Notes under the pieces: model-generated
Told to the model about the DNA's origin: nothing
Databases searched by the model: none
What the model saw: only the letters and a program-made list of their open reading frames with translations
Shown: positions 1-64,000 of the stretch, piece by piece
Position numbering within the stretch: the stretch's first letter is position 1
Layout of the letters: each line of letters begins with the position of its first letter
Translations under genes and position numbers: made by a program
From: Bacillota bacterium
GTDB taxonomy: Bacteria; Bacillota; Dehalobacteriia; UBA4068
Assembly: GCA_030527285.1 (NCBI GenBank)
Contig: JAUNBC010000001.1
Location: 68,445 to 132,444, forward strand
Length of the DNA stretch: 64,000 bases
Direction of reading: 5' to 3'

Positions 1-406
1 GCGGGCGCAGACCCTGCAAGCGCATCTTGCAGTACAGCTCCCGCAGCAGCGGGCGGTCGCAGTCGAGCATAAAATCCACGTCGCCTGCGATCAGCGCCCG
101 CGTTTCCGCCGCCGTGATGGCGGCCTTTTGTTTGTTGCAGAGATTGTTTCGTTTGCTTTTCTTTTCCAGATGGATCAGGCTGTCGTCGTAGTTGTAAAAG
201 CGCAGGCGGAATTTCTCCTTGAAATTGTGGCCGTCGATCTTCTCGCGCAGCGCCTTATCCGCTAAATTGTCAAAATATAGACTGCGGATGATATATCTGC
301 CGTCTACGGCATGCGCGTCCGGCTGCGCGACCGCGCTCAAGCGCTGGCGAATTATCATCATGTCTGAGAAATTGATGACATGCTTCCACTCATGGCGAAA
401 ATGCAT
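1..406 (-). CDS. VTC-domain polyphosphate polymerase family protein (3' part cut by window edge)
   Basis: Reading from 406 leftward gives a protein starting MHFRHEWKHVIN, followed by RQRLSAV, DGRYIIRSLYFDN, KALREKIDG, KEKFRLRFYNYDD and LIHLEKKSKRNNLCNKQK. This succession of basic, strand-forming motifs is the N-terminal half of the VTC tunnel domain. In the family it polymerises or binds polyphosphate, with the Lys/Arg residues lining the tunnel. The start is supported by AAGGAG a few bases upstream (on the minus strand near 412-420). The gene leaves the window at base 1, so about 135 residues are seen. It is divergent from a two-component system that may or may not regulate it. The family call is firm; enzymatic activity is inferred. 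Confidence 0.85.
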   Translation of the reverse strand, partial: MHFRHEWKHVINFSDMMIIRQRLSAVAQPDAHAVDGRYIIRSLYFDNLADKALREKIDGHNFKEKFRLRFYNYDDSLIHLEKKSKRNNLCNKQKAAITAAETRALIAGDVDFMLDCDRPLLRELYCKMRLQGLRP

Positions 407-479
407 AGTATCGCTCCTTTCTGCGTCGTTGCGGCGTTGACAACTGCATGATACAAGAGTTGGTTGAAATGACGCTGAA

Positions 480-561
480 AGATCAGGTGAAGATCAGGTG
501 TAGTTTTAGAATGATTTTTGAACAATCGGTGACAATTGTTGTTTCAGCTTTAATTCAGCTT
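480..561 (+). promoter_or_regulatory. Two pairs of direct repeats with 11-bp period, candidate response-regulator sites
   Basis: AGATCAGGTG occurs at 480-489 and again at 491-500. TTCAGCTT occurs at 543-550 and at 554-561. Both pairs repeat with an 11-bp period, the spacing used by tandem OmpR/PhoB-type half-sites. The second pair lies just upstream of the TATAAT at 572-577, where the -35 element should be. Autoregulation of the adjacent OmpR-family gene is the natural inference; the sequence alone does not show which protein binds. Confidence 0.5.
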
Positions 562-571
562 GCGGCGGTAG

Positions 572-577
572 TATAAT
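572..577 (+). promoter_or_regulatory. -10 element of the two-component operon
   Basis: A perfect TATAAT lies 33 bases upstream of the response-regulator ATG. No good -35 hexamer is found 16-18 bases upstream; that position is occupied by the TTCAGCTT repeats. This would fit an activator-dependent promoter. Confidence 0.5.
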
Positions 578-609
578 ATACAATATTGGAAAGTAACGGA
601 GGGTCGGCG

Positions 610-1290
610 ATGAAAATACTGATCGTTGAGGATGAAAAACTGCTGGCCGCGTCGCTGCGCGAGCTGTTTGAGCGCAAAGGCTTCGACGTGGAATGCGTAT
701 ATGACGGCGAGGACGGCGCTCTGTACGCCGAGACCGGCGTTTATGATCTGCTGATCTTGGACGTGATGATGCCTGGGCTGAACGGCTATCAGGTGGCCAA
801 GCGGGTGCGTTCCTCGCGCTGCGGCACGCCGATATTGATGCTGACCGCGCGCTCGGGCGTGGAGGACAGGATAGAAGGGCTGAACGCCGGCGCGGATTAT
901 TATCTGACCAAGCCTTTTGACAGGCGTGAGCTGCTGGCCTGCGTCAACGCCTTATTGCGCCGTCACGGCGAGCAGGTGGACGAGCTGACGCTCGGCAATA
1001 CGTCGCTGGAGCTATCCGCCTGCCGGCTGGTTTGCCACGGCAGCAGCGTGCGTTTGTCGGCGCGCGAATTCGACGTCATGCGCTTATTGCTGCAGGCCAA
1101 GGGCGCGGTGCTGTCCAAAAACGTGATCCTGGCTAAAGTCTGGGGCTATGATTCCAATGCGGTGGAAAATCATGTCGAGGTCTATGTCGGCTTTTTGCGC
1201 AAGAAGCTTAACAGCATCGGCTCGAATATCCGTATCGAAGCCATACGCCGTCTTGGTTATCATCTGGAGGTGGACGCCGGTGCTGAATAA
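610..1290 (+). CDS. OmpR/PhoB-family DNA-binding response regulator
   Basis: A protein of 226 residues with an N-terminal receiver domain (MKILIVEDE acidic pocket, phospho-acceptor Asp about residue 51 in LLILDVMMPG, conserved Lys in YLTKPFDRREL) and a C-terminal winged helix (LSAREFDVMRLL, VWGYDSNAVENHVEVYVGFLRKKL). It is the output half of a two-component system. The ATG at 610 is chosen because AACGGAGGG precedes it; the in-frame TTG at 586 has no ribosome site. It overlaps the kinase gene by 11 bases, so the two are translationally coupled. The stimulus and targets cannot be read from sequence; the repeats upstream suggest autoregulation. Confidence 0.95.
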   Translation: MKILIVEDEKLLAASLRELFERKGFDVECVYDGEDGALYAETGVYDLLILDVMMPGLNGYQVAKRVRSSRCGTPILMLTARSGVEDRIEGLNAGADYYLTKPFDRRELLACVNALLRRHGEQVDELTLGNTSLELSACRLVCHGSSVRLSAREFDVMRLLLQAKGAVLSKNVILAKVWGYDSNAVENHVEVYVGFLRKKLNSIGSNIRIEAIRRLGYHLEVDAGAE

Positions 1291-2491
1291 GCTGCGCTAT
1301 AAGTTCATTGCCGTGATCATGCTCATCGTTACGCTGATGCTGCTTGTGGCCTTTGGCCTGATCTATAATTTCACGCGCGTCGATCTTGAACAAGCCAGCG
1401 TCAGTATGATGCGCACGGCGGCGCAGTCTCCGCCTGCTCCCGGGCGGCTCGACGGTATGCGCGGTTGGGAAGTGCTGCTGCCCTTTTTCACGGTGCGCGT
1501 CAATGATACAGGCGAGCTGATCGCCGAGGGGGATTACTTCGACCTCAGCGACGCGCAGCTGCTGGCCGATATCGTCGCGGCGGCGCAGGCGGACGGCGGG
1601 CAGCAGGGCGTGCTGCGCGATTATGATCTGCGCTATCTGCGCAGCGACGATCCTCTCGGGCAGGTGATAGTGTTTGCCGATATGTCCAGCGAATTGGCGG
1701 CTTTGAGCAGCTTGCGCAGAACCAGCGCGTTGATCGGCGCGTTGTGCATGGCGGTGTTCTTCGCCGTCAGCATCCTGCTGGCGCGCTGGGCGGTCAAGCC
1801 GGTGGAGCTGGCCTGGCGGCAGCAGAGGCAATTTGTGGCCGACGCTTCTCATGAGCTGAAAACGCCGCTTACCGTGATCATTACCAATGCCGAGCTGCTG
1901 CAAGGCGACGAAGGCGACGCGGCAGGCCGCGCGCGCCTGTCGGAGAACATACTGATCATGTCGCGGCATATGCGCAGCTTAGTCGAGCGGCTGCTCGATC
2001 TGGCGCGCGCGGACGATCAGCCGGACAAGCTGTCTTTCGCGCGCGTCGATTTGAGCGGGCTGGTGGCAAACGGCGTGCTGCCCTTCGAGGCTTTGTTCTT
2101 TGAGCGGGAGCTGCGGCTTAGCGTCGATATTGCCGACGGCATATGCGTCAAAGGCGATCAGCGGCAGTTGGAGCAGGTGCTGGAGATATTGCTCGATAAC
2201 GCGCAAAAATACGGCCTCGCCCCGGGTACGGCGCAGGTGACATTGACCGCGCATAAACGCGGCCGTTGCCTGCTCACGGTAGCCAACAGCGGCGAGCCGC
2301 TTGGCGATGATGAGCTGCGCAATATTTTCCGCCGTTTTTATCGCGCGGAGTCCGCGCGCAGCCGCGACGGCAGCTTCGGCCTGGGCCTGTCCATCGCCAA
2401 GAGCATCGTCGACGCGCATCATGGCAGAATATGGGCTGCGAGCGAGGCCGGCGTCAACCGTTTCCATGTGGAATTGGCGACGGTACGGTAG
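1280..2491 (+). CDS. Two-component sensor histidine kinase
   Basis: A membrane kinase of 403 residues. A first membrane helix lies at about residues 10-30 and a second at about 150-175, bounding an extracytoplasmic sensor segment of roughly 120 residues. The HAMP region is very short. The HisKA motif FVADASHELKTPLTVI carries the phospho-His near residue 191. ATP-binding motifs follow: LEILLDNAQKYG (N box), the F box RRFYRAESARSRDG and the G box SFGLGLSIAKSI. The start is the GTG at 1280 behind GGAGGTGG, inside the end of the regulator gene. It is the cognate partner of the upstream regulator. The ligand is unknown. Confidence 0.93.
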   Translation: MLNKLRYKFIAVIMLIVTLMLLVAFGLIYNFTRVDLEQASVSMMRTAAQSPPAPGRLDGMRGWEVLLPFFTVRVNDTGELIAEGDYFDLSDAQLLADIVAAAQADGGQQGVLRDYDLRYLRSDDPLGQVIVFADMSSELAALSSLRRTSALIGALCMAVFFAVSILLARWAVKPVELAWRQQRQFVADASHELKTPLTVIITNAELLQGDEGDAAGRARLSENILIMSRHMRSLVERLLDLARADDQPDKLSFARVDLSGLVANGVLPFEALFFERELRLSVDIADGICVKGDQRQLEQVLEILLDNAQKYGLAPGTAQVTLTAHKRGRCLLTVANSGEPLGDDELRNIFRRFYRAESARSRDGSFGLGLSIAKSIVDAHHGRIWAASEAGVNRFHVELATVR

Positions 2492-2584
2492 AAAGCCGCT
2501 CGTAGTTCGCGGTGTACAAACCGCCGTTTTTATGATAAAATCAATTACCGTAGGCTTCAGTTATTACTATTTGCGGAGGAATAC

Positions 2585-3100
2585 ATGGGCTATGCCGTAT
2601 GGCTGCCGGCGGCCAAGCATGGCGGCGCTAAGAAGGCGAACGGAAAACGGCAGGCGTACGCTTTTGCGCCAGAGCAGCTAACGGGCGAACGGCTGCATTT
2701 GCAGCTGTGCTGCGCTAAAAATGACAGCCCCGCCGATATCGAGCGGAGGCGGCCGCCGTCGTTCTACTTTGATATCCGGCTCAAGCCGGACGGTATCAGG
2801 ATCGGCCGCTGCGAGCTGCATCTGGCTGAGGATGCGAGCGTGGATATTATCGGTAATATCGGTTATTCGATCGGGCGGCGGCATCGCGGGCGGCATTACG
2901 CGGCGGAGGCGGCGGCGCTGCTGATCGAGCTGGCGCGCGGCTTGGGCATGCGGCGGCTGCTGATCACCTGCGGCCCCGATAATCAGCCCTCGCGCAGGAC
3001 TATCGAGCGGCTGGGCGGCAGCTTTTTAGACGAGCTTACCTACGGCGTATTACCGCGTCATCGCGGGCGGAAGAAGCTGCGCTACGTCATCGACTTATAG
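2585..3100 (+). CDS. GNAT-family N-acetyltransferase
   Basis: A protein of 171 residues. The C-terminal two thirds match the GNAT fold: IGRCELHL (strand), IIGNIGYSIGRRHRGRHYAAEAAALLIELARGLGMRRLLITCGPDNQPSRRTIERLGG. The RRHRGRHYAAEA stretch is the acetyl-CoA pyrophosphate loop in the R-G-x-G-x-A style, with His in place of the second Gly. GCGGAGGAATAC precedes the ATG. The first 50 residues are basic and unlike the family. The substrate cannot be told; relatives acetylate amino acids, ribosomal protein termini or drugs. It may share a transcript with the following gene, 8 bases away. Confidence 0.82.
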   Translation: MGYAVWLPAAKHGGAKKANGKRQAYAFAPEQLTGERLHLQLCCAKNDSPADIERRRPPSFYFDIRLKPDGIRIGRCELHLAEDASVDIIGNIGYSIGRRHRGRHYAAEAAALLIELARGLGMRRLLITCGPDNQPSRRTIERLGGSFLDELTYGVLPRHRGRKKLRYVIDL

Positions 3101-3108
3101 GAGAATAT

Positions 3109-4089
3109 ATGCAGACATCGACTTTTTGCGGTAGAGAAAGATTACAGCTCGGCGCTTTTCCCACACCCTTGCAGCGGCTGGATAATCTGTCGCGGGAATT
3201 TGGGCGTGAGGTATGGGTCAAGCGCGATGATATGAGCGGCGTGGCCTTGGGCGGCAATAAGGTGCGCAAGCTGGAATTTCTGCTGCATGACGCGCTCAAG
3301 AACGGTTATGACTGCGTGATCACCACCGGCGGCGCGCAGTCCAATCATGCGATGATCACCGCCGCCTGCTGCAATCGCCTTGGCCTCGGCGCGTACCTGG
3401 TGCTGATGGGTCGCGGCGTGACGGAACGGCGCGGCAATCTGCTGCTCAACGATTTACTTGGCGCGCAAGTCAGCTTTGTTGACAGCGATGATTTTGAGGT
3501 CGTATACGCGGCCATCGACGCTTTGGCCGAACGGCTGCGCGCGGCGGGCAAGAAGCCGTATATCATTCCCTTGGGCGCGTCGGTGCCCCTGGGCGCGCTC
3601 GGCTACGTGAGCTGTGTGGCGGAGATCGCGGCGCAGGCGCAGGAGGCGGGGCTTGGCGTCGACCATATCGTCGGCTGCTGCGGTTCCTGCGGCACCTATG
3701 CCGGCCTGCTGGTGGGCGCGCTCAGGTATTTGCCGGCGGCCAGGGTCAGCGGTATCATCGTCGGCGCGGTCAGCGGCGCGGAGCAGATCGCGGCGGATAT
3801 GGCGCGCGATACGGCGGCGCTGGCCGGCATACCCTTCGGCGCGGAGCAGGCGGCGCAAATACGCCTGTTCGACTATCAGGGAGCGGGTTATGCCATACCT
3901 TCTCCCGCCGGTAATCGCGCCATCGGCAAAATGGCGGCGCTGGAAGGGCTGTTCCTCGACCCGGTATATACGGGCAAGACCTTCGCCGGTCTGCTCGACC
4001 TGCATGAACAGGGCTATTTCGCGCCCGGCGAAAGCATCGTATTCCTGCATAGCGGCGGCGCGGCAACGCTGTTCGCCATCGACTTTTAA
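3109..4089 (+). CDS. dcyD: PLP-dependent D-cysteine desulfhydrase / ACC deaminase family enzyme
   Basis: A protein of 326 residues, the usual length. The PLP lysine is K51 in ALGGNKVRKLEFLL, followed by TTGGAQSNHAMITAA (substrate carboxylate loop) and GCCGSCGTYAGLLVG (phosphate-binding glycines). The family converts D-cysteine to pyruvate, H2S and ammonia, or opens the ring of 1-aminocyclopropane-1-carboxylate; enteric and anaerobe members are mostly D-cysteine desulfhydrases, so that is the preferred reading. ATAGGAGAATAT precedes the start. Substrate assignment between D-cysteine, D-serine-type compounds and ACC is not settled by sequence. Confidence 0.85.
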   Translation: MQTSTFCGRERLQLGAFPTPLQRLDNLSREFGREVWVKRDDMSGVALGGNKVRKLEFLLHDALKNGYDCVITTGGAQSNHAMITAACCNRLGLGAYLVLMGRGVTERRGNLLLNDLLGAQVSFVDSDDFEVVYAAIDALAERLRAAGKKPYIIPLGASVPLGALGYVSCVAEIAAQAQEAGLGVDHIVGCCGSCGTYAGLLVGALRYLPAARVSGIIVGAVSGAEQIAADMARDTAALAGIPFGAEQAAQIRLFDYQGAGYAIPSPAGNRAIGKMAALEGLFLDPVYTGKTFAGLLDLHEQGYFAPGESIVFLHSGGAATLFAIDF

Positions 4090-4111
4090 CGGATCAATAC
4101 GCGGAGACGGT

Positions 4112-5275
4112 ATGGTCAAAAGAGCAAAAGCAAAAAATGTGCGCGCGAGAAAAGCGCTGTTATATATCTTTACGCTATTGTTTTCGGCGCTGTATATCTA
4201 TTTTGGCAACGCCTATGCGCAAACAGGCATGGTGGCGGTGGCCGAGCAGCAAACGCCGAGCGTGCGCGCGCGCATCGTCGAAATCAGCGATTACGTGGAG
4301 GAAGAAAACGCCTCAGCCTATGAGGAGCAGGTCGTCGTCTACAAGACCTATTTCCGCGCCGAATTGCTGCAAGGCGAGCAAAGAGGAGAACTTGTCGATT
4401 GCCTGCAAACGGTTTACAGCAATTTCTACCCGCGGCAGGAGCTGGTAGAACAGGGAGATAAGCTGCTGATCTATGAGAGCGCGGGCGGCGAAACGCCGTG
4501 GCTGATGCTCGAATACTATCGCACGGACGCTTTATTGATCTTAGGCGCGCTGTTCGTGCTGGCGGTGATACTGTTCGGCCGCTTTAAGGGGCTGAATACG
4601 ATTATCTCGCTGGCTTTTACCTGCCTGGCGGTGTTCTCGGTATTTGTGCCGGCGATCCTCAGCGGCAAGAATATCTATATCTGGACGGTGATCACCTGCC
4701 TGTATATCATCGTTATGACGATGCTGCTGATCAACGGCGCGGACCGCAAAAGCTTCGTCGCCGGAGCCGGCTGCTTTGCCGGCGTGGCGGCGGCGGCGCT
4801 GATCACGCTGATCATGGATAAATTCCTGATGCTCACCGGCATGATCGACGACGACACCTTGTATTTATTGACGCTGAACGTCGAGAACCCCATCGACCTC
4901 AGGGGCGTGATCTTTGCGATGATCGCCGTCGGCGCGCTGGGCGCGATCATGGACGTGGCTATGGATATCGCCAGCTCCCTGCGCGAGATCCACTTCAATT
5001 CGCCGCAGCTTGCGGGGCGCGGCCTGATCCGCTCCGGCTTCAATATCGGCCGCGACGTCATGGGCACGATGGCCAATACGCTGGTGTTGGCCTATATCGG
5101 CTCCAGCCTGTGCGTGACGCTGCTGTTGGTGGTGTATAATCCCAGCTTGCAGGAGCTGTTCAATATGGAGATGATCATTGTCGAGGTATTGCAGGCGCTG
5201 GCAGGCTCTTTCGGCATATTGCTGACGATACCGCTGACGTCGATGATCGGCGCGGCTGTCTATACGCGGAGCTAA
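4112..5275 (+). CDS. YibE/F-like multi-pass membrane protein
   Basis: A membrane protein of 387 residues. It has an N-terminal anchor (ALLYIFTLLFSALYIYFGNAYA), an extracytoplasmic stretch of about 110 residues with a beta-rich look, then seven or more hydrophobic helices. The segment GVIFAMIAVGALGAIMDVAMDIASSLREI and GRDVMGTMANTLVLAYIGSSL are hallmarks of the YibE/F family. Its biochemical role is not established. The start at 4112 follows GCGGAGACGG and leaves 22 bases after the desulfhydrase gene. Its stop codon overlaps that of the convergent amidase gene. Confidence 0.88.
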   Translation: MVKRAKAKNVRARKALLYIFTLLFSALYIYFGNAYAQTGMVAVAEQQTPSVRARIVEISDYVEEENASAYEEQVVVYKTYFRAELLQGEQRGELVDCLQTVYSNFYPRQELVEQGDKLLIYESAGGETPWLMLEYYRTDALLILGALFVLAVILFGRFKGLNTIISLAFTCLAVFSVFVPAILSGKNIYIWTVITCLYIIVMTMLLINGADRKSFVAGAGCFAGVAAAALITLIMDKFLMLTGMIDDDTLYLLTLNVENPIDLRGVIFAMIAVGALGAIMDVAMDIASSLREIHFNSPQLAGRGLIRSGFNIGRDVMGTMANTLVLAYIGSSLCVTLLLVVYNPSLQELFNMEMIIVEVLQALAGSFGILLTIPLTSMIGAAVYTRS

Positions 5276-5817
5276 GGGCTTACAAACTGGATATCATAAT
5301 ACTGGCTCAGGGCTAAAGCGATAGCTTCGGCGATGGCCGGTATATTCTCGGTCAGCCAGACAGCGTCGGCGTAATTATCATGGTAGCCTATTTCCATCAG
5401 TACCGCCGGCGCTTCGGTCATACGCAGCTCATATAGTCCGATATTGGGGCTGGCGGCTACGCGCTCCGGCAGCGGATAGATATTGGCGATAGCGCCGGCC
5501 AGCAGATTGGCGGCGCGCTCGCCTTCGATGCTGCCGGGATAATAGAAAACGTCTACGCCGCGTATCTGGCCGCTGGACGCGTCGCCGGCGGCATTGGAAT
5601 GCAGCGCCAAATGCAGTTCAAAGTCTCCGGCATTGGAGGAGGCCACCGAACCGCCGACGGTCAGCGCCGGATCATTACGGGCAAAGTCTATGCCCATGGC
5701 GTACAGATAGGGCTGCAAAGCGTCGGCCAGCTCATTCATCGTCTGTTCTTCCTCGCGGCCTTCGAGTATATATTCATTGTATTGCTGGGTAGAGGGACTC
5801 AAAAATAATGTCGGCAT
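5272..5817 (-). CDS. N-acetylmuramoyl-L-alanine amidase (Amidase_3-like)
   Basis: A protein of 181 residues that begins LFLSPSTQQYNEYI, then EEEQTMNELADAL, ARNDPALTVGGSV, FELHLALHSNAAG and EIGYHDNYADAVWL. This is the architecture of zinc amidases that cut the lactyl-amide bond of peptidoglycan. The Glu of EEEQTMN and the His of LALHSNA fit two of the zinc ligands, and the Glu of LMEIGYHDN fits the catalytic Glu. The usual first ligand in a DPGHGG motif is missing; the protein starts with SPSTQ instead, as in a recognised Bacillota subfamily. No signal peptide is visible, so export, or action on spores, is unclear. GAGGTG precedes the start. Confidence 0.85.
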   Translation of the reverse strand: MPTLFLSPSTQQYNEYILEGREEEQTMNELADALQPYLYAMGIDFARNDPALTVGGSVASSNAGDFELHLALHSNAAGDASSGQIRGVDVFYYPGSIEGERAANLLAGAIANIYPLPERVAASPNIGLYELRMTEAPAVLMEIGYHDNYADAVWLTENIPAIAEAIALALSQYYDIQFVSP

Positions 5818-6017
5818 CTTAACACCTCTTTTTTTGTTATATATATGCGGCGCAAATGCTGCGCATACCGGCCTTTTTGCGGCCTGTCACCGACCTTCGA
5901 GCCATCGTCTATGAAGGTTATTCTTTTTGCGCGTAGAATTATTTATAGAATAGGCAAAATCAGGCCAAAGCCGCCTTTGCCGGCGCGCCGGCACAACAGC
6001 AGCGATAAGGGACGTAA

Positions 6018-8223
6018 ATGGACATATTGGACGGTCTAAATCAACAACAGTCAGCGGCGGTCACCGCCGAGGACGAGCATATATTAGTGATAGCCGGCGC
6101 GGGCAGCGGCAAGACGCGCGTGCTGGTCAGCCGTCTGGCGTGGCTGATGACCGAAAAGCAGGTCAGCCCCTATAATATTATGGCGGTGACCTTTACCAAC
6201 AAGGCGGCTGAGGAGATGAAGGAGCGCGTCGAGGCGGTCACCGGCTGTGATACGCGGCGTATGTGGATCGGCACTTTTCATGCGCTATGCGCGAGGCTGC
6301 TGCGCTATGAGGGCGACCGCCATCCCTTCGGCGGCAATTTTATCATCTACGACGACGGCGACAGCCGCAATATCATCAAGCGCATACTCAAAGAGCTGGA
6401 GCTGAGCGACGAGGACGAGCCGCCGGCGGCGCTGCATAATGCCATCTCCGAGGCCAAGAACAAGCTGATCAGGCCTGAGGATTATGCCGCCTCCGCCTCA
6501 GATGAACAGCGGACGGCGGCGCTGGTGTATCGCCGCTATCAGGACTATCTGCGCCATAACAGGGCGCTCGATTTTGACGATCTGCTGACGCATTGCGTAT
6601 GGCTGCTTGAAGATAACGAGGATATACGGCAAAAGTATGCCGCGCGCTTTCAGCATATACTGGTCGATGAGTTTCAGGACACCAACGCCTGCCAATACCG
6701 CCTGATCCGCCTGCTCGGCGAACCGGGCGGCGTATTTGCCGTCGGCGACCCCGATCAGTCTATCTATCGCTGGCGCGGCGCGGAGATCGGCAATATCATT
6801 GATTTCGCCGAGGATTTCGCGCCTTGCCGCGAGCTGACGCTGACCGAGAATTACCGCTCCACGCAGAATATACTCGATGCGGCCAACGGCGTGATCTCCG
6901 CCAATCGCCGCCGTAAGCCCAAGGAGCTGTTCACCGCGGCCGGCGCAGGGGAGAAGCTGCTCTTTTATCAGGCGGAGGATGATAAGCGCGAGGCTTATTT
7001 CGCTATCAGCTCGCTCAACCGCTTGATCGGCGACGGTTATGACTGGCGTGATTGCGCGATACTGTATCGCACGCATGGGCAAAGCCGCCTGTTCGAGGAT
7101 GAATGCAATCGCTACAATATTCCGTACCGCGTATTCGGCGGCATGAAGTTCTATGAGCGCAAAGAGGTCAAGGACACCATTGCCTATCTGCGTTTGGCCG
7201 CCAATCCCGACGACGGCGAGGCGCTCAACCGCATCTACAACGAGCCGCGGCGCGGCCTTGGCGCCGCGACCTGGCAGCAGCTGCAGCAGCTGGCGGCGTC
7301 CAGCGGGCGCAGCGTTTACAGCCTGCTCGCCGACGCGGACAGCTTAGAAGGCTTCAAAAGCGCCGCCCGCAATAATCTGCATAAATTATCCGCGCTGCTG
7401 GCGGGCATCATAGACTATGCGCAGAACAATGCTTCGGTGGCGCGGCTGATCAAGGAGATATGGCTGCAAAGCGGCTATTATCAGCAGGTAGCGGCTCTGC
7501 CCGACGGCGCGGAGCGCGTGGAGATATTAGAGCAATTATATGACTCCGCCAGCTCCTTTGACGAGCTGTACGGCGAGGGTATGGCTATCGAGGGCGATGA
7601 CCAGCCCTTTGACAGCCCGCTGGCCGCCTATTTGGCGCAGCATGCCCTGTCCACCGACGCGGATCTGGCGGACAGCGGCGACAATTATCTGTCGCTGATG
7701 ACCTTGCACGCGGCCAAGGGGCTGGAATTTCCGGTGGTATTCATCGTCGGGCTGGAGGAGGGCATATTCCCGCATAAGCGCGCCATTTTCAGCTTCGATG
7801 ACGAGCAGATGGAGGAGGAGCGGCGGCTGTGCTATGTGGGCATGACGCGCGCCAAGCACAAGCTGTGCCTGACCGCCGCCCGCCGCCGCCAATTCTGGGG
7901 CGCGTATCAGAACAATCTGCCGTCGCGCTTCCTGCGCGAGATACCGCCGCAGCTGCTGGACGTCAGCGGCAATATCCGCGATCTGCATCAGCCGGTGATC
8001 GACAAGTCCACCTCCACGCTCAATCTCTATACGCAGCAGCCGCAGCATAAGCCGCCGCAGCCGCCCGCGCCGGTCAAGGAGCGGGAGCTGTTCGCCCTTG
8101 GCGACAAGGTGCGCCATAGCAGCTTTGGCGACGGCGTGATCGTCGCTATCAGCGGCGGCGGCGACGAATTGCAGCTGACCGTGGCCTTCCCCGACGTCGG
8201 GGTGAAAAAGCTGATGTGGAAAT

Positions 8224-8246
<23 letters not shown>
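6018..8246 (+). CDS. pcrA: ATP-dependent DNA helicase PcrA/UvrD
   Basis: A superfamily 1A 3'-5' helicase of 742 residues. Motifs in order: AGAGSGKTRVL (I), VTFTNKAAEEMKERV (Ia), LVDEFQDTNACQYRL (II), GDPDQSIYRWRGAE (III), TLTENYRST (IV), LMTLHAAKGLEFPVVFIVGLEEGIFPH (V) and EEERRLCYVGMTRAKHKL (VI). The C-terminal 50 residues (GDKVRHSSFGDGVI ... KKLMWKYAPVKK) are the Tudor-like domain that binds RNA polymerase in PcrA. Its roles are nucleotide excision repair, removal of RecA filaments and plasmid replication. It lies directly before ligA, the normal Bacillota order. Its last seven codons lie inside a 135-bp duplication but the reading frame is intact. Confidence 0.97.
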
Positions 8247-10779
<2,533 letters not shown>

Positions 10780-11451
10780 ATGAACATCGAAGTCGAGCAG
10801 GACGTAATGGAAGTAAACCGCGCTTATGCCGCGGACAACCGGCTGCTGTTCCGCAAATACGGGCTGCTGACCGTAAATATCATGGGCTCGCCCGGGGCGG
10901 GTAAAACGGCGCTGCTCGAGCATATGCTCAAATATATGCAGCAGCATCTCAAGGTGGCGGTGATCGAGGGCGATCTGGCGACGGCCAAGGACGCGCGGCG
11001 CATTGCCGCTCTGGGCGTGAACGTCATCCAGATCAATACCGACGGCGGCTGTCATCTTGACGCCAAGATGATCGCCCGCGTGCTGCCCGGCTTTTACCTT
11101 GAGGATATAGACCTGCTGCTGATCGAGAACGTCGGCAATCTCGTTTGTCCGGCGGCCTTCGATCTGGGCGAGGACATGCGCATGGTGGTGATGAGCATTA
11201 CTGAGGGCGGCGACAAGCCGAGTAAATATCCGAGCGCCTTTATGACCGCCGACGTCGTGGCGCTGAACAAGATGGACATTCTCGAGCATACGGATATCGA
11301 CCTTGAGCAGACGTGCGCCGATATTTTGCAGATCAACCCCGAGGCGCTGATCTTTGAGACCTGCTGCCGCAAGGGCGAGGTACGCGGCGTGGATATATTG
11401 GCGGATCAGCTGATCGCCAGGGTCAAAGAGAAAAGAAAGGCGGCCAGATAG
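10780..11451 (+). CDS. hypB: Hydrogenase nickel-incorporation GTPase HypB
   Basis: A SIMIBI GTPase of 223 residues with the P-loop MGSPGAGKTALLEH, the metal-binding switch segment IEGDLATAKDARRI, NTDGGCHLDAKM and the guanine motif ALNKMDILE. GTP hydrolysis drives nickel transfer from HypA to the large subunit. The His-rich N-terminal nickel store and the CxxCGC motif of some HypB proteins are absent; this is a short form with only the G-domain metal site. It begins directly after hypA behind GAGGAGGTAGAATAA. Confidence 0.95.
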   Translation: MNIEVEQDVMEVNRAYAADNRLLFRKYGLLTVNIMGSPGAGKTALLEHMLKYMQQHLKVAVIEGDLATAKDARRIAALGVNVIQINTDGGCHLDAKMIARVLPGFYLEDIDLLLIENVGNLVCPAAFDLGEDMRMVVMSITEGGDKPSKYPSAFMTADVVALNKMDILEHTDIDLEQTCADILQINPEALIFETCCRKGEVRGVDILADQLIARVKEKRKAAR

Positions 11452-11456
11452 CGCCC

Positions 11457-13700
11457 TTGATTAAAAGATACGCGATAAAAGTACATGGTATCGTGCAGGG
11501 CGTGGGCTTTCGCCCTTTCGTCTACGGACAGGCGCAGCGCGCGGCTTTGAGCGGCTGGGTGCTCAATGACGCGAACGGCGTGTCGATCGAGATCGAGGGC
11601 GCGCCCGCCGCTTGCGACGCTTTCATCGCCGCGCTGCGCGAGCATCCGCCCGCCCTGTCGCGGGTGGACGAGGTGATAGTCGCCGAACGGCCGCCGCTGG
11701 GCGAGCAGGGCTTTGAGATACGCCATAGCCGCGCCGGGTTGAAAAGCACGCTGATCTCGCCGGATATGGGTACCTGCGACGATTGTCTGGCCGATATCCG
11801 CGACCCGGCCAACCGCCGCTATCGCTACCCATTCGCCAACTGCACCAATTGCGGGCCGCGCTTCACCATCATCCGCGACCTGCCCTATGATCGCGGGCTG
11901 ACCACGATGTCCGGCTTCGTCATGTGCGAGGCCTGCAACCGCGAATTCATCGACCCGCTGGACCGCCGCTTTCATGCGCAGCCCATCGCCTGCGCCGAAT
12001 GCGGGCCGCGCCTGCGCTTTACTGACGCGCGCGGAGCAGAAATATCCGGCGAGCCGCTGGATCTGGCGGCGCTGGCCTTGAGCGAGGGCAAGCTGCTGGC
12101 GCTCAAGGGTCTGGGCGGCTTTCACCTGCTATGCGATGCGCAAAACGCGGACGCGGTGCAAACGCTGCGTCAGCGCAAGTATCGCTACGACAAGCCGTTT
12201 GCGCTGATGCTGGCCGACAGCGATACGGCGCGGCGCTTTTGTGATATCAGCGCAAAAGAGCAGGCTTTGCTCGAATCGCGCCGCCGCCCGATCGTGCTGC
12301 TGAAAAAAAAGGCCGGCGGCGATTACTTGGCGCCGCAGATCGCGCCGGGCAACGGCCGTCTAGGGGTGATGCTGCCCTATACTCCTTTGCATTATCTGCT
12401 CAGCGAACGGCGTCCGGCGCTGGTAGCCACCTCGGGCAATATCTCCGATGAGCCGATAGTCTATGAGGACGAGCGCGTGTACGAAGTGCTGGGCGCTATT
12501 GCCGACTTTGTGCTCACCCATGACCGCGGCATTTTCCGCCGCATCGACGACAGCGTGCTCATCCATGCCGCCGGCGCGCCGCGGCTGATCCGCCGCGCGC
12601 GCGGCTATGTGCCGGAATCGCGGCATTTGCGCCGCTGCCGCGCCAATATTCTGGCGCTGGGCGGTGAGCAGAAGAATACCTTTACCCTGACGCGCGGCGA
12701 GCAGGCTTTTATCAGCCAGCATATCGGCGATTTGGATAATATTGCCACGCTGGAATCGCTGCGGCGCGAGATCGGCTATTATATCTCGATGTTCGAGGCC
12801 GAGCCGGAGATCATCGCCCATGACCTGCATCCGCGCTATCTGTCCACGCAATTGGCAGCCGAATTTGACGGCGGGCTGCCGCGTGTGGCGGTACAGCATC
12901 ATCATGCGCATCTGGCTTCGGTAATGGCGGAGCACGGCTTGACGGGCGAGCTGCTCGGCTTGATCTATGACGGCTCCGGCTATGGCGAGGACGGCTGTTT
13001 ATGGGGCGGCGAGCTGCTGCTCGGCGATCTTGGCGGCTATCAGCGCCGCGCCCATCTGCTCTATCTGCCGCTGCCCGGCGGCGAGGCGGCGATACGCGCG
13101 CCGTGGCGCGCGGCGATGAGCGCGCTGCATGCGGCTATGCCGCAGGCAGCGGAGCAATTCTCGTGGCCGGAGGCTGATTGGCCGCTGCTGTTGCAGGCGG
13201 CTCGGCGCGGCGTCAATGCGCCGCTGTCCTCGGGCATGGGGCGGCTGTTCGACGCGGCGGCGGTATTGGCGGGAGGCCGCGGCTATGTCAATTACGAGGG
13301 GCAGGCGGCGGTAGAGTTCGAGCAGGCGATAGACGACAGTTGTGACGGCGTGTATCAATGCGCTCTTGCCGGCGATATCATCGACTGGAGGCCGATGGTC
13401 GCGGAATTATGGCGCGACCGGCAGCGCGGCGCGAGCCGGGGGCGGATGGCGGCGCGCTTCCATCGCGGGCTGGTCGAAATGTCGCTGCGGCTATGCCTGC
13501 GTCAGCGCGAGCAAAGCGGGGTCAACGACGTAGCTTTATCCGGCGGCTGCTGGATGAACGTCTATTTACTGGAGCATACGATGGCCGCCTTGCGCGAGCA
13601 GGGCTTCAATGTGTATGCCAACAGCGCCGTACCGGCCAATGACGGGGGTTTGTCCTTCGGTCAGGCGGCGGTTGCGGCCGCAAAAACCACAGCGAGGTGA
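11457..13700 (+). CDS. hypF: Carbamoyltransferase HypF
   Basis: A protein of 747 residues with the four HypF parts in order: acylphosphatase-like (KVHGIVQGVGFRPFVYGQA), two zinc-finger units (CDDCLADI, CTNCGPRFT, CEACNREF, CAECGPRL), a YrdC-like nucleotidyl-transfer domain (LALKGLGGFHLLCDA, VATSGNISDEPI) and a Kae1-like domain (VQHHHAHLASVMAEHG, LIYDGSGYGEDG). It makes the CN ligands of the Fe atom: carbamoyl phosphate plus ATP gives a thiocarboxamide on HypE. The start is probably the TTG at 11457, five bases after hypB, with only a weak ribosome site, which suggests coupling to hypB. Confidence 0.95.
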   Translation: MIKRYAIKVHGIVQGVGFRPFVYGQAQRAALSGWVLNDANGVSIEIEGAPAACDAFIAALREHPPALSRVDEVIVAERPPLGEQGFEIRHSRAGLKSTLISPDMGTCDDCLADIRDPANRRYRYPFANCTNCGPRFTIIRDLPYDRGLTTMSGFVMCEACNREFIDPLDRRFHAQPIACAECGPRLRFTDARGAEISGEPLDLAALALSEGKLLALKGLGGFHLLCDAQNADAVQTLRQRKYRYDKPFALMLADSDTARRFCDISAKEQALLESRRRPIVLLKKKAGGDYLAPQIAPGNGRLGVMLPYTPLHYLLSERRPALVATSGNISDEPIVYEDERVYEVLGAIADFVLTHDRGIFRRIDDSVLIHAAGAPRLIRRARGYVPESRHLRRCRANILALGGEQKNTFTLTRGEQAFISQHIGDLDNIATLESLRREIGYYISMFEAEPEIIAHDLHPRYLSTQLAAEFDGGLPRVAVQHHHAHLASVMAEHGLTGELLGLIYDGSGYGEDGCLWGGELLLGDLGGYQRRAHLLYLPLPGGEAAIRAPWRAAMSALHAAMPQAAEQFSWPEADWPLLLQAARRGVNAPLSSGMGRLFDAAAVLAGGRGYVNYEGQAAVEFEQAIDDSCDGVYQCALAGDIIDWRPMVAELWRDRQRGASRGRMAARFHRGLVEMSLRLCLRQREQSGVNDVALSGGCWMNVYLLEHTMAALREQGFNVYANSAVPANDGGLSFGQAAVAAAKTTAR

Positions 13701-13704
13701 GCAT

Positions 13705-13926
13705 ATGTGTCTGGCGATCGGCGGCACCGTGGTGTCGGTCAATGAGGATATGGCGGTGATAGATTACAACGGCTTGCGCAAACAAGCCTCGACCAGGCTA
13801 TTGCCCGATACGGCGGTCGGCGACGAGGTGCTGGTACATGCCGGTTTCATCATCCAAAAGCTCAATGCTGACGAGGCGGCGGAGCTGGCGGAATTGGATC
13901 GGGAGCTGAGAAGCTATGGCCTATGA
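13705..13926 (+). CDS. hypC: Hydrogenase maturation chaperone HypC
   Basis: A protein of 73 residues that starts MCLAIGGTVVSV. Cys2 is the residue that, with HypD, carries the Fe(CN)2CO unit and holds the large subunit. The usual text is MCLAIPG; here Pro is Gly, a mild departure. AGCGAGGTGAGCAT precedes the ATG four bases after hypF. The stop overlaps the hypD start by 11 bases, in keeping with the HypC-HypD complex. Confidence 0.95.
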   Translation: MCLAIGGTVVSVNEDMAVIDYNGLRKQASTRLLPDTAVGDEVLVHAGFIIQKLNADEAAELAELDRELRSYGL

Positions 13927-15022
13927 GCGCGGGCAAAACGGCGGTACGGATATTTTTGCCGCCTATATACGCCTGATCGGCGGCTTGGCTCAACGGCTGG
14001 ATTATGACGAGCAACGGCCGCTGACGCTGATGGAAGTATGCGGCACGCATACGATGAGCATTTACCGCTGGGGGATCAAGCGGCTGCTGCCGGATAATAT
14101 CCGGCTGATCTCCGGCCCCGGCTGTCCGGTATGCGTCACCCCCGAGCAGACGCTGGCGCAGGCGCTGGCCTTGAGCGAGCGGCCTGAGCTGACCTTGGCC
14201 AGCTTCGGCGATATGCTGCGCGTACCGCTGGGCGGGCGCAGCCTGCTGTCCGCGCGGCAGCAGGGCGCGGATATACGCATCGTGCTGTCGCCGCTCGACG
14301 CTATGCAAATAGCGATCGACGAGCCAGCGCGGCAGGTGGTGTTTTTAGCCGTGGGCTTCGAGACCACCGCGCCCTTGACGGCGGCGGTGCTGGAGCAAGC
14401 GCGTGAGCGGCATATTGACAATTTCAGCGTCATCGCCGCGCATAAGACGATGCCGCCGGTGATACGCGCGTTGTTCAGCGAAGGAACTGCTGTCGACGGC
14501 TTGATATGTCCCGGTCACGTGGCCGCGATCACCGGCGCGCGCGCCTTTGATTTTGTCGCCTCCGAGCTGCATAAGCCGTCGGCGGTGGCGGGTTTCGAGC
14601 CGGCGGATATAGCGAAGGCTATCTATGCGCTGGTCAAGCAGGCGGCGCAGCGGCGCTGCGTCAACGAGAACTGCTACCGACGCGCGGTCAGCGAGGCGGG
14701 CAACGTTCATGCTCAAGCGCTGCTGCGGCGCGTGTTCGAGCCGGCGGCGGCTGAATGGCGCGGCTTGGGCAGCTTTGCTGACAGCGGCTTGACGCTATCC
14801 GCGCCGTACGCGGATTTCGATGCGCTGGCGCGCTTTGCCCCGTCATACGAAACGCCACCGGCGCAAACGGCCTGCCGCTGCGGCGACGTGCTGCGCGGGC
14901 GTATCAGCGCCGGGGATTGCCCGCTGTTCGGCGGCGTATGCACGCCACAGCAGCCGCAAGGCGCGTGCATGGTCTCGGCGGAGGGCGGTTGCGCGGCGGC
15001 CTATAAGTATCGGGAGCGATGA
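13916..15022 (+). CDS. hypD: Hydrogenase maturation Fe-S protein HypD
   Basis: A protein of 368 residues with the conserved motifs MEVCGTHTMSIYR, ISGPGCPVCVTP (redox thiols), VFLAVGFETTAP, ICPGHVAAITG and the C-terminal [4Fe-4S] cysteines (CRCGDVLRG ... DCPLFGGVC ... CMVSAEGGCAA). HypD is the scaffold on which the Fe(CN)2CO moiety is built, with HypC and HypE. It starts inside the end of hypC. Confidence 0.96.
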   Translation: MAYERGQNGGTDIFAAYIRLIGGLAQRLDYDEQRPLTLMEVCGTHTMSIYRWGIKRLLPDNIRLISGPGCPVCVTPEQTLAQALALSERPELTLASFGDMLRVPLGGRSLLSARQQGADIRIVLSPLDAMQIAIDEPARQVVFLAVGFETTAPLTAAVLEQARERHIDNFSVIAAHKTMPPVIRALFSEGTAVDGLICPGHVAAITGARAFDFVASELHKPSAVAGFEPADIAKAIYALVKQAAQRRCVNENCYRRAVSEAGNVHAQALLRRVFEPAAAEWRGLGSFADSGLTLSAPYADFDALARFAPSYETPPAQTACRCGDVLRGRISAGDCPLFGGVCTPQQPQGACMVSAEGGCAAAYKYRER

Positions 15023-16045
15023 ATGTCTATGATAAATGTCAATGACCAAACTGTCATCTTGGAGCACGGCAGCGGCGGCAAGCTCTATCATCAGCTGATA
15101 GAGCAGGTATTCATGCCGGCGTTTGGCAACAGGTATCTGGACGGCACGCAGGACGCCGCCGTATGCGAGGGCGATGGCGGGCCGCTGGCTCTGACCACCG
15201 ACAGCTTCGTCGTGCAGCCGCGCTTTTTCTGCGGCGGCGATATCGGGCGGCTGGCCGTATGCGGCACCGTCAATGATATAGTTACCAGCGGCGCGGAACC
15301 TAAATATCTGACGCTGGGCATGATCCTGGAGCATGGTCTGCCGCTCGCGCAGTTGCGCCGTATTTGCGAGTCGATAGCGACGGCGGCCACGGAGGCCGGC
15401 GTATATATCGTTAGCGGCGATACCAAGGTGGTGGAGGCCGGCGCTTGCGACGGAATATTCATCAATACCGCCGGCTGCGGCCTGTTCGGCGGCAGACGGC
15501 CGTTAGCGGGAAAAGTGCAGGCAGGGGATAGTATCATTTGCACCGGCAGCCTTGGCGATCATGGCTTGGCGCTGTTAGCGGCGCGCGAGGAGCTGGGCTT
15601 TGACCCGCCGCTGACTTCCGACGTAGCGCCGCTCAACGGCCTGATACGCCGGCTGGAGCCGCTGTATGACGCCATCCACGCGCTACGCGATCCGACGCGC
15701 GGCGGCGCGGCGGCTACGCTCAATGAATGGGCGGAAGCTGCGCAGTTGGCGATATGCTTGGACGAGAGCAGCATTCCGGTGCGGCCGCAGACCGGCGCGG
15801 CAGCGCAGCTGCTGGGCATGGATCTGCTCTATGCGGCCAATGAAGGCAAAATGCTGATCGCCCTCGCGCCGGAGGCCGCAGAGCAGGCGCTGGAGTTGCT
15901 GCATGGGCATCCGCTGGGGCGCATGGCGGCGCTGATCGGTACGGTGTCCGAGCAGCCGCGCGGCCGTGTATGGGCGGAGAACGCTTATGGCGGCCAACGG
16001 ATAATCGACCCGCCGGCGGGGCTGCAATTACCGCGTATCTGTTAA
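15023..16045 (+). CDS. hypE: Hydrogenase maturation protein HypE
   Basis: A protein of 340 residues. ATP-binding motifs include EHGSGGKLYHQLIEQ, TTDSFVVQP and CGTVNDIVTSGAEP, plus the DPTRGGAAATLNEWA segment. The chain ends in PRIC; this terminal Cys is carbamoylated by HypF and then dehydrated to thiocyanate, the CN donor. The motif is exactly conserved here, so the protein should be active. It starts directly at the end of hypD and closes the hyp operon. No clear terminator separates it from the hydrogenase operon, which has its own promoter. Confidence 0.96.
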   Translation: MSMINVNDQTVILEHGSGGKLYHQLIEQVFMPAFGNRYLDGTQDAAVCEGDGGPLALTTDSFVVQPRFFCGGDIGRLAVCGTVNDIVTSGAEPKYLTLGMILEHGLPLAQLRRICESIATAATEAGVYIVSGDTKVVEAGACDGIFINTAGCGLFGGRRPLAGKVQAGDSIICTGSLGDHGLALLAAREELGFDPPLTSDVAPLNGLIRRLEPLYDAIHALRDPTRGGAAATLNEWAEAAQLAICLDESSIPVRPQTGAAAQLLGMDLLYAANEGKMLIALAPEAAEQALELLHGHPLGRMAALIGTVSEQPRGRVWAENAYGGQRIIDPPAGLQLPRIC

Positions 16046-16137
16046 CATGGAGCGTCGGCAGATCGCGCCATTGCTTGCAAACACAAATATTCTGAACTTT
16101 CGTAAGAGTTAAATTGCTGATAAATAGTATAATGCGG

Positions 16138-16166
16138 TTGAAAAAAAGTATCGAATAATGTATACT
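16138..16166 (+). promoter_or_regulatory. Sigma-A type promoter of the hydrogenase operon
   Basis: TTGAAA at 16138-16143 and TATACT at 16161-16166 are separated by 17 bases. The element sits in an AT-rich gap of 169 bases between hypE and the first hydrogenase gene, 48 bases before its start codon. The rest of the gap shows a second TATAAT at 16128-16133 without a convincing -35. Confidence 0.7.
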
Positions 16167-16214
16167 AAATTACAATGGTTTATTCTTTTATAATAATTTT
16201 AAGGAGATAATTGA

Positions 16215-17639
16215 ATGGAGGGTCAAGTGTTTCTGCTGGCTTGTATTTTCACGCCTTTGCTTGGCGCTTTTTTGCTGCCGCTCATCGGCCGCTTTAACGT
16301 CATGGCGCGCAATATCTGCGCTCTGGGTTTTGTGATAATCGCCTTCTTAGCCGCCGCCTTTCTTTTACCGCGAGCCATGAGCGGGGATCCGCTGCTCATC
16401 TATATGGAGCTGCCTTTGGGGTTGAGCGTCGGCTTCCTTGCGGACGGCCTGGCGGTGTTTATGGCCATGACCTCCTCTTTGGTGGCGTCGGTGATCGTTC
16501 TGTACTCCTTTGGTTATATCGAGCATTACGATAATCAAAACGAATACTACCTGATGGTGGTACTGTTTATCGGCGCGATGATGGGTCTGGTGTTTTCTAC
16601 CAATCTGATCTGCATCTACACCTTTTGGGAGATCTCGGCGATCTGCTGCTGGCGTTTGATCGGCTTCTACCGCGATAAGGATATTATCCGCCGCGCGGAC
16701 AAGGCTTTTTTGATGACGGTGGGCGGCGCGCTGCTGATGCTGGTCGGCTTTATCGCTATTTATATCCAAAGCGGCACCTTCGATCTGTTAGAGCTGAAGG
16801 GCACGAGCATGAGCAACTGGGTGATGGTGCTGGTGCTGTTCGGCATCCTCTCCAAGTCGGCGACGCTGCCGCTGCATACATGGCTGCCTGACGCGGGCGT
16901 TGCTCCGTCGCCGGTCACCTCGCTGCTGCACGCGGCGGTGCTGGTGAAGATCGGCGTTTATGTGTTTGCCCGCTTATTCCTCGTCAACTTCGAGTTGGAC
17001 GTGGTCTGGCAGACGGCGGTACCGATCATCGCCGCTGTGTCGGCGCTGGTCTCGGCCGGCGCGGCGCTGGTAGAGAACGACATCAAGCGGATCATCGCCT
17101 ATTCGACGATCAGCCAGCTGGCCTTTATCTTCCTTGGCCTGTCTTGCGGCAATATGGTCGGCGCGGCCGGCGGGCTGCTGTATATACTGATGCATTCGCT
17201 GGCCAAGGGCGGCTTGTTTCTCTGTGCCGGCGTGGTCGAACATAGCCTGCATACCAAGGATATACGGCAGATGGGCGGGCTGTCCAAATGCCTGCCGGTC
17301 ACCTGCGTGGCCTTTGCGCTATGCGCTTTCTCGGTCATGGGCATACCGCCTTTCGGCGGGTTCTTCTCCAAGTATATGGTGATCAACGGCGCTTGGGAAT
17401 TGGATCCGTGGATCGCCGGCGTATTTATCTTCGGCGCGGTGCTGACGGTGGTATATCTGCTGCGCGTCTTCGTCAAGGTATTTTTCGGCCCGGTCAGCCA
17501 TCCCGATATTCGCGAGGGCTCATGGGAAATGGTATTCTCCGTGGCGCTGCTGGGCGTGCTGTCGCTGGCGTTCGGCATTTTCATCAATCTGCCGTCCAAG
17601 CTGGTCAGCTTCATTATCGAGTCCATAGGGAGGTGGTAA
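16215..17639 (+). CDS. Hydrogenase membrane subunit, antiporter-like (NuoM/HyfB/MrpD family)
   Basis: A protein of 474 residues with about 14 hydrophobic helices. It carries the proton-channel motifs of the Mrp/complex I family: the Glu in YTFWEISAICCW, the Lys in FGILSKSATLPLHTWLPDAGVAPSPVTSLLHAAVLVKIGVYV, and the ENDIKRIIAYSTISQLA helix. It should form one of three ion-pumping modules of the membrane arm. TTAAGGAGATAATTG precedes the ATG. It is the first gene of a 12-gene operon for a complex I-like [NiFe] hydrogenase. Confidence 0.9.
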   Translation: MEGQVFLLACIFTPLLGAFLLPLIGRFNVMARNICALGFVIIAFLAAAFLLPRAMSGDPLLIYMELPLGLSVGFLADGLAVFMAMTSSLVASVIVLYSFGYIEHYDNQNEYYLMVVLFIGAMMGLVFSTNLICIYTFWEISAICCWRLIGFYRDKDIIRRADKAFLMTVGGALLMLVGFIAIYIQSGTFDLLELKGTSMSNWVMVLVLFGILSKSATLPLHTWLPDAGVAPSPVTSLLHAAVLVKIGVYVFARLFLVNFELDVVWQTAVPIIAAVSALVSAGAALVENDIKRIIAYSTISQLAFIFLGLSCGNMVGAAGGLLYILMHSLAKGGLFLCAGVVEHSLHTKDIRQMGGLSKCLPVTCVAFALCAFSVMGIPPFGGFFSKYMVINGAWELDPWIAGVFIFGAVLTVVYLLRVFVKVFFGPVSHPDIREGSWEMVFSVALLGVLSLAFGIFINLPSKLVSFIIESIGRW

Positions 17640-17640
17640 G

Positions 17641-19524
17641 ATGGGAGTCTTAAGTGATTTTATCAACATGGGCAACGGTAATAATCTGCTCTATACCATG
17701 ATCTTACTGCCGGCGCTGTTGGCGGGGCTGATACTGGCCGTGCCGCGGCTCAATTACCGTTTGCGCTCGATGATCTTCATGGCCGCCGTATCGCTGAATA
17801 TGCTGTTTGCGCTCGGCGTTTTCTTCGGCGGCGATATGACGATGCTCATCCCGTGGGCGGGCTTTGGCGTCAACTTGGCGCTGCGCGTCTACGATTTCTC
17901 GGCGTTGATCGTGCTGGCGGTGGCCGTGTTCGCGCTGTTGGTGGGCATGTATTCGGTATCTTTCCTGCGCAGCAAGGATTATAGCGGGCGTTTCTTCTTC
18001 TATTATCTGGTCACGGTGGCGCTGGTCAACGGCGCGGTGCTGGCCAATAACATCGTAGTGATGCTGTTCTTCTGGGAGGGGCTGCTGGTCACCCTGTTCG
18101 GTATCATCATCATCGGCAATCGCGAAAAGCCCAAGGCGGCGCTCAAGGCGCTGGTGCTGAACGGCATCGGCGACCTGCTGCTGATGCTCGGCGTTATCAT
18201 TACCGCCACCTCCGCCGGTACGATGATGATGGACGGTATCAGCGATCTGCCGATCGAGGGCGTGGGCATACTCGGCTTCGTCTGCATGATGCTCGGCGCA
18301 GCCGGTAAAGCCGGCTCGATGCCCTTCCATAGCTGGATACCTGAGGCGGCGACGGTTGCGCCGATGCCGTTCATGGCGATATTGCCGGCGGCGCTGGAGA
18401 AGATGCTCGGTATTTATTTACTGGCGCGTATCGCTCTCGATTTCTATCAGCTGCAGCCGGGCACGCCGTTTTCGCTGCTGGTAATGATCATCGGCGCGGT
18501 GACTATCGTGCTGGCCGTGGCGATGGCTCTGATACAAAAGGATATGAAGAAGCTGCTCTCCTATCATGCGATCAGTCAGGTCGGCTACATGATACTGGGT
18601 ATCGGTACGGCGCTGCCGGTTGGCGTGGTCGGCGGCCTCTTCCATATGATAAATCACGTTATCTACAAATGCTGCCTGTTCCTCACCGCCGGTTCGATAG
18701 AGAAGCAGACCGGAAGCACCGATCTGCGCAAGGTCGGCGGCCTGGGCAAGCTGATGCCGGCGACCACGGTATGCTTCATCATTGCGGCCTGCGCTATCTC
18801 CGGCGTGCCGCCGTTCAACGGCTTCTTCTCCAAGGAGCTGGTATTCGACGCGGCTTTGGAATCGGGCATTGTCTACTATATCGCCGCCGTGCTCGGCGCT
18901 TTCCTCACCGCGGCCTCCTTCCTCAAGCTCGGCCACGCCGCCTTCTTTGGCAAGACCAAGCTGCCGGAGGGCGTGAGCGAGGATAAGGTCAAGGAGAATT
19001 CCGGCGCGATGGTGACGCCGATGCTCATTCTGGCCGGGTTGTGCATATTCTTCGGCGTTTACAACGCCGTGCCGCTGGGACAAATACAGCCGCTGCTCGG
19101 CGAGGCGCTGGGCGGGCACGATTATGCCGGCTGGCCGCATTCGCTGACGCTGGTCGTGATCTCGGTGGCGGTGCTGTTGCTGGCGGCGGTCAATCATCTG
19201 ATCGGTTACCGTCTGACCGGCGAGGGGCTGAAGGCCGTCGATCATATACATTACGCGCCGGGTCTGCATAGCGTTTACAATGCCGCCGAACGCCATTATT
19301 TTGACCCCTATGATATCGTGATGCTGCTGATCAACGCCTTTGCCTGGCTCAGCTACGGCATTGACCGCGCGATCAACTGGATCTATGACGCGGCGTTCGT
19401 CAACGTCGTCAATTATGTTTCCGACGCCGCCAAGAGGATAAACGACGGTCATTCGTCCACTTATATGAAGTGGTCGTTTTTCGGCGTCGCTTTTATCGTC
19501 TTTCTGTTTATTATTCTGGTATAA
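17641..19524 (+). CDS. Hydrogenase membrane subunit, NuoL-like antiporter module
   Basis: A protein of 627 residues, the longest of the three antiporter-like subunits. The core motifs are MLFFWEGLLVTLFG (key Glu), LGAAGKAGSMPFHSWIPEAATVAPMPFMAILPAA (key Lys) and IQKDMKKLLSYHAISQVGYM. The extra C-terminal 130 residues contain a long amphipathic stretch and end with a terminal membrane helix (KWSFFGVAFIVFLFIILV), as in NuoL, whose lateral helix braces the membrane arm. In this subfamily Val-Ala-Pro-Met-Pro replaces the Ala-Pro-Thr-Pro-Val loop. It starts one base after the preceding stop behind GGGAGGTGGTAAG. Confidence 0.9.
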   Translation: MGVLSDFINMGNGNNLLYTMILLPALLAGLILAVPRLNYRLRSMIFMAAVSLNMLFALGVFFGGDMTMLIPWAGFGVNLALRVYDFSALIVLAVAVFALLVGMYSVSFLRSKDYSGRFFFYYLVTVALVNGAVLANNIVVMLFFWEGLLVTLFGIIIIGNREKPKAALKALVLNGIGDLLLMLGVIITATSAGTMMMDGISDLPIEGVGILGFVCMMLGAAGKAGSMPFHSWIPEAATVAPMPFMAILPAALEKMLGIYLLARIALDFYQLQPGTPFSLLVMIIGAVTIVLAVAMALIQKDMKKLLSYHAISQVGYMILGIGTALPVGVVGGLFHMINHVIYKCCLFLTAGSIEKQTGSTDLRKVGGLGKLMPATTVCFIIAACAISGVPPFNGFFSKELVFDAALESGIVYYIAAVLGAFLTAASFLKLGHAAFFGKTKLPEGVSEDKVKENSGAMVTPMLILAGLCIFFGVYNAVPLGQIQPLLGEALGGHDYAGWPHSLTLVVISVAVLLLAAVNHLIGYRLTGEGLKAVDHIHYAPGLHSVYNAAERHYFDPYDIVMLLINAFAWLSYGIDRAINWIYDAAFVNVVNYVSDAAKRINDGHSSTYMKWSFFGVAFIVFLFIILV

Positions 19525-19538
19525 GGAGGGGTGAGTAA

Positions 19539-21008
19539 ATGTCTGCATCAATGTATTTGATCTATTCTTTTTTGGGCTTGCCCCTGATCATCGTTCTAGC
19601 GCTGACGCTGGCGGCAAAAAAGCCGGCCGACCGTCTGTGCATCTATGCCGGATATTTGGCGGCGATCGTGCAAATGATAGCGGCAGCGGCGATTTTCGCG
19701 GCGCTGCTTGCGGCCGGAGTTGAATCGCTGACCTTCTCCCAGTTTTGGGATATGAGCGTCAGCGACAGCGCGGCGTATCTGTCATTAGACGCATTCTCGC
19801 TGGTAGCGATCTTCTGCGTCGGCCTGGTATCGCTGGTCTCGCTGATCACCGCACAATCGACGATGGGCGAGAAAAAGCTCAATTTTACCAATGTGCTGAT
19901 GATGCTGATGCTGGGTATGAACGGCATCGCTATGGCGGCCGATCTGTTTACCTTGTACGTATTCCTTGAGGTCACCGGCATCACTTCCTTCGTGCTGATC
20001 GCGATTTTCCATGATATCCGCGGCTTGGAGGGCTCGTTCAAGTATCTGGTGATGAGCGCCATCGCCTCGGCTTTTATCCTTGCCGGCCTGGCCTTCCTGT
20101 TCATGGAATTCGGCGGGCTCGGCTTTGATACCGTCGCCGCTGCGATCGGCGCCTGGCAGGAAGCGGCTAATCCCACGCTGCTGATCGTCGCTTTTGTATT
20201 GCTCGCCAGCGGCTTCCTGATCAAGTCCGGTATCGCGCCCTTCCATGGCTGGCTGCCCGACGCTTATCAAAGCGCGCCGGACGCCGTGTCGGTGGTCCTG
20301 GGCGGTATCGTCACCAAGATGGCCGGCACCTATGCGCTGATCAGGCTGCTGTCGGAGCTGCTGACCGACATCGCCCCGCTGACGCAGGCCTGCGTCATAC
20401 TGGCGCTGGGCTCGATATTGTTCGGCGCGGTGGCGGCGGTGCGGCAAAGCGATTTCAAGCGCATACTCGCCTATTCGTCTATCAGTCAGATCGGCTATAT
20501 ATTGCTGGGCGCGGTTTGCGCCTCGCCGCTCGGTTATATCGGCGCGATACTGCATTTCTTCAATCACGCTACCTTCAAGACCACTTTATTCGTCAACGCG
20601 GCGGCGGTGCATGAGCAAACCGGCACCACCGATATCGAGGAGCTGGGCGGGCTGCAAAAGCAAATGCCAGTCACCGGCGTGACCTCGGTGATCGCTTTCC
20701 TTTCCACGGCCGGCATACCGCCATTGGCCGGCTTCTGGAGCAAGCTGATCATCATTATCGCCGCCTGGCAGGCGCTGGGAGCCTTTGCCGGCGCGCTGGC
20801 TTTGTTCGCCAGCATCTTCACCGCGGCCTATTTCCTGCGTTTGCAGAGCAAGGTGTTCTTCGGCCTGCTGCGCGAGGGTCTGGAGGAGGTCAGGGAGGCG
20901 GTTCTGGGGCTGAAGATAGCCGAGATACTCCTGACCGCGATCACTGTCGGTTTTGGTATTGCTTTCCCATTGGCGCTGCGCTTTATGCAGGCTCAGGGTT
21001 GGCTGTAA
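19539..21008 (+). CDS. Hydrogenase membrane subunit, antiporter-like (NuoN/HyfF/MrpD family)
   Basis: A protein of 489 residues and the third antiporter module. Key features are LYVFLEVTGITSFVLIA (Glu), SGFLIKSGIAPFHGWLPDAYQSAPDAVSVVLGGIVTKMAGTYAL (Lys residues) and RQSDFKRILAYSSISQIGYI. ATAAGGAGGGGTGAGTAA precedes the ATG. Three such modules, as in respiratory complex I, imply a longer membrane arm than in six-subunit Ech hydrogenases, which have one. Confidence 0.9.
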   Translation: MSASMYLIYSFLGLPLIIVLALTLAAKKPADRLCIYAGYLAAIVQMIAAAAIFAALLAAGVESLTFSQFWDMSVSDSAAYLSLDAFSLVAIFCVGLVSLVSLITAQSTMGEKKLNFTNVLMMLMLGMNGIAMAADLFTLYVFLEVTGITSFVLIAIFHDIRGLEGSFKYLVMSAIASAFILAGLAFLFMEFGGLGFDTVAAAIGAWQEAANPTLLIVAFVLLASGFLIKSGIAPFHGWLPDAYQSAPDAVSVVLGGIVTKMAGTYALIRLLSELLTDIAPLTQACVILALGSILFGAVAAVRQSDFKRILAYSSISQIGYILLGAVCASPLGYIGAILHFFNHATFKTTLFVNAAAVHEQTGTTDIEELGGLQKQMPVTGVTSVIAFLSTAGIPPLAGFWSKLIIIIAAWQALGAFAGALALFASIFTAAYFLRLQSKVFFGLLREGLEEVREAVLGLKIAEILLTAITVGFGIAFPLALRFMQAQGWL

Positions 21009-21021
21009 GGAGGCGGGGGAG

Positions 21022-21528
21022 ATGAACGAGACTTTAGTATTGATACTTTTGGTGCTGATAGTAGGCTGCGGCTTAGGCAGCGCCATGTTCCGCTCGATGC
21101 TGCATTCCGCCGTATCATTGGCGCTGTTGTCGGCGACGCTGGCGATAGTGATGATGATGATGGGCGCGACCTGGGCCGGATTGTTTGAGTTGTCGGTATG
21201 CGCCGGTCTGGTCACGGTGATCTTCGTCAGCGCCATCTCGCTGACGCAGCCGATACGCCGTCATCCCGAGCATTCCGAGGATCATCACCGCCGCTTTATG
21301 GCGCTGCCCTTCATCCTGATCGTCGTCGGCGTGGCGATGATCGCCACGGTGCTGCTCGGTCATTTTGCCGTCAACCCGGTATTGCAGCCGGAGACGGCGG
21401 AGACGGCCGCTACCTTTAAGGAAGTGTTCTGGGGCAGCCGTCAGGCCGATATACTCGGCCAGATAATCGTCATCCTGGCCGGCGCTTTCGCGGTGGTAAT
21501 ACTGTTCAAGGAGGGCTCCGAAGCATGA
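21022..21528 (+). CDS. Hydrogenase membrane subunit, NuoJ-like
   Basis: A protein of 168 residues. Two N-terminal helices (VLILLVLIVGCGLGSAMF and MLHSAVSLALLSATLAIVMMMMGATWAGLFELSVCAGLVTVIFVSAISL) match the NuoJ/MrpA-C fold, with a conserved Glu in GLFELSVCAGL. A soluble segment and a final helix follow. NuoJ homologues form the hinge between the hydrogenase module and the antiporter modules. GGAGGCGGGGGAG precedes the ATG at 21022. Its stop overlaps the start of the NuoK-like gene. Confidence 0.82.
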   Translation: MNETLVLILLVLIVGCGLGSAMFRSMLHSAVSLALLSATLAIVMMMMGATWAGLFELSVCAGLVTVIFVSAISLTQPIRRHPEHSEDHHRRFMALPFILIVVGVAMIATVLLGHFAVNPVLQPETAETAATFKEVFWGSRQADILGQIIVILAGAFAVVILFKEGSEA

Positions 21529-21833
21529 GTGTATTCAATATTGCCGTGATCATCGCGGCGCTGATGCTGATCTTCATCGGCCTGTTCATGCTGGTGCGCA
21601 CCAATAATCTGATCCGTGTCATCATCGCCATCGAGGTGGTGATGAAGGCGATCACGCTGCTGTTGATCTTTGCCGGTTATATGAACGGGCAAATGGCGCT
21701 GGCGCAATCGTTTGTGATCACGATGATCGTCGTCGAGGTGGTGGTGGCGGTGGTGGCCGCCGGCGTCGCTTTGTCGATATACCGCAGGAACAACGACACC
21801 GATATTCGCAAGCTCAACAAATTAAACGGATAA
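21525..21833 (+). CDS. Hydrogenase membrane subunit, NuoK-like
   Basis: A protein of 102 residues with three hydrophobic helices (FNIAVIIAALMLIFIGLFMLV, LIRVIIAIEVVMKAITLLLIFAG, VITMIVVEVVVAVVAAGVALSIY). The two Glu residues within helices 2 and 3 (IAIEVV and IVVEVV) match the two membrane glutamates of NuoK/MrpC on the proton path. It starts with ATG overlapping the NuoJ-like gene by four bases. Confidence 0.88.
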   Translation: MSVFNIAVIIAALMLIFIGLFMLVRTNNLIRVIIAIEVVMKAITLLLIFAGYMNGQMALAQSFVITMIVVEVVVAVVAAGVALSIYRRNNDTDIRKLNKLNG

Positions 21834-21845
21834 GGAGGGGATAAG

Positions 21846-22166
21846 ATGACAACTGTACTGCTTTCACCGCCGATCACCTTTATCATACTGATAATTCTCG
21901 GCGTCGCGCTGTCGGCGGGCGTCAAGACCTTGGCGGCTCATGGCATAGCCGGGGAGCGTAAGCTGGAATCCTATGCTTGCGGCCAACGCAACGTCGAGCA
22001 TAGCGTCAGTCCCGACTACGGTCAATTCTTCCCCTACGCCTTTTTCTTTACGATCATGCACGTTCTGGTTCTCGTCGTCGCTACCGCTCCCGTGGGCTAT
22101 GTGCAGCTGCCTTTGCTGTATGTGGCCGCCGGCGCATTAGCTTGGCTGATCATCTTCCGGAGGTAG
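21846..22166 (+). CDS. Hydrogenase membrane subunit, NuoA-like
   Basis: A protein of 106 residues with three helices. The loop after helix 1 reads KLESYACGQRNVEHSVSPDYGQFFPYAFFFTIMHVLVLVV, which matches the NuoA signature (E-x-Y-x-C-G in the loop, then F-x-x-Y-F-x-x-A). NuoA sits next to the quinone tunnel in complex I and holds the loop that couples redox to pumping. Canonical NuoA is not part of Ech or of E. coli Hyc/Hyf hydrogenases, so its presence here is unusual. AAGGAGGGGATAAG precedes the ATG. Confidence 0.85.
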   Translation: MTTVLLSPPITFIILIILGVALSAGVKTLAAHGIAGERKLESYACGQRNVEHSVSPDYGQFFPYAFFFTIMHVLVLVVATAPVGYVQLPLLYVAAGALAWLIIFRR

Positions 22167-22170
22167 AGCG

Positions 22171-22644
22171 ATGAGCAAAAATATACTGGAAAAGGCCGTA
22201 GACTGGGGACGGCGCAAATCACCGTGGATCATCCACTTTAATGCCGGAGCCTGCAACGGCTGCGATATCGAGGTCGTGGACGCGCTGACGCCGCGTTTTG
22301 ACGTGGAGCGCTTCGGTATGCTGCAAAAGGGCACGCCGCGCCATGCCGACGTACTGGTATGCACCGGCGCCGTAACCTTGCAGACGCGCGACCGGCTGGT
22401 GCAGATATACGAGCAAATGCCCGAGCCCAAATTCGTGCTCGCCATAGGTACCTGCGCCTGCACCGGCGGCATCTTTGACGGCTGCTACTGCGTGGCCGGC
22501 GGCATCGACGCGGCGATACCCGTCACCGCCTATGTGCCGGGCTGCGCCGCGCGTCCCGAAGCGATCATCGACGCGGTGGTCAAGCTGCTGACCGCGTTGG
22601 AGGCCGGACAAAAGGCCGGCGACAGCATAGAGGAGGACGAGTAA
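22171..22644 (+). CDS. [NiFe] hydrogenase small subunit, NuoB-like
   Basis: A protein of 157 residues. Proximal [4Fe-4S] ligands are C28 and C31 (NAGACNGCDIEVVDAL), C95 (IGTCACTGG) and C125 (VPGCAARPEAII). The first pair is spaced C-x-x-C, as in hydrogenases; complex I NuoB has two adjacent cysteines at this place. The protein passes electrons between the ferredoxin-like subunit and the NiFe site. It begins four bases after the NuoA-like gene behind GGAGGTAGAGCG. Confidence 0.93.
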   Translation: MSKNILEKAVDWGRRKSPWIIHFNAGACNGCDIEVVDALTPRFDVERFGMLQKGTPRHADVLVCTGAVTLQTRDRLVQIYEQMPEPKFVLAIGTCACTGGIFDGCYCVAGGIDAAIPVTAYVPGCAARPEAIIDAVVKLLTALEAGQKAGDSIEEDE

Positions 22645-23244
22645 ATGGCCGAGCAAAAGACCACTCAAGAGATCGAGCAAAAAATATCCGAGCAATTGGC
22701 TGCCGAGCAGGAGCCAATGGTATCCGGCGAGGATCTGTCCCGCGAGCGGGCGGCGATAGCGCCGTTTTTCGAGCCTTTCCCGATCTTAGAAGGCAAGCTG
22801 AAAATCCAGCGCCAGCAGCGCATTTTCTGCGACCCGCTGCCGCGTAAGCAGTTCGAGCAGGTATTTGCCTTTGCCCATCAGCAGGCCGGTTTCACGACCT
22901 TTCATATCGTGATCGGCGTGGACGGCGGCGACGATCTGATATTCGTCTATATACTGTCCAACGCCGATAAGATCGTGCTGCTGCTCAAGCAGAGCGTGCC
23001 AAAGTCCAAGCCGGTGATCAGCTCGGTATGCGGCGTTTTCCCCAACGCCTTATGGCATGAGCGGGAATTAGTGGATCTGTTCGGCGCGGTAGTGGAGGAT
23101 TTGCCGCCCGGGCCTTCATATCCGCTGCCTGACGGTTGGCCGGCCGGTAATTATCCGCTGCGCAAGGAATGGAAGGTCGAGTATTTCGACAAGGTAAATA
23201 TGACGTATGACCCGCCCCAGAGAGAGGAGGGAGCCAATGAGTAA
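22645..23244 (+). CDS. Hydrogenase subunit, NuoC-like 30-kDa family
   Basis: A protein of 199 residues. The signature is NALWHERELVDLFGAVVEDLP, the NuoC/HycE-N family motif (W-x-E-R-E-x-x-D-x-F-G). An N-terminal stretch of about 45 residues is charged and low in complexity. It is a separate gene, unlike the NuoCD fusion in E. coli HycE or HyfG. It supports assembly of the catalytic module. The last eight bases overlap the large-subunit gene. Confidence 0.9.
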   Translation: MAEQKTTQEIEQKISEQLAAEQEPMVSGEDLSRERAAIAPFFEPFPILEGKLKIQRQQRIFCDPLPRKQFEQVFAFAHQQAGFTTFHIVIGVDGGDDLIFVYILSNADKIVLLLKQSVPKSKPVISSVCGVFPNALWHERELVDLFGAVVEDLPPGPSYPLPDGWPAGNYPLRKEWKVEYFDKVNMTYDPPQREEGANE

Positions 23245-24463
23245 GAATATCACCATACCGATCGGGCCGCAGCATCCGTCGCTCAAAGAGCCGGCTTGCT
23301 TCACCATCACGCTGGAGGGCGAGAAAGTGGTCAAGGCCGTGGTCGGCGTTGGCTATAATCATCGCGGCTTGGAAAAGGCCTGCGAATCGCGCTCCTATAT
23401 ACAGGATCTGTATATCATCGAGCGAGTATGCGGTATTTGCTCGCATACGCATAGCACCGCCTTTTGCCAGGGCGTAGAGGAGCTGGCCGGCGTGACCATA
23501 CCGCGCCGCGCCGCCTATATTCGCGTGATCATGGCGGAGTTGGAGCGCCTGCACAGCCATTTGCTGTGGCTGGGCGTCGCCGGACATGAGATCGGCTTTG
23601 ATACGCTGCTGATGTACTCGTGGCGCGACCGTGAGCTGGTGCTGGATGTATTAGCCATGCTCGGCGGCAACCGCGTCAATTACGGCATCAACACCATTGG
23701 CGGCGTGCGCCGCGATATCGACCCGGGGATGATCGAGCAGATCACCAGGATGCTGGATATCATCGAGGAGCAGAACAAATACTATATACAGCTGGCGCTC
23801 AGTGAAACGACGCTGGCGGCGCGCCTGGCCGGCGTGGGCAAGCTCTCGCATGAGGACGCGCTGCGTCTCGGCGCGGTGGGGCCGGTTTCCCGCGCCTCCA
23901 ATATCAGCGACGACGTGCGCGCTATCGACCGCTATGCGGCTTATGACGAGATACCGGTGCGCGTCGTCACCGACGATCATTGCGACGTATTCGGTCGCGC
24001 CGTGGTGCGCGTGCTGGAGATCATGGAGAGCATCAATATGCTGCGTTTCGCCGTGGCCAATCTGCCGGACGGCGAGCTGACGGTCAAGGTTCCGCGCAAT
24101 ATTCCCGCCGGCGAGGCGCTGTCGCGCACCGAGGCGCCGCGCGGCGAGGATATACATTTCATCCGCGCCAACGGCACCGCCAATCCCGACCGCGTGCGTG
24201 TACGCGCTCCGTCGGAGGCCAACTGGCATAGCATGGCGCATATGCTGGAGGGCGATTATCTGGCCGACGTACCGATCATCATCGCCGCCATCGATCCCTG
24301 CTATTCCTGCACCGACCGCGCTATCGTCGTCGATCAGCGCGACAGCGGGCTGGTCAAAACCTTTGATTGGCAGGGGATGCGCGATTACAGCATCAACTGG
24401 TATAAGTCCCAAGGCTTTGACGCCTCCAAGATCAAGATCGCCGAACGCAAGCTGTATTTTTAG
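23237..24463 (+). CDS. Group 4 [NiFe] hydrogenase large subunit, NuoD-like
   Basis: A protein of 408 residues. Both pairs of nickel ligands are present: C65 and C68 in ERVCGICSHTHST, and C355 and C358 in DPCYSCTDR. The N-terminus IGPQHPSLKEPACFTI and YNHRGLEKACESR, MAELERLHSHLLWLGVAGHEIGF and NYGINTIGGVRRDI are typical of group 4. A tail of 47 residues follows the DPCxxCTDR motif and is presumably removed by the protease encoded downstream, after nickel insertion by Hyp proteins. It should reduce protons with electrons from ferredoxin (or run in reverse). The ATG at 23237 follows GAGGAGGGAGCCA. Confidence 0.95.
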   Translation: MSKNITIPIGPQHPSLKEPACFTITLEGEKVVKAVVGVGYNHRGLEKACESRSYIQDLYIIERVCGICSHTHSTAFCQGVEELAGVTIPRRAAYIRVIMAELERLHSHLLWLGVAGHEIGFDTLLMYSWRDRELVLDVLAMLGGNRVNYGINTIGGVRRDIDPGMIEQITRMLDIIEEQNKYYIQLALSETTLAARLAGVGKLSHEDALRLGAVGPVSRASNISDDVRAIDRYAAYDEIPVRVVTDDHCDVFGRAVVRVLEIMESINMLRFAVANLPDGELTVKVPRNIPAGEALSRTEAPRGEDIHFIRANGTANPDRVRVRAPSEANWHSMAHMLEGDYLADVPIIIAAIDPCYSCTDRAIVVDQRDSGLVKTFDWQGMRDYSINWYKSQGFDASKIKIAERKLYF

Positions 24464-24491
24464 CGCCGTTGGGTGGAAAGGTAGGTAAACT

Positions 24492-25427
24492 ATGCTGCTT
24501 GCAGTATTTAATATACTGATATTCCCGGGCTTCCTCTTTCTTGGCGTGATGGCGTTGATCTTCGCCTTCCTTGACCGCAAGATCTATGCCCGCCTGCAAA
24601 ACCGCATCGGCCCGCCGTGGTTTCAGCCGTTGGCGGACTTCCTCAAGCTGCTGGGCAAAGAGAGCATCATCCCGGCGGAGGCGGATAAGCGCATCTTCCC
24701 GCTGCTGCCGGTGGTCACGCTGGCAGCGGTCACGGCGGCTTATTTGTATATCCCGATCTGGGGGCCGGCGTCGCTGTTTCCCTTCGAGGGCGACCTGATC
24801 GTCATTCTCTATTTGCTGACCTTGCCGACGCTGTGCTTCTTCCTCGCCGGCTGGTATTCGACCAGCGTCTACGCGACTATCGGCGCGGTGCGCACCCTGA
24901 CGCAGCTTTTCTCTTATGAGGTTCCGCTGTTCATGGCGCTGCTGGCTCCGGCGCTGCTGGCCGATACCTGGTCGCTGTCGGGGATGACCGCCTTCTACGC
25001 GGCTAATCCGGTCTTGCTGCTGGTGAATATACCGGCCTTCCTCGTGGCTATCGCCGCCTGCCAGGGCAAATTAGAGCGCGTGCCCTTCGACCTGCCGGAG
25101 GCGGAGACGGAGATCGTCGCCGGTACCTTTGTCGAGTATTCCGGCCGCCTGTACGCGATATTCCGTATGGCTATCGACTGCGAGCTGGTGGTAGTCGCAT
25201 CGCTGATCGCGGCGGTATTCCTGCCTTTCTATACGGAGCCGGTATGGCTGGGCTTTGCCCTGTATTTGCTCAAGACGCTGGTGATACTGTTCATCCTTGC
25301 GCTGTTCCGCTCGGTGATGGCGAGAATACGCCTCGAGCAGATGGTGAAATTCTGCTGGAAATACTTAACCCCCGTAGCCCTGTTGCAGATCGTCATCAAT
25401 CTGCTGCTGAAAGGAGTGTTGTCATAG
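24492..25427 (+). CDS. Hydrogenase membrane subunit, NuoH-like
   Basis: A protein of 311 residues with eight hydrophobic helices. Conserved family features are DRKIYARLQNRIGPPWFQPLADFLKLLGKESIIP (the first amphipathic loop) and the acidic loop LERVPFDLPEAETEIVAGTFVEYSG, the E-channel loop that couples the catalytic module to the pumps. It anchors the soluble arm to the membrane. Its stop codon overlaps the next gene's GTG by one base. Confidence 0.93.
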   Translation: MLLAVFNILIFPGFLFLGVMALIFAFLDRKIYARLQNRIGPPWFQPLADFLKLLGKESIIPAEADKRIFPLLPVVTLAAVTAAYLYIPIWGPASLFPFEGDLIVILYLLTLPTLCFFLAGWYSTSVYATIGAVRTLTQLFSYEVPLFMALLAPALLADTWSLSGMTAFYAANPVLLLVNIPAFLVAIAACQGKLERVPFDLPEAETEIVAGTFVEYSGRLYAIFRMAIDCELVVVASLIAAVFLPFYTEPVWLGFALYLLKTLVILFILALFRSVMARIRLEQMVKFCWKYLTPVALLQIVINLLLKGVLS

Positions 25428-25786
25428 TGGTCAAATATCCGGGCAAGATCACCGGCTTTGCGCTGAAGCATTTGCTCAAAAAGCCGGCTACCATAGCTTA
25501 TCCGGCCGGCGGGCTGGTTATCGACAAGAAGTATCGCGGCAAGATCGCTTATGACGCCGACGATTGCATAGGCTGCAATCTCTGCGTGCGCGATTGTCCG
25601 GCCGGCGCAATCAAGATCGTCAACGTCGGCACCAAGGAGGACAAGAAATTCGAGTGCTATCTCAACGTCGGTCATTGCATCTTCTGCGCGCAATGCGTGG
25701 ACAGCTGCCGCAAGGGCTGCTTGAGCTTTACGCCGGATATCGAGCTGGCGGTGCTGAACAAAGAAGATCTGACGGTCAAACTATGA
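25427..25786 (+). CDS. Hydrogenase [4Fe-4S] ferredoxin-like subunit, NuoI-like
   Basis: A protein of 119 residues starting at the GTG at 25427, which shares a base with the NuoH-like stop; AAGGAGTG lies upstream. Two cluster motifs are seen: CIGCNLCVRDCP and CIFCAQCVDSCRKGC. The second lacks the usual Pro after the last Cys. It is the likely entry point for electrons from soluble ferredoxin; no NuoEFG homologues for NADH are encoded here. Confidence 0.93.
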   Translation: MVKYPGKITGFALKHLLKKPATIAYPAGGLVIDKKYRGKIAYDADDCIGCNLCVRDCPAGAIKIVNVGTKEDKKFECYLNVGHCIFCAQCVDSCRKGCLSFTPDIELAVLNKEDLTVKL

Positions 25787-26286
25787 GCGATTGGCGCGAG
25801 GAATTGCGGCAACAATTGGCGGACGGCGGACGGATCGCGGTGTTGGGCGCGGGTTCGGTGTTATGCGGCGACGACGCCGCCGGTATGCTGGTCATAGATT
25901 ATTTGCGCGAGCAGGCGCAAGAGGATACCGCGCTGCTGTTATGCGCCGGTTCCACCGCGCCGGAGAATTTTACCGGCGAGATCAAGCGCTTTGCGCCGCA
26001 GCATTTATTAGTCGTGGACGCGGCCTATATCGGCCGCGAGCCCGGCGCTATTCAGATCATCACGGCCGACGCTATACATGGCGCCGGCTTTTCCACGCAT
26101 ATGCTGCCCTTTCCGCTGATGCTCGATTATCTGCGCGCCCATCTTGATTGCAGCGTTACGGTGATCGGCGTCCAGCCGCGTTGCACGGATTTCGGCGCTG
26201 ACGCCGGCGCGGAAGTGACGGCGGCGGCGCGGCTGCTGGCGGCGACGATACTGGAGCTGTTGGGCAAGGGCGCGGCGAAGGCCTGA
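25783..26286 (+). CDS. hycI: Hydrogenase maturation endopeptidase, HycI-type
   Basis: A protein of 167 residues. Motifs match the HybD/HycI protease family: VLGAGSVLCGDDAAGMLVIDYL (first acidic nickel ligand), LLVVDAAYIGREPGAI (second acidic ligand) and FSTHMLPFPLMLDYL (His ligand). The family checks nickel occupancy and clips the large-subunit tail. It is the last gene of the hydrogenase operon and overlaps the ferredoxin-like gene by four bases. Its presence, with intact nickel ligands in the large subunit, argues for a true hydrogenase. Confidence 0.92.
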   Translation: MSDWREELRQQLADGGRIAVLGAGSVLCGDDAAGMLVIDYLREQAQEDTALLLCAGSTAPENFTGEIKRFAPQHLLVVDAAYIGREPGAIQIITADAIHGAGFSTHMLPFPLMLDYLRAHLDCSVTVIGVQPRCTDFGADAGAEVTAAARLLAATILELLGKGAAKA

Positions 26287-26328
26287 GTTTTATACATAGT
26301 GTAAATTGTTCAAATATTCTTTAAATGT

Positions 26329-26356
26329 TTGTTTTTGCGGATAATCATGCTATAAT
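26329..26356 (+). promoter_or_regulatory. Probable promoter of korDABC
   Basis: TTGTTT at 26329-26334 and a perfect TATAAT at 26351-26356 are separated by 16 bases, in an AT-rich gap of 150 bases between hycI and korD. A T-rich run follows at about 26380-26391. No terminator hairpin for the hydrogenase operon was found in the gap. Confidence 0.6.
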
Positions 26357-26436
26357 TTTGGTGTTTGGGGTATTTACGGTTTTTTTTTGTTATGTAAAGC
26401 ATTTTGAAATATATTTTTGGAGAGGAGTACCTTTTT

Positions 26437-26712
26437 ATGGCCAAGAAGAGTTTTGAAGTACAGGTATTTGAGAAACTATGCAAGGCCTGCGGTATCTGTG
26501 TCAGTCTGTGCCTGGGCAAGCCGGAAGGCGTTTTTGTTCAGGCTCCGGACGGCAAGGCCGTAGTTGTTCATCCGGAGAATTGCGTTGGCTGCAAGAATTG
26601 CGAAATGCATTGTCCGGATTTTTGTGTAGAAGTAGCGCCCAAGGATTATGTTGACGAGGCTTCATGGGCGCAGGAAAACCTCGAAGATCATAGCGCGGAA
26701 GTGGGGAGGTAA
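26437..26712 (+). CDS. korD: 2-oxoacid:ferredoxin oxidoreductase delta subunit (ferredoxin-like)
   Basis: A protein of 91 residues with two [4Fe-4S] motifs, CKACGICVSLCLG and CVGCKNCEMHCPDFCVEV. In KorD/VorD proteins these carry electrons from the TPP site to free ferredoxin. The ATG at 26437 lies behind GAGAGGAGTACCTTTTT; longer starts would lack a ribosome site. It is the first gene of a korDABC operon with promoter upstream and terminator downstream. Confidence 0.9.
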   Translation: MAKKSFEVQVFEKLCKACGICVSLCLGKPEGVFVQAPDGKAVVVHPENCVGCKNCEMHCPDFCVEVAPKDYVDEASWAQENLEDHSAEVGR

Positions 26713-26717
26713 GAGAT

Positions 26718-27854
26718 ATGGCGAAAGTTAGACTTGTACAAGGCAACGAAGCCTGCGCTTTGGGGGCTCTTAAAGCCGGCGCTACCTTCTATGCCGGCTA
26801 TCCGATCACTCCGTCCACCGAGATCGCGGAGCATATGGCCGAGATGATGCCCGCTTGCGGCGGCAAATTCATCCAGATGGAAGACGAGATCGGCTCCATC
26901 GGCGCGATCATCGGCGCGTCCTGCACCGGCGCCAAATCCTTCACCGCCACCTCCGGCCCCGGCTTCTCGCTGATGCAGGAGTTGGTCGGCTATGCCGCCA
27001 TTACCGAAGTACCGATCGTCGTTGTCGACGTGCAGCGCATGGGCCCGTCCACCGGTTTGCCGACGCTGTCCTCGCAGGGCGATATCCAGCAGGCGCGCTG
27101 GGGCTCGCATGGCGATCACAGCCTGATCGCGATCGCTCCGTCCTCGGTCATGGAGACATATTATGAGACGATAAACGCCTTCAATCTGGCGGAAAAATAC
27201 CGCACGCCGGTGATCTTCCTGCTCGACGAGGAGATCGGCCATCTGCGTGAGCGCTTTGAGGTCGAGGATGACGAGAAAGTCGAGATCATTGACCGCAAAA
27301 AGCCCACCTGCGACCCCAAGGATTATGTCCCGTACAGCAATGCCGAGCCTGACGGCGTACCGGCGATGGCTAACTTTGGCGATGGATATCGCTATCACGT
27401 CACCGGTCTTACCCATAACGAAAAGGGTTTCTATTCCAGCTCTCTGCCGGTGGTCGACGCTTTTAACCGCCGCTTGACCGATAAGATCGAGAACGCTGTC
27501 GACGATATCTTCAAATACGAAGAATTCCATGTTGATGATTGCGATATACTGCTGATCGCTTACGGCTCCGTAGCCCGCTCCGCTCAGGAAGCAATGCTCG
27601 AGCTGCGTGAAGAAGGCTATAAAGTCGGCCTGCTCAGACCGATCACCATTTGGCCCTTCCATGATAAGCTGATCGCCAAGGCTTGCGCCGGTAAAAAAGC
27701 GGTCATCGTGCCGGAAATGAATCTTGGTCAGTACGCGCGTGAAGTCAGCCGCGTAGCGCCCTCAGACGTACCGGTGCTTCCGCTGTGCCGCGTTGACAGC
27801 GAGCTTATCATTCCGGAAGAAGTTGTTGAGCTGGTCAAGGAGGTGGCGAAATAA
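26718..27854 (+). CDS. korA: 2-oxoacid:ferredoxin oxidoreductase alpha subunit
   Basis: A protein of 378 residues with the pyrimidine-binding domain signature GATFYAGYPITPSTEIAEHMAEMMP, the EDEIGSIGAIIGAS catalytic region, and a C-terminal domain with VGLLRPITIWPFHDKLI. The spacing and order (D-A-B-C) are those of 2-oxoglutarate or branched-chain 2-oxoacid ferredoxin oxidoreductases; pyruvate enzymes are usually single-chain in such organisms. The enzyme makes an acyl-CoA, CO2 and reduced ferredoxin. Substrate is not fixed by sequence. GGGGAGGTAAGAGAT precedes the start. Confidence 0.92.
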   Translation: MAKVRLVQGNEACALGALKAGATFYAGYPITPSTEIAEHMAEMMPACGGKFIQMEDEIGSIGAIIGASCTGAKSFTATSGPGFSLMQELVGYAAITEVPIVVVDVQRMGPSTGLPTLSSQGDIQQARWGSHGDHSLIAIAPSSVMETYYETINAFNLAEKYRTPVIFLLDEEIGHLRERFEVEDDEKVEIIDRKKPTCDPKDYVPYSNAEPDGVPAMANFGDGYRYHVTGLTHNEKGFYSSSLPVVDAFNRRLTDKIENAVDDIFKYEEFHVDDCDILLIAYGSVARSAQEAMLELREEGYKVGLLRPITIWPFHDKLIAKACAGKKAVIVPEMNLGQYAREVSRVAPSDVPVLPLCRVDSELIIPEEVVELVKEVAK

Positions 27855-28669
27855 TGAAACCCGTATACGAGAAGTATTTTCGTAATAACCTGCCTCATAT
27901 CTGGTGCTCCGGCTGCGGTAACGGTATCGTTATGAGCGCTTGGGCGCGCGCGATGGAAGAGGTTGCGATCGACAAGGATAACACGATCGCGGTTTCCGGC
28001 ATTGGCTGCTCGTCGCGTATCACCGGTTACTTGGATCTGAATACGCTGCATACCGCGCATGGCCGCGCTTTACCGTTTGCCACCGGCTGCAAGATGGCCA
28101 AACCCGATATGGACGTGTTCATCTTCTCCGGCGACGGCGACTGCTCCGCTATCGGCGGCAATCACTTCATCCATGCCTGCCGCCGCAATATGGATATGAC
28201 GATGATCGTCATCAACAACAATATTTACGGTATGACCGGCGGCCAGTTCTCGCCGCTCACGCCTTTCGGCAAAAAGGGTACTACCGCGCCGTACGGCTCG
28301 GTGGATCGCTGCTTCGATCTGTGCGAGTTGGCGATGGGCGCCGGCGCGACTTTCGTCGCCCGCGGCGATATCTTCCATGCCAAGCAGCTCACCGATCTGA
28401 TCGTTGCCGGTTACAAGCATAAGGGCTTCTCGGTGATCGAAGTTCTGGCTTCCTGCCCGATCTCCTTCGGCCGCCGCAATAAGATACCCAAGCCCGCCGA
28501 TATGATGCAATACGTCAAGGATCATACTGTCGCGCTGGCACGCGCGGAGAAAATGAGCCCCGAGGAGCTGAAGGGCATGTATATAACCGGCATTCTGCGC
28601 AATGAATCGGATGTTGAATACAATGAAGAGTATCTGCGTCTGTGCGCCAGAGTTCAGGGAGGTGAATAG
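27854..28669 (+). CDS. korB: 2-oxoacid:ferredoxin oxidoreductase beta subunit (TPP-binding)
   Basis: A protein of 271 residues. IWCSGCGNGIVMSAW carries the cluster cysteines of the beta subunit. The TPP-Mg site is FSGDGDCSAIGGNHFIHACRRNMDMTMIVINNNIYGMTGGQ. FRNNLPHIWC at the start is typical of KorB. Its start shares one base with the korA stop. Confidence 0.93.
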   Translation: MKPVYEKYFRNNLPHIWCSGCGNGIVMSAWARAMEEVAIDKDNTIAVSGIGCSSRITGYLDLNTLHTAHGRALPFATGCKMAKPDMDVFIFSGDGDCSAIGGNHFIHACRRNMDMTMIVINNNIYGMTGGQFSPLTPFGKKGTTAPYGSVDRCFDLCELAMGAGATFVARGDIFHAKQLTDLIVAGYKHKGFSVIEVLASCPISFGRRNKIPKPADMMQYVKDHTVALARAEKMSPEELKGMYITGILRNESDVEYNEEYLRLCARVQGGE

Positions 28670-28671
28670 AG

Positions 28672-29208
28672 ATGAAAAAATGGAAAATCCGTTTAAGCGG
28701 TACCGGTGGGCAAGGCGTCATCAAAGCGGCCGTCATCTTGGCCGAGGGCGCGCTGATCGACGGCAGTAACGCTACGCAAAGCCAGGTATACGGCCCCGAA
28801 TCGCGCGGCGGTTCCACCCGCGCCGAGGTCAATATCTCCGATAAGCAGATATTGTTCCCCAAGGTCGAATCCCCGAATATGCTGCTGTGCATGTCTGTCG
28901 AAGCCTATGAAAAATATCTCAAAGACCTGATCCCCGGCGGCATCCTCATTCTTGACGGCGATCTGGGCTTGAACGACGATCTCTCCCAGTACAAGGTCTA
29001 TCGCGTACCGATCACCGTATTGGCGCGTGAAAAGGTCGGCAACGAGCTGGCGGCCAACGTTGTGGCGTTGGGAGTATTGAACGGTATTGCCAAGACCGTC
29101 TCCGACGATGCGATGATCGAATCCTTGCAGCGTAACTTCAAGGCCAAGATCTTCGATCTGAATGTCAAGGCTTATCAAATCGGTCTGAACGCGGTCAAGG
29201 AGATGTAA
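28672..29208 (+). CDS. korC: 2-oxoacid:ferredoxin oxidoreductase gamma subunit
   Basis: A protein of 178 residues with the family signature RLSGTGGQGVIKAAVILAEGALIDGSNATQSQVYGPESRGGSTRAEVNIS. It is the CoA- and interface-forming subunit. It begins two bases after korB behind GGGAGGTGAATAGAG and is the last gene before a strong terminator. Confidence 0.92.
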   Translation: MKKWKIRLSGTGGQGVIKAAVILAEGALIDGSNATQSQVYGPESRGGSTRAEVNISDKQILFPKVESPNMLLCMSVEAYEKYLKDLIPGGILILDGDLGLNDDLSQYKVYRVPITVLAREKVGNELAANVVALGVLNGIAKTVSDDAMIESLQRNFKAKIFDLNVKAYQIGLNAVKEM

Positions 29209-29231
29209 GCCGTAGTTTACCGGCATAAAGG

Positions 29232-29265
29232 GAAAGCCATTTCTTAGTGAAATGGCTTTCTTTTT
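29232..29265 (+). terminator. Rho-independent terminator of korDABC
   Basis: GAAAGCCATTTC (29232-29243) and GAAATGGCTTTC (29249-29260) form a perfect 12-bp stem with loop TTAGT, followed by TTTTTG. Confidence 0.92.
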
Positions 29266-29302
29266 GCTGTTAATCGGTGGCGAAATATGATATTATATCT
29301 TT

Positions 29303-30046
29303 ATGTATGATAATGACGATAAAAAGAAAATCGAGCCGCCGCGCCCCGCGAGCGCCGGCGAGCTATGGGAGCGGGTAAAACCGCCGTGGCAGGTATGGCA
29401 GAGCTTTATCATCCTGGTGGCGGCGATGCTGCTGTCCACGCTGCCGGTGCTGTTCAGCACCACGGCGGCGCATCTGAGCGGCGTGGTGCTGCTGTCGCTG
29501 TTCCTGCAAGCGGCGGTGTTCTTCATGGGGCCGCTGCTGATAGTCTGCGTCTATTACAGCCAGCCCTTGACGGCGCTCGGTTTTCGCCGCGCGCCAGCGG
29601 TGAAAATGCTCGGTATCGGCGTGGCCGCCGGCAGCTTGTTCTATGCGTTGAACGTGCTGGTCAGTCTGGCGCAGACGCTGCTGTTTCCGGCGGCGGAGCC
29701 GGTGCGTCAGGATGTGCTGACGCTGCTGGAGCTGTCGGAGAGCGGCTTTGAGACGCTGATGCTGGTGCTGTGCATCGCCGTTTTAGCGCCGGTATCCGAG
29801 GAGATGTTCTTCCGCGCCTTTTTACTGCCGCCGCTGCGCGCACGCTACGGGCGTTCTTCGGCGCTGCTGCTGTCGGCGATGCTGTTCGCGCTGATGCATA
29901 TGAACGGCTGGGTGCTGATGCCGATGTTCGCCGGCGGTTTAGGTTTTGCCTGGTTATATGATAAATACGCTAATATCGGCTATAATATTATTGCTCATAT
30001 GACGTGGAACGGTATATCATTGCTGCTGTTTTTTATTTATGTTTAG
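29303..30046 (+). CDS. CPBP-family intramembrane metalloprotease (CAAX protease-like)
   Basis: A membrane protein of 247 residues with about eight helices. The catalytic motifs of the CPBP/ABI family are present: PVSEEMFFRAFLLPPL (EExxxR), LFALMHMN (FxxxH) and NIIAHMTWNGISLL (HxxxN). Members cleave prenylated proteins or bacteriocin-related peptides, or have unknown targets. No ribosome binding site precedes the ATG at 29303; a TATTAT lies six bases upstream, so the message may be leaderless. Confidence 0.87.
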   Translation: MYDNDDKKKIEPPRPASAGELWERVKPPWQVWQSFIILVAAMLLSTLPVLFSTTAAHLSGVVLLSLFLQAAVFFMGPLLIVCVYYSQPLTALGFRRAPAVKMLGIGVAAGSLFYALNVLVSLAQTLLFPAAEPVRQDVLTLLELSESGFETLMLVLCIAVLAPVSEEMFFRAFLLPPLRARYGRSSALLLSAMLFALMHMNGWVLMPMFAGGLGFAWLYDKYANIGYNIIAHMTWNGISLLLFFIYV

Positions 30047-30084
30047 GCATATTGGCTTCATACTAATATTAACGGAGGTCGAAG

Positions 30085-30588
30085 ATGGTCATTATCGAGA
30101 TGGAGGACGGCAGAAAGATCGAGCTGGAAATGCAGCCGGAGGCGGCGCCCAATTCGGTGCGCAATTTTTTGTATTTGGCAAACAAGGGCTTTTATGACGG
30201 CTTGACTTTTCATCGCGTGATAAAGGGCTTTATGATACAGGGCGGCTGCCCGGAGGGCAGCGGCATGGGCGGCCCCGGTTACAGCATCAAGGGCGAATTC
30301 GCCGAGGCAGGCTTCAATAATACGCTGCGCCACAGCCGCGGTGTGATCTCGATGGCGCGCGCCATGGACTATGACAGCGCCGGCAGCCAATTCTTTATCA
30401 TGCACGCCAACGGCTTTTTCCTTGACGGCCAGTATGCGGCTTTTGGCCATGTGGTCAGCGGCATGGACGTAGTTGATGATATCGCCTGCACTCGCACCGG
30501 CGCTAATGACAAGCCCAAAACGCCGCAGATCATCAAGAAGATCACGGTCGTCGACGAGGGCGAGATAGTAGAGCCTGAACGCGTATAA
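30085..30588 (+). CDS. ppiB: Cyclophilin-type peptidyl-prolyl cis-trans isomerase
   Basis: A protein of 167 residues. The active-site run is FHRVIKGFMIQGGCPEGSGMGGPGYSIKGEF, followed by HSRGVISMARAMDYDSAGSQFFIMHANGFFLDGQYAAFGHVVSGMDVVD. No signal peptide is seen, so it is cytoplasmic. It assists folding by isomerising prolyl bonds. TAACGGAGGTCGAAG precedes the start. Confidence 0.95.
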   Translation: MVIIEMEDGRKIELEMQPEAAPNSVRNFLYLANKGFYDGLTFHRVIKGFMIQGGCPEGSGMGGPGYSIKGEFAEAGFNNTLRHSRGVISMARAMDYDSAGSQFFIMHANGFFLDGQYAAFGHVVSGMDVVDDIACTRTGANDKPKTPQIIKKITVVDEGEIVEPERV

Positions 30589-30637
30589 GAGCTTTGATTA
30601 ACGACGGCGGCGGCATTAAGGAAGAATGAATTGAAGC

Positions 30638-32848
30638 ATGGAACGACTGAATTGGCATATAGATAATATCAACTGCGCCGCCTGTACGGCGCGCATCGAG
30701 AAGGTGCTGTCGCGCGTCGAGGGTGTGACGGAGATCGTCGTTAACCCCACTACCGCGCGCGCGCGCATCGTCTATGACCCGCAGCTGATCTCCGAGCAGG
30801 ATATCGCCTCGCGCATCGAGCGGCTCGGTTTTGGCGTGCGGCGCGAGCAGACGGAGCAGGAGACGCATCGTTATTCGCTGCGCGGCTTCCTCATTGCCGC
30901 CGCCGCGACGCTGCTGCTGCTCTATTTGTCGATGTTCGCGCATATGCTCGGCTTTCCCGTGCCGGCTTTTCTCGACCATCAGCAGCAGCCGCTCAATTTT
31001 GCCGTCGCGCAGCTATTGCTCACCGCCGTGGTGCTGTTGATCGGCAGGCGTTTTTACAGCAGCGGTTTTCCCGCTCTGTTCCGCCGCGCGCCGAATATGG
31101 ACAGTCTGATCGCGCTCGGCAGCTCGGCGGCGGTGCTATACAGCCTGTACGCGCTGCTGATGCTGGCCGGAGGCGACCACAGCTATGTCGATCAGCTGTA
31201 TTTCGAGACTGCGGCGATGATCGTCACGCTGGTGATGCTGGGCAAATTCCTTGAGGAACGCGCCAAAAATCGCGCTAATTCCGCGCTTAGCGGTTTGCTG
31301 GAGCTGGCTCCCGATACCGCCACCGTGCTGCGTGACGGCGTGGAGCGGACGCTGGCCGTTTCCGAGATCGTGGTCGGAGACACGCTGGTGATACGCGCCG
31401 GCGAACGGCTGCCGGTGGACGGCCGGCTGATCGAGGGCAACAGTTTCGTTGACGAGGCCTATTTGACGGGCGAAAGTATGCCGCGCGAGGTGCAGGCCGG
31501 CGACAGCGTCTATGCCGGCGCGATCAATCAGGCCGGGTTCTTTCGCTATACGGCAACCGAGGTAGGCGCGCAAACGCTGCTGGCGCGCATTTCCGCCGCC
31601 ATGGAGGAAGCGCAGGCCAGCAAAGCGCCGATCGCCCGCGTTGCCGATAAGGTGGCGGCGGTATTCGTGCCGGTGATCTTGCTGATCGCGCTGGCGGCGG
31701 CTGCGCTGTGGCTGCTGGCCGGTGAGGATATTGCTTTCGCGCTGCGCGTATTCATCGCGGTGCTGGTCATCGCCTGTCCCTGCGCGCTGGGCTTGGCCAC
31801 GCCTACGGCGATCACCGTGGCTATGGGCAAGGCGGCGTCGCTGGGCATACTGATAAAAAACGGCGAGGCGTTGGAAGCGGCCGCGCATATTGACACCGTT
31901 GTCATTGACAAAACCGGCACGCTCACCGAGGGCAAGCCGCAGTTGACCGCGCTGCTCTGCGCCGGCGGCGTCAGCCGCGCGCAGGCGCTGGGCTGGGCGG
32001 CGTCGCTGGAGCGGCATAGCGAGCATCCTTTAGCGGCGGCGATCTTGGCGGCGGCTGACGAGGAGGGTTTGTCGTTAGCGGAGCCGCAGGAGTTTGCGCT
32101 GCTGCCGGGTCTGGGCTTGGCGGCCAAGCTGGAGGGGCGCGCCTTCGTGCTGGGCAATCAGCGTTTGTTGGAGCAAAACGGCGTCGCCGTTGATGAAAAG
32201 TGGCAGCGCAGCGCCGCCGAGTTGCAGGATCAGGGCGCGACCACGGTGTTTTTGGCCGCCGACGGGCAGCTGCTGGCGTTATTGGCTCTGGCCGATCGGC
32301 TCAAGGAGCATAGCGCCGAGGTGATAGCGCGGCTGAAGCGCGACGGTTATAAGACGCTGATGCTCACCGGCGACAATCTGCGCTCGGCGCGCGCCATCGC
32401 CGCGCAGGCCGGCGTCGACGAGCTGGTGGCCGAGGTCTTGCCGCAGCAGAAGTTAGAGCAGATCGCCGCCTTGCAGCGGCAGTCGGCGGTGGCGATGGTC
32501 GGCGACGGCATCAATGACGCGCCGGCGCTGATACAGGCCAATGTCGGCGTGGCGGTCGGCTCGGGCGCGGATATCGCTCTCGATGCGGCGGATATCGCGC
32601 TGATCGGCAATGATATCGGCGGCGTGGCGCGGGTATTGGAGCTGTCGCGGTATACGCTGCGCATCATCAAACAAAATCTGGTCTGGGCTTTTTGCTATAA
32701 TATCGCCGGCGTGCCCATAGCCGCCGGTCTGTTCTACGCTTTTGGCGGGCCGCTGCTCAATCCCATTTTCGGCGCGGCGGCTATGAGCCTGAGTTCGATA
32801 TGCGTCGTATCCAACGCCTTACGCATAAAAACATTTAAGGAGCAATGA
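30638..32848 (+). CDS. copA: Copper-exporting P1B-type ATPase
   Basis: A protein of 736 residues. One N-terminal heavy-metal-associated domain has C13 and C16 (INCAACTARIEKVL). Eight membrane helices follow, with the transport motif ACPCALGLATPTA in helix 6, the phosphorylation site DKTGTLTEGKP, the HP motif ERHSEHPLAAAI and the hinge MVGDGINDAPALIQANVGVAVGSG. The CPC motif with downstream NMSS-like residues (AAAMSLSSICVVSNALR) marks Cu(I) specificity. It exports copper and protects Fe-S enzymes. No CopZ or CsoR gene is adjacent. Confidence 0.93.
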   Translation: MERLNWHIDNINCAACTARIEKVLSRVEGVTEIVVNPTTARARIVYDPQLISEQDIASRIERLGFGVRREQTEQETHRYSLRGFLIAAAATLLLLYLSMFAHMLGFPVPAFLDHQQQPLNFAVAQLLLTAVVLLIGRRFYSSGFPALFRRAPNMDSLIALGSSAAVLYSLYALLMLAGGDHSYVDQLYFETAAMIVTLVMLGKFLEERAKNRANSALSGLLELAPDTATVLRDGVERTLAVSEIVVGDTLVIRAGERLPVDGRLIEGNSFVDEAYLTGESMPREVQAGDSVYAGAINQAGFFRYTATEVGAQTLLARISAAMEEAQASKAPIARVADKVAAVFVPVILLIALAAAALWLLAGEDIAFALRVFIAVLVIACPCALGLATPTAITVAMGKAASLGILIKNGEALEAAAHIDTVVIDKTGTLTEGKPQLTALLCAGGVSRAQALGWAASLERHSEHPLAAAILAAADEEGLSLAEPQEFALLPGLGLAAKLEGRAFVLGNQRLLEQNGVAVDEKWQRSAAELQDQGATTVFLAADGQLLALLALADRLKEHSAEVIARLKRDGYKTLMLTGDNLRSARAIAAQAGVDELVAEVLPQQKLEQIAALQRQSAVAMVGDGINDAPALIQANVGVAVGSGADIALDAADIALIGNDIGGVARVLELSRYTLRIIKQNLVWAFCYNIAGVPIAAGLFYAFGGPLLNPIFGAAAMSLSSICVVSNALRIKTFKEQ

Positions 32849-32849
32849 T

Positions 32850-34079
32850 ATGAGCTTACAGGGTAATGCATTGGTCGCCCAAAGCGGCGGCCCCTCGGCG
32901 GTTATCAATAACAGCATTTGCGGCGTGATCGAGACCTGGCTGGATAGCGGACGGCAGGGCAAGATCTATGCCGGTATCAGCGGTATCAAGGGCGTGCTGA
33001 ACGGCGATATCGTCGATTTGGCGGCGCAAAGGCGCGAGGACGTCGCCGGACTGCGCTATACGCCGGGCGCAGGGATATTCTCCTGCCGCTACAAGGTGTC
33101 GGCGGTAGACCATGAGAAGCTGATCAGCATACTCAAAAAGCTGAATATCCGCTATTTCTTCTATAACGGCGGCAATGATTCGATGGATACCGCCTATAAA
33201 ACATGGCGCGCCGCGGCTGACGCGGGCTGGGAAATGCGCGTTATCGGCGTTCCCAAGACCATCGACAATGATTTGCCTTTCTGCGACCATTCGCCGGGCT
33301 TTGGCTCGGCTGCCAAATACATAGCCGCCACGGTGCGCGAGACCGGTATCGACCTGGAAAGCGTCTCGACCAAGAACAAGGTGACGATATTAGAGGCGAT
33401 GGGCCGCGATGCGGGCTGGTTGACCGCCGCCTCGGCGCTGTCGCGCCGCTTCCCCGATGAAGCGCCGCATCTGATCTATTTGCCCGAGGTGCCGTTTTAC
33501 AAGGAGAGCTTTTTGTCGGATGTGGAGCGCGTTTACAAGCAGCTCGGCTATTGCTATGTCGTGGTCTCGGAGGGCATATCCGACGAGAACGGCGAGTATT
33601 GCTTTACCTCTGGCGCGGTGGACGCTTTTGGCCATGTGCAGCTATCGGGCGTGGGCATCGCGCTCAAGGATATGGTGGAGCGGGAGATCGGCATTCGCGC
33701 CCGCTGCAATACGCTGGGCACGGCGCAGCGCGCGGCCATGCATTTCGCCTCCAAGACCGACGCTGACGAGGCGTATATGGCTGGCAAGACCGCCGTCGAG
33801 TATGCGCTGGCCGGCAAAAGCGGCGTGATGGTGACGCTGCAGCGCGCCTCCGATGATCCCTACCGCTGCGTCTGCTCGGAGGTAGAGCTGGATAAAGTGG
33901 CAAATATCGAGCAAAAGCTGCCCGTCGAATGGATCAACGAGCAGCATAATTATGTGACCGATGAATTTATCCGCTATGCGCGGCCGCTGATCGAGGGCGA
34001 GGTCGCGATACCGATGAAGCATGGCTTGCCCAATTATGTGCGGCTCGACTTCAGCAAGGGGCGCGTCAGCATCGACTGA
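32850..34079 (+). CDS. pfp: 6-phosphofructokinase, diphosphate-dependent type
   Basis: A protein of 409 residues. The glycine-rich start AQSGGPSAVINNS and the catalytic PKTIDND (residues 135-141) mark the PFK family. A Lys before TIDND and an acidic residue after GGN (GGND, residues 107-110) are the signs of pyrophosphate-using enzymes; ATP-PFKs have GGDGS and GTIDND. The enzyme interconverts fructose 6-phosphate and fructose 1,6-bisphosphate and is reversible. TAAGGAGCAATGAT precedes the start one base after copA. Phosphate donor is inferred, not tested. Confidence 0.88.
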   Translation: MSLQGNALVAQSGGPSAVINNSICGVIETWLDSGRQGKIYAGISGIKGVLNGDIVDLAAQRREDVAGLRYTPGAGIFSCRYKVSAVDHEKLISILKKLNIRYFFYNGGNDSMDTAYKTWRAAADAGWEMRVIGVPKTIDNDLPFCDHSPGFGSAAKYIAATVRETGIDLESVSTKNKVTILEAMGRDAGWLTAASALSRRFPDEAPHLIYLPEVPFYKESFLSDVERVYKQLGYCYVVVSEGISDENGEYCFTSGAVDAFGHVQLSGVGIALKDMVEREIGIRARCNTLGTAQRAAMHFASKTDADEAYMAGKTAVEYALAGKSGVMVTLQRASDDPYRCVCSEVELDKVANIEQKLPVEWINEQHNYVTDEFIRYARPLIEGEVAIPMKHGLPNYVRLDFSKGRVSID

Positions 34080-34097
34080 GCGTCGGGCAGGGGAGAG

Positions 34098-35465
34098 CTA
34101 TACCAGCACGTTCAGCCACTTCTTGCTGCGCATGCGCTTGAGGCAGATGACGGTTTTGACCACTTCCTCGAGGAAGGACAGCGCCATGACCATCGGCAGG
34201 CTCCAATGCAGCACTAATACGCTAAAGAACGACAACGGTATGCCGATGCACCAGACGCAGAGCAGGTCGCAGATCATGCAGAACTTGGTGTCACCGCCGG
34301 CGCGCAGTACGCCGATGAACAGCATATAGGTCAGCATACGCGGCGTGATGAAAACGGCGTAAACGAAGAAGGTCTTATACATGGTGAGATTGGTCTCGGC
34401 GGAGAAATCATACATGTCGATGATCAGATTGCGGCTAAACAAAAAGCCCAGCGAGGTGATGACGCAGACGAACAGCGTCATTTTGAGGAAGGTCTTGGAA
34501 TAATCGAAGGCCAGCTCTTTATTGCCCTGGCCCAGCACATTGCCGATCATTACCGCGCTGGCATTACCGATGCCGAAGAACAGCGCCGAGAACAGGTCGT
34601 TGACTACGCCGGCCACCTGCACGACCGCCAGCGCCGAAGCGCCGATCTTGCCATAGGCGACGTAATAGATCGAAGTGCCAAGGCTCCACGCCGTCTCGGA
34701 GATCAGCACCGGCAGCGCGGTAATGAAGATATGCTTGAGCAGGGCGCGGCTCCAACCAATCAGTTCATGCAGCTTTGCGCCCAGCGGATGCCCCTTGGTC
34801 AGATATATATAACCGAGCAGCGCCAGCATTTCCAGCAGCCGCGCGATCACCGTTGCCACGGCCGCGCCTTTTACGCCCCATTCCGGCATACCGAGATTGC
34901 CGTATATCAGGCACCAGTTAAGGAAGGTGTTTGCTCCCAGCGCCAGCGCGTTGATCACCGTGGGCACTATCAGCCTATGTATGCAGCGGGAATTGAAAGC
35001 GATGGCGAAGGATATCGCCGACAAGGGGAACGACCAGTAGACGATCTCCAGATACGCCACGCCATCGGCGATGACCTCCGGCTCGTCGGCGAACAGGCCG
35101 AGCAGCTGCGGCGCTAAGAATTGCGCAAGCAGCATGAATATTAGCGATACCGCCAGCGAATAGGCGTAATCGAAGCCGAGGATGCGGCGGATATTGGCCA
35201 CGTCCTTGATGCCCCAGTACTGCGATACCAGCACCGAGGAGCCGGAGAAGAAGCCGAAGCAGATCATGATGAAGATAAAAGAGACGCGATTAGCCGCGCC
35301 TACGGCGGCTAAAGGAAATTCGCCGAGGCGGCCGATCATCAGCGTATCTATCATATTGAGACTGACGCCGATAATATTCTCGATGATGATCGGGATACCG
35401 ATGGTCATCGCTGTTTTGTAGAACTGCTTATCGTAACGCAGTAATGGTTGAGGGAACAGACCCAT
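34098..35465 (-). CDS. MATE-family efflux transporter
   Basis: A protein of 455 residues with 12 predicted helices in two related halves. The N-half reads TIGIPIIIENIIGVSLNMIDTLMIGRLGEFPLAAVGAANRV and the start of the C-half reads ITALPVLISETAWSLGTSIYYVAYGKIG. MATE proteins export drugs or metabolites using Na+ or H+. The ATG at 35465 is chosen because GCGAGGTGTCAA precedes it; upstream in-frame sequence runs into the tRNA region. It converges with the PFK gene with an 18-base gap and no clear terminator. The substrate is unknown. Confidence 0.9.
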   Translation of the reverse strand: MGLFPQPLLRYDKQFYKTAMTIGIPIIIENIIGVSLNMIDTLMIGRLGEFPLAAVGAANRVSFIFIMICFGFFSGSSVLVSQYWGIKDVANIRRILGFDYAYSLAVSLIFMLLAQFLAPQLLGLFADEPEVIADGVAYLEIVYWSFPLSAISFAIAFNSRCIHRLIVPTVINALALGANTFLNWCLIYGNLGMPEWGVKGAAVATVIARLLEMLALLGYIYLTKGHPLGAKLHELIGWSRALLKHIFITALPVLISETAWSLGTSIYYVAYGKIGASALAVVQVAGVVNDLFSALFFGIGNASAVMIGNVLGQGNKELAFDYSKTFLKMTLFVCVITSLGFLFSRNLIIDMYDFSAETNLTMYKTFFVYAVFITPRMLTYMLFIGVLRAGGDTKFCMICDLLCVWCIGIPLSFFSVLVLHWSLPMVMALSFLEEVVKTVICLKRMRSKKWLNVLV

Positions 35466-35546
35466 TTGACACCTCGCGCGGAGCTTGCCGCTATCAGCCG
35501 CTGCGGCCGGGAAATTAAAACAAAAGCGCCCATATTGCGGGCGCTG

Positions 35547-35621
35547 TGGCTGGGGTGAATGGATTCGAACCATTGAATGACGATTTCAGAGACCGCTGCC
35601 TTACCGCTTGGCTACACCCCA
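35547..35621 (-). tRNA. tRNA-Gln (anticodon CTG)
   Basis: The minus strand folds as a tRNA: acceptor TGGGGTG/CACCCCA, D arm GCCAAGCGGTAAGGC, anticodon loop CTCTGAA with anticodon CTG, and T arm ATGGTTCGAATCCAT. The discriminator G and CCA are encoded (plus strand TGGC at 35547-35550). The TGGGGTGTAGCCAAGCGG start is typical of tRNA-Gln. Confidence 0.95.
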
Positions 35622-35653
35622 TCATAAAATTATCGCCGCGGAGTATGCGGTCT

Positions 35654-35730
35654 TGGTCGGGACGACAGGATTTGAACCTGCGACCCCTTGATCCCAAATC
35701 AAGTGCGCTACCAAGCTGCGCTACGTCCCG
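35654..35730 (-). tRNA. tRNA-Pro (anticodon TGG)
   Basis: The minus strand gives acceptor CGGGACG/CGTCCCG, D arm GCGCAGCTTGGTAGCGC, anticodon stem CTTGA/TCAAG with loop TTTGGGA (anticodon TGG), T arm GCAGGTTCAAATCCTGT and encoded ACCA. It lies 32 bases upstream of tRNA-Gln in the transcript. Confidence 0.96.
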
Positions 35731-35881
35731 CTGTTTTTTGCAACATTGCTATTATAACCAAAAGCGGGGATAAATGTCAATCATAATTAGTCAAATAATA
35801 GAAGAAATTGTTCATTTTTTAGCAGGTTTTTATTCTTATCCGGTAGAAGTTTAACATTGATTGTTATCAAAGGAGGCAAAT

Positions 35882-37441
35882 ATGAAAATCACGTTTTTCG
35901 GCGCGGCGCGTACCGTAACCGGCTCCTGTCATTATGTGGAGCATAACGGGATCAAATTCATCGTCGATTGCGGCCTGTTTCAGGGCAATAAGGCGATCAA
36001 GGAATTCAATTACCGCGAATTCCCCTTTAATCCCGGCGAGCTGGATTTCGCGCTGCTGACCCATGCGCATATCGACCATAGCGGCCTGCTGCCCAAGCTG
36101 TATAAAGCCGGCTTCAAGAAGCCGATCTATACTACTTCCGCCACCGTAGCGCTGGCCGAGATCATGCTGCCGGATTCCGGCTATATACAGGAAATGGAAT
36201 GCGAGCGCAAAAACCGCAAGGCGGCGCGCGCCGGCGAGCCGGAGATCGAGCCGATATACACCGCCGCCGAGGCGATGGAGACGCAGCCGTTGTTTTGCGC
36301 CAAGGAATACGGCGAGAGCTTTTCCCCGGGCGGCGGCCTTACCATCACCTTCCGCGACGCCGGACATATTCTTGGCTCCAGCATCGTCGAGATCGACTAT
36401 ACCGAGGATGACAAAAAGCAAAAGTTAGTGTTCACCGGCGATCTGGGGCGCAAAGAGCAGGCGATCACCGAAGACCCGTACTTGATCAAGCAGGCCGACT
36501 ATCTGGTGATGGAATCCACCTATGGCAATCGCGAGCATCATGCCTCGCCGGAGACCGATATACCGCGCTTTGCCAAGATGATCAACGACACCTTTTATCG
36601 CGGCGGCAATGTGATCATCCCCGCCTTCGCCGTCGATCGCACGCAGGATATTCTGATGCTGCTGTACGCGATACAGGAAAAGAAGCTGATCACCGACTGC
36701 AAAATATACGTCGACAGCCCGCTGGCGATCAAGGCCACGGAGATCTTTGCCGCGCATCCTTCCTATTTTGATAAGCTGACCACCGAGCAATTCAAGGTCG
36801 AGGGCAAAGCGCCCTTCATCCTCGATAATCTCGTTTATACCAGCTCCGCCGCCGAGTCGCAGCAGTTGAACGAGGTCAAGAGCGGCGCGATCATCATATC
36901 CGCCTCCGGCATGGCCGACGCGGGACGGATCAAGCATCATCTCAAGCATAATCTGTGGCGGCCGGAGTCGTCGGTGGTTTTCTTCGGCTATCAGGCCGAG
37001 GGCACGCTGGGCCGCCGCCTGATCGAAGGCGAGACAAAGGTAACCATACATGGCGAGGAGATCGAGGTCAAGGCGCATATATTCACGATGAACGGCTTTT
37101 CCGCCCATGCCGATAAGAACGAAATGCTCGACTGGCTGTCCGCTTTTGAGCATAAGCCGCATAAGCTGTTTATCGTCCACGGCGAGGAGAACGCCTCGCT
37201 GGAATTTGCCGAGCTGGTCAAGGAAAAGCTGGGCATGGATGCGGTAGTGCCGTTTATGGGCGATACCGTGGAGCTGCTGCCTACCGAGGCCGTGGTGGTC
37301 GCTCAGGATAAGGATTATGCGCGGACAGTGCTCGACGAGAACTTGCTGGTCGATATCAATACCGTCCTGCAAAAGATCATGGTCGAGCGCGATATCGAAA
37401 AGCTGCTGCGTATTCGTAATTATCTCAAGCGCATCAGCTAA
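35882..37441 (+). CDS. Beta-CASP metallo-beta-lactamase RNA-processing nuclease
   Basis: A protein of 519 residues. The metallo-beta-lactamase motif THAHIDHSGLLPKL and later residues FRDAGHILGSSIVEI and FTGDLGR make the two-zinc site. The beta-CASP insert carries VIIPAFAVDRTQDIL and IIISASGMADAGRIKHHL. The C-terminal part has FSAHADKNEMLDWL. This is the Ysh1/CPSF-73-like bacterial family, related to RNase J, cutting or trimming RNA. The ATG at 35882 lies behind AAAGGAGGCAAAT. It precedes the primosome genes but probably has an independent role. Confidence 0.9.
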   Translation: MKITFFGAARTVTGSCHYVEHNGIKFIVDCGLFQGNKAIKEFNYREFPFNPGELDFALLTHAHIDHSGLLPKLYKAGFKKPIYTTSATVALAEIMLPDSGYIQEMECERKNRKAARAGEPEIEPIYTAAEAMETQPLFCAKEYGESFSPGGGLTITFRDAGHILGSSIVEIDYTEDDKKQKLVFTGDLGRKEQAITEDPYLIKQADYLVMESTYGNREHHASPETDIPRFAKMINDTFYRGGNVIIPAFAVDRTQDILMLLYAIQEKKLITDCKIYVDSPLAIKATEIFAAHPSYFDKLTTEQFKVEGKAPFILDNLVYTSSAAESQQLNEVKSGAIIISASGMADAGRIKHHLKHNLWRPESSVVFFGYQAEGTLGRRLIEGETKVTIHGEEIEVKAHIFTMNGFSAHADKNEMLDWLSAFEHKPHKLFIVHGEENASLEFAELVKEKLGMDAVVPFMGDTVELLPTEAVVVAQDKDYARTVLDENLLVDINTVLQKIMVERDIEKLLRIRNYLKRIS

Positions 37442-37463
37442 TTAAGGGCGGAGGTATAACAGC

Positions 37464-38222
37464 TTGGCCGAGCGCACTTTATCAGCTAATTTGGCGTTTT
37501 CTCAGGATCTGCTGACCGATATCGTTGTCGCGCCGCATATCCTGCTTACTAAATACGAATTATTGGCTATCGACGAGCGGGAGCTGGTCGTGCTGTTGCG
37601 GCTGCTGCACGTCAGCGGCGCCGGCGGCTGGATCAGCAGCGCCGCTATCGCCGCCGAATTCGCCTGCTCTGAGGAGGAGGCGCGCGCCGTGGTCGAGCCC
37701 TTCTCCGCCAAAGGGCTGCTCAAATATGACGCGGCCACGGACGGATTTTCCAGCGAGTATTTGTTCCGCCGCCTGTACGAGGAATGGATGGCGGTGAAAC
37801 GGCAAAACGGCGGCAAGCCGGCCAGGGCCGATAAAGCCGCGAAAAGCGACAAAGCCCGCGATAAGGCCGCCATACAGCTGCGCGACGCGACGCTCAAGGA
37901 GCTGTATCATTGCTTTGAGCAGGAGATGGGCACGATGCTCTCGCCGATGGAGAACGATAAGATCCGCCATTGGCTGGAGGACGAGCAGTTAGCGCCCGAG
38001 CTGATCAAGGAAGCGCTGAAGCGCTCGGTATTGCAGGGCAAGCGCAATTTTGCCTATATCGACAAAATACTGCTCAACTGGCGGAAGAAGCATTATGCGA
38101 CCATTGAGGACGTTGCCGCCGAGGACGCGCCGTCCGCTGCGGCCGCCAAGCCGCGCGGCAAAGCTAAGGCCAGGGTCGGCGAGGATAAATTTGCCGACGT
38201 ATATCTGAAAATGCTCAAGTAG
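37464..38222 (+). CDS. dnaD: DnaD-like primosome protein
   Basis: A protein of 252 residues. The N-terminal 110 residues form a winged-helix domain (LLTKYELLAIDERELVVLLRLLHV ... EFACSEEEARAVV). The C-terminal DnaD/DnaB_2 domain is at about 145-210 (YHCFEQEMGTMLSPMENDKIRHWLED ... YIDKILLNWRKK). A Lys/Ala-rich linker joins them. DnaD helps load the replicative helicase at origins and restart sites. Start is a TTG at 37464 behind GGGCGGAGGTATAACAGC. The next gene encodes the partner helicase loader. Confidence 0.88.
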   Translation: MAERTLSANLAFSQDLLTDIVVAPHILLTKYELLAIDERELVVLLRLLHVSGAGGWISSAAIAAEFACSEEEARAVVEPFSAKGLLKYDAATDGFSSEYLFRRLYEEWMAVKRQNGGKPARADKAAKSDKARDKAAIQLRDATLKELYHCFEQEMGTMLSPMENDKIRHWLEDEQLAPELIKEALKRSVLQGKRNFAYIDKILLNWRKKHYATIEDVAAEDAPSAAAAKPRGKAKARVGEDKFADVYLKMLK

Positions 38223-38246
38223 CAGGACTACCACCGAGGTTGAGCG

Positions 38247-39035
38247 ATGAAAAGGATCGACGCACAGATAAATAGCAGCGAAGCGAGCGCAGCGCCGGCT
38301 AAGGACGCCTATGACGACCGCGACGTTTACTCCTGCCTGATCTGCCATGACAGCGGCTGGGTGATCGGCGCGGACGGCGCGCGTCCCTGCGGCTGCCGCA
38401 GCGCTAAGCTGCGCCGCGAGCGCAGGACAGCCGCCGGATTAACGCCGGCGCTGAGCGGCAAGAGCTTCGCCGATTTTTCGCTCGCCTATTACAGCGACAC
38501 GACGCATCCGCAGCTTGAGGTCAGCTATCGCCGCTTAGCGCAGGTGGCCTTGACGGCGGCGCAGGACTTTGCCGCGGCGCAGATCGCGGGCAGGACGACG
38601 CGCGGCCTGCTGCTGGAGGGCGGCGTGGGCAGCGGCAAGACGCTGCTGGCGGCGGCGATCGCCAATCAACTGCTGGATAATGGCGTGGACGCGCTGTTTT
38701 TAGTGGTGCCGCAATTCCTCGATCAGCTGCGCTACAGCTATCGCGCCGAGAATGACGGCGAGGACGAGGCGACGATCATCAAGCGCGCCTATAATGCGCC
38801 GGTGCTGATATTGGACGATTTAGGCGCGCATAACTTCAGCCCGTGGGTGCAGAATAAGCTGTTCGCCATCGTCGATCACCGGCTCAATTACCGCTTGCCC
38901 TGCGTGATCACCACCAATCTTGACTTGAACGAGCTGAACGATACCGTGGGCGAGCGCGTGGTATCGCGCTTTATGGAAATGTGCAATATTTGCAAGCTGG
39001 ACGTTGACGAAGACATACGCAGGCGGCTCGATTGA
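38247..39035 (+). CDS. dnaI: DnaI/DnaC-like helicase-loader ATPase
   Basis: A protein of 262 residues. An N-terminal zinc site (CLICHDSGW ... CGCRSAKLRRE) precedes an AAA+ domain with Walker A GGVGSGKTLLAAAIANQL at about residue 125, Walker B VLILDDLGAH and sensor VITTNLDLNEL. It loads DnaB-type helicase onto DNA. It follows dnaD by 24 bases and overlaps the next gene through TGATG. Confidence 0.92.
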   Translation: MKRIDAQINSSEASAAPAKDAYDDRDVYSCLICHDSGWVIGADGARPCGCRSAKLRRERRTAAGLTPALSGKSFADFSLAYYSDTTHPQLEVSYRRLAQVALTAAQDFAAAQIAGRTTRGLLLEGGVGSGKTLLAAAIANQLLDNGVDALFLVVPQFLDQLRYSYRAENDGEDEATIIKRAYNAPVLILDDLGAHNFSPWVQNKLFAIVDHRLNYRLPCVITTNLDLNELNDTVGERVVSRFMEMCNICKLDVDEDIRRRLD

Positions 39036-39730
39036 TGGCGGCGCGGGCGATAATCTTCGATTTCGACGATACCCTGGTGCAAACAAACGTGCTGTATGAG
39101 CAGGCGCGCGTCATTTTTTTTGCGGCGATGCGGCGCTTGGGCTTTTGCCCGGATGCGGCGATGGCCGAGTATTTGGATAAAGCGGATATCGCCGCCTTAG
39201 AGCGCGCCGGCTATATGGCCAAGCATTGTTTTCCCCAGGCGCTGCGCGACACCTATATCTACTATTGCCGCCGTCAGGGGCGGCTGCCTGAGGACAGACA
39301 GGCGCGCGAGATCGAGGATATCGGTTGGGCGGTCTTTGATCAGGAGGCGGAGCACGTGCCCGGCGCGTTAGAGCTGCTGAAAGCGCTGCACGGCGTATAT
39401 CCGCTGTATTTGCTGACGCAGGGAGAAGAGGATATTCAACAGCGGCGTTTGCGCCGTTCCGGCCTGTGCGGCTATTTCGACGCCTGCTATATCGTCGGCG
39501 TCAAGGATGCGGAGGCGTTCCGCGCCATCATTGCCGAGCGCGATATCGACGCCGCCGGCTCATGGTGCGTGGGCAACAGTTTACGCTCCGATATCAACCC
39601 GGCGCTGGCCGCCGGTCTGAACGCCGCGCAGCTGCTGATCGACTGCTGGGGCTATGAGCAGCAGCCGCCGGCCGGCGAATATCATCAGATACGGGAATTG
39701 AGCGAATTTTTGGAGCTGATCAAACGATGA
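39035..39730 (+). CDS. HAD-superfamily hydrolase (phosphatase-like)
   Basis: A protein of 231 residues. The nucleophile motif is IIFDFDDTLVQTN (D9, D11), with YLLTQGEEDIQQ as motif II and VGNSLRSDINPALAAGLN as the Mg-binding motif. The cap is helical, so it is a subfamily I phosphatase or phosphonatase-like enzyme. Substrate is unknown. The ATG overlaps the dnaI stop; ATGA overlaps the following gene. Grouping with dnaI may be positional only. Confidence 0.85.
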   Translation: MAARAIIFDFDDTLVQTNVLYEQARVIFFAAMRRLGFCPDAAMAEYLDKADIAALERAGYMAKHCFPQALRDTYIYYCRRQGRLPEDRQAREIEDIGWAVFDQEAEHVPGALELLKALHGVYPLYLLTQGEEDIQQRRLRRSGLCGYFDACYIVGVKDAEAFRAIIAERDIDAAGSWCVGNSLRSDINPALAAGLNAAQLLIDCWGYEQQPPAGEYHQIRELSEFLELIKR

Positions 39731-40527
39731 AGATCAAAGCCGCCGCCCTGCAATTTGCGGTGCGGGACAATCAATACGCGGATAACCTGGCCGCGGCGCG
39801 CCGTCTGATCGAGCGGGCTGCCGCTGACGGCGCGCGGCTGTTGGTGCTGCCGGAGCTGTGGTACAGCGGCTATCAGCTGAGCAATATCGCCGAATTCGCG
39901 CAGGAGATGAGCGGCGAGGCGGTGTCGCTGACGCGCGAATTGGCGGCGGCGCATGGCGTGTATATCTTCGGCTCGGTGGCTGAACGGCGGCATGGCAATT
40001 ATTATAACACCTTGGTGGCGGTCGATGACCGCGGCACGATCATCGCCAAGTATCGGAAAGCGCATCTGTTCCGGCATTATCTGCGCGAGCAGGATTATAT
40101 GACTGCCGGCGATCAATGGGTGCTGGCCGATTATCAGCAGGACGGCGAGCAGCTATGCATGGGGCTGATGATCTGCTACGACCTGCGCTTCCCCGAATTT
40201 GCGCGCAATATCGCGCTGCGCGGCGCGCAGTTGCTGATCGTACCCGCCGCCTGGGCGGCGGCGCGTATCGACGAGTTTGAGCTGTTCTGCCGCGCCCGCG
40301 CCGCTGAAAATCGCTGCTTCCTTATCGCCTGCAATTATTGCGGCGGCGTGTATAACGGTAATTCGCTGATCGTCTCGCCGCGCGGCGAGCTGCTGGCCAA
40401 GCAAGCGGACGCCGAAGGCGTGCTGTCGGCGGAGCTGGACAGCGCCGTGTTCGCCGACGGGCAGATGTTCAATCCGCTGTCTGAGCGGCGGCATATACTT
40501 GACGAGATCGACGACAGCCTGTTGTAA
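39727..40527 (+). CDS. Carbon-nitrogen hydrolase (nitrilase/omega-amidase family)
   Basis: A protein of 266 residues with the catalytic triad E43 (LLVLPELWYSGYQ), K111 (YRKAHLF) and C150 (LMICYDLRFPEFARNIALRGAQLLIVPAAW). This layout matches omega-amidase and related amidases that hydrolyse 2-oxoglutaramate or other small amides. The exact substrate is not clear. The start overlaps the HAD gene by four bases and a terminator hairpin follows. Confidence 0.9.
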   Translation: MKIKAAALQFAVRDNQYADNLAAARRLIERAAADGARLLVLPELWYSGYQLSNIAEFAQEMSGEAVSLTRELAAAHGVYIFGSVAERRHGNYYNTLVAVDDRGTIIAKYRKAHLFRHYLREQDYMTAGDQWVLADYQQDGEQLCMGLMICYDLRFPEFARNIALRGAQLLIVPAAWAAARIDEFELFCRARAAENRCFLIACNYCGGVYNGNSLIVSPRGELLAKQADAEGVLSAELDSAVFADGQMFNPLSERRHILDEIDDSLL

Positions 40528-40567
40528 GACAGACGGCAGACAGCGGACAGCGAAGGATGAAACAAAC

Positions 40568-40595
40568 AAAACCAGCCGGCAGGCTGGTTTTGTTG
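40568..40595. terminator. Probable bidirectional terminator between nitrilase gene and tRNA-Arg
   Basis: AAAACCAGCC (40568-40577) and GGCTGGTTTT (40582-40591) form a 10-bp stem with loop GGCA. The A/T flanks give a T-run on either strand, so it can end the operon from the left and the tRNA transcript from the right. Confidence 0.8.
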
Positions 40596-40614
40596 TGGCG
40601 GCGGATGCTGCGCC

Positions 40615-40689
40615 TGGTATGCCCGATAGGGATCGAACCTACGCCTTCGGCTCCGGAGGCCGACGCTCTATCCACTGAGCTACGGGCAC
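40615..40689 (-). tRNA. tRNA-Arg (anticodon CCG)
   Basis: The minus strand folds with acceptor GTGCCCG/CGGGCAT (one G-T pair), D arm GCTCAGTGGATAGAGC, anticodon stem TCGGC/GCCGA with loop CTCCGGA (anticodon CCG), T arm GTAGGTTCGATCCCTAT and encoded ACCA. Confidence 0.96.
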
Positions 40690-40790
40690 AAGATACTCGT
40701 TCATTGTATCTCAAAGCGCAACTTAAGTCAATTATTTGCCAAAGATTATTTTCGTCTAATTTTTAGATAATTATGAACATACTTGATAAA

Positions 40791-40819
40791 TTGCCGCGCT
40801 TAAAGTTTTGTGTTATTAT
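40791..40819 (+). promoter_or_regulatory. Promoter of the methylmalonyl-CoA decarboxylase operon
   Basis: TTGCCG at 40791-40796 and TATTAT at 40814-40819 are separated by 17 bases in an AT-rich gap of about 190 bases. The leader to the epimerase start is about 55 bases and shows no obvious riboswitch. Confidence 0.6.
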
Positions 40820-40881
40820 AAGGTTGCGAAAACAGGAATTTTCTTAATCTTTTATTTTATTACTGTAAAGAGGTGAAACGA

Positions 40882-41289
40882 ATGTTCAAGGTATTAAAGG
40901 TTGACCATATCGGTATCGCGGTCAAGGATATCGATGAAGCCGCCAAGTTTTGGGAAGGGGTTTTGGGTCTCAAGATCGTGGCGAGAGAAGAAGTAGCGGC
41001 GCAAAAAGTCATCACCGCTTTTATTCCCTCCGGCGATAGCGAGATCGAGCTTTTGCAGTCTACTGCCGAGGATGGCCCGATCGCCAAGTTCATCGAAGCC
41101 AAGGGCGAAGGCATCCAGCATATCGCGCTCAAGGTAGACAATATCGAAGAGGCGTTAGCCGAGCTTAAGGAGCAGGGCGTACGCCTCATCGACGAGAAGC
41201 CGCGCGGCGGCGCCGGCGGCGCGCAGATCGCTTTCCTTCATCCTAAGGCAACCGGCGGCGTGCTGTTGGAATTATGCCAAAGAGATTAA
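40882..41289 (+). CDS. mce: Methylmalonyl-CoA epimerase
   Basis: A protein of 135 residues of the glyoxalase/VOC fold. [25 protein letters not shown] holds the first metal His, and [55 protein letters not shown] holds the other His and the terminal Glu. It interconverts (R)- and (S)-methylmalonyl-CoA, feeding the decarboxylase encoded next. The ATG at 40882 follows AAAGAGGTGAAACGA. Confidence 0.94.
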
Positions 41290-41359
41290 ACTCTATGCGG
41301 TATCAGGCTTGTGTTTTGATAATTGTACGGAAAACCAGTATTTATTAGGAGGTATGGAG

Positions 41360-42907
41360 ATGTCAAAAGAAGCAAAGCTGGAAAAGCTCGCCGCCAAGCG
41401 AGAGGAAGTGATGCTCGGCGGCGGTGAAAAGAAGATCGAAAAGCAGCATCAGCAGGGCAAGATGACGGCCCGCGAGAGAATTGACGCGCTGCTGGACGAG
41501 GGTAGCTTTGTAGAGCTGGATCAGTTCGTTATTCACCGCGGCACGGAGTTCGGTATGGATAAGACAGGGGCTCCCGGCGAAGGCGTTGTCACCGGCTACG
41601 GCACGATGGACGGACGGCTGGTCTACATCTACTCGCAGGATTTCACCATACTGGGCGGTTCTCTGGGCGAGATGCATGCCGCTAAGATCTGCAAGGTCAT
41701 GGATATGGCGCTCAAGGTCGGCGCTCCGGTGATCGGCATCAACGATAGCGGCGGCGCGCGCATTCAGGAAGGCGTGGACGCGCTCAACGGCTATGGCGAA
41801 ATATTCAGGCGCAACACGCTGGCTTCGGGCGTGATCCCGCAGATCTCCGTGATCATGGGACCCTGCGCCGGCGGCGCGGTTTATTCTCCGGCGCTGACCG
41901 ACTATATCTTCATGGTCAATTCCGCCAATATGTTCATCACCGGTCCGCAGGTCATCAAGGCCGTTACCGGCGAGGATGTTTCCGCCGAGGCTTTGGGCGG
42001 CGCGATGGCGCATAATAAGACCAGCGGTAACGCGCATTTTTATGCCGACAATGAGCCGGAATGCATCGGGCAGATCCGTCGTCTGCTCAGCTTCCTGCCC
42101 TCCAATAATCTTGCGGGTCCGCCGGTGTTCGCCTGCAACGATCCCGCCGACCGTATGGAGCAGATCCTTGTCGACCTGGTTCCCGACGATCCGAACAAGT
42201 CCTATGATATGCATGACGCGATTATCGCGATCGCCGATAACAAGGATTTCTTTGAAGTCCAGCAGTATTACGCCACAAATATCATCACCGGCTTCATCCG
42301 CCTGAACGGCGTCAGCGTTGGCGTTATCGCCAATCAGCCCAAGTCGGCCGCCGGTTGCCTCGACATCAACGCCTCGGATAAAGCCGGACGGCATATCCGC
42401 TTCTGCGACGCGATGGGTATTCCGCTTTTGACCTTTGTCGATACTCCCGGCTATCTGCCCGGCGTAGCGCAAGAGCATGGCGGCATCATCCGTCACGGCG
42501 CCAAGCTGCTGTACGCTTATTCCGAGGCCACTGTGCCCAAGCTGACCGTGATCACGCGTAAGGCTTACGGCGGCGCTTATCTGGCGATGTGCGCCAAGAG
42601 TCTTGGCGCTGATATGGCCATTGCCTGGCCGTCCGCGCAGATCGCCGTTATGGGAGCACAGGGCGCTGCCAATATCGTGTTCCGCAAGGATATAGAGGGC
42701 GCTGATGATCCGCAGGCCAAGCGTCAGGAAAAGATCGCCGAATATGAGGAGAAATTCTCCAATCCGTACTGTGCCGCCGCTCGCGGCCTCGTGGATATGG
42801 TGATCGAGCCGGAATATACGCGCATACATTTGATCAAGGCGCTGGATTCTCTGTTGACCAAGAAAGAGGCGCGCCCCGGTAAAAAACACGGCAATCTGCC
42901 GGTTTAA
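41360..42907 (+). CDS. mmdA: Methylmalonyl-CoA decarboxylase alpha subunit (carboxyltransferase)
   Basis: A protein of 515 residues of the acetyl-CoA carboxylase carboxyltransferase family with two crotonase-like halves. The motifs are MTARERIDALLDEGSFVE, INDSGGARIQEGVDALNGYGEIF, ISVIMGPCAGGAVYSPALTD, LTFVDTPGYLPGVAQEHGGIIRHGAKLLYAYSEATVPK and PSAQIAVMGAQGAANIVF. It moves CO2 from (S)-methylmalonyl-CoA to biotin on MmdC, releasing propionyl-CoA. The ATG at 41360 is seven bases after AGGAGG; an ATG six bases earlier is too close. Propionyl-CoA carboxylase is the alternative, but the MmdB gene nearby argues for decarboxylation. Confidence 0.93.
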   Translation: MSKEAKLEKLAAKREEVMLGGGEKKIEKQHQQGKMTARERIDALLDEGSFVELDQFVIHRGTEFGMDKTGAPGEGVVTGYGTMDGRLVYIYSQDFTILGGSLGEMHAAKICKVMDMALKVGAPVIGINDSGGARIQEGVDALNGYGEIFRRNTLASGVIPQISVIMGPCAGGAVYSPALTDYIFMVNSANMFITGPQVIKAVTGEDVSAEALGGAMAHNKTSGNAHFYADNEPECIGQIRRLLSFLPSNNLAGPPVFACNDPADRMEQILVDLVPDDPNKSYDMHDAIIAIADNKDFFEVQQYYATNIITGFIRLNGVSVGVIANQPKSAAGCLDINASDKAGRHIRFCDAMGIPLLTFVDTPGYLPGVAQEHGGIIRHGAKLLYAYSEATVPKLTVITRKAYGGAYLAMCAKSLGADMAIAWPSAQIAVMGAQGAANIVFRKDIEGADDPQAKRQEKIAEYEEKFSNPYCAAARGLVDMVIEPEYTRIHLIKALDSLLTKKEARPGKKHGNLPV

Positions 42908-42921
42908 GGAGGGTGTAATCA

Positions 42922-43314
42922 ATGGGTATTTTATACATAGGCAGCATGACGACGTTGATCGGTATGGCCGGTATTTTTCTGGTATTGGCCGTATTGTCCA
43001 TAGCTACGTTGGGTATGGACCGAATCGTCAACGCTATGGAGAGCAAAAGCAGAAAAAAAGCACAGGCGGCGCTTAAGGCGACTGAGCAGCCTGCGGTTGC
43101 CGCCGTTCCCGCTGCACCCGCTGCTCAGGCTGTTGCCGAGGCCGGTATTTCTCCCGCCAAGGTAGCCGCTATCGTGGCCGCGATCTCCGCCGCCAGCGGC
43201 CGTCCGGTCGCTCAGCTCAAATTCAATGCTATTCGCCGCGGTAGTGGCGCAACCAATAGTTGGTCGAATAGCGGCGTTGCGGAAATCATCAATACCAGAC
43301 AACAATATCTATAA
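42922..43314 (+). CDS. mmdD: Methylmalonyl-CoA decarboxylase delta subunit (OadG-like membrane anchor)
   Basis: A protein of 130 residues. It has one N-terminal membrane helix (TLIGMAGIFLVLAVLSIATLGM), an Ala/Pro linker, and a C-terminal segment (AAIVAAISAASGR ... RRGSGATNSWSNSGVAEIINTRQ) typical of OadG/MmdD. It ties the carboxyltransferase and biotin carrier to the membrane pump. AAGGAGGGTGTAATCA precedes the start. Confidence 0.88.
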   Translation: MGILYIGSMTTLIGMAGIFLVLAVLSIATLGMDRIVNAMESKSRKKAQAALKATEQPAVAAVPAAPAAQAVAEAGISPAKVAAIVAAISAASGRPVAQLKFNAIRRGSGATNSWSNSGVAEIINTRQQYL

Positions 43315-43335
43315 TATTAGGAGGGTACGATCCAT

Positions 43336-43683
43336 ATGAAAAAGTATAATGTTAATGTTAACGGCGAAGCCTTTGTAGTCGAGGTAGAGGAGATCGGCGG
43401 CGCGCCCGCGCCGAAGGCCGCTCCCGCTCCGGCTCCTGCCGCCGCTGCCGCTCCCGCCGCCGCTGCCGGCGAAAATGTTATCACATCTCCGCTGCCCGGC
43501 ACTGTGCTGAAGGTTTTGGCTTCCGCCGGACAGGCGGTCAAAACCGGTGACGTGCTGATGGTCGTTGAAGCGATGAAGATGGAGAATGAGATCGTAGCGC
43601 CCGCAGACGGCACTGTCAAATCAGTAGCGGTCTCTGTCGGCGCCATTGTCCAGACGGATGATGTTTTACTGATAATGATGTAA
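43336..43683 (+). CDS. mmdC: Methylmalonyl-CoA decarboxylase gamma subunit (biotin carrier)
   Basis: A protein of 115 residues. The first 20 residues form a strand cap, then comes an Ala/Pro-rich flexible linker (about 23-45) and a biotinyl domain with the biotin lysine K81 in [11 protein letters not shown]. It carries CO2 as carboxybiotin from MmdA to MmdB. TTAGGAGGGTACGATCCAT precedes the start. Confidence 0.94.
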
Positions 43684-43719
43684 AGCACCATGCGGAATAC
43701 GTTGTAAAGGGGTGTTATA

Positions 43720-44919
43720 ATGCAAGCGGATTTTTCAGTAGCCGAGGTTGTTGAAGGCTTATACTTAGATAGTTCCTTTTCCGTATTGGACTGGCGTTCC
43801 TGCGTGATGATATTAGTCGCTTTCTTATTATTCTATCTGGCGATCAAGAAGGAGTTTGAGCCGCTGCTGCTGGTCCCTATCGCCTTTGGTATGATGCTGG
43901 CTAATATCCCGCTGGCGCATTTGATGGCGGAGCCGGTTCGTTCTATCGGCGCGGATGGTCTGCCGGTGGTAGAAAAGATCGGCGGTCTGCTGTGGTATAT
44001 GTATCAGGGCGATGAGTTGAGTATTTTCCCGCCGCTGATTTTCATGGGTATCGGCGCGATGACCGACTTTGGTCCGCTGATCTCCAATGCCAAATCGTTG
44101 CTGATCGGCGCTGCGGCGCAGTTGGGCGTATTTATTGCCTTTTGGCTGGCCTTGTTCGTACATGAGTTTGTGCCTGGCATCGAGTTCACCTCCGCTGAGG
44201 CGGCGGCCATCGGTATCATCGGCGGCGCGGACGGGCCGGTCGTTATCTATCTGGCCACCAAGCTGGCGCCGCATATGCTCGGCCCATTGGCGGTGGCCGC
44301 CTACTCCTACATGGCGCTGGTGCCGATCATCCTGCCGCCGGTCGCGCGCGCGCTGACCACGCATAAAGAGAGAATGATCGTCATGAAACAGCTGCGCCCG
44401 GTATCCAAGACTACCAAGATCATCTTCCCGATACTCTCCACCGTGCTGGTATCGCTGATCTTGCCGGAAGCCGCTCCGCTGGTCGGTATGCTGATGCTCG
44501 GTAACCTGTTCCGTGAGTCCGGCGTGGTCGATCGTCTGTCCGAGGTCGCGCAGAACGCTCTGATGAATATGCTGACCATTTTCCTCGGAGTTTCCGTCGG
44601 CGCTACCGCTTCGGGCGCGGAATTCCTGCAATGGGGCACGATCGCCATATTCGTCCTCGGCTGTTTCGCCTTTGCCGGCGGCGCCGCGGGCGGCGTGCTG
44701 TTCGTCAAGTTCCTCAATCTGTTCTGCAAAGAGAAGACCAATCCGCTGCTCGGCTTGGCTGGCGTATCCGCCGTGCCGATGAGCGCCCGCGTCGCGCATA
44801 AGATGGGTCAGGAGGAGAACCCCAAGAACTGGCTGATCATGCATGCGATGGGGCCGAACGTGGCCGGCGTTATCGGTACCTCGGTCGCCGCAGCGATGTT
44901 GCTGACGATGTTCGGTTAA
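43720..44919 (+). CDS. mmdB: Methylmalonyl-CoA decarboxylase beta subunit, Na+ pump
   Basis: A protein of 399 residues with about nine to eleven membrane helices. The key ion-binding region is EAAAIGIIGGADGPVVIYLATKLAP, with the conserved Asp at about residue 171. Other signatures are FPPLIFMGIGAMTDFGPLI and NPLLGLAGVSAVPMSARVAHKMGQ. It decarboxylates carboxybiotin and exports Na+, conserving energy from succinate or propionate metabolism. AAAGGGGTGTTATA precedes the ATG. It is the last gene of the operon. Confidence 0.95.
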   Translation: MQADFSVAEVVEGLYLDSSFSVLDWRSCVMILVAFLLFYLAIKKEFEPLLLVPIAFGMMLANIPLAHLMAEPVRSIGADGLPVVEKIGGLLWYMYQGDELSIFPPLIFMGIGAMTDFGPLISNAKSLLIGAAAQLGVFIAFWLALFVHEFVPGIEFTSAEAAAIGIIGGADGPVVIYLATKLAPHMLGPLAVAAYSYMALVPIILPPVARALTTHKERMIVMKQLRPVSKTTKIIFPILSTVLVSLILPEAAPLVGMLMLGNLFRESGVVDRLSEVAQNALMNMLTIFLGVSVGATASGAEFLQWGTIAIFVLGCFAFAGGAAGGVLFVKFLNLFCKEKTNPLLGLAGVSAVPMSARVAHKMGQEENPKNWLIMHAMGPNVAGVIGTSVAAAMLLTMFG

Positions 44920-45036
44920 GCCGGGGTCTGTTTCCAAACTGCGCGATACGTTCCCGCCTGCCTATGGGGACGTCAGACCGCGAGCAAGCTCTTTATCGGG
45001 CTGCGGAACGAGCGCGTTCGAAATCTATCGACACGC

Positions 45037-45077
45037 TGACAGCCTCAAGCGTATGCTTGGGGCTGTCATTTCTATTT
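45037..45077 (+). terminator. Terminator of the mmd operon
   Basis: TGACAGCCTCAAGC (45037-45050) pairs with GCTTGGGGCTGTCA (45055-45068) with one G-T pair and loop GTAT, followed by TTTCTATTT. It lies 118 bases after mmdB. The stretch 44920-45036 holds nothing I can name. Confidence 0.85.
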
Positions 45078-45083
45078 AGACAA

Positions 45084-45120
45084 AGAGTAACGCCCAACCA
45101 GCTGCGTTGGGCGTTACTCT
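45084..45120 (-). terminator. Hairpin ending the micro-peptide transcript
   Basis: AGAGTAACGCCCAAC (45084-45098) and GTTGGGCGTTACTCT (45106-45120) form a perfect 15-bp stem with a 7-base loop. On the minus strand it is followed by TTGTC and an A/T-rich stretch, a weak T-run. It sits about 95 bases beyond the last micro-peptide stop codon. It may also back up the mmd terminator. Confidence 0.7.
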
Positions 45121-45215
45121 CGGCATGTTATATATTTGGAATTATATGTCTGCATCGAAGCTTGTTGACGTGAGTGGGGGATAATACCACCTCCCGGTGA
45201 TGAGTTCCGCGGGTC

Positions 45216-45284
45216 TTAGCCCATGATCAGCAAAGCGGCGACGACGATAGCAATAGCTCCATAAATAAAGATATACTTTTTCAT
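45216..45284 (-). CDS. Tiny hydrophobic membrane peptide, 22 residues (copy A)
   Basis: From the ATG at 45284 the minus strand reads MKKYIFIYGAIAIVV, then AALLIMG and stop: a Lys-Lys head and one membrane helix. AAAGGAGGTGAATATC precedes the ATG, a near-perfect ribosome binding site. Copy B next door differs at 7 of 69 bases; five changes are silent and two swap Ile for Leu, a pattern expected of a translated, conserved peptide. I do not recognise the family. Candidates are an accessory subunit of a membrane complex, a type I toxin-like peptide, or a signalling peptide. Confidence 0.75.
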   Translation of the reverse strand: MKKYIFIYGAIAIVVAALLIMG

Positions 45285-45384
45285 GATATTCACCTCCTTT
45301 GATAATTAGCTGTTGTGGTATGTTGCCTGGTTTAATACATTAGGCAGTATTCCGGTAATGATAGCTGTAAACTAAGCGTTTTGT

Positions 45385-45453
45385 TTAACCCATGAGCAGC
45401 AAAGCGGCGACGACGAGGGCGATAGCGCCATAGATAAAGATATACTTTTTCAT
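45385..45453 (-). CDS. Tiny hydrophobic membrane peptide, 22 residues (copy B)
   Basis: From the ATG at 45453 the minus strand reads MKKYIFIYGAIALVV, then AALLLMG and stop. The ribosome site AAAGGAGGTGAATATC is identical to that of copy A, 100 bases downstream. The two are tandem paralogues. No overlapping gene explains the conservation. It lies in the leftward transcript that starts opposite the Lrp regulator gene. Function is unknown. Confidence 0.75.
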   Translation of the reverse strand: MKKYIFIYGAIALVVAALLLMG

Positions 45454-45525
45454 GATATTCACCTCCTTTTTCATTTTTCAGCTTGCGGCCGGTTGCGGCC
45501 GGTGATAATATATAGCTCGGCTTTT

Positions 45526-45609
45526 TTAGATTATCAGCAGAAGGATGAAGCCTAAGCCGATGGTGAAGATCAGCGACAGGTCGATGCATATCGGTAACGT
45601 GAATTTCAT
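45526..45609 (-). CDS. Tiny hydrophobic membrane peptide, 27 residues (C)
   Basis: From the ATG at 45609 the minus strand reads MKFTLPICIDLSLIF, then TIGLGFILLLII and stop. It is one membrane helix with a Cys and an Asp near its start, unrelated in sequence to copies A and B. AAAGGAGGG lies six bases before this ATG; the ATG two codons upstream (45615) is too close to the ribosome site. It is first in the leftward transcript. Between it and copy B is a 10-bp tandem repeat, TTGCGGCCGG twice at 45483-45502. Function is unknown. Confidence 0.65.
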   Translation of the reverse strand: MKFTLPICIDLSLIFTIGLGFILLLII

Positions 45610-45702
45610 GTTCATCCCTCCTTTTTTTAATCTCCTTTACTTTGTGTGGTTTTTGCGGTAAAATATTAGTAGTTGCGGACTTCGTTTCTTATCTCTTTCT
45701 TG

Positions 45703-45708
45703 ATTATA
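45703..45708 (-). promoter_or_regulatory. Candidate -10 element for the micro-peptide transcript
   Basis: The minus strand reads TATAAT here, about 95 bases before the first micro-peptide. Upstream is TGATTG at 17-base spacing (TTGGCA at 14), so the -35 is weak. The 222-base AT-rich gap is shared with the rightward lrp gene, so Lrp control of both is plausible. No rightward promoter for lrp was convincing. Confidence 0.4.
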
Positions 45709-45831
45709 TTTTAGCTAAATTATGCCAATCAGTACATAGATAAATAATCGAAAAATTCTATTTTTGCCTTAAAAAATAAGTTCTTTTGCAATTTTCACAT
45801 AATTTAATTAATTATGGATAGGAGGGCTAAT

Positions 45832-46377
45832 ATGGAGCTGAATATTGACGAGGTAGACCATCAAATACTGCGTATCTTGCAGGAGGATGGCCGCATCACG
45901 ATCAAGGAGCTGGCCGAGCAGGTGTCGATGAGCTCTCCGGCGGTAGCCGAGCGGATGCGGCGCTTGGAGGAGAATGGCGTCATAGAGGGTTATCGCGCCG
46001 TGGTCAATCCGAATAAGCTGGGCTTGAGCGTGCACGGTTATTTGATCGCCGACGTGCCGATAAGCAAGCGCGATCAGTTTTACCGCTATGTATTTGAACA
46101 GCGGGCGTTTATATCCGGCGCAACTGTCATGTCCGGCGGCAAGGAGGCGGTATTACAGTTTTGCTGCCGCGACGCCGCGCAATGGATGAATATACAGAAC
46201 GACTTTTTTGATATCGCGCAGGTCACCACGCATCTATGCACTTATCCGCCGTTCAAAAACGCTATCATTGACCCGCAGGTGGCTGTTGACGACGAGCGCG
46301 AGCAATACGCCTTCCTCGAAACCATACGCAAGATCGCCGCGGACGAGCAGAAGCAGAATAATAAGGGCAAGCGCTGA
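45832..46377 (+). CDS. Lrp/AsnC-family transcriptional regulator
   Basis: A protein of 181 residues. The N-terminal helix-turn-helix is DEVDHQILRILQEDGRITIKELAEQVSMSSPAVAERMRRLEENGVIEGYRAVVNPNKLGL. A RAM/AsnC ligand domain follows at about 70-150, ending in a 30-residue charged tail. Such regulators sense amino acids and often control amino-acid transport or neighbouring genes. The ATG at 45832 follows GATAGGAGGGCTAAT. It is divergent from the micro-peptide genes and is followed three bases later by dinG. Confidence 0.92.
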   Translation: MELNIDEVDHQILRILQEDGRITIKELAEQVSMSSPAVAERMRRLEENGVIEGYRAVVNPNKLGLSVHGYLIADVPISKRDQFYRYVFEQRAFISGATVMSGGKEAVLQFCCRDAAQWMNIQNDFFDIAQVTTHLCTYPPFKNAIIDPQVAVDDEREQYAFLETIRKIAADEQKQNNKGKR

Positions 46378-46380
46378 GCA

Positions 46381-49170
46381 ATGGCAGATATCGTCATCAT
46401 CGACATCGAGACCAGCGGTCTGGACGCGGAACGCGAGCAGATCATCGAGCTGGCGGCGGTCAAAGTACGCCGCGGATTGATCGTGGACAGTTTCTCCTCG
46501 CTGGTAGCCTGCGAACGCTGCTTGAGCGAGGAGATCGTGGCGCTGACCGGCATCAGCGAGGAAATGCTGATCGGTCAGCCGGCTGTGGAAGAGGTGATAG
46601 CGCGGCTGGAGCAATTCGTCGGCGATGCGGCGATCGGCGCGCATAACGCCGGCTTCGATCGCGGCTTCGTGCAGCGTGCATGGGCGGATCAGCGGCCATG
46701 GCTGGATACGATCACATTGGCGCAGATCGTCTATCCGTGCAGCTCGTCCTATTCCCTGGCCTGGCTGTGCGACAGCCTCGGCATCGACAATCGCTCCGCG
46801 CATCGCGCGCTGGGCGACGCTATGGCAACCGCCGAGCTGTATATACTGCTGGAGAAGGGGCTGGCGGCGCTGCCGCCGCGCGCCAAGGAGGATCTGCTGC
46901 AATTAGCCGGCGACGAGGATACGCCGCTCGGCGAGCTGCTGCGCCGTCATTGCCGCGTCAAGGCCTCGGACAGCGTGGACGGCGGGCGCGTCGGCAAACG
47001 CGAAGCAACGCCGCGCCGCCGTGAGAGCGGCGAGTACAGCGTGTCCAAGGACGATATCGCCAGCTATATCTCAGCCGACGCCGAGCATCAGCAGCGTATC
47101 GAGGGCTTTGAATTTCGACCGCAGCAGCTGGAAATGTCCTGCGCTGTGGCTGACGCTTTGAACGAGCGCGAATATTTGCTGGTCGAGGCTGGTACGGGTA
47201 CGGGCAAGTCGCTGGCCTATTTGCTGCCGTCGGCGCTGTTCGCGCTGGGCAGCGGCAATCAGGTGGCGATATCCACGCATACGCGCAATTTACAGGAGCA
47301 ATTGCTGAACAAGGATATACCGATGCTGGCCAAGCTGCTGGACCGGCCGCTGCGCGCCGCGCTGCTCAAGGGGCGCGGCAATTATCTGTGTAAGCGGCTA
47401 TATAAGTATCTGCTCAAAGAACCGCCGGAAAATCTGCGCTATTTTCTGATGCGCGTGGCCGTATGGTCGGCATTGTCGGCTACCGGCGACGGCGGCGAGA
47501 TGGGCGTCAACGCTTATGAGCGCTGGAAATGGCAGCGGCTTTGCGCCTCGCGGGAGAATTGCGCGCCCTTTTGCCCTTATTCGCGCAACGGCGCCTGCTA
47601 TGTGCAGCAGGCGCGCTTGGCGGCAGCGGCGGCGGATATACTGATACTCAACCATTCGCTGCTGATCGCCAATGCGGCGATAGAGAAGGGCTTTTTGCCG
47701 GCGCTGCCTTTTTTGATCGTCGATGAAGCGCAGCATTTAGAAGGCGCGGCCGAGGATCAATTATCCTCGCAGATCGATTTCTATGCGATACTGAACCTGC
47801 TCGCGCGCCTGCGGCGGCGGGAGAAGGGCAGGGCGGCAGGCAGCATCGTTACGCTGCGTAAACGGCTGGACGACGTGTTCCTCGACAGCCAATTACGCGA
47901 AACGGCGCTCACGGTGCTGGACGGCCTGGAGAGCTCGCTGGATAATACGGTGGAGCTGGCGGAGCGATTTTTTTTACTGATCGCCGAGTATTTCAAGCCG
48001 CAGTTGAGCCGCGCCGACTATTTCCCTCTCAAACAGCGTGTGCTCGATGATTATCGGGAGAGCGAGGCCTGGCAGGATATCAGCGAGCGCGGCCGCGAGC
48101 TGATAAACGCGCTGACCGGCGCGCATAAGCAATGCTTCCGTCTCTGGGACTTGCTGAGCGGCGCGGAGGAGCAGCGGGAGGAGGAGCAGCCGCGCGCCGC
48201 TGATGGCGCGGAGGACGTATACGCCGCCGGCTTGCATTGCCGCGAATTGGCGCAGACCCTGGAATTATGCTTGGACGGCGACGATAATTACGTAATATGG
48301 ATAGAGTTTGCCGATAAGGACAAAAAACCGTCGCTGAACGCCGCGCCGGTAGAGCTGAATGAGCTGCTCAACTATTGCTTGTATCAGAATACCGAGGCGC
48401 TGGTAATGACCTCGGCCACTCTGTCCGCCGGACGCGGCGGCTTCAGCTTCTTCAAAAAGCGGCTCGGTTTGGATCTGACGGATAAACCGCTGACGGAATT
48501 GGTATTAAGCTCGCCCTTCTATTATCGTGAGCAGGCCTTATGCGCCATAGTCAACGATCTGCCCGATTGGAGCAATTGCGGCGACGCTATCGCCGCGCCA
48601 CAGATCGCGCAGACCTTGCTCAAGCTGCTCAGCGCTTCCCAAGGGCGGGCGATAGTGCTGTTTACCTCGCATCAGCAGTTGAATAACGTCTATCAGCAGA
48701 TCAAAACGCCGCTGGCGCAGCGGGGGATAACGGTGCTGGCGCATGGCGCGAGCGGCGATCCTTCGCATTTGCTGCAGCGGCTGAAAAAAGAACGGCAATG
48801 CTGTATCCTCGGAGCGAACAGCTTCTGGGAAGGCGTTGACGTACTGGGCGAGGCGCTGTCGCTGATCGTGGTAGTGCGGCTGCCTTTCTGGCCGCCTAAT
48901 TCACCGATCGCCGCCTCGCGGATGGAGCGCATCGAGCAATCCGGCGGCTCATCTTTTGCCGAATATAGCTTGCCGCAAGCGCTGATCCGCTTCAAGCAGG
49001 GCTTCGGCCGTTTGATACGCTCCGATAAGGATAGCGGCGTGTTCTGCGTGCTCGACAGGCGCATCATCGAGAAAAGCTACGGGCGCAGCTTCATCAAGTC
49101 GCTGCCCGATATGGAGGTCGTGATCGGCGGCAGCGACGAGATCGCGGCGCAGATCAAAAAGCGGATATAG
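46381..49170 (+). CDS. dinG: DinG-type ATP-dependent helicase with N-terminal 3'-5' exonuclease domain
   Basis: A protein of 929 residues. An N-terminal DEDD exonuclease domain (VIIDIETSGLDAEREQIIELAAV, GAHNAGFDRGF, HRALGDAMATAELY) is fused to an XPD-like helicase with Walker A EAGTGTGKSLAYLLP near residue 270 and box II FLIVDEAQHLEG (DEAQ). Four cysteines lie where the XPD/DinG Fe-S cluster sits: C337 (NYLCKRLY), then ENC, PFC and GAC in the next 70 residues. Motif VI is LPQALIRFKQGFGRLIRS. The exonuclease fusion is the Bacillota form. The role is unwinding of R-loops and damaged DNA. Confidence 0.93.
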   Translation: MADIVIIDIETSGLDAEREQIIELAAVKVRRGLIVDSFSSLVACERCLSEEIVALTGISEEMLIGQPAVEEVIARLEQFVGDAAIGAHNAGFDRGFVQRAWADQRPWLDTITLAQIVYPCSSSYSLAWLCDSLGIDNRSAHRALGDAMATAELYILLEKGLAALPPRAKEDLLQLAGDEDTPLGELLRRHCRVKASDSVDGGRVGKREATPRRRESGEYSVSKDDIASYISADAEHQQRIEGFEFRPQQLEMSCAVADALNEREYLLVEAGTGTGKSLAYLLPSALFALGSGNQVAISTHTRNLQEQLLNKDIPMLAKLLDRPLRAALLKGRGNYLCKRLYKYLLKEPPENLRYFLMRVAVWSALSATGDGGEMGVNAYERWKWQRLCASRENCAPFCPYSRNGACYVQQARLAAAAADILILNHSLLIANAAIEKGFLPALPFLIVDEAQHLEGAAEDQLSSQIDFYAILNLLARLRRREKGRAAGSIVTLRKRLDDVFLDSQLRETALTVLDGLESSLDNTVELAERFFLLIAEYFKPQLSRADYFPLKQRVLDDYRESEAWQDISERGRELINALTGAHKQCFRLWDLLSGAEEQREEEQPRAADGAEDVYAAGLHCRELAQTLELCLDGDDNYVIWIEFADKDKKPSLNAAPVELNELLNYCLYQNTEALVMTSATLSAGRGGFSFFKKRLGLDLTDKPLTELVLSSPFYYREQALCAIVNDLPDWSNCGDAIAAPQIAQTLLKLLSASQGRAIVLFTSHQQLNNVYQQIKTPLAQRGITVLAHGASGDPSHLLQRLKKERQCCILGANSFWEGVDVLGEALSLIVVVRLPFWPPNSPIAASRMERIEQSGGSSFAEYSLPQALIRFKQGFGRLIRSDKDSGVFCVLDRRIIEKSYGRSFIKSLPDMEVVIGGSDEIAAQIKKRI

Positions 49171-49230
49171 AAATAAGAGGAACATTTTGCGCGGCGCAAC
49201 ATATGATATAAAAAAACGGAGGTCGCCGCG

Positions 49231-49311
49231 ATGAAGATTTACTATATAAAACTGCCGCAACCGGTCAAGAAAGTGTTAGCTATAAGGCAGCAGAAAAAGA
49301 GCGGGGATTAG
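49231..49311 (+). CDS. spoVM: SpoVM-like 26-residue sporulation peptide
   Basis: The peptide begins MKIYYIKLPQPVKKV and ends with QQKKSGD. Bacillus subtilis SpoVM is also 26 residues and begins MKFYTIKLP; residues 1, 2, 4 and 6-9 match, including Pro9, which SpoVM needs to recognise the convex forespore membrane. ACGGAGG stands eight bases before the ATG and a terminator follows at once, so it is a free-standing gene. The C-terminal half is more charged than in Bacillus. SpoVM anchors SpoIVA to start the spore coat. Identification rests on length, N-terminus and gene structure. Confidence 0.8.
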   Translation: MKIYYIKLPQPVKKVLAIRQQKKSGD

Positions 49312-49329
49312 CCATTATCCCCGCTTTTG
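49294..49329 (+). terminator. Terminator after the SpoVM-like gene
   Basis: AGCGGGGAT (49300-49308) pairs with ATCCCCGCT (49317-49325), followed by TTT. The stem includes the last codons and the stop lies in the loop. An AAAAAG tract precedes it, so it may also serve the convergent gene on the right. Confidence 0.75.
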
Positions 49330-49339
49330 CGCGGCCGCG

Positions 49340-49705
49340 TCAACGGATACCGAATACGCCGCCGATCATGCCGCAGAGCATAAAATACACGCATTTCGCC
49401 GGCAGCTCCGTGACCGTGGTCGAGCCGAACAGCAGCATCACCAGCAATAGCAGCGCCGCCGTCAACAGGCCGATCAGCAGTCCGTGGCGTTTGCTCACAT
49501 AGCCGGCCACCGCGCCGCCGGCGAAAACGCCGAGCGCATTGATAACGATGGCCAGCCCCGGCAAAACGCTTTCGCTCAGCGGCGTCAGCTGCACGATCAG
49601 CGCCGCCGGCAGCGAGAGCAGCAGCATCAGTAGAATAGCGGCGATCAGGCCGTAGGCGACGCTTTTGGCGCTATGTAAAAAGAAACTATTGGCAGTATCC
49701 GGCAT
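49340..49705 (-). CDS. TIGR04086-like small membrane protein
   Basis: A protein of 121 residues with four hydrophobic helices (SVAYGLIAAILLMLLLSLPAALIV, GLAIVINALGVFAGGAVAGYV, GLLIGLLTAALLLLVMLLFG and KCVYFMLCGMIGGVFGI). This glycine-rich four-helix layout matches the TIGR04086 family common in spore-forming Bacillota. Its function is unknown. TTTTTTGGAGGACTT precedes the start on the minus strand. Confidence 0.75.
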   Translation of the reverse strand: MPDTANSFFLHSAKSVAYGLIAAILLMLLLSLPAALIVQLTPLSESVLPGLAIVINALGVFAGGAVAGYVSKRHGLLIGLLTAALLLLVMLLFGSTTVTELPAKCVYFMLCGMIGGVFGIR

Positions 49706-49760
49706 AAGTCCTCCAAAAAATGGGTTTGCTTAATAGTATGCTTTAACTTTGGCGATATGC

Positions 49761-49789
49761 TTGACGATAGCCGTCAAAAAGAATACAAT
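49761..49789 (+). promoter_or_regulatory. Sigma-A promoter of folE
   Basis: TTGACG at 49761-49766 and TACAAT at 49784-49789 are separated by exactly 17 bases. It lies 58 bases before the folE start codon. Confidence 0.75.
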
Positions 49790-49846
49790 TAGGATAATCG
49801 CATCGGCTCTGCGTGCGGTGCGACGGAGAGCAGCAGGAGGAAGCAC

Positions 49847-50419
49847 ATGAGCAAGCAGCAAATGGACAAGCAGCGTATCGCGGCCGCAGTGCGCGAGATC
49901 ATCGAGGCGGTGGGCGAGGACCCTGATCGCGAGGGTCTGCTGCGCACGCCGCAGCGCGTGGCCGATATGTATGCGGAAATATTAGACGGTATTGGCGAGG
50001 ATCCGACCAAGCACTTGATCACCCAATTTACCGAGGATAAGCATGGTGAAATGGTGATCGTGCGCGATATACCCTTTTCTTCGATCTGCGAGCATCATCT
50101 GCTGCCCTTTATCGGTAAGGCGCATGTCGCCTATATACCCGAGGGCGGACGCATCACCGGCCTGTCGAAGATCGCCCGCGTCATTGAAGGCTATTCGCAT
50201 CGCCCGCAATTACAGGAGCGGCTGACTACCGAGATCGCCGACGCGTTGATGAGTACGCTCAAGCCGCAGGGCGTTCTGGTGATCTTGGAGGCCGAGCATC
50301 TGTGCATGAGCATTCGCGGCGTGAAAAAGCCCGGTACGCAGACCGTCACCTCGGCGGTGCGCGGCTGCTTCCATGTCGGAGCGACGCGCAGCGAAGCCTT
50401 GAGCCTGATCAGGTCATAA
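49847..50419 (+). CDS. folE: GTP cyclohydrolase I
   Basis: A protein of 190 residues. Motifs include [81 protein letters not shown] and [26 protein letters not shown]. Two Cys and a His bind catalytic zinc. It converts GTP to dihydroneopterin triphosphate, the first step to folate or to queuosine. AGCAGGAGGAAGCAC precedes the start. Other folate genes are not adjacent. Confidence 0.96.
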
Positions 50420-50440
50420 GCCAAATAAGCGGAGCGTGCT

Positions 50441-51025
50441 ATGAGCAAAAAAGAGCTAAGCAGCGATAAAAAAAAGACTAAGCGCAAGCAGGGCTTCGGC
50501 GCCGCCGTCAAGGAAATGCTGATCATCATCGCGATGGCCGTAGCCATCGCCGCAGTGATCAAACTGTTCCTCTTTGATACGCGCATCATTCCCACCACCT
50601 CGATGACGCCCACCATAAGTGTCAATGACAGGATTGTCATGAGCCGTCTCAGCTACGCCTTTGGCAGCGTGCCGGAGCGCGGCGATATCGTGGTATTCAC
50701 CGCGCCGGAGGAGCTGAGCATGAAGGACGACCTGGTCAAACGCGTTATCGGTCTGCCCGGCGATACGATAGAGATCAAGGACGGCCTGGTCTATATCAAC
50801 GGAGAGCCTTATGCCGAGGATTATCTGCTGGAGCCGCCGTATTACTACATGGAGCCGCTGACCGTGCCCGAGGGCTGCTATTTCATGCTCGGAGATAACC
50901 GCAACGGCAGTAATGACGGGCATTTGTGGAGCGAGAAATTCGTGCCGCTCGATGATATAAAGGGCAAGGCGCTGTTCTGCTATTGGCCGCTGAGCCGCTT
51001 TGGCTCCCTGCAAAGCGAGGAGTGA
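50441..51025 (+). CDS. lepB: Type I signal peptidase
   Basis: A protein of 194 residues. A basic cytoplasmic N-terminus and one membrane helix (MLIIIAMAVAIAAVIKLFLF) precede the catalytic Ser54 in IIPTTSMTPTISVNDRIVM and Lys100 in DLVKRVIGLPGDTI. Later boxes are YFMLGDNRNGSNDGHLW. It cuts signal peptides from exported proteins. The single helix is the Gram-positive layout. Confidence 0.95.
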   Translation: MSKKELSSDKKKTKRKQGFGAAVKEMLIIIAMAVAIAAVIKLFLFDTRIIPTTSMTPTISVNDRIVMSRLSYAFGSVPERGDIVVFTAPEELSMKDDLVKRVIGLPGDTIEIKDGLVYINGEPYAEDYLLEPPYYYMEPLTVPEGCYFMLGDNRNGSNDGHLWSEKFVPLDDIKGKALFCYWPLSRFGSLQSEE

Positions 51026-51027
51026 CT

Positions 51028-51789
51028 ATGAGAATACTGATCACAAATGACGATGGCCTGCATTCCGCTGGCTTGGCGATAGTGGCCGAACGGCTGGCGG
51101 ATATCGCCGAGCTGTATATCGCCGCGCCGCTGAGCGAACGTAGCGGTTCCGGTCACGGTTTGACCGTGCATACGCCGCTGCGCGCCTATCGCCGTCCGCT
51201 GCCGGGTATCTGCGAGCGGGCATGGGCGGTGGACGGCTATCCGGCGGATTGCGTTAAGCTGGCCTTTGAGCAGCTGATGCCCGAGCCGGCGGATATCGTG
51301 GTTTCCGGCATCAATCATGGCGGCAATCTCGGCACAGATATCATCTATTCCGGCACCGTGGCCGGCGCTTTGGAGGGTTATCTGTACGGCGCGTCGGCGA
51401 TCGCCGTTTCCGAGACAGGTATGCGGCGCGAGCGCGGCAGCGGCAATTTCACCTATGCCGCCGAGCTGGTGCGCGAGATCTGCCTTGACTGGCAGGCGGC
51501 GGGCTTTGAGCCGCATCAGATCTGGAATATCAACGTGCCGGGCAGCGTTCCGCAAGATATCAAAGGGCGCAAATTTACCTATATGGGCCGCCGCTGGTAT
51601 TCCAAGGCTTACGACGTGCGCGAGGATCCCAATGGCCGCCCCTATTACTGGCTATGCGGCTCCGTGGACGACAGCGCTTGCGGCGCAGGCAGCGATATCG
51701 AAGCCTGCAACAGCGGCTATGTGTCATTGACGCCCTTAGACGGCGATCTTACCAACTATCAGCGGCTGGAGCAGCTCAAGGGCGTTTGA
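51028..51789 (+). CDS. surE: 5'/3'-nucleotidase SurE
   Basis: A protein of 253 residues. It starts MRILITNDDGLHSAGL with the metal-binding NDD; later motifs are APLSERSGSGHGLT, GYPADCVKLAFEQ, VVSGINHGGNLGTDIIYSGTVAGALEG and WNINVPG. It dephosphorylates nucleoside monophosphates, with a role in stationary-phase survival. The ATG at 51028 lies behind GCGAGGAGTGACT, two bases after lepB. Its end overlaps the convergent spoVB gene by 14 bases. Confidence 0.95.
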   Translation: MRILITNDDGLHSAGLAIVAERLADIAELYIAAPLSERSGSGHGLTVHTPLRAYRRPLPGICERAWAVDGYPADCVKLAFEQLMPEPADIVVSGINHGGNLGTDIIYSGTVAGALEGYLYGASAIAVSETGMRRERGSGNFTYAAELVREICLDWQAAGFEPHQIWNINVPGSVPQDIKGRKFTYMGRRWYSKAYDVREDPNGRPYYWLCGSVDDSACGAGSDIEACNSGYVSLTPLDGDLTNYQRLEQLKGV

Positions 51790-53269
51790 GCCGCAAGCCG
51801 CCTAAGGCGAACAGCGTCAGCGCGTATACCGCCGCCATCATCGCCGCGACGAGCAGGGCGGCGGTATTACTCTGCCCCGACGGCAGCAGCAGCCATGCCG
51901 TCAGCGCCGCCGCAACGGCTGCAGCCGGACGCAGCAGCGTTTGCCACCAGCGGATGCGGATATGGGCGATGCGCAGTATTTGCGCGCAGTTGAGGATAAA
52001 GCCGCCGCACCAGGCGACGATCACCGCTATTGCCGCGCCGAGTATGCCTAATTGCGGCAGCGTGGTCAGCAGCAGCACGCCGGCGAGCAGTATCACGCCG
52101 CCGATGATATTGTTCAGCAGCAGGATGCGCGCCGCGCCCAGGCCTTGCAACACGCTGGCGGCTGTGATCTGTAAATAGAGAAAGACGCCGCCTATCGCCA
52201 GCAGCCGTAATATAGGCGCGGCCAAAGGCGCGGTGAACACCGCCGCGCACAGCTGCTCGGCGAAACAGTACAACAGCAGCATACAGGGCAGGGTAAAGGT
52301 GACGGCGGCCTCGAAGGCGTCGTTGACGCGCCGCTGCAGCAGCAGCCGCCCCTGCGGGTCGCGGCTCATGCTTTCCGCTACCGCCGGCAGCACCGATACG
52401 GTCAGCGCCGCCGTGAACACGCCCGGCAAATGCAGCAGCGACATCGCCACGCCGGCAAAGCGGCCGTAGATCTCGGTGGCGGCGCGCGTATCCCAGCCGG
52501 CTGCTTGCAGGCTGAGCGGGATCAGGAAGGCTTGCAGCATCAGCACGATGCTTGATACCAGTCGTCCGCCGGTGGTCGGCAGGCCGAAGGATAGTATATC
52601 GCGCAGCTGCGAGGAACGCAGCGCCGCCCCGCGATGACGCAGCCGCCCGCGGCGCGCGCAGATCAGCAGGCACAGCAGGCCGGCCGTTTCGCCGCAAACG
52701 GTGGCGACGGAGGTCGCGCCGACGGCGATCTCGACGCTGCGGTCGCAGAGCAGCTTGGCCAGCCAGATACCGCAAACGACGCGCAGCAGCTGCTCGACGT
52801 TTTGACTGAGCGCCAGCGTCGATACCTGCCGCACGCCTTGGAAATAGCCGCGATACGCGGAGGCGGCGCTAATGATGAAGATCGCCGGCAGCAGCAGCTT
52901 GAAGCACAAGTAAATGCGCGTATCGGGTACAAAATTGCGGATCAGGAAGGCGGACAGCATATAGCCGAGCGCGGTGACCAGCAGCCCGCTCAGCAGCAGC
53001 AGCCGCAATCCGGTCTGGAAATATGCGTCGCGCTTGCTGCGGCGCGCGGCGATCAGCTGCGACAGCGCCGGCTGCACGCCCAGCCCGCCGACTACCAGCA
53101 GCAGCGAGAACAGCGGCGTGACCATTTCGATCAGTCCCATCGCCTCCACGCCGAGCGTGCGCACTAAAACGATACGATAAAAGAAGCCGAGCCCCTTGAC
53201 GAAGATATTCGAGGCCAGCAGTAACGCTGTGCCGTATAGCAAGCCTTGTTTCGCGCGTTCGCCTAACAT
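51776..53269 (-). CDS. spoVB: SpoVB/MurJ-type lipid flippase (MOP superfamily)
   Basis: A protein of about 497 residues with roughly 14 helices. The N-terminal GLLYGTALLLASNIFVKGLGFFYRIVLVRTLG and the segment ISAASAYRGYFQGVRQVSTLALSQNVEQLLRVVCG are the SpoVB signature. SpoVB and its relatives flip lipid-linked peptidoglycan or polysaccharide precursors; in Bacillus it is needed for spore cortex. The start at MLGERAKQ (53269) is a judgement; the ribosome site is weak and a TTG at 53329 would add 20 residues. A housekeeping MurJ role cannot be excluded. Confidence 0.85.
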   Translation of the reverse strand: MLGERAKQGLLYGTALLLASNIFVKGLGFFYRIVLVRTLGVEAMGLIEMVTPLFSLLLVVGGLGVQPALSQLIAARRSKRDAYFQTGLRLLLLSGLLVTALGYMLSAFLIRNFVPDTRIYLCFKLLLPAIFIISAASAYRGYFQGVRQVSTLALSQNVEQLLRVVCGIWLAKLLCDRSVEIAVGATSVATVCGETAGLLCLLICARRGRLRHRGAALRSSQLRDILSFGLPTTGGRLVSSIVLMLQAFLIPLSLQAAGWDTRAATEIYGRFAGVAMSLLHLPGVFTAALTVSVLPAVAESMSRDPQGRLLLQRRVNDAFEAAVTFTLPCMLLLYCFAEQLCAAVFTAPLAAPILRLLAIGGVFLYLQITAASVLQGLGAARILLLNNIIGGVILLAGVLLLTTLPQLGILGAAIAVIVAWCGGFILNCAQILRIAHIRIRWWQTLLRPAAAVAAALTAWLLLPSGQSNTAALLVAAMMAAVYALTLFALGGLRLKRP

Positions 53270-53388
53270 GCTAAAGAATATGAGCGGCGCGGGAAAAATA
53301 TTTGATAAAAAAAGGATTTTGCCTGTCAATAGATAATATTAACTGTTGGCATTAATAGATAATTAAGCCTTTGAAGGAGGATGTATTT

Positions 53389-55431
53389 ATGAAGGTCTAC
53401 CCGTCAGAGAAAGTCCGCAACGTCGGTATCGTCGCGCATCAGGGCGCGGGCAAAACCTCGCTGACCGAGGCGATGCTGTTCAATACCGGCGCTATCAGCC
53501 GCTTGGGCAAGGTCGAGGACGGTAACACTGTCGCCGACTATCATCCGGAGGAGTTGAAGCGTAAAAGCACCGTCAACACCTCATTAGTAGCCTGCGAATG
53601 GCGCGATCATAAGATCAACGTGCTCGACGTTCCCGGCTTTACCGATTTCTTTGGCGAGGTTTCCAGCGTTTTGCGCGTCGCCGACAGTTTGGTGATGGTC
53701 TTGGACGCCGTCTCCGGCGTGGAAGTGTCCACGGAGATCATCTGGGAGCTGGCCGACGACAAAAATCTTCCTCTGATCGGTTTTGTCAACAGATTAGATA
53801 AAGAAAACGCTGATTTCCATAAGGCGTATGAGTCGATGAAAGAAACTCTGACACGGCAGATCGTGCCGGTACAGCTGCCGATCGGCAAAGAGGCCGGTTT
53901 TAAGGGCATGGTCGATCTGATCACGCTCAAGGCTTATGAGTACAGCGGCGGCAAGGCCAAGGAAGTGCCTGTGCCCGCCGATATGCAGGCCGATATCGAC
54001 CAATACCGCGAAGCGATGATCGAAGCCGCCGCCGAAGGCGAGGACGAGATCATGATGAAGTATCTGGACGGCGGCGAATTGACGCAGGACGAGATCATCC
54101 TCGGCCTTAAAGAAGGCGTGAAGAACGCCAAGGTGGTTCCGGTATTATGCGGTTCCGCTACCGCTAATATCGGCGCGGACCGCCTGCTCGATCTGCTGGT
54201 CGATTTTGCGCCCTCGCCATTGGCTTTCCTCGATGAAAAGGCCGCCAGCCAACCGACTGCGGTGCTGGTATTTAAGACCATGGCCGACCAGTTCGTAGGC
54301 CGCATCAGCATGTTTAAGGTTTTCTCCGGCAAGATCAAGGGCGATTCCGTTCTCTATAACGCCAACAAAAAGGTCGATGAAAAGGTCTCGCAGCTTTCGA
54401 CGCTGCAAGGCAAATCCGCGCTCAATCTGCCCGAGTTTGCGCTCGGCGATATCGGCACCGTCAGCAAGCTGACCCAAACCACCACCGGCGATACCTTGAC
54501 CACGCGCGACAGCGGCGTCCTGCTCGAAGGCATAGACTTCGCCGAGCCGAATCTGACCATCGCCATCGTGCCCAAGACCAAGGCCGACGAGGACAAGCTG
54601 GGCAACGCCATCAACCGCCTGCTGGAAGAAGATCCGACGCTGCGCTATGAAAAGAGCGCCGAGACCCGTCAGACGCTGCTCACCGGCATGGGCGAGGCGC
54701 ATATCAATATCGTCATCGACCGCCTGAGCAATAAGTTCGGCGTAGCGGTCGATCCGGTGGAGATCAAGCTGCCGTACCGCGAGACGATCCGCGGCAGCGC
54801 GCAGGGCATCGAAGGCAAGCATAAGAAGCAAAGCGGCGGCCACGGCCAATACGGTCATGTCAAGATCGACATTGCCCCCGATTATGATAATGAGTTCACC
54901 TTTGAAGAAAAGATTTTCGGCGGTTCGGTGCCCAAGCAGTATATACCGGCGGTAGAGAAGGGGATGCGCGAGTCGCTGGCCGAGGGCATTCTTGCCGGCT
55001 TTCCTGTAACGAATATCAAGATCACGCTGGTAGACGGCTCCTATCATGACGTGGACTCCTCGGAAATGGCCTTCAAGATCGCGGCCAATCTCGCCTTCAA
55101 GAAGGGCTGCGAGCAGGCCAAGCCGGTATTGCTGGAGCCGGTGATGGACGTTGATATCCTCGTGCCCGATCAGTACATGGGCGATATCATGGGCGATATG
55201 AACACCAAGCGCGGCCGCATCATGGGTATGGAGAAGCAGGGCAAGCGTCAGCTGATCCATGCGCAGGCTCCGCTGTCGGAAATGCATCGCTACGCTATCG
55301 ACCTGCGTTCGATCACGCAGGGCCGCGGCAAATTCACGATGAAGTTCTCCCGCTATGAGGAAGTGCCGGCTAATATCGCCGATAAGGTGATCGCCGCCGC
55401 CCGCGCTGAGAAAGAAGCGGAAAAAGACTGA
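53389..55431 (+). CDS. Elongation factor G-like GTPase (EF-G2 type)
   Basis: A protein of 680 residues with the five EF-G domains. The G motifs depart from canonical EF-G: G1 is VAHQGAGKTSLTEAML, switch I has KRKSTVNTS instead of RGITI, G3 is LDVPGFTDF (canonical DTPGHVDF) and G4 is VNRLDKENAD instead of NKMD. This matches the second EF-G family found in Thermus and many Bacillota, not the main factor encoded with rpsL/rpsG. Its role in translation is less clear. AAGGAGGATGTATTT precedes the ATG at 53389; a strong terminator follows. Confidence 0.9.
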   Translation: MKVYPSEKVRNVGIVAHQGAGKTSLTEAMLFNTGAISRLGKVEDGNTVADYHPEELKRKSTVNTSLVACEWRDHKINVLDVPGFTDFFGEVSSVLRVADSLVMVLDAVSGVEVSTEIIWELADDKNLPLIGFVNRLDKENADFHKAYESMKETLTRQIVPVQLPIGKEAGFKGMVDLITLKAYEYSGGKAKEVPVPADMQADIDQYREAMIEAAAEGEDEIMMKYLDGGELTQDEIILGLKEGVKNAKVVPVLCGSATANIGADRLLDLLVDFAPSPLAFLDEKAASQPTAVLVFKTMADQFVGRISMFKVFSGKIKGDSVLYNANKKVDEKVSQLSTLQGKSALNLPEFALGDIGTVSKLTQTTTGDTLTTRDSGVLLEGIDFAEPNLTIAIVPKTKADEDKLGNAINRLLEEDPTLRYEKSAETRQTLLTGMGEAHINIVIDRLSNKFGVAVDPVEIKLPYRETIRGSAQGIEGKHKKQSGGHGQYGHVKIDIAPDYDNEFTFEEKIFGGSVPKQYIPAVEKGMRESLAEGILAGFPVTNIKITLVDGSYHDVDSSEMAFKIAANLAFKKGCEQAKPVLLEPVMDVDILVPDQYMGDIMGDMNTKRGRIMGMEKQGKRQLIHAQAPLSEMHRYAIDLRSITQGRGKFTMKFSRYEEVPANIADKVIAAARAEKEAEKD

Positions 55432-55456
55432 TCTTCGAGCAAATACGCATAGCAGT

Positions 55457-55494
55457 AAACCCCCGACGGCGCTGCGCCGTCGGGGGTTTCTTTG
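55457..55494 (+). terminator. Strong terminator after the EF-G-like gene
   Basis: AAACCCCCGACGGCG (55457-55471) pairs with CGCCGTCGGGGGTTT (55475-55489), loop CTG, followed by CTTTG. A perfect 15-bp, GC-rich stem. Confidence 0.92.
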
Positions 55495-55554
55495 CATATG
55501 CGGCGGTGATCGCGCGTAATATCGAATATAGCGATACTATGGGGAGGCGGCGTT

Positions 55555-55710
55555 ATGTCCGTATATTCGCGCGTTTTGATCGTCGTGGCGGCGCTGCTGC
55601 TGCTGATCGGGGTCTGCTATTACGCGGCAGCGCGGCCATATGCCGGCGTACCGGCGCAGGCATGGCATAGTTTGTATAACGTATATCCTGACGAGCCGTG
55701 GCGGGTCTGA
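55555..55710 (+). CDS. Small membrane protein, 51 residues, upstream of xerD
   Basis: The ATG at 55555 follows GGGGAGGCGGCGTT. The protein has one N-terminal membrane helix (VLIVVAALLLLIGVCYYAA) and a 25-residue outer tail ending YNVYPDEPWRV. It sits after a terminator and 105 bases before xerD. In Bacillus the small membrane protein YqzK holds this place and also ends in a short conserved tail; similarity beyond position is too weak to name it. Function is unknown. Confidence 0.6.
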   Translation: MSVYSRVLIVVAALLLLIGVCYYAAARPYAGVPAQAWHSLYNVYPDEPWRV

Positions 55711-55815
55711 GGCGGCGCAAACGGTGAAGGAAATAGCGGGAACGGGGCGAATATGTTTACATAACCGGTAACGCGGGGTGCGGGAACGACGGCTGAGAAC
55801 AGACGAGGCGGCGGC

Positions 55816-56727
55816 ATGGCGGCGGATAAGCGGCAAAATAACGATCTGCAATGGGATATCGAGCATTATCTGCAATATTTGGCGCTGGAACGCTCGCTGG
55901 CGGAGAACAGCGTTGCCGCTTATCGCTATGATCTGCAGGCATTTGCTGGCTTTTTGGCCGCTAATGGCTGCGCCAAGCTTGAACAGTTGACCTCGGAGCT
56001 GATCGGCGATTATCTGTTTTTTGTACGCGCCGCGGGCAAGAGCGTGGCTACGCAGCGGCGGCAGTTGGCGGCGATACGCGGCCTGTGCCGCTTTTTCTCC
56101 GGCGAGAAGAAGCTGCGTAAAGACGTAAGCCTGAATATGCAATCGCCCAAGCTGGCGCGGCTGCTGCCGCAGGTGCTGACGCAGGAGCAGGTGAGCCGGC
56201 TGCTCGAATTGCCCGATACCTCCAAGCCGCTGGGTATGCGCGATAAGGCGATGCTGGAGATCATCTATGGCTGTGGCCTGCGCGTTTCGGAGCTGATTAA
56301 TCTCACCGATCACGATATCAACCGCGAGCTCGGCTATCTGGTATGCGTGGGCAAGGGCAGTAAAATGCGCGTCACGCCGGTCGGCAGAGCCGCGCTGGAC
56401 GCATTCGCCGTATATCGTGAGCAGGCGCGTCCGTTGCTGCTCAGGGGCGGCGCAACGGACAAACTGTTTCTCAATAATCGCGGCGGCGGACTGACGCGCC
56501 AGGGCTTTTGGAAGATCATCAAGGCCTATGGACAGCGCATCGGCGTTGATCTATATCCGCATACGATGCGTCATTCGGTAGCTACGCATTTGCTTGAAAA
56601 TGGCGCTGATCTGCGTATCGTGCAGGAGTTTCTCGGGCATAGCAGCATCGCCACCACGCAGATCTATACGCATCTGGAGAAATCGCGCCTGCTGGGCATT
56701 TATAGGCAATATCATCCGCGCGCTTGA
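55816..56727 (+). CDS. xerD: Site-specific tyrosine recombinase XerD
   Basis: A protein of 303 residues with an N-terminal core-binding domain (LERSLAENSVAAYRYDLQAFAGFL) and a catalytic domain carrying R156 (GCGLRVSELINL), K180 (VGKGSKMR), H249 and R252 (HTMRHSVATHLL), H275 (FLGHSS) and the nucleophile Y284 (TQIYTHLEKSRL). With XerC it resolves chromosome dimers at dif; no dif-like site was sought successfully here. It heads the conserved xerD-deoB-punA neighbourhood. Confidence 0.95.
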   Translation: MAADKRQNNDLQWDIEHYLQYLALERSLAENSVAAYRYDLQAFAGFLAANGCAKLEQLTSELIGDYLFFVRAAGKSVATQRRQLAAIRGLCRFFSGEKKLRKDVSLNMQSPKLARLLPQVLTQEQVSRLLELPDTSKPLGMRDKAMLEIIYGCGLRVSELINLTDHDINRELGYLVCVGKGSKMRVTPVGRAALDAFAVYREQARPLLLRGGATDKLFLNNRGGGLTRQGFWKIIKAYGQRIGVDLYPHTMRHSVATHLLENGADLRIVQEFLGHSSIATTQIYTHLEKSRLLGIYRQYHPRA

Positions 56728-56750
56728 GCGGCGCGACCAAAGGAGTATAA

Positions 56751-57935
56751 ATGAGCAGATTTATCATCATCGTCATGGACAGCGTCGGCGTAGGCGCGCT
56801 GCCCGATGCGGCCGAATACGGCGACCCCGCCTGCAATACGCTCGGCCATATCGCGGAGCAGGCGGAATTGCGCCTGCCCTGTATGCAGCGTCTGGGCTTG
56901 GGCAATATCCTGCCGTTGCGCGGCGTCGAGCCGCAGAGCCGTCCGCTGGGCGCCTATGGCAAGGCGGCGGCCAAAAGCCGCGGCATGGACACCACCTGTG
57001 GCCATTGGGAGATCGCCGGCCTGCTGCTCGACCGTCCGCTGCCGACTTTTCCGCACGGCTTTCCGCCGCAGCTGCTGGACAGGCTGAGCGCCGTCTGGGG
57101 GCGCGGCGTTATCGGCAATCGCGTCGCATCGGGCACGCAGATCGTTAGCGAGCTGGGCGAGCAGCATCAGCAAAGCGGCGCTCTGATCGTCTATACCTCG
57201 GCGGACAGCGTAATGCAGATCGCCGCGCATACCGATACCGTGCCCATCGAGGAGCTGTATGATATTTGCCGTCAGGCGCGGGCGCTGCTGAGCGGCGACT
57301 ATGGCGTAGGCCGGGTGATAGCGCGACCCTTCACCGGCAGTCCCGGCGCTTATCGCCGCACCGAGCAGCGGCAGGACTTCTCGCTCGACCCGCCGCCGCA
57401 TGGCCTGCTGCAGGTCGCGCAGGAGGGCGGCGCGCAGGTGGTCGCCATCGGCAAGATCAACGACGTTTTTGCCGGGCGGCATATCGACGCGGCGCTGGAG
57501 GGGCATAATAATCGCCAAACCCTGACTTCGCTGGCCAAAGCGCTGCGTGAGCGGCAGCAGCGGGCGCTGATCTTCGCCAATTGCGTCGATTTCGACACCC
57601 TGTACGGCCATCGTAATGACGTGGCGGGCTATGCGCGGGCGCTGATGGAATTCGACAGCGGCCTGGAGCAACTGCTGCCGCTGCTGCACGAGGACGACAT
57701 TCTTGCCGTTACCGCCGATCACGGCAACGACCCGACCACCGGCGGCACCGACCATAACCGCGAGTATGCGCCGCTGCTGCTGTACGGGGCGGGTGTCAAG
57801 GCGATAGATCTGGGCATACGCGGCAGCTTTGCCGATCTGGGCGCTACCGCCGCCGATTATCTCGGCTGCGCGGCTTTGCCCGCCGGGGAGAGCTTTTTGC
57901 CGTTGATAGCAGACCATAGCAGGAGGAAGAGATAA
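56751..57935 (+). CDS. deoB: Phosphopentomutase
   Basis: A protein of 394 residues of the alkaline-phosphatase superfamily. It starts RFIIIVMDSVGVGALPDAAEYGD (metal ligand Asp), carries SRGMDTTCGHWEIAG with the phosphorylated Thr, and ends with VTADHGNDPTTGGTDHNREYAPLL. It converts (deoxy)ribose 1-phosphate to the 5-phosphate, the step after nucleoside phosphorolysis. AAAGGAGTATAA precedes the start. It overlaps punA by one base. Confidence 0.97.
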   Translation: MSRFIIIVMDSVGVGALPDAAEYGDPACNTLGHIAEQAELRLPCMQRLGLGNILPLRGVEPQSRPLGAYGKAAAKSRGMDTTCGHWEIAGLLLDRPLPTFPHGFPPQLLDRLSAVWGRGVIGNRVASGTQIVSELGEQHQQSGALIVYTSADSVMQIAAHTDTVPIEELYDICRQARALLSGDYGVGRVIARPFTGSPGAYRRTEQRQDFSLDPPPHGLLQVAQEGGAQVVAIGKINDVFAGRHIDAALEGHNNRQTLTSLAKALRERQQRALIFANCVDFDTLYGHRNDVAGYARALMEFDSGLEQLLPLLHEDDILAVTADHGNDPTTGGTDHNREYAPLLLYGAGVKAIDLGIRGSFADLGATAADYLGCAALPAGESFLPLIADHSRRKR

Positions 57936-58762
57936 TGATCGAGCCGCAAGTTTTGCAACGACAGATCAACGAGGCCGCCGCCTACGTCAAAAGCCGGCTG
58001 CCGCTGGCCGATACGGCGGTGGTGCTCGGCTCGGGCTTGGGCGATTTCCCCGACGGCCTCAGCGAGCGCAGCGAAATAGCTTATACCGAGATACCGCATT
58101 TTCCGCAGCCGACAGTACCCGGCCATAGCGGTAAGCTGTACAGCGGCGTCGTGGGCGGCCGCCGTATCCTGGCCTTGAGCGGGCGCTTCCATTACTATGA
58201 GGGGCATGACCCGCAAACGGTGGTCTTAGCGGTGCGCGTGCTGCATCAGCTGGGCGTGAAAACGCTGCTGCTGACCAATGCCGCCGGCGGGGTCAATGCC
58301 GCGTACAGCGCCGGCGATTTGATGCTGATCAGCGATCACATCAACCTTTGCGGCTACAACCCGCTGCGCGGCCTGCATTGCGCGCAGTGGGGCGAGCGCT
58401 TTCCCGATATGACTTGCGCCTATGACAAGGAATTGCGCGAGCTGGCGCGGCAGGTGGCCAAGCGGCATGATATCGAGCTGCGCGAGGGCGTGTATTGCGG
58501 TCTGGCCGGCCCCTCGTTTGAAACGCCGGCCGAGATCAGGATGCTGGCGCTGCTGGGAGCGGACGCGGTAGGCATGTCCACGGTGCCGGAGACGATCGCC
58601 GCCCGTCAGTCGGGGATGCGCGTGCTCGGCGTGTCCTGCATCACCAATATGGCGGCCGGCATCTCGCCGCAGCCCTTGACGCATCAAGAGGTGATGGATA
58701 CCGGGCGCGCCGCCATGGGACGCTTTATCACGCTGATCAGCGGCGTGATCGAGGCATTGTAA
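57935..58762 (+). CDS. punA: Purine-nucleoside phosphorylase
   Basis: A protein of 275 residues, trimeric class. Motifs are VVLGSGLGDFPDGL, VPGHSGKLYSG, LSGRFHYYEGHDPQTV, LTNAAGGVNAAYSAGDLMLISDHINL and GVYCGLAGPSFETPAEIRML. It splits inosine or guanosine to base and ribose 1-phosphate. The ATG shares a base with the deoB stop; AGGAGGAAGAGATA lies upstream. Confidence 0.96.
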   Translation: MIEPQVLQRQINEAAAYVKSRLPLADTAVVLGSGLGDFPDGLSERSEIAYTEIPHFPQPTVPGHSGKLYSGVVGGRRILALSGRFHYYEGHDPQTVVLAVRVLHQLGVKTLLLTNAAGGVNAAYSAGDLMLISDHINLCGYNPLRGLHCAQWGERFPDMTCAYDKELRELARQVAKRHDIELREGVYCGLAGPSFETPAEIRMLALLGADAVGMSTVPETIAARQSGMRVLGVSCITNMAAGISPQPLTHQEVMDTGRAAMGRFITLISGVIEAL

Positions 58763-58775
58763 CAGAGGTGAAATT

Positions 58776-60089
58776 ATGAGTATGTATGATATCATCGCCG
58801 CCAAGCGCGACGGCCGCGAATTGAGCGCGGCGCAGATCGGCGAATGGCTGCGCGGCGCGGTCGCCGGCAGCGTCCCCGACTATCAGACCGCGGCGCTGCT
58901 GATGGCGATACGCCTGCGCGGCCTGCAGCGCGCCGAGACGCATGCCCTGACGCAGGCGATGCTCCATTCCGGCGCTGCCATCGACCTCAGCGATATCGAC
59001 GGCGTTAAGGCCGACAAGCATTCCACCGGCGGCGTCGGCGATAAAACGTCGCTGATGGTGCTGCCGATAGTGGCGTCGCTGGGGCTGAAGGTGGCAAAAA
59101 TGTCGGGACGCGGGCTGGGTCATACCGGCGGCACCCTCGACAAGCTGGGCAGCATACCCGGCTTTAACTGGGCGCTGGACGTGGCCGCCTTCAAAAAGCA
59201 GGTCACGGATATCGGCATCTCGATCATCGGCCAGACGCGCCAGCTGGTACCCGCCGACAAGCTGCTGTATACGCTGCGCGACGTTACCGCCACCGTTGAT
59301 TCGATACCGCTGATCGCCGCCAGCATCATGAGCAAAAAGTTGGCTACCGGCGCGGACGTGCTGACGCTGGACGTGAAATTCGGCTCCGGCGCGATCATGA
59401 AGCGCATCGAGGACAGCCGCGAGCTGGCGCGGATGATGATCGAGATCGCCGCCGACAGCGGCGTTAAGGCGGCGGCGGTGCTGACCTCGATGGAGCAGCC
59501 GCTCGGCTATGCTATTGGCAACGCGCTGGAGGTGCGCGAGGCGCTGCGCATCATGGAGGACGACCCCGAGCTGCGCGGCGGCGACCTGCATACGGTGGTA
59601 GTGGCTCTGGCCGCCGAGCTGCTGCGCCTGGGCGGCGTATGCGAAAGCGACGGGCAGGCGCGGCAATTAGCGGCGCGGCAGTTGGCCAACGGCGCGGCGC
59701 GCGAGAAGTTTACGCAGATGGTGCGCGCGCAGGGCGGCGACGACGATTTCCGGCATCTGCCGCGGGCGGCGCTGGTCAGCGTCGTGCGCGCCGAGGCGGA
59801 CGGGGTGATCAGCGCCATCGACGCGGAGCGCGTCGGCATGGCGGCGCTGGAAAGCGGCGCGGGGCGGCATACCAAGGAGCAGCCGATCGACGCGGCGGCG
59901 GGGTTGATACTGCATTGCAAGCGCGGGCAGCGCGTGCGGCGCGGCGATACGCTGGCGGAGATACATTGCTCCGGCGCGGAGCGGGGCGAGCGCGCGGCGG
60001 CGCTGCTGAGCGGCGCGATCAGCGTCGGCGAGCAGGCCGCGGCGGATGCGCCGCTGATTGCCGGTATTTTCACCACCGACCAGCTTTGA
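58776..60089 (+). CDS. pdp: Pyrimidine-nucleoside phosphorylase
   Basis: A protein of 437 residues. Motifs are MYDIIAAKRDGRELSAAQI, the thymidine/pyrimidine phosphorylase signature KMSGRGLGHTGGTLDKLGSIPG, DKHSTGGVGDKTSL and DVKFGSGAIMK. It works on uridine and thymidine, giving ribose or deoxyribose 1-phosphate for DeoB. AGAGGTGAAATT precedes the start. It converges with dacF with a five-base gap. Confidence 0.96.
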   Translation: MSMYDIIAAKRDGRELSAAQIGEWLRGAVAGSVPDYQTAALLMAIRLRGLQRAETHALTQAMLHSGAAIDLSDIDGVKADKHSTGGVGDKTSLMVLPIVASLGLKVAKMSGRGLGHTGGTLDKLGSIPGFNWALDVAAFKKQVTDIGISIIGQTRQLVPADKLLYTLRDVTATVDSIPLIAASIMSKKLATGADVLTLDVKFGSGAIMKRIEDSRELARMMIEIAADSGVKAAAVLTSMEQPLGYAIGNALEVREALRIMEDDPELRGGDLHTVVVALAAELLRLGGVCESDGQARQLAARQLANGAAREKFTQMVRAQGGDDDFRHLPRAALVSVVRAEADGVISAIDAERVGMAALESGAGRHTKEQPIDAAAGLILHCKRGQRVRRGDTLAEIHCSGAERGERAAALLSGAISVGEQAAADAPLIAGIFTTDQL

Positions 60090-60094
60090 TAGGC

Positions 60095-61231
60095 TTACCA
60101 CATGTGCCGCAGCAGCTTGAACCACAGGCGGAACACACCGCCGCGCGGCACGTCATTGGCGATATACAGGGCGGCGCTGAGCAATTCGGCGCCGTCTTTA
60201 TATACGGTCAGCGTGCCCGCCTCCTGCTCGGCGGCCAGCGGCGCGGTCAGACGCGGCAGCGGTTCCACGTTATGCGTCAGCTCGGCCTGTTCGCCGCGGG
60301 CGGCGGTATAGCCGATAGCGTCGCGCACATAGAGGTTGACGTGGTCGGCGACGCCCTTTTCCACCGGTACGGTGGCCACGACCTCGCCGGCGGTGAACAG
60401 CGGGTAGTATTCAAAGCTGTTGAAGCCGTAATTGAGCAGCTCCATGCTCTCGGTAAAATGCCCCTGCCGCTGCTGGCAGCCGAGTATCACCGAGATCAGC
60501 CGCATCCCCTCGCGCTCGGCGGTAGCCACAAGGTTGCGTCCGGCCTCCTCGGTATAGCCGGTCTTGAGGCCGTCCGTGCCCTCGTACCACTTGAGCAGGC
60601 GGTTGGTATTCCACAGCACCAGCGGCTTGGGCTCGGGGCGGAACTGATACTCATAGATAGAGGTATAATCGAGGAAGCCGTCCAAATGCACCGCATAATA
60701 GGCGAGCTTGCCCAGATCGGCGGCGGTGGTATAATGCTCGTCGTCATGCAGGCCATGCGGATTGACGAAATGCGTATCATTCATGCCCAGCTCGGCGGCC
60801 TTATCGTTCATCATCTGCACGAAGCCCGCCATCGTGCCGCCGATGAATTCCGCCATCGCGTAGGAAGCGTCGTTGCCGCTGCCCACGGCGATGGCGATCA
60901 GCATCTCGTCGACGCTGCGCACCTCGCCCGGGTACAGATACACCTGCGAGCCGCCCATCGCCGCCGCCTCCTCGGAGACGCTGACCGTATCGTCCTTGCT
61001 GATCGCGCCGCTGTTGACCGCCTCTAAGATCAGCGCCAGCGTCATGATCTTGGTCACCGAGGCCGGGTAGCATTTAGCGTCGGCGTTTTGCTCGAATAAG
61101 ACCTGTCCGCTGGCGCCGTCCAGCAGCAACGCCGACTGCGCATCGAATTGCGGTATATCCGCAGCCGCGGCCGCTGGCGGCGCGGCGCACAGTAATAAAG
61201 CGCATACGGCGAAGAAGATGATTTTGCGCAT
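60095..61231 (-). CDS. dacF: D-alanyl-D-alanine carboxypeptidase (DacF-type)
   Basis: A protein of 378 residues with a signal peptide (MRKIIFFAVCALLLCAAPPAAAA) and the serine-transferase motifs S58-x-x-K61 (CYPASVTKIMTL), SGN (VGSGNDASYAM) and KTG (GLKTGYTEEAG). A C-terminal PBP5-like domain follows. It trims peptidoglycan side chains; in Bacillus DacF acts in the forespore. In Bacillus it follows punA on the same strand, ahead of spoIIA; here it is inverted and no spoIIA genes are next to it. Confidence 0.93.
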   Translation of the reverse strand: MRKIIFFAVCALLLCAAPPAAAAADIPQFDAQSALLLDGASGQVLFEQNADAKCYPASVTKIMTLALILEAVNSGAISKDDTVSVSEEAAAMGGSQVYLYPGEVRSVDEMLIAIAVGSGNDASYAMAEFIGGTMAGFVQMMNDKAAELGMNDTHFVNPHGLHDDEHYTTAADLGKLAYYAVHLDGFLDYTSIYEYQFRPEPKPLVLWNTNRLLKWYEGTDGLKTGYTEEAGRNLVATAEREGMRLISVILGCQQRQGHFTESMELLNYGFNSFEYYPLFTAGEVVATVPVEKGVADHVNLYVRDAIGYTAARGEQAELTHNVEPLPRLTAPLAAEQEAGTLTVYKDGAELLSAALYIANDVPRGGVFRLWFKLLRHMW

Positions 61232-61295
61232 TGATAAGCCCCCCTTTTTTTAATAGTTATGCAGGGTGGGGGACAAAAATACCCCCGCCTAAGCG

Positions 61296-61421
61296 CCAGA
61301 CCGTCGATAAACGGCGCGATACTGCGTTACGGCTTTCAGCCAGCGTCGTCACATACGTTTTTAGTATGCTCCTTGCTGGCTGAAAACCGCGCCTTGTCTC
61401 GCTTGTTTCTCAACGGTCTGG
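61296..61421. repeat. 126-bp imperfect palindrome, candidate extragenic mobile repeat
   Basis: CCAGACCGT at 61296-61304 mirrors ACGGTCTGG at 61413-61421. Inside, TTTCAGCCAGC (61334-61344) mirrors GCTGGCTGAAA (61375-61385), and CATAC (61352-61356) mirrors GTATG (61364-61368). The nested arms share one centre near 61359. The whole lies between the end of lysR and dacF. Size, intergenic place and palindromy resemble REP- or MITE-type elements; only one copy is in this window. Confidence 0.7.
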
Positions 61422-61437
61422 TAGATAAGATATAATA

Positions 61438-61457
61438 ACCCCCACACAAGCGGGGGT
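61438..61457 (-). terminator. Terminator of the LysR gene
   Basis: On the minus strand ACCCCC and GGGGGT form a short GC stem around an 8-base loop, followed by TATTATATCTTATC. It lies 15 bases past the lysR stop. A second G/C hairpin, GGTGGGGG/CCCCCGCC, lies at 61265-61289 beyond the palindrome, in the dacF leader. Confidence 0.65.
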
Positions 61458-61472
61458 CGGTATACAGCGCCG

Positions 61473-62351
61473 TTATTCGGCGTAATGGGCGAAATGCAGC
61501 CGGCAATAATCCTCGAACAAGGCGGCGGCGCTGCTCAGATAGCGGTTCTTATTGCGCGCCAGCCGCAGCGTGCGGCGGCAGCGCGGCTCGCTGATCGCCA
61601 CGCGGTTCATGCTGTCGTCGAATACCAGATCAAAGCTGCGCGCCGGAAACAGCGTCAGATAATGATGCAGCTGCGCCATGGCGAGGAACAGCCGGTCGTC
61701 CTCGCTGGTGAAGGCGATATACGGCTCAAAGCCGGCCTGCGCGGCGAAATGCAGCAGATTGGCGGTGACGTTGGAATCGGCGGCGGCGGTCTGATAGGGG
61801 TAGGGCGCGGTCTCGGCCAGCGTTACGCTCTGTTTGCCGGCCAGCGGATGCTCCTTATGTACGGCCAGCACCAGCTCCTCGCCCGCCAGCTCGATGGAAT
61901 CCCCGTCCTCTACGCCCTCGGGCAGCGCGAACAGGTAGAAGTCATACTTGGCGATATCCTCGGCGGCAGGGTGGAGATTGTTGTTGACGAACAGCTTGAT
62001 CTCGGGGTTTTCGGCCTGAAACGAGGCCAGCAGCGAAGGTATGACCAGATTGGCGGCGGCGGCCAGCACCTTGATATTGCGGTCGCCGTCGTCGGAGACG
62101 TCCTTGGCCTTTTTCACCGCGTCGTCGATCACCGCCAGCCCGGCGACGATATTCTCATAGAACACGCGCCCGGCCTCGGAGAGGCGGATATTATTGCCCG
62201 AGCGCTCGAACAGCGACATACCCAGCTCCGCCTCCAGACGGCTGATCGTCTTGGACAGCGACGGCTGGGATATCCACAGCTCGCGGGCGGCGCGCGTCAT
62301 GTTTTCATGCCGCGCCGCCGTGCAGAAATATTTGAGTTGTAATAATTGCAT
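61473..62351 (-). CDS. LysR-family transcriptional regulator
   Basis: A protein of 292 residues. The N-terminal winged HTH is MQLLQLKYFCTAARHENMTRAARELWISQPSLSKTISRLEAELGMSLFERSGNNIRLSEAGRVFYENI. The rest is a periplasmic-binding-like effector domain. The ATG at 62351 follows AGGGGGGTAACG on the minus strand. It is divergent from a Na+-coupled amino-acid transporter gene, its likely target. The effector is unknown; an amino acid is a guess from context. Confidence 0.93.
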   Translation of the reverse strand: MQLLQLKYFCTAARHENMTRAARELWISQPSLSKTISRLEAELGMSLFERSGNNIRLSEAGRVFYENIVAGLAVIDDAVKKAKDVSDDGDRNIKVLAAAANLVIPSLLASFQAENPEIKLFVNNNLHPAAEDIAKYDFYLFALPEGVEDGDSIELAGEELVLAVHKEHPLAGKQSVTLAETAPYPYQTAAADSNVTANLLHFAAQAGFEPYIAFTSEDDRLFLAMAQLHHYLTLFPARSFDLVFDDSMNRVAISEPRCRRTLRLARNKNRYLSSAAALFEDYCRLHFAHYAE

Positions 62352-62397
62352 CGTTACCCCCCTGGCGAACATACTATAATTCAAAAGCTATGCTGCT

Positions 62398-62426
62398 ATT
62401 ATAAACTGTTGATAGATAGGTGTAAA
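62398..62426 (-). promoter_or_regulatory. Promoter of the lysR gene
   Basis: On the minus strand TTTACA (62421-62426) and TATAAT (62398-62403) are separated by 17 bases, giving a leader of about 40 bases to the ATG. Confidence 0.75.
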
Positions 62427-62484
62427 GTGTTTATTTGCTTTGAATTATCAGAAAGTTCTTGCCATACGATTTTTCGCGTTTGGT

Positions 62485-62503
62485 CAAAAATCGCTGATTT
62501 TTG
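62485..62503. promoter_or_regulatory. Inverted repeat in the lysR/transporter intergenic region
   Basis: CAAAAATC (62485-62492) and GATTTTTG (62496-62503) are inverted around GCT. It lies between the two divergent promoters and could be an operator half of the LysR protein or a second regulator's site. Confidence 0.4.
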
Positions 62504-62527
62504 TGTATTCCCAGCTACAAAAACTGA

Positions 62528-62545
62528 TATAGACATTTGTCTATA
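62528..62545. promoter_or_regulatory. Candidate LysR operator palindrome
   Basis: TATAGACATTTGTCTATA is a perfect 18-bp inverted repeat containing a T-N11-A core, the usual LysR-type recognition pattern. It lies about 45 bases upstream of the transporter's -10 element, where a LysR activator would sit. Confidence 0.6.
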
Positions 62546-62565
62546 CACCTATAGCCGTTTATGTA

Positions 62566-62595
62566 TTAGTCGTTTTGCGCTCGGGAAACTATAAT
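62566..62595 (+). promoter_or_regulatory. Transporter promoter with good -10 and poor -35
   Basis: TATAAT at 62590-62595 is perfect; TTAGTC at 62566-62571 is the best -35, with 18-base spacing. A weak -35 fits dependence on the LysR activator. The leader to the ATG is about 55 bases. Confidence 0.5.
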
Positions 62596-62654
62596 TATCT
62601 TTAGGCACAGGCATTCATTTGCTGTGTACTAAAATATTTGGAAGGAGGAATTAC

Positions 62655-64000
62655 ATGTCTGAAAAGAAAGAAGAATGGGGAAGTACAATAGGCTACATTC
62701 TGTCCGCGCTCGGCATGGCGATCGGTACAGGTAACGTCTGGCGTTTCCCCAGACAGGTCGTTGGTTATGACGGCGGCCCGTTCATGATCGCTTGGTTGGT
62801 GGCGTTGTTCGTATGGTCGATCCCGCTGCTGATGGCTGAGGCGATCATCGCCAAGAAGACCCGCCTGGCTCATACCGGCGGCTTCCGCGATTTCATGGGC
62901 AAGAAATATGCCTGGCTGGGCATGACCTGCGTAATGATTCTCGTCGCTATCACCGCTTGCTATTCTGTGGTTGTTGCTTACTGCGCTAAATATTTTGTTA
63001 ATTCAATTAGCGGTGCATATGCGGCTCCCATTACGCCGGAGGCGGCGCAGGCCGCCTGGGATGCTTTCCGCGCCGACCCGGTTCAGGTATTGCTCTTCAA
63101 TGCCATCACCATGGGTATAGCGGGCGGCGTCGTTTTGCTCGGTATTCAGTCCGGTATCGAGAAGGTCTGCTCGGTCGTTATCCCCGGCCTGTTCATCATC
63201 CTCGTCGGCATGACCATCTATCTGTTGGTCAAATACCCCGGTCCGGAAGGCGCTATCGCTGGTTGGAGCGCGCTGTTCGAGCCAAACTTTGGCAAACTGG
63301 GTAATTCAGAGATCTGGCTGGCAGCCTTCACGCAATCCGCGTGGTCGACGGGCGCCGGCTGGGGCTTACTGTATATTTACTCAGTATCGGTCAAGGAGAA
63401 CACCCATGTCGGCAACAATGCGATGGCCGTCGGCGTCGGCGATCAGTTGGGCGCGTTGGTAGCGGCCACCGTGGTCGTGCCCGCGATCTTTGCCGTTGCC
63501 GCTGATCCGCTGGCGATCATGGGCTCCAATAACTTTGGCCTGACCTTCATCTGGCTGACCACCACCTTCTCGATGATGGACGGCGGCACGGTCCTCTCCT
63601 CGCTGTTCTTCCTGGTGCTGTTCGGCGCCGGCGTTACCTCGATGTTCGCTATGGTCGAGGTCGGCGTGCACAATCTGACGGACTGCGGCTGGAGCCGTAA
63701 AAAGGCCGCTGCCGCTGTGATGATCGGCGAGTTTGCCATCGGCATTCCTTCCTGCATCTGGCCCGGCTTCTGGGCGAATCAGGACTGGGCTACCGGCATG
63801 GGCTTGCTGTTCGCCGGCCTGCTCTATGCTATCTGCATTATGAAGCATGGCGCGAACAAGGTGCTCGACGAATACATCAACGACGAGTATTCGAGCAAGA
63901 TCTACAAGATCGGCCGTTGGTGGTCTGTGCTTATCAGACTGTTCCCGGTGTTCTTCGTCTTCCTGTTTGGCTGGTGGACCATTCAGTCCATTGGCTGGTA
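62655..64000 (+). CDS. NSS-family Na+-dependent amino-acid transporter (3' end beyond window)
   Basis: The gene starts at the ATG behind GAAGGAGGAATTAC and is still open at base 64000, giving 448 residues. Helix 1 carries the NSS/LeuT signature SALGMAIGTGNVWRFPRQVVGYDGG. Further helices include STGAGWGLLYIYSVSVKENTHVGNNAM (helix 6 unwound region) and VEVGVHNLTDCGWSRKKAAAAV. The family imports amino acids with Na+, fitting the Na+ gradient built by MmdB. The substrate is unknown. A divergent LysR gene likely regulates it. It is the only reading frame here and no shadow explains it. Confidence 0.93.
   Translation, partial: MSEKKEEWGSTIGYILSALGMAIGTGNVWRFPRQVVGYDGGPFMIAWLVALFVWSIPLLMAEAIIAKKTRLAHTGGFRDFMGKKYAWLGMTCVMILVAITACYSVVVAYCAKYFVNSISGAYAAPITPEAAQAAWDAFRADPVQVLLFNAITMGIAGGVVLLGIQSGIEKVCSVVIPGLFIILVGMTIYLLVKYPGPEGAIAGWSALFEPNFGKLGNSEIWLAAFTQSAWSTGAGWGLLYIYSVSVKENTHVGNNAMAVGVGDQLGALVAATVVVPAIFAVAADPLAIMGSNNFGLTFIWLTTTFSMMDGGTVLSSLFFLVLFGAGVTSMFAMVEVGVHNLTDCGWSRKKAAAAVMIGEFAIGIPSCIWPGFWANQDWATGMGLLFAGLLYAICIMKHGANKVLDEYINDEYSSKIYKIGRWWSVLIRLFPVFFVFLFGWWTIQSIGW

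What the first reader, a model, noticed from the sequence alone, without database searches (positions are those of the whole stretch)
45216..45609. Operon of three unannotated micro-peptides (22, 22 and 27 residues) divergent from an Lrp regulator
Each has a strong AAAGGAGG-type ribosome site at the right distance, a basic or polar head and one membrane helix. Copies A and B are tandem paralogues with identical ribosome sites; of 7 differing bases in 69, five are silent and two are Ile to Leu, so the peptides look selected. They have their own candidate promoter and terminator and lie between the Na+-pump operon and lrp. No known family came to mind. Hypotheses: small subunits of a membrane pump or transporter (KdpF/CydX-like), a type I toxin array (Ibs-like), or Lrp-controlled regulators of amino-acid transport.
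Basis: partly seen in the sequence, partly recalled or inferred. Interest (0 to 1): 0.75.

Follow-up and report, generated by a model that had tools for sequence, protein, structure and literature searches.

The report
Tiny membrane peptides beside lrp gene
Next to an amino-acid-response regulator (Lrp), this uncultured bacterium carries three unannotated genes for 22- to 27-residue membrane peptides; they look real and belong with the regulator, but what they do is only a guess, most likely adjusting a membrane transporter or pump.

Summary
Three minus-strand ORFs (27, 22, 22 aa), each with an AGGAGG ribosome site and one hydrophobic helix, are the only ones of their kind in the 64 kb window (shuffled windows average 0.01). 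Copies A and B differ at 7 of 69 bases: 5 silent, 2 Leu/Ile. Their likeness stops sharply outside ribosome site plus ORF, so the peptide looks selected (P about 0.01-0.02). No sequence homologue was found in 35 genomes of the order; none for A in phages or plasmids; no Pfam or NCBIfam family matched.

New here: a 28-aa and a 29-aa TM-peptide ORF with the same AGGAGGG site lie divergent from the related lrp-type gene in two other genera, at start-to-start distances of 240 and 232 nt (223 here). Seven relatives have mmdB directly before dinG with neither lrp nor peptide between. About 40 other Lrp loci show no comparable ORF. Peptides and lrp look like one module whose peptides diverge fast.

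Best reading (0.5): an Lrp-linked set of single-span membrane peptides acting as accessory or regulatory subunits of a membrane protein encoded elsewhere. Rivals: type I-like hydrophobic toxins; SHP-like pheromone precursors. Function is inferred, not shown.

The parts
45526..45609 (-). Peptide C, 27 aa: MKFTLPICIDLSLIFTIGLGFILLLII; first ORF of the unit
   Evidence: positional counterpart of a 28-aa ORF in G001 (L034:5694-5780 -) and a 29-aa ORF in G009 (L005:1183-1272 -)
45385..45453 (-). Peptide A, 22 aa: MKKYIFIYGAIALVVAALLLMG
45216..45284 (-). Peptide B, 22 aa: MKKYIFIYGAIAIVVAALLIMG, tandem paralogue of A
   Evidence: 7 of 69 bases differ, 5 silent, 2 Leu/Ile; flanks outside ribosome site plus ORF not alike
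45285..45300 (-). Ribosome site of B, AAAGGAGGTGAATATC, identical to that of A (45454-45469)
   Evidence: only two exact copies with ATG in the genome
45084..45121 (-). Hairpin (stem about 16 bp, 7-nt loop, moderately T-rich tail), probable end of the transcript
   Evidence: (MFE and centroid), sequence
45703..45708 (-). TATAAT, candidate -10 of the peptide unit; -35 poor (TTGGCA, 14-nt spacing)
   Evidence: read; not found by the scanner
45763..45787 (-). 25-bp stretch of the lrp/peptide intergenic region, 21 of 25 identical in G001; candidate shared operator
   Evidence: score 30, 0 of 500 shuffles as high; no such match to G009
45832..46377 (+). lrp-type regulator, divergent; AsnC-type HTH strong, ligand-binding (RAM) domain not recognised by Pfam in this copy but recognised, some weakly, in its relatives
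45037..45068 (+). Terminator-like hairpin after mmdB, separating it from the convergent peptide unit

Best explanation
Three genuine micropeptide genes share a divergent control region with an lrp-type gene and form a small module with it. The transcript probably starts roughly 90 nt before C and ends at the hairpin after B. Each peptide is a single hydrophobic helix inserted in the membrane (N-terminus positively charged in A and B). They act in trans as accessory or regulatory subunits of a larger membrane protein, most likely an amino-acid or other nutrient transporter, and Lrp adjusts their dose to amino-acid supply. Shown: the ORFs, ribosome sites, A/B constraint, and the recurrence of the arrangement in three genera. 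Inferred: transcription as one unit, Lrp control, membrane insertion, and partner.
For: Unique ORF class in the window against shuffles. Protein-level constraint A against B. Divergent TM-peptide ORFs with AGGAGGG sites at 240 nt (G001) and 232 nt (G009) from the related lrp, against 223 nt here. In G001 the whole neighbourhood mmdB-peptide-lrp-dinG-folE is conserved. mmdB and dinG adjoin, with a 68-161 nt gap and no lrp or small ORF with a ribosome site, in G003, G009, G010, G011, G019, G033 and G034. 24 more distant Lrp loci and 18 further Lrp loci of the class show no divergent ORF of this strength. The five family Lrps group together (90/89). A 25-bp intergenic stretch is shared with G001. 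Precedents, from abstracts: AcrZ/AcrB (PMC7267776) and CydX, whose sequence is plastic (PMC6005532).
Against: No sequence homologue of any peptide was found, so orthology rests on position and character. Two of the five grouped Lrps (G013, G003) have no such peptide, and the three peptide-bearing ones do not form one clade. No transporter is adjacent, so no partner is indicated. No expression data. Lrp binding was not tested.
Confidence: 0.5

Rival explanations
1. Type I-like hydrophobic toxin array: the peptides depolarise the membrane when made in excess and are held down by antisense or structured RNA.
For: Size, hydrophobicity and tandem duplication fit. A toxic single-TM peptide with antisense RNAs is known (DinQ, PMC3567139, abstract). 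A weak plus-strand promoter-like site lies at 45278-45306.
Against: No credible Rfam match. Ribosome sites are in the range of ordinary neighbouring genes, at its buried end. The RNA as a whole folds little better than shuffles (z -0.68). A and B differ by silent changes while the peptide is kept. Linkage to lrp in three genera is not what I would expect of such loci.
Confidence: 0.2
2. Short hydrophobic pheromone precursors (SHP-like): exported, cut to a C-terminal peptide, re-imported and sensed, with the divergent regulator as part of the circuit.
For: Close architectural likeness: SHP2/SHP3 are 22-23 aa unannotated ORFs (PMC13361665) and groups I and II are divergent from rgg (PMC3679016). 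A and B are 22 aa, start MKK and end in Gly.
Against: Mature SHPs start at a conserved Asp/Glu (PMC3679016), and A and B contain no acidic residue. The regulator is AsnC/Lrp type, not Rgg. Export, protease and import genes were not looked for.
Confidence: 0.12
3. Leader peptides or a regulatory RNA: Ile/Leu-rich ORFs that sense branched-chain amino acids by ribosome stalling.
For: C is rich in Ile and Leu codons, and an lrp gene is adjacent.
Against: No same-strand gene follows before the hairpin, because the next gene (mmdB) is convergent. A/B selection is on residues.
Confidence: 0.05
4. Chance ORFs in an AT-rich intergenic stretch.
For: No sequence homologues outside this genome.
Against: Shuffle counts, A/B constraint, recurrence beside lrp in G001 and G009.
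Confidence: 0.05

Closest known systems
Single-span accessory peptides of membrane complexes (KdpF, CydX, AcrZ)
   Same: Length range, one hydrophobic helix, tolerance of sequence change (CydX, PMC6005532)
   Different: Those act with a known partner; here no partner gene adjoins, there are tandem copies, and an lrp gene is divergent
SHP pheromone genes divergent from rgg (PMC13361665, PMC3679016)
   Same: 22-23 aa hydrophobic ORF, unannotated, divergent from a regulator
   Different: No acidic residue in A and B; regulator is Lrp/AsnC, not Rgg; three ORFs in a row
Type I toxins such as DinQ (PMC3567139) and Ibs (from memory)
   Same: Short hydrophobic single-helix peptides, some in several copies
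   Different: No antisense RNA family found; linkage to lrp in three genera
Small subunits of NSS amino-acid transporters (MetS-like; from memory)
   Same: Small TM peptide linked to amino-acid transport; a MetS-like ORF lies near the lrp relative in G003 (by eye, not tested)
   Different: No transporter beside the peptides here

Membership tests
SHP/Rgg systems | Divergent 20-25 aa hydrophobic ORF | tested here: met
   A and B, 22 aa; features from PMC13361665 and PMC3679016
SHP/Rgg systems | Asp/Glu at the start of the mature C-terminal peptide | tested here: not met
   A and B have no Asp or Glu; C has one Asp at position 10, 17 residues from the end
SHP/Rgg systems | Rgg (RRNPP, TPR) receptor | tested here: not met
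   adjacent regulator is AsnC/Lrp type
Type I toxin-antitoxin | Antisense or trans RNA antitoxin | tested here: inconclusive
   no credible Rfam match; one weak plus-strand promoter-like site inside the array
Type I toxin-antitoxin | Toxic on overexpression | not testable with these tools
   needs experiment
KdpF/CydX/AcrZ-type accessory peptide | Single TM helix, under about 50 aa | tested here: met
   mean hydropathy of the best 16-residue stretch 2.8-2.9
KdpF/CydX/AcrZ-type accessory peptide | Match to a known family model | tested here: not met
   no significant Pfam or NCBIfam hit
KdpF/CydX/AcrZ-type accessory peptide | Physical partner complex | not testable with these tools
   no partner gene adjacent
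Lrp/AsnC regulator (neighbour) | AsnC-type HTH plus RAM ligand-binding domain | tested here: inconclusive
   HTH E 2e-17; RAM domain not listed in this copy, listed in the four relatives (E 2e-6 to 8e-3, only one above the curated cut-off)

The most novel reading that the evidence does not exclude
An Lrp-type regulator and a set of fast-evolving single-helix peptides form a two-sided module, gained or lost as a unit, in which the peptides feed amino-acid or membrane state back to Lrp, either as transporter modulators or as a pheromone sensed through an Lrp instead of an Rgg receptor.
Probability: 0.12. Interest if true: 0.75.

Novelty: new variant of a known kind. Interest (0 to 1): 0.42.

Why it matters
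Gene callers skip ORFs this short, and homology searches miss peptides that change this fast. Here position next to a particular Lrp subfamily reveals them where sequence does not. If the peptides tune transport under Lrp control, this would be a compact amino-acid-response module, and the same positional test could uncover more micropeptides beside regulators.

Tried and rejected
Homologues of A/B and C in family and order genomes: none; weak hits were short matches, two of three inside long frames. Phage and plasmid tblastn with A: no match. Viral contig search: query too short. The weak G012 hit of the G009 peptide appears to lie on the reverse strand of longer genes and was dropped. The G016 hit of the G001 peptide was not a credible small gene. 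SHP membership was rejected on the acidic residue and the receptor. A link to the Na+ pump itself was rejected because the peptide follows lrp, not mmdB. Leader-peptide reading was set aside because no same-strand gene follows. Structure prediction was not run, because all three peptides are under the 30-residue minimum.

Full report
Observation. The minus strand between mmdB and lrp carries three ORFs: C (45609-45526, 27 aa), A (45453-45385, 22 aa) and B (45284-45216, 22 aa), each with an AGGAGG-type ribosome site. A scan for AGGAGG followed at 3-12 nt by a start codon and an 18-40 aa frame with a hydrophobic stretch finds exactly these three in 64 kb. Shuffled windows average 0.01; 2000 shuffles of the 711-nt region never reach two; 251 kb of other loci holding Lrp genes have none. 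A and B differ at 7 of 69 bases, 5 silent and 2 Leu/Ile. If substitutions ignored the protein, two or fewer replacements would occur in 1-2% of cases. Similarity ends abruptly outside the 16-base ribosome site plus ORF, so the pair is not simply a recent copy of a longer stretch. One pair of paralogues is thin evidence by itself.

Transcription signals. A strong hairpin (stem about 16 bp) follows B at 45121-45084, and a terminator-like hairpin ends mmdB at 45037-45068. A TATAAT stands about 95 nt before C, but its -35 partner is too close, so the promoter is only a candidate. The whole RNA folds little better than shuffles (z -0.68). The ribosome sites are somewhat buried (probability unpaired 0.02-0.08), but so are those of some ordinary genes of the window (0.02-0.66).

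Relatives. No Pfam or NCBIfam family matches. No sequence homologue of the peptides was found in 20 family genomes, in 35 genomes of the order (A/B profile), or, for A, in phages or plasmids. The own genus is represented by this genome alone, so close relatives are missing. Using the lrp gene as anchor gave more. In G001, another genus of the family, the neighbourhood mmdA-mmdB-[gap]-lrp-dinG-folE is the same, and the gap holds a minus-strand 28-aa ORF, MTLFCAAWTVAFFAFSVFAAYCKVHGQH, with an AGGAGGG site. In G009 the related lrp lies in a different place but again has a divergent 29-aa ORF, MSKDMISTVLLTVLLVAVAIIYLASRYLG, with AGGAGGG, followed closely by a hairpin and T-run. Start-to-start distances to lrp are 223 (here), 240 and 232 nt. 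The G001 helix is less hydrophobic (2.1 against 2.8-3.0) and holds two Cys.

Presence and absence. In G003, G009, G010, G011, G019, G033 and G034 mmdB lies directly before dinG (gap 68-161 nt), with neither lrp nor a small ORF with a ribosome site between. Two further Lrps of the same group, G013 and G003, have no such peptide. 24 other Lrp loci and 18 more in the class show no divergent ORF of comparable strength; two weak ones appear in one locus. In the Lrp tree the five family members group together (90/89) but the three peptide-bearing ones do not form one clade, so gain followed by loss, or repeated gain, is required. A 25-bp stretch of the intergenic region is shared with G001 beyond all 500 shuffles, not with G009.

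Interpretation. The pairing with one Lrp subfamily is the strongest functional clue. I favour single-span accessory or regulatory peptides acting on a membrane protein encoded elsewhere, with dose set from the shared control region. This would explain size, N-terminal charge, hydrophobicity and tolerance of sequence change (compare CydX, PMC6005532). The partner is unknown and Lrp control is inferred from position. The toxin reading keeps 0.2: size and tandem copies fit, but no antisense RNA was found. The SHP pheromone reading is attractive in architecture (22-23 aa, divergent from a regulator; PMC13361665, PMC3679016), but A and B lack the conserved acidic residue and the regulator is not Rgg. 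A search for papers joining Lrp/AsnC regulators with peptide signalling found nothing relevant, and one joining Lrp with small membrane proteins found no paper with Lrp in it; the paper library is partial.

Limits. Membership by sequence could not be shown for any peptide. Many of the genomes are incomplete drafts, so absences are weaker than presences. All function is inference. The identity of the host organism was not established here.

Noticed in passing
L035:4571-4693: In G003 a 40-aa ORF (MTIGAIIWMIILLGFHFVFFGWTIKNSMQEVKVCVDDDEK) with a strong ribosome site lies upstream of the lrp relative, after what may be a transporter gene; it resembles MetS-type small subunits by eye, not tested.
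   Followed up: no
window 45480-45500 -: Direct repeat CCGGCCGCAA-CCGGCCGCAA between C and A, just before the ribosome site of A.
   Followed up: no
L033:2889-4258: In G013 the lrp relative is divergent from a D-cysteine desulfhydrase-like gene (by eye) with what looks like a tRNA gene in between, instead of a peptide.
   Followed up: partly
window 44919-46381: lrp plus peptides sits as an extra segment between mmdB and dinG, which adjoin in seven relatives.
   Followed up: yes
window 45832-46377: The C-terminal half of this Lrp is not recognised by the Pfam RAM-domain model, and it has a long charged tail.
   Followed up: partly
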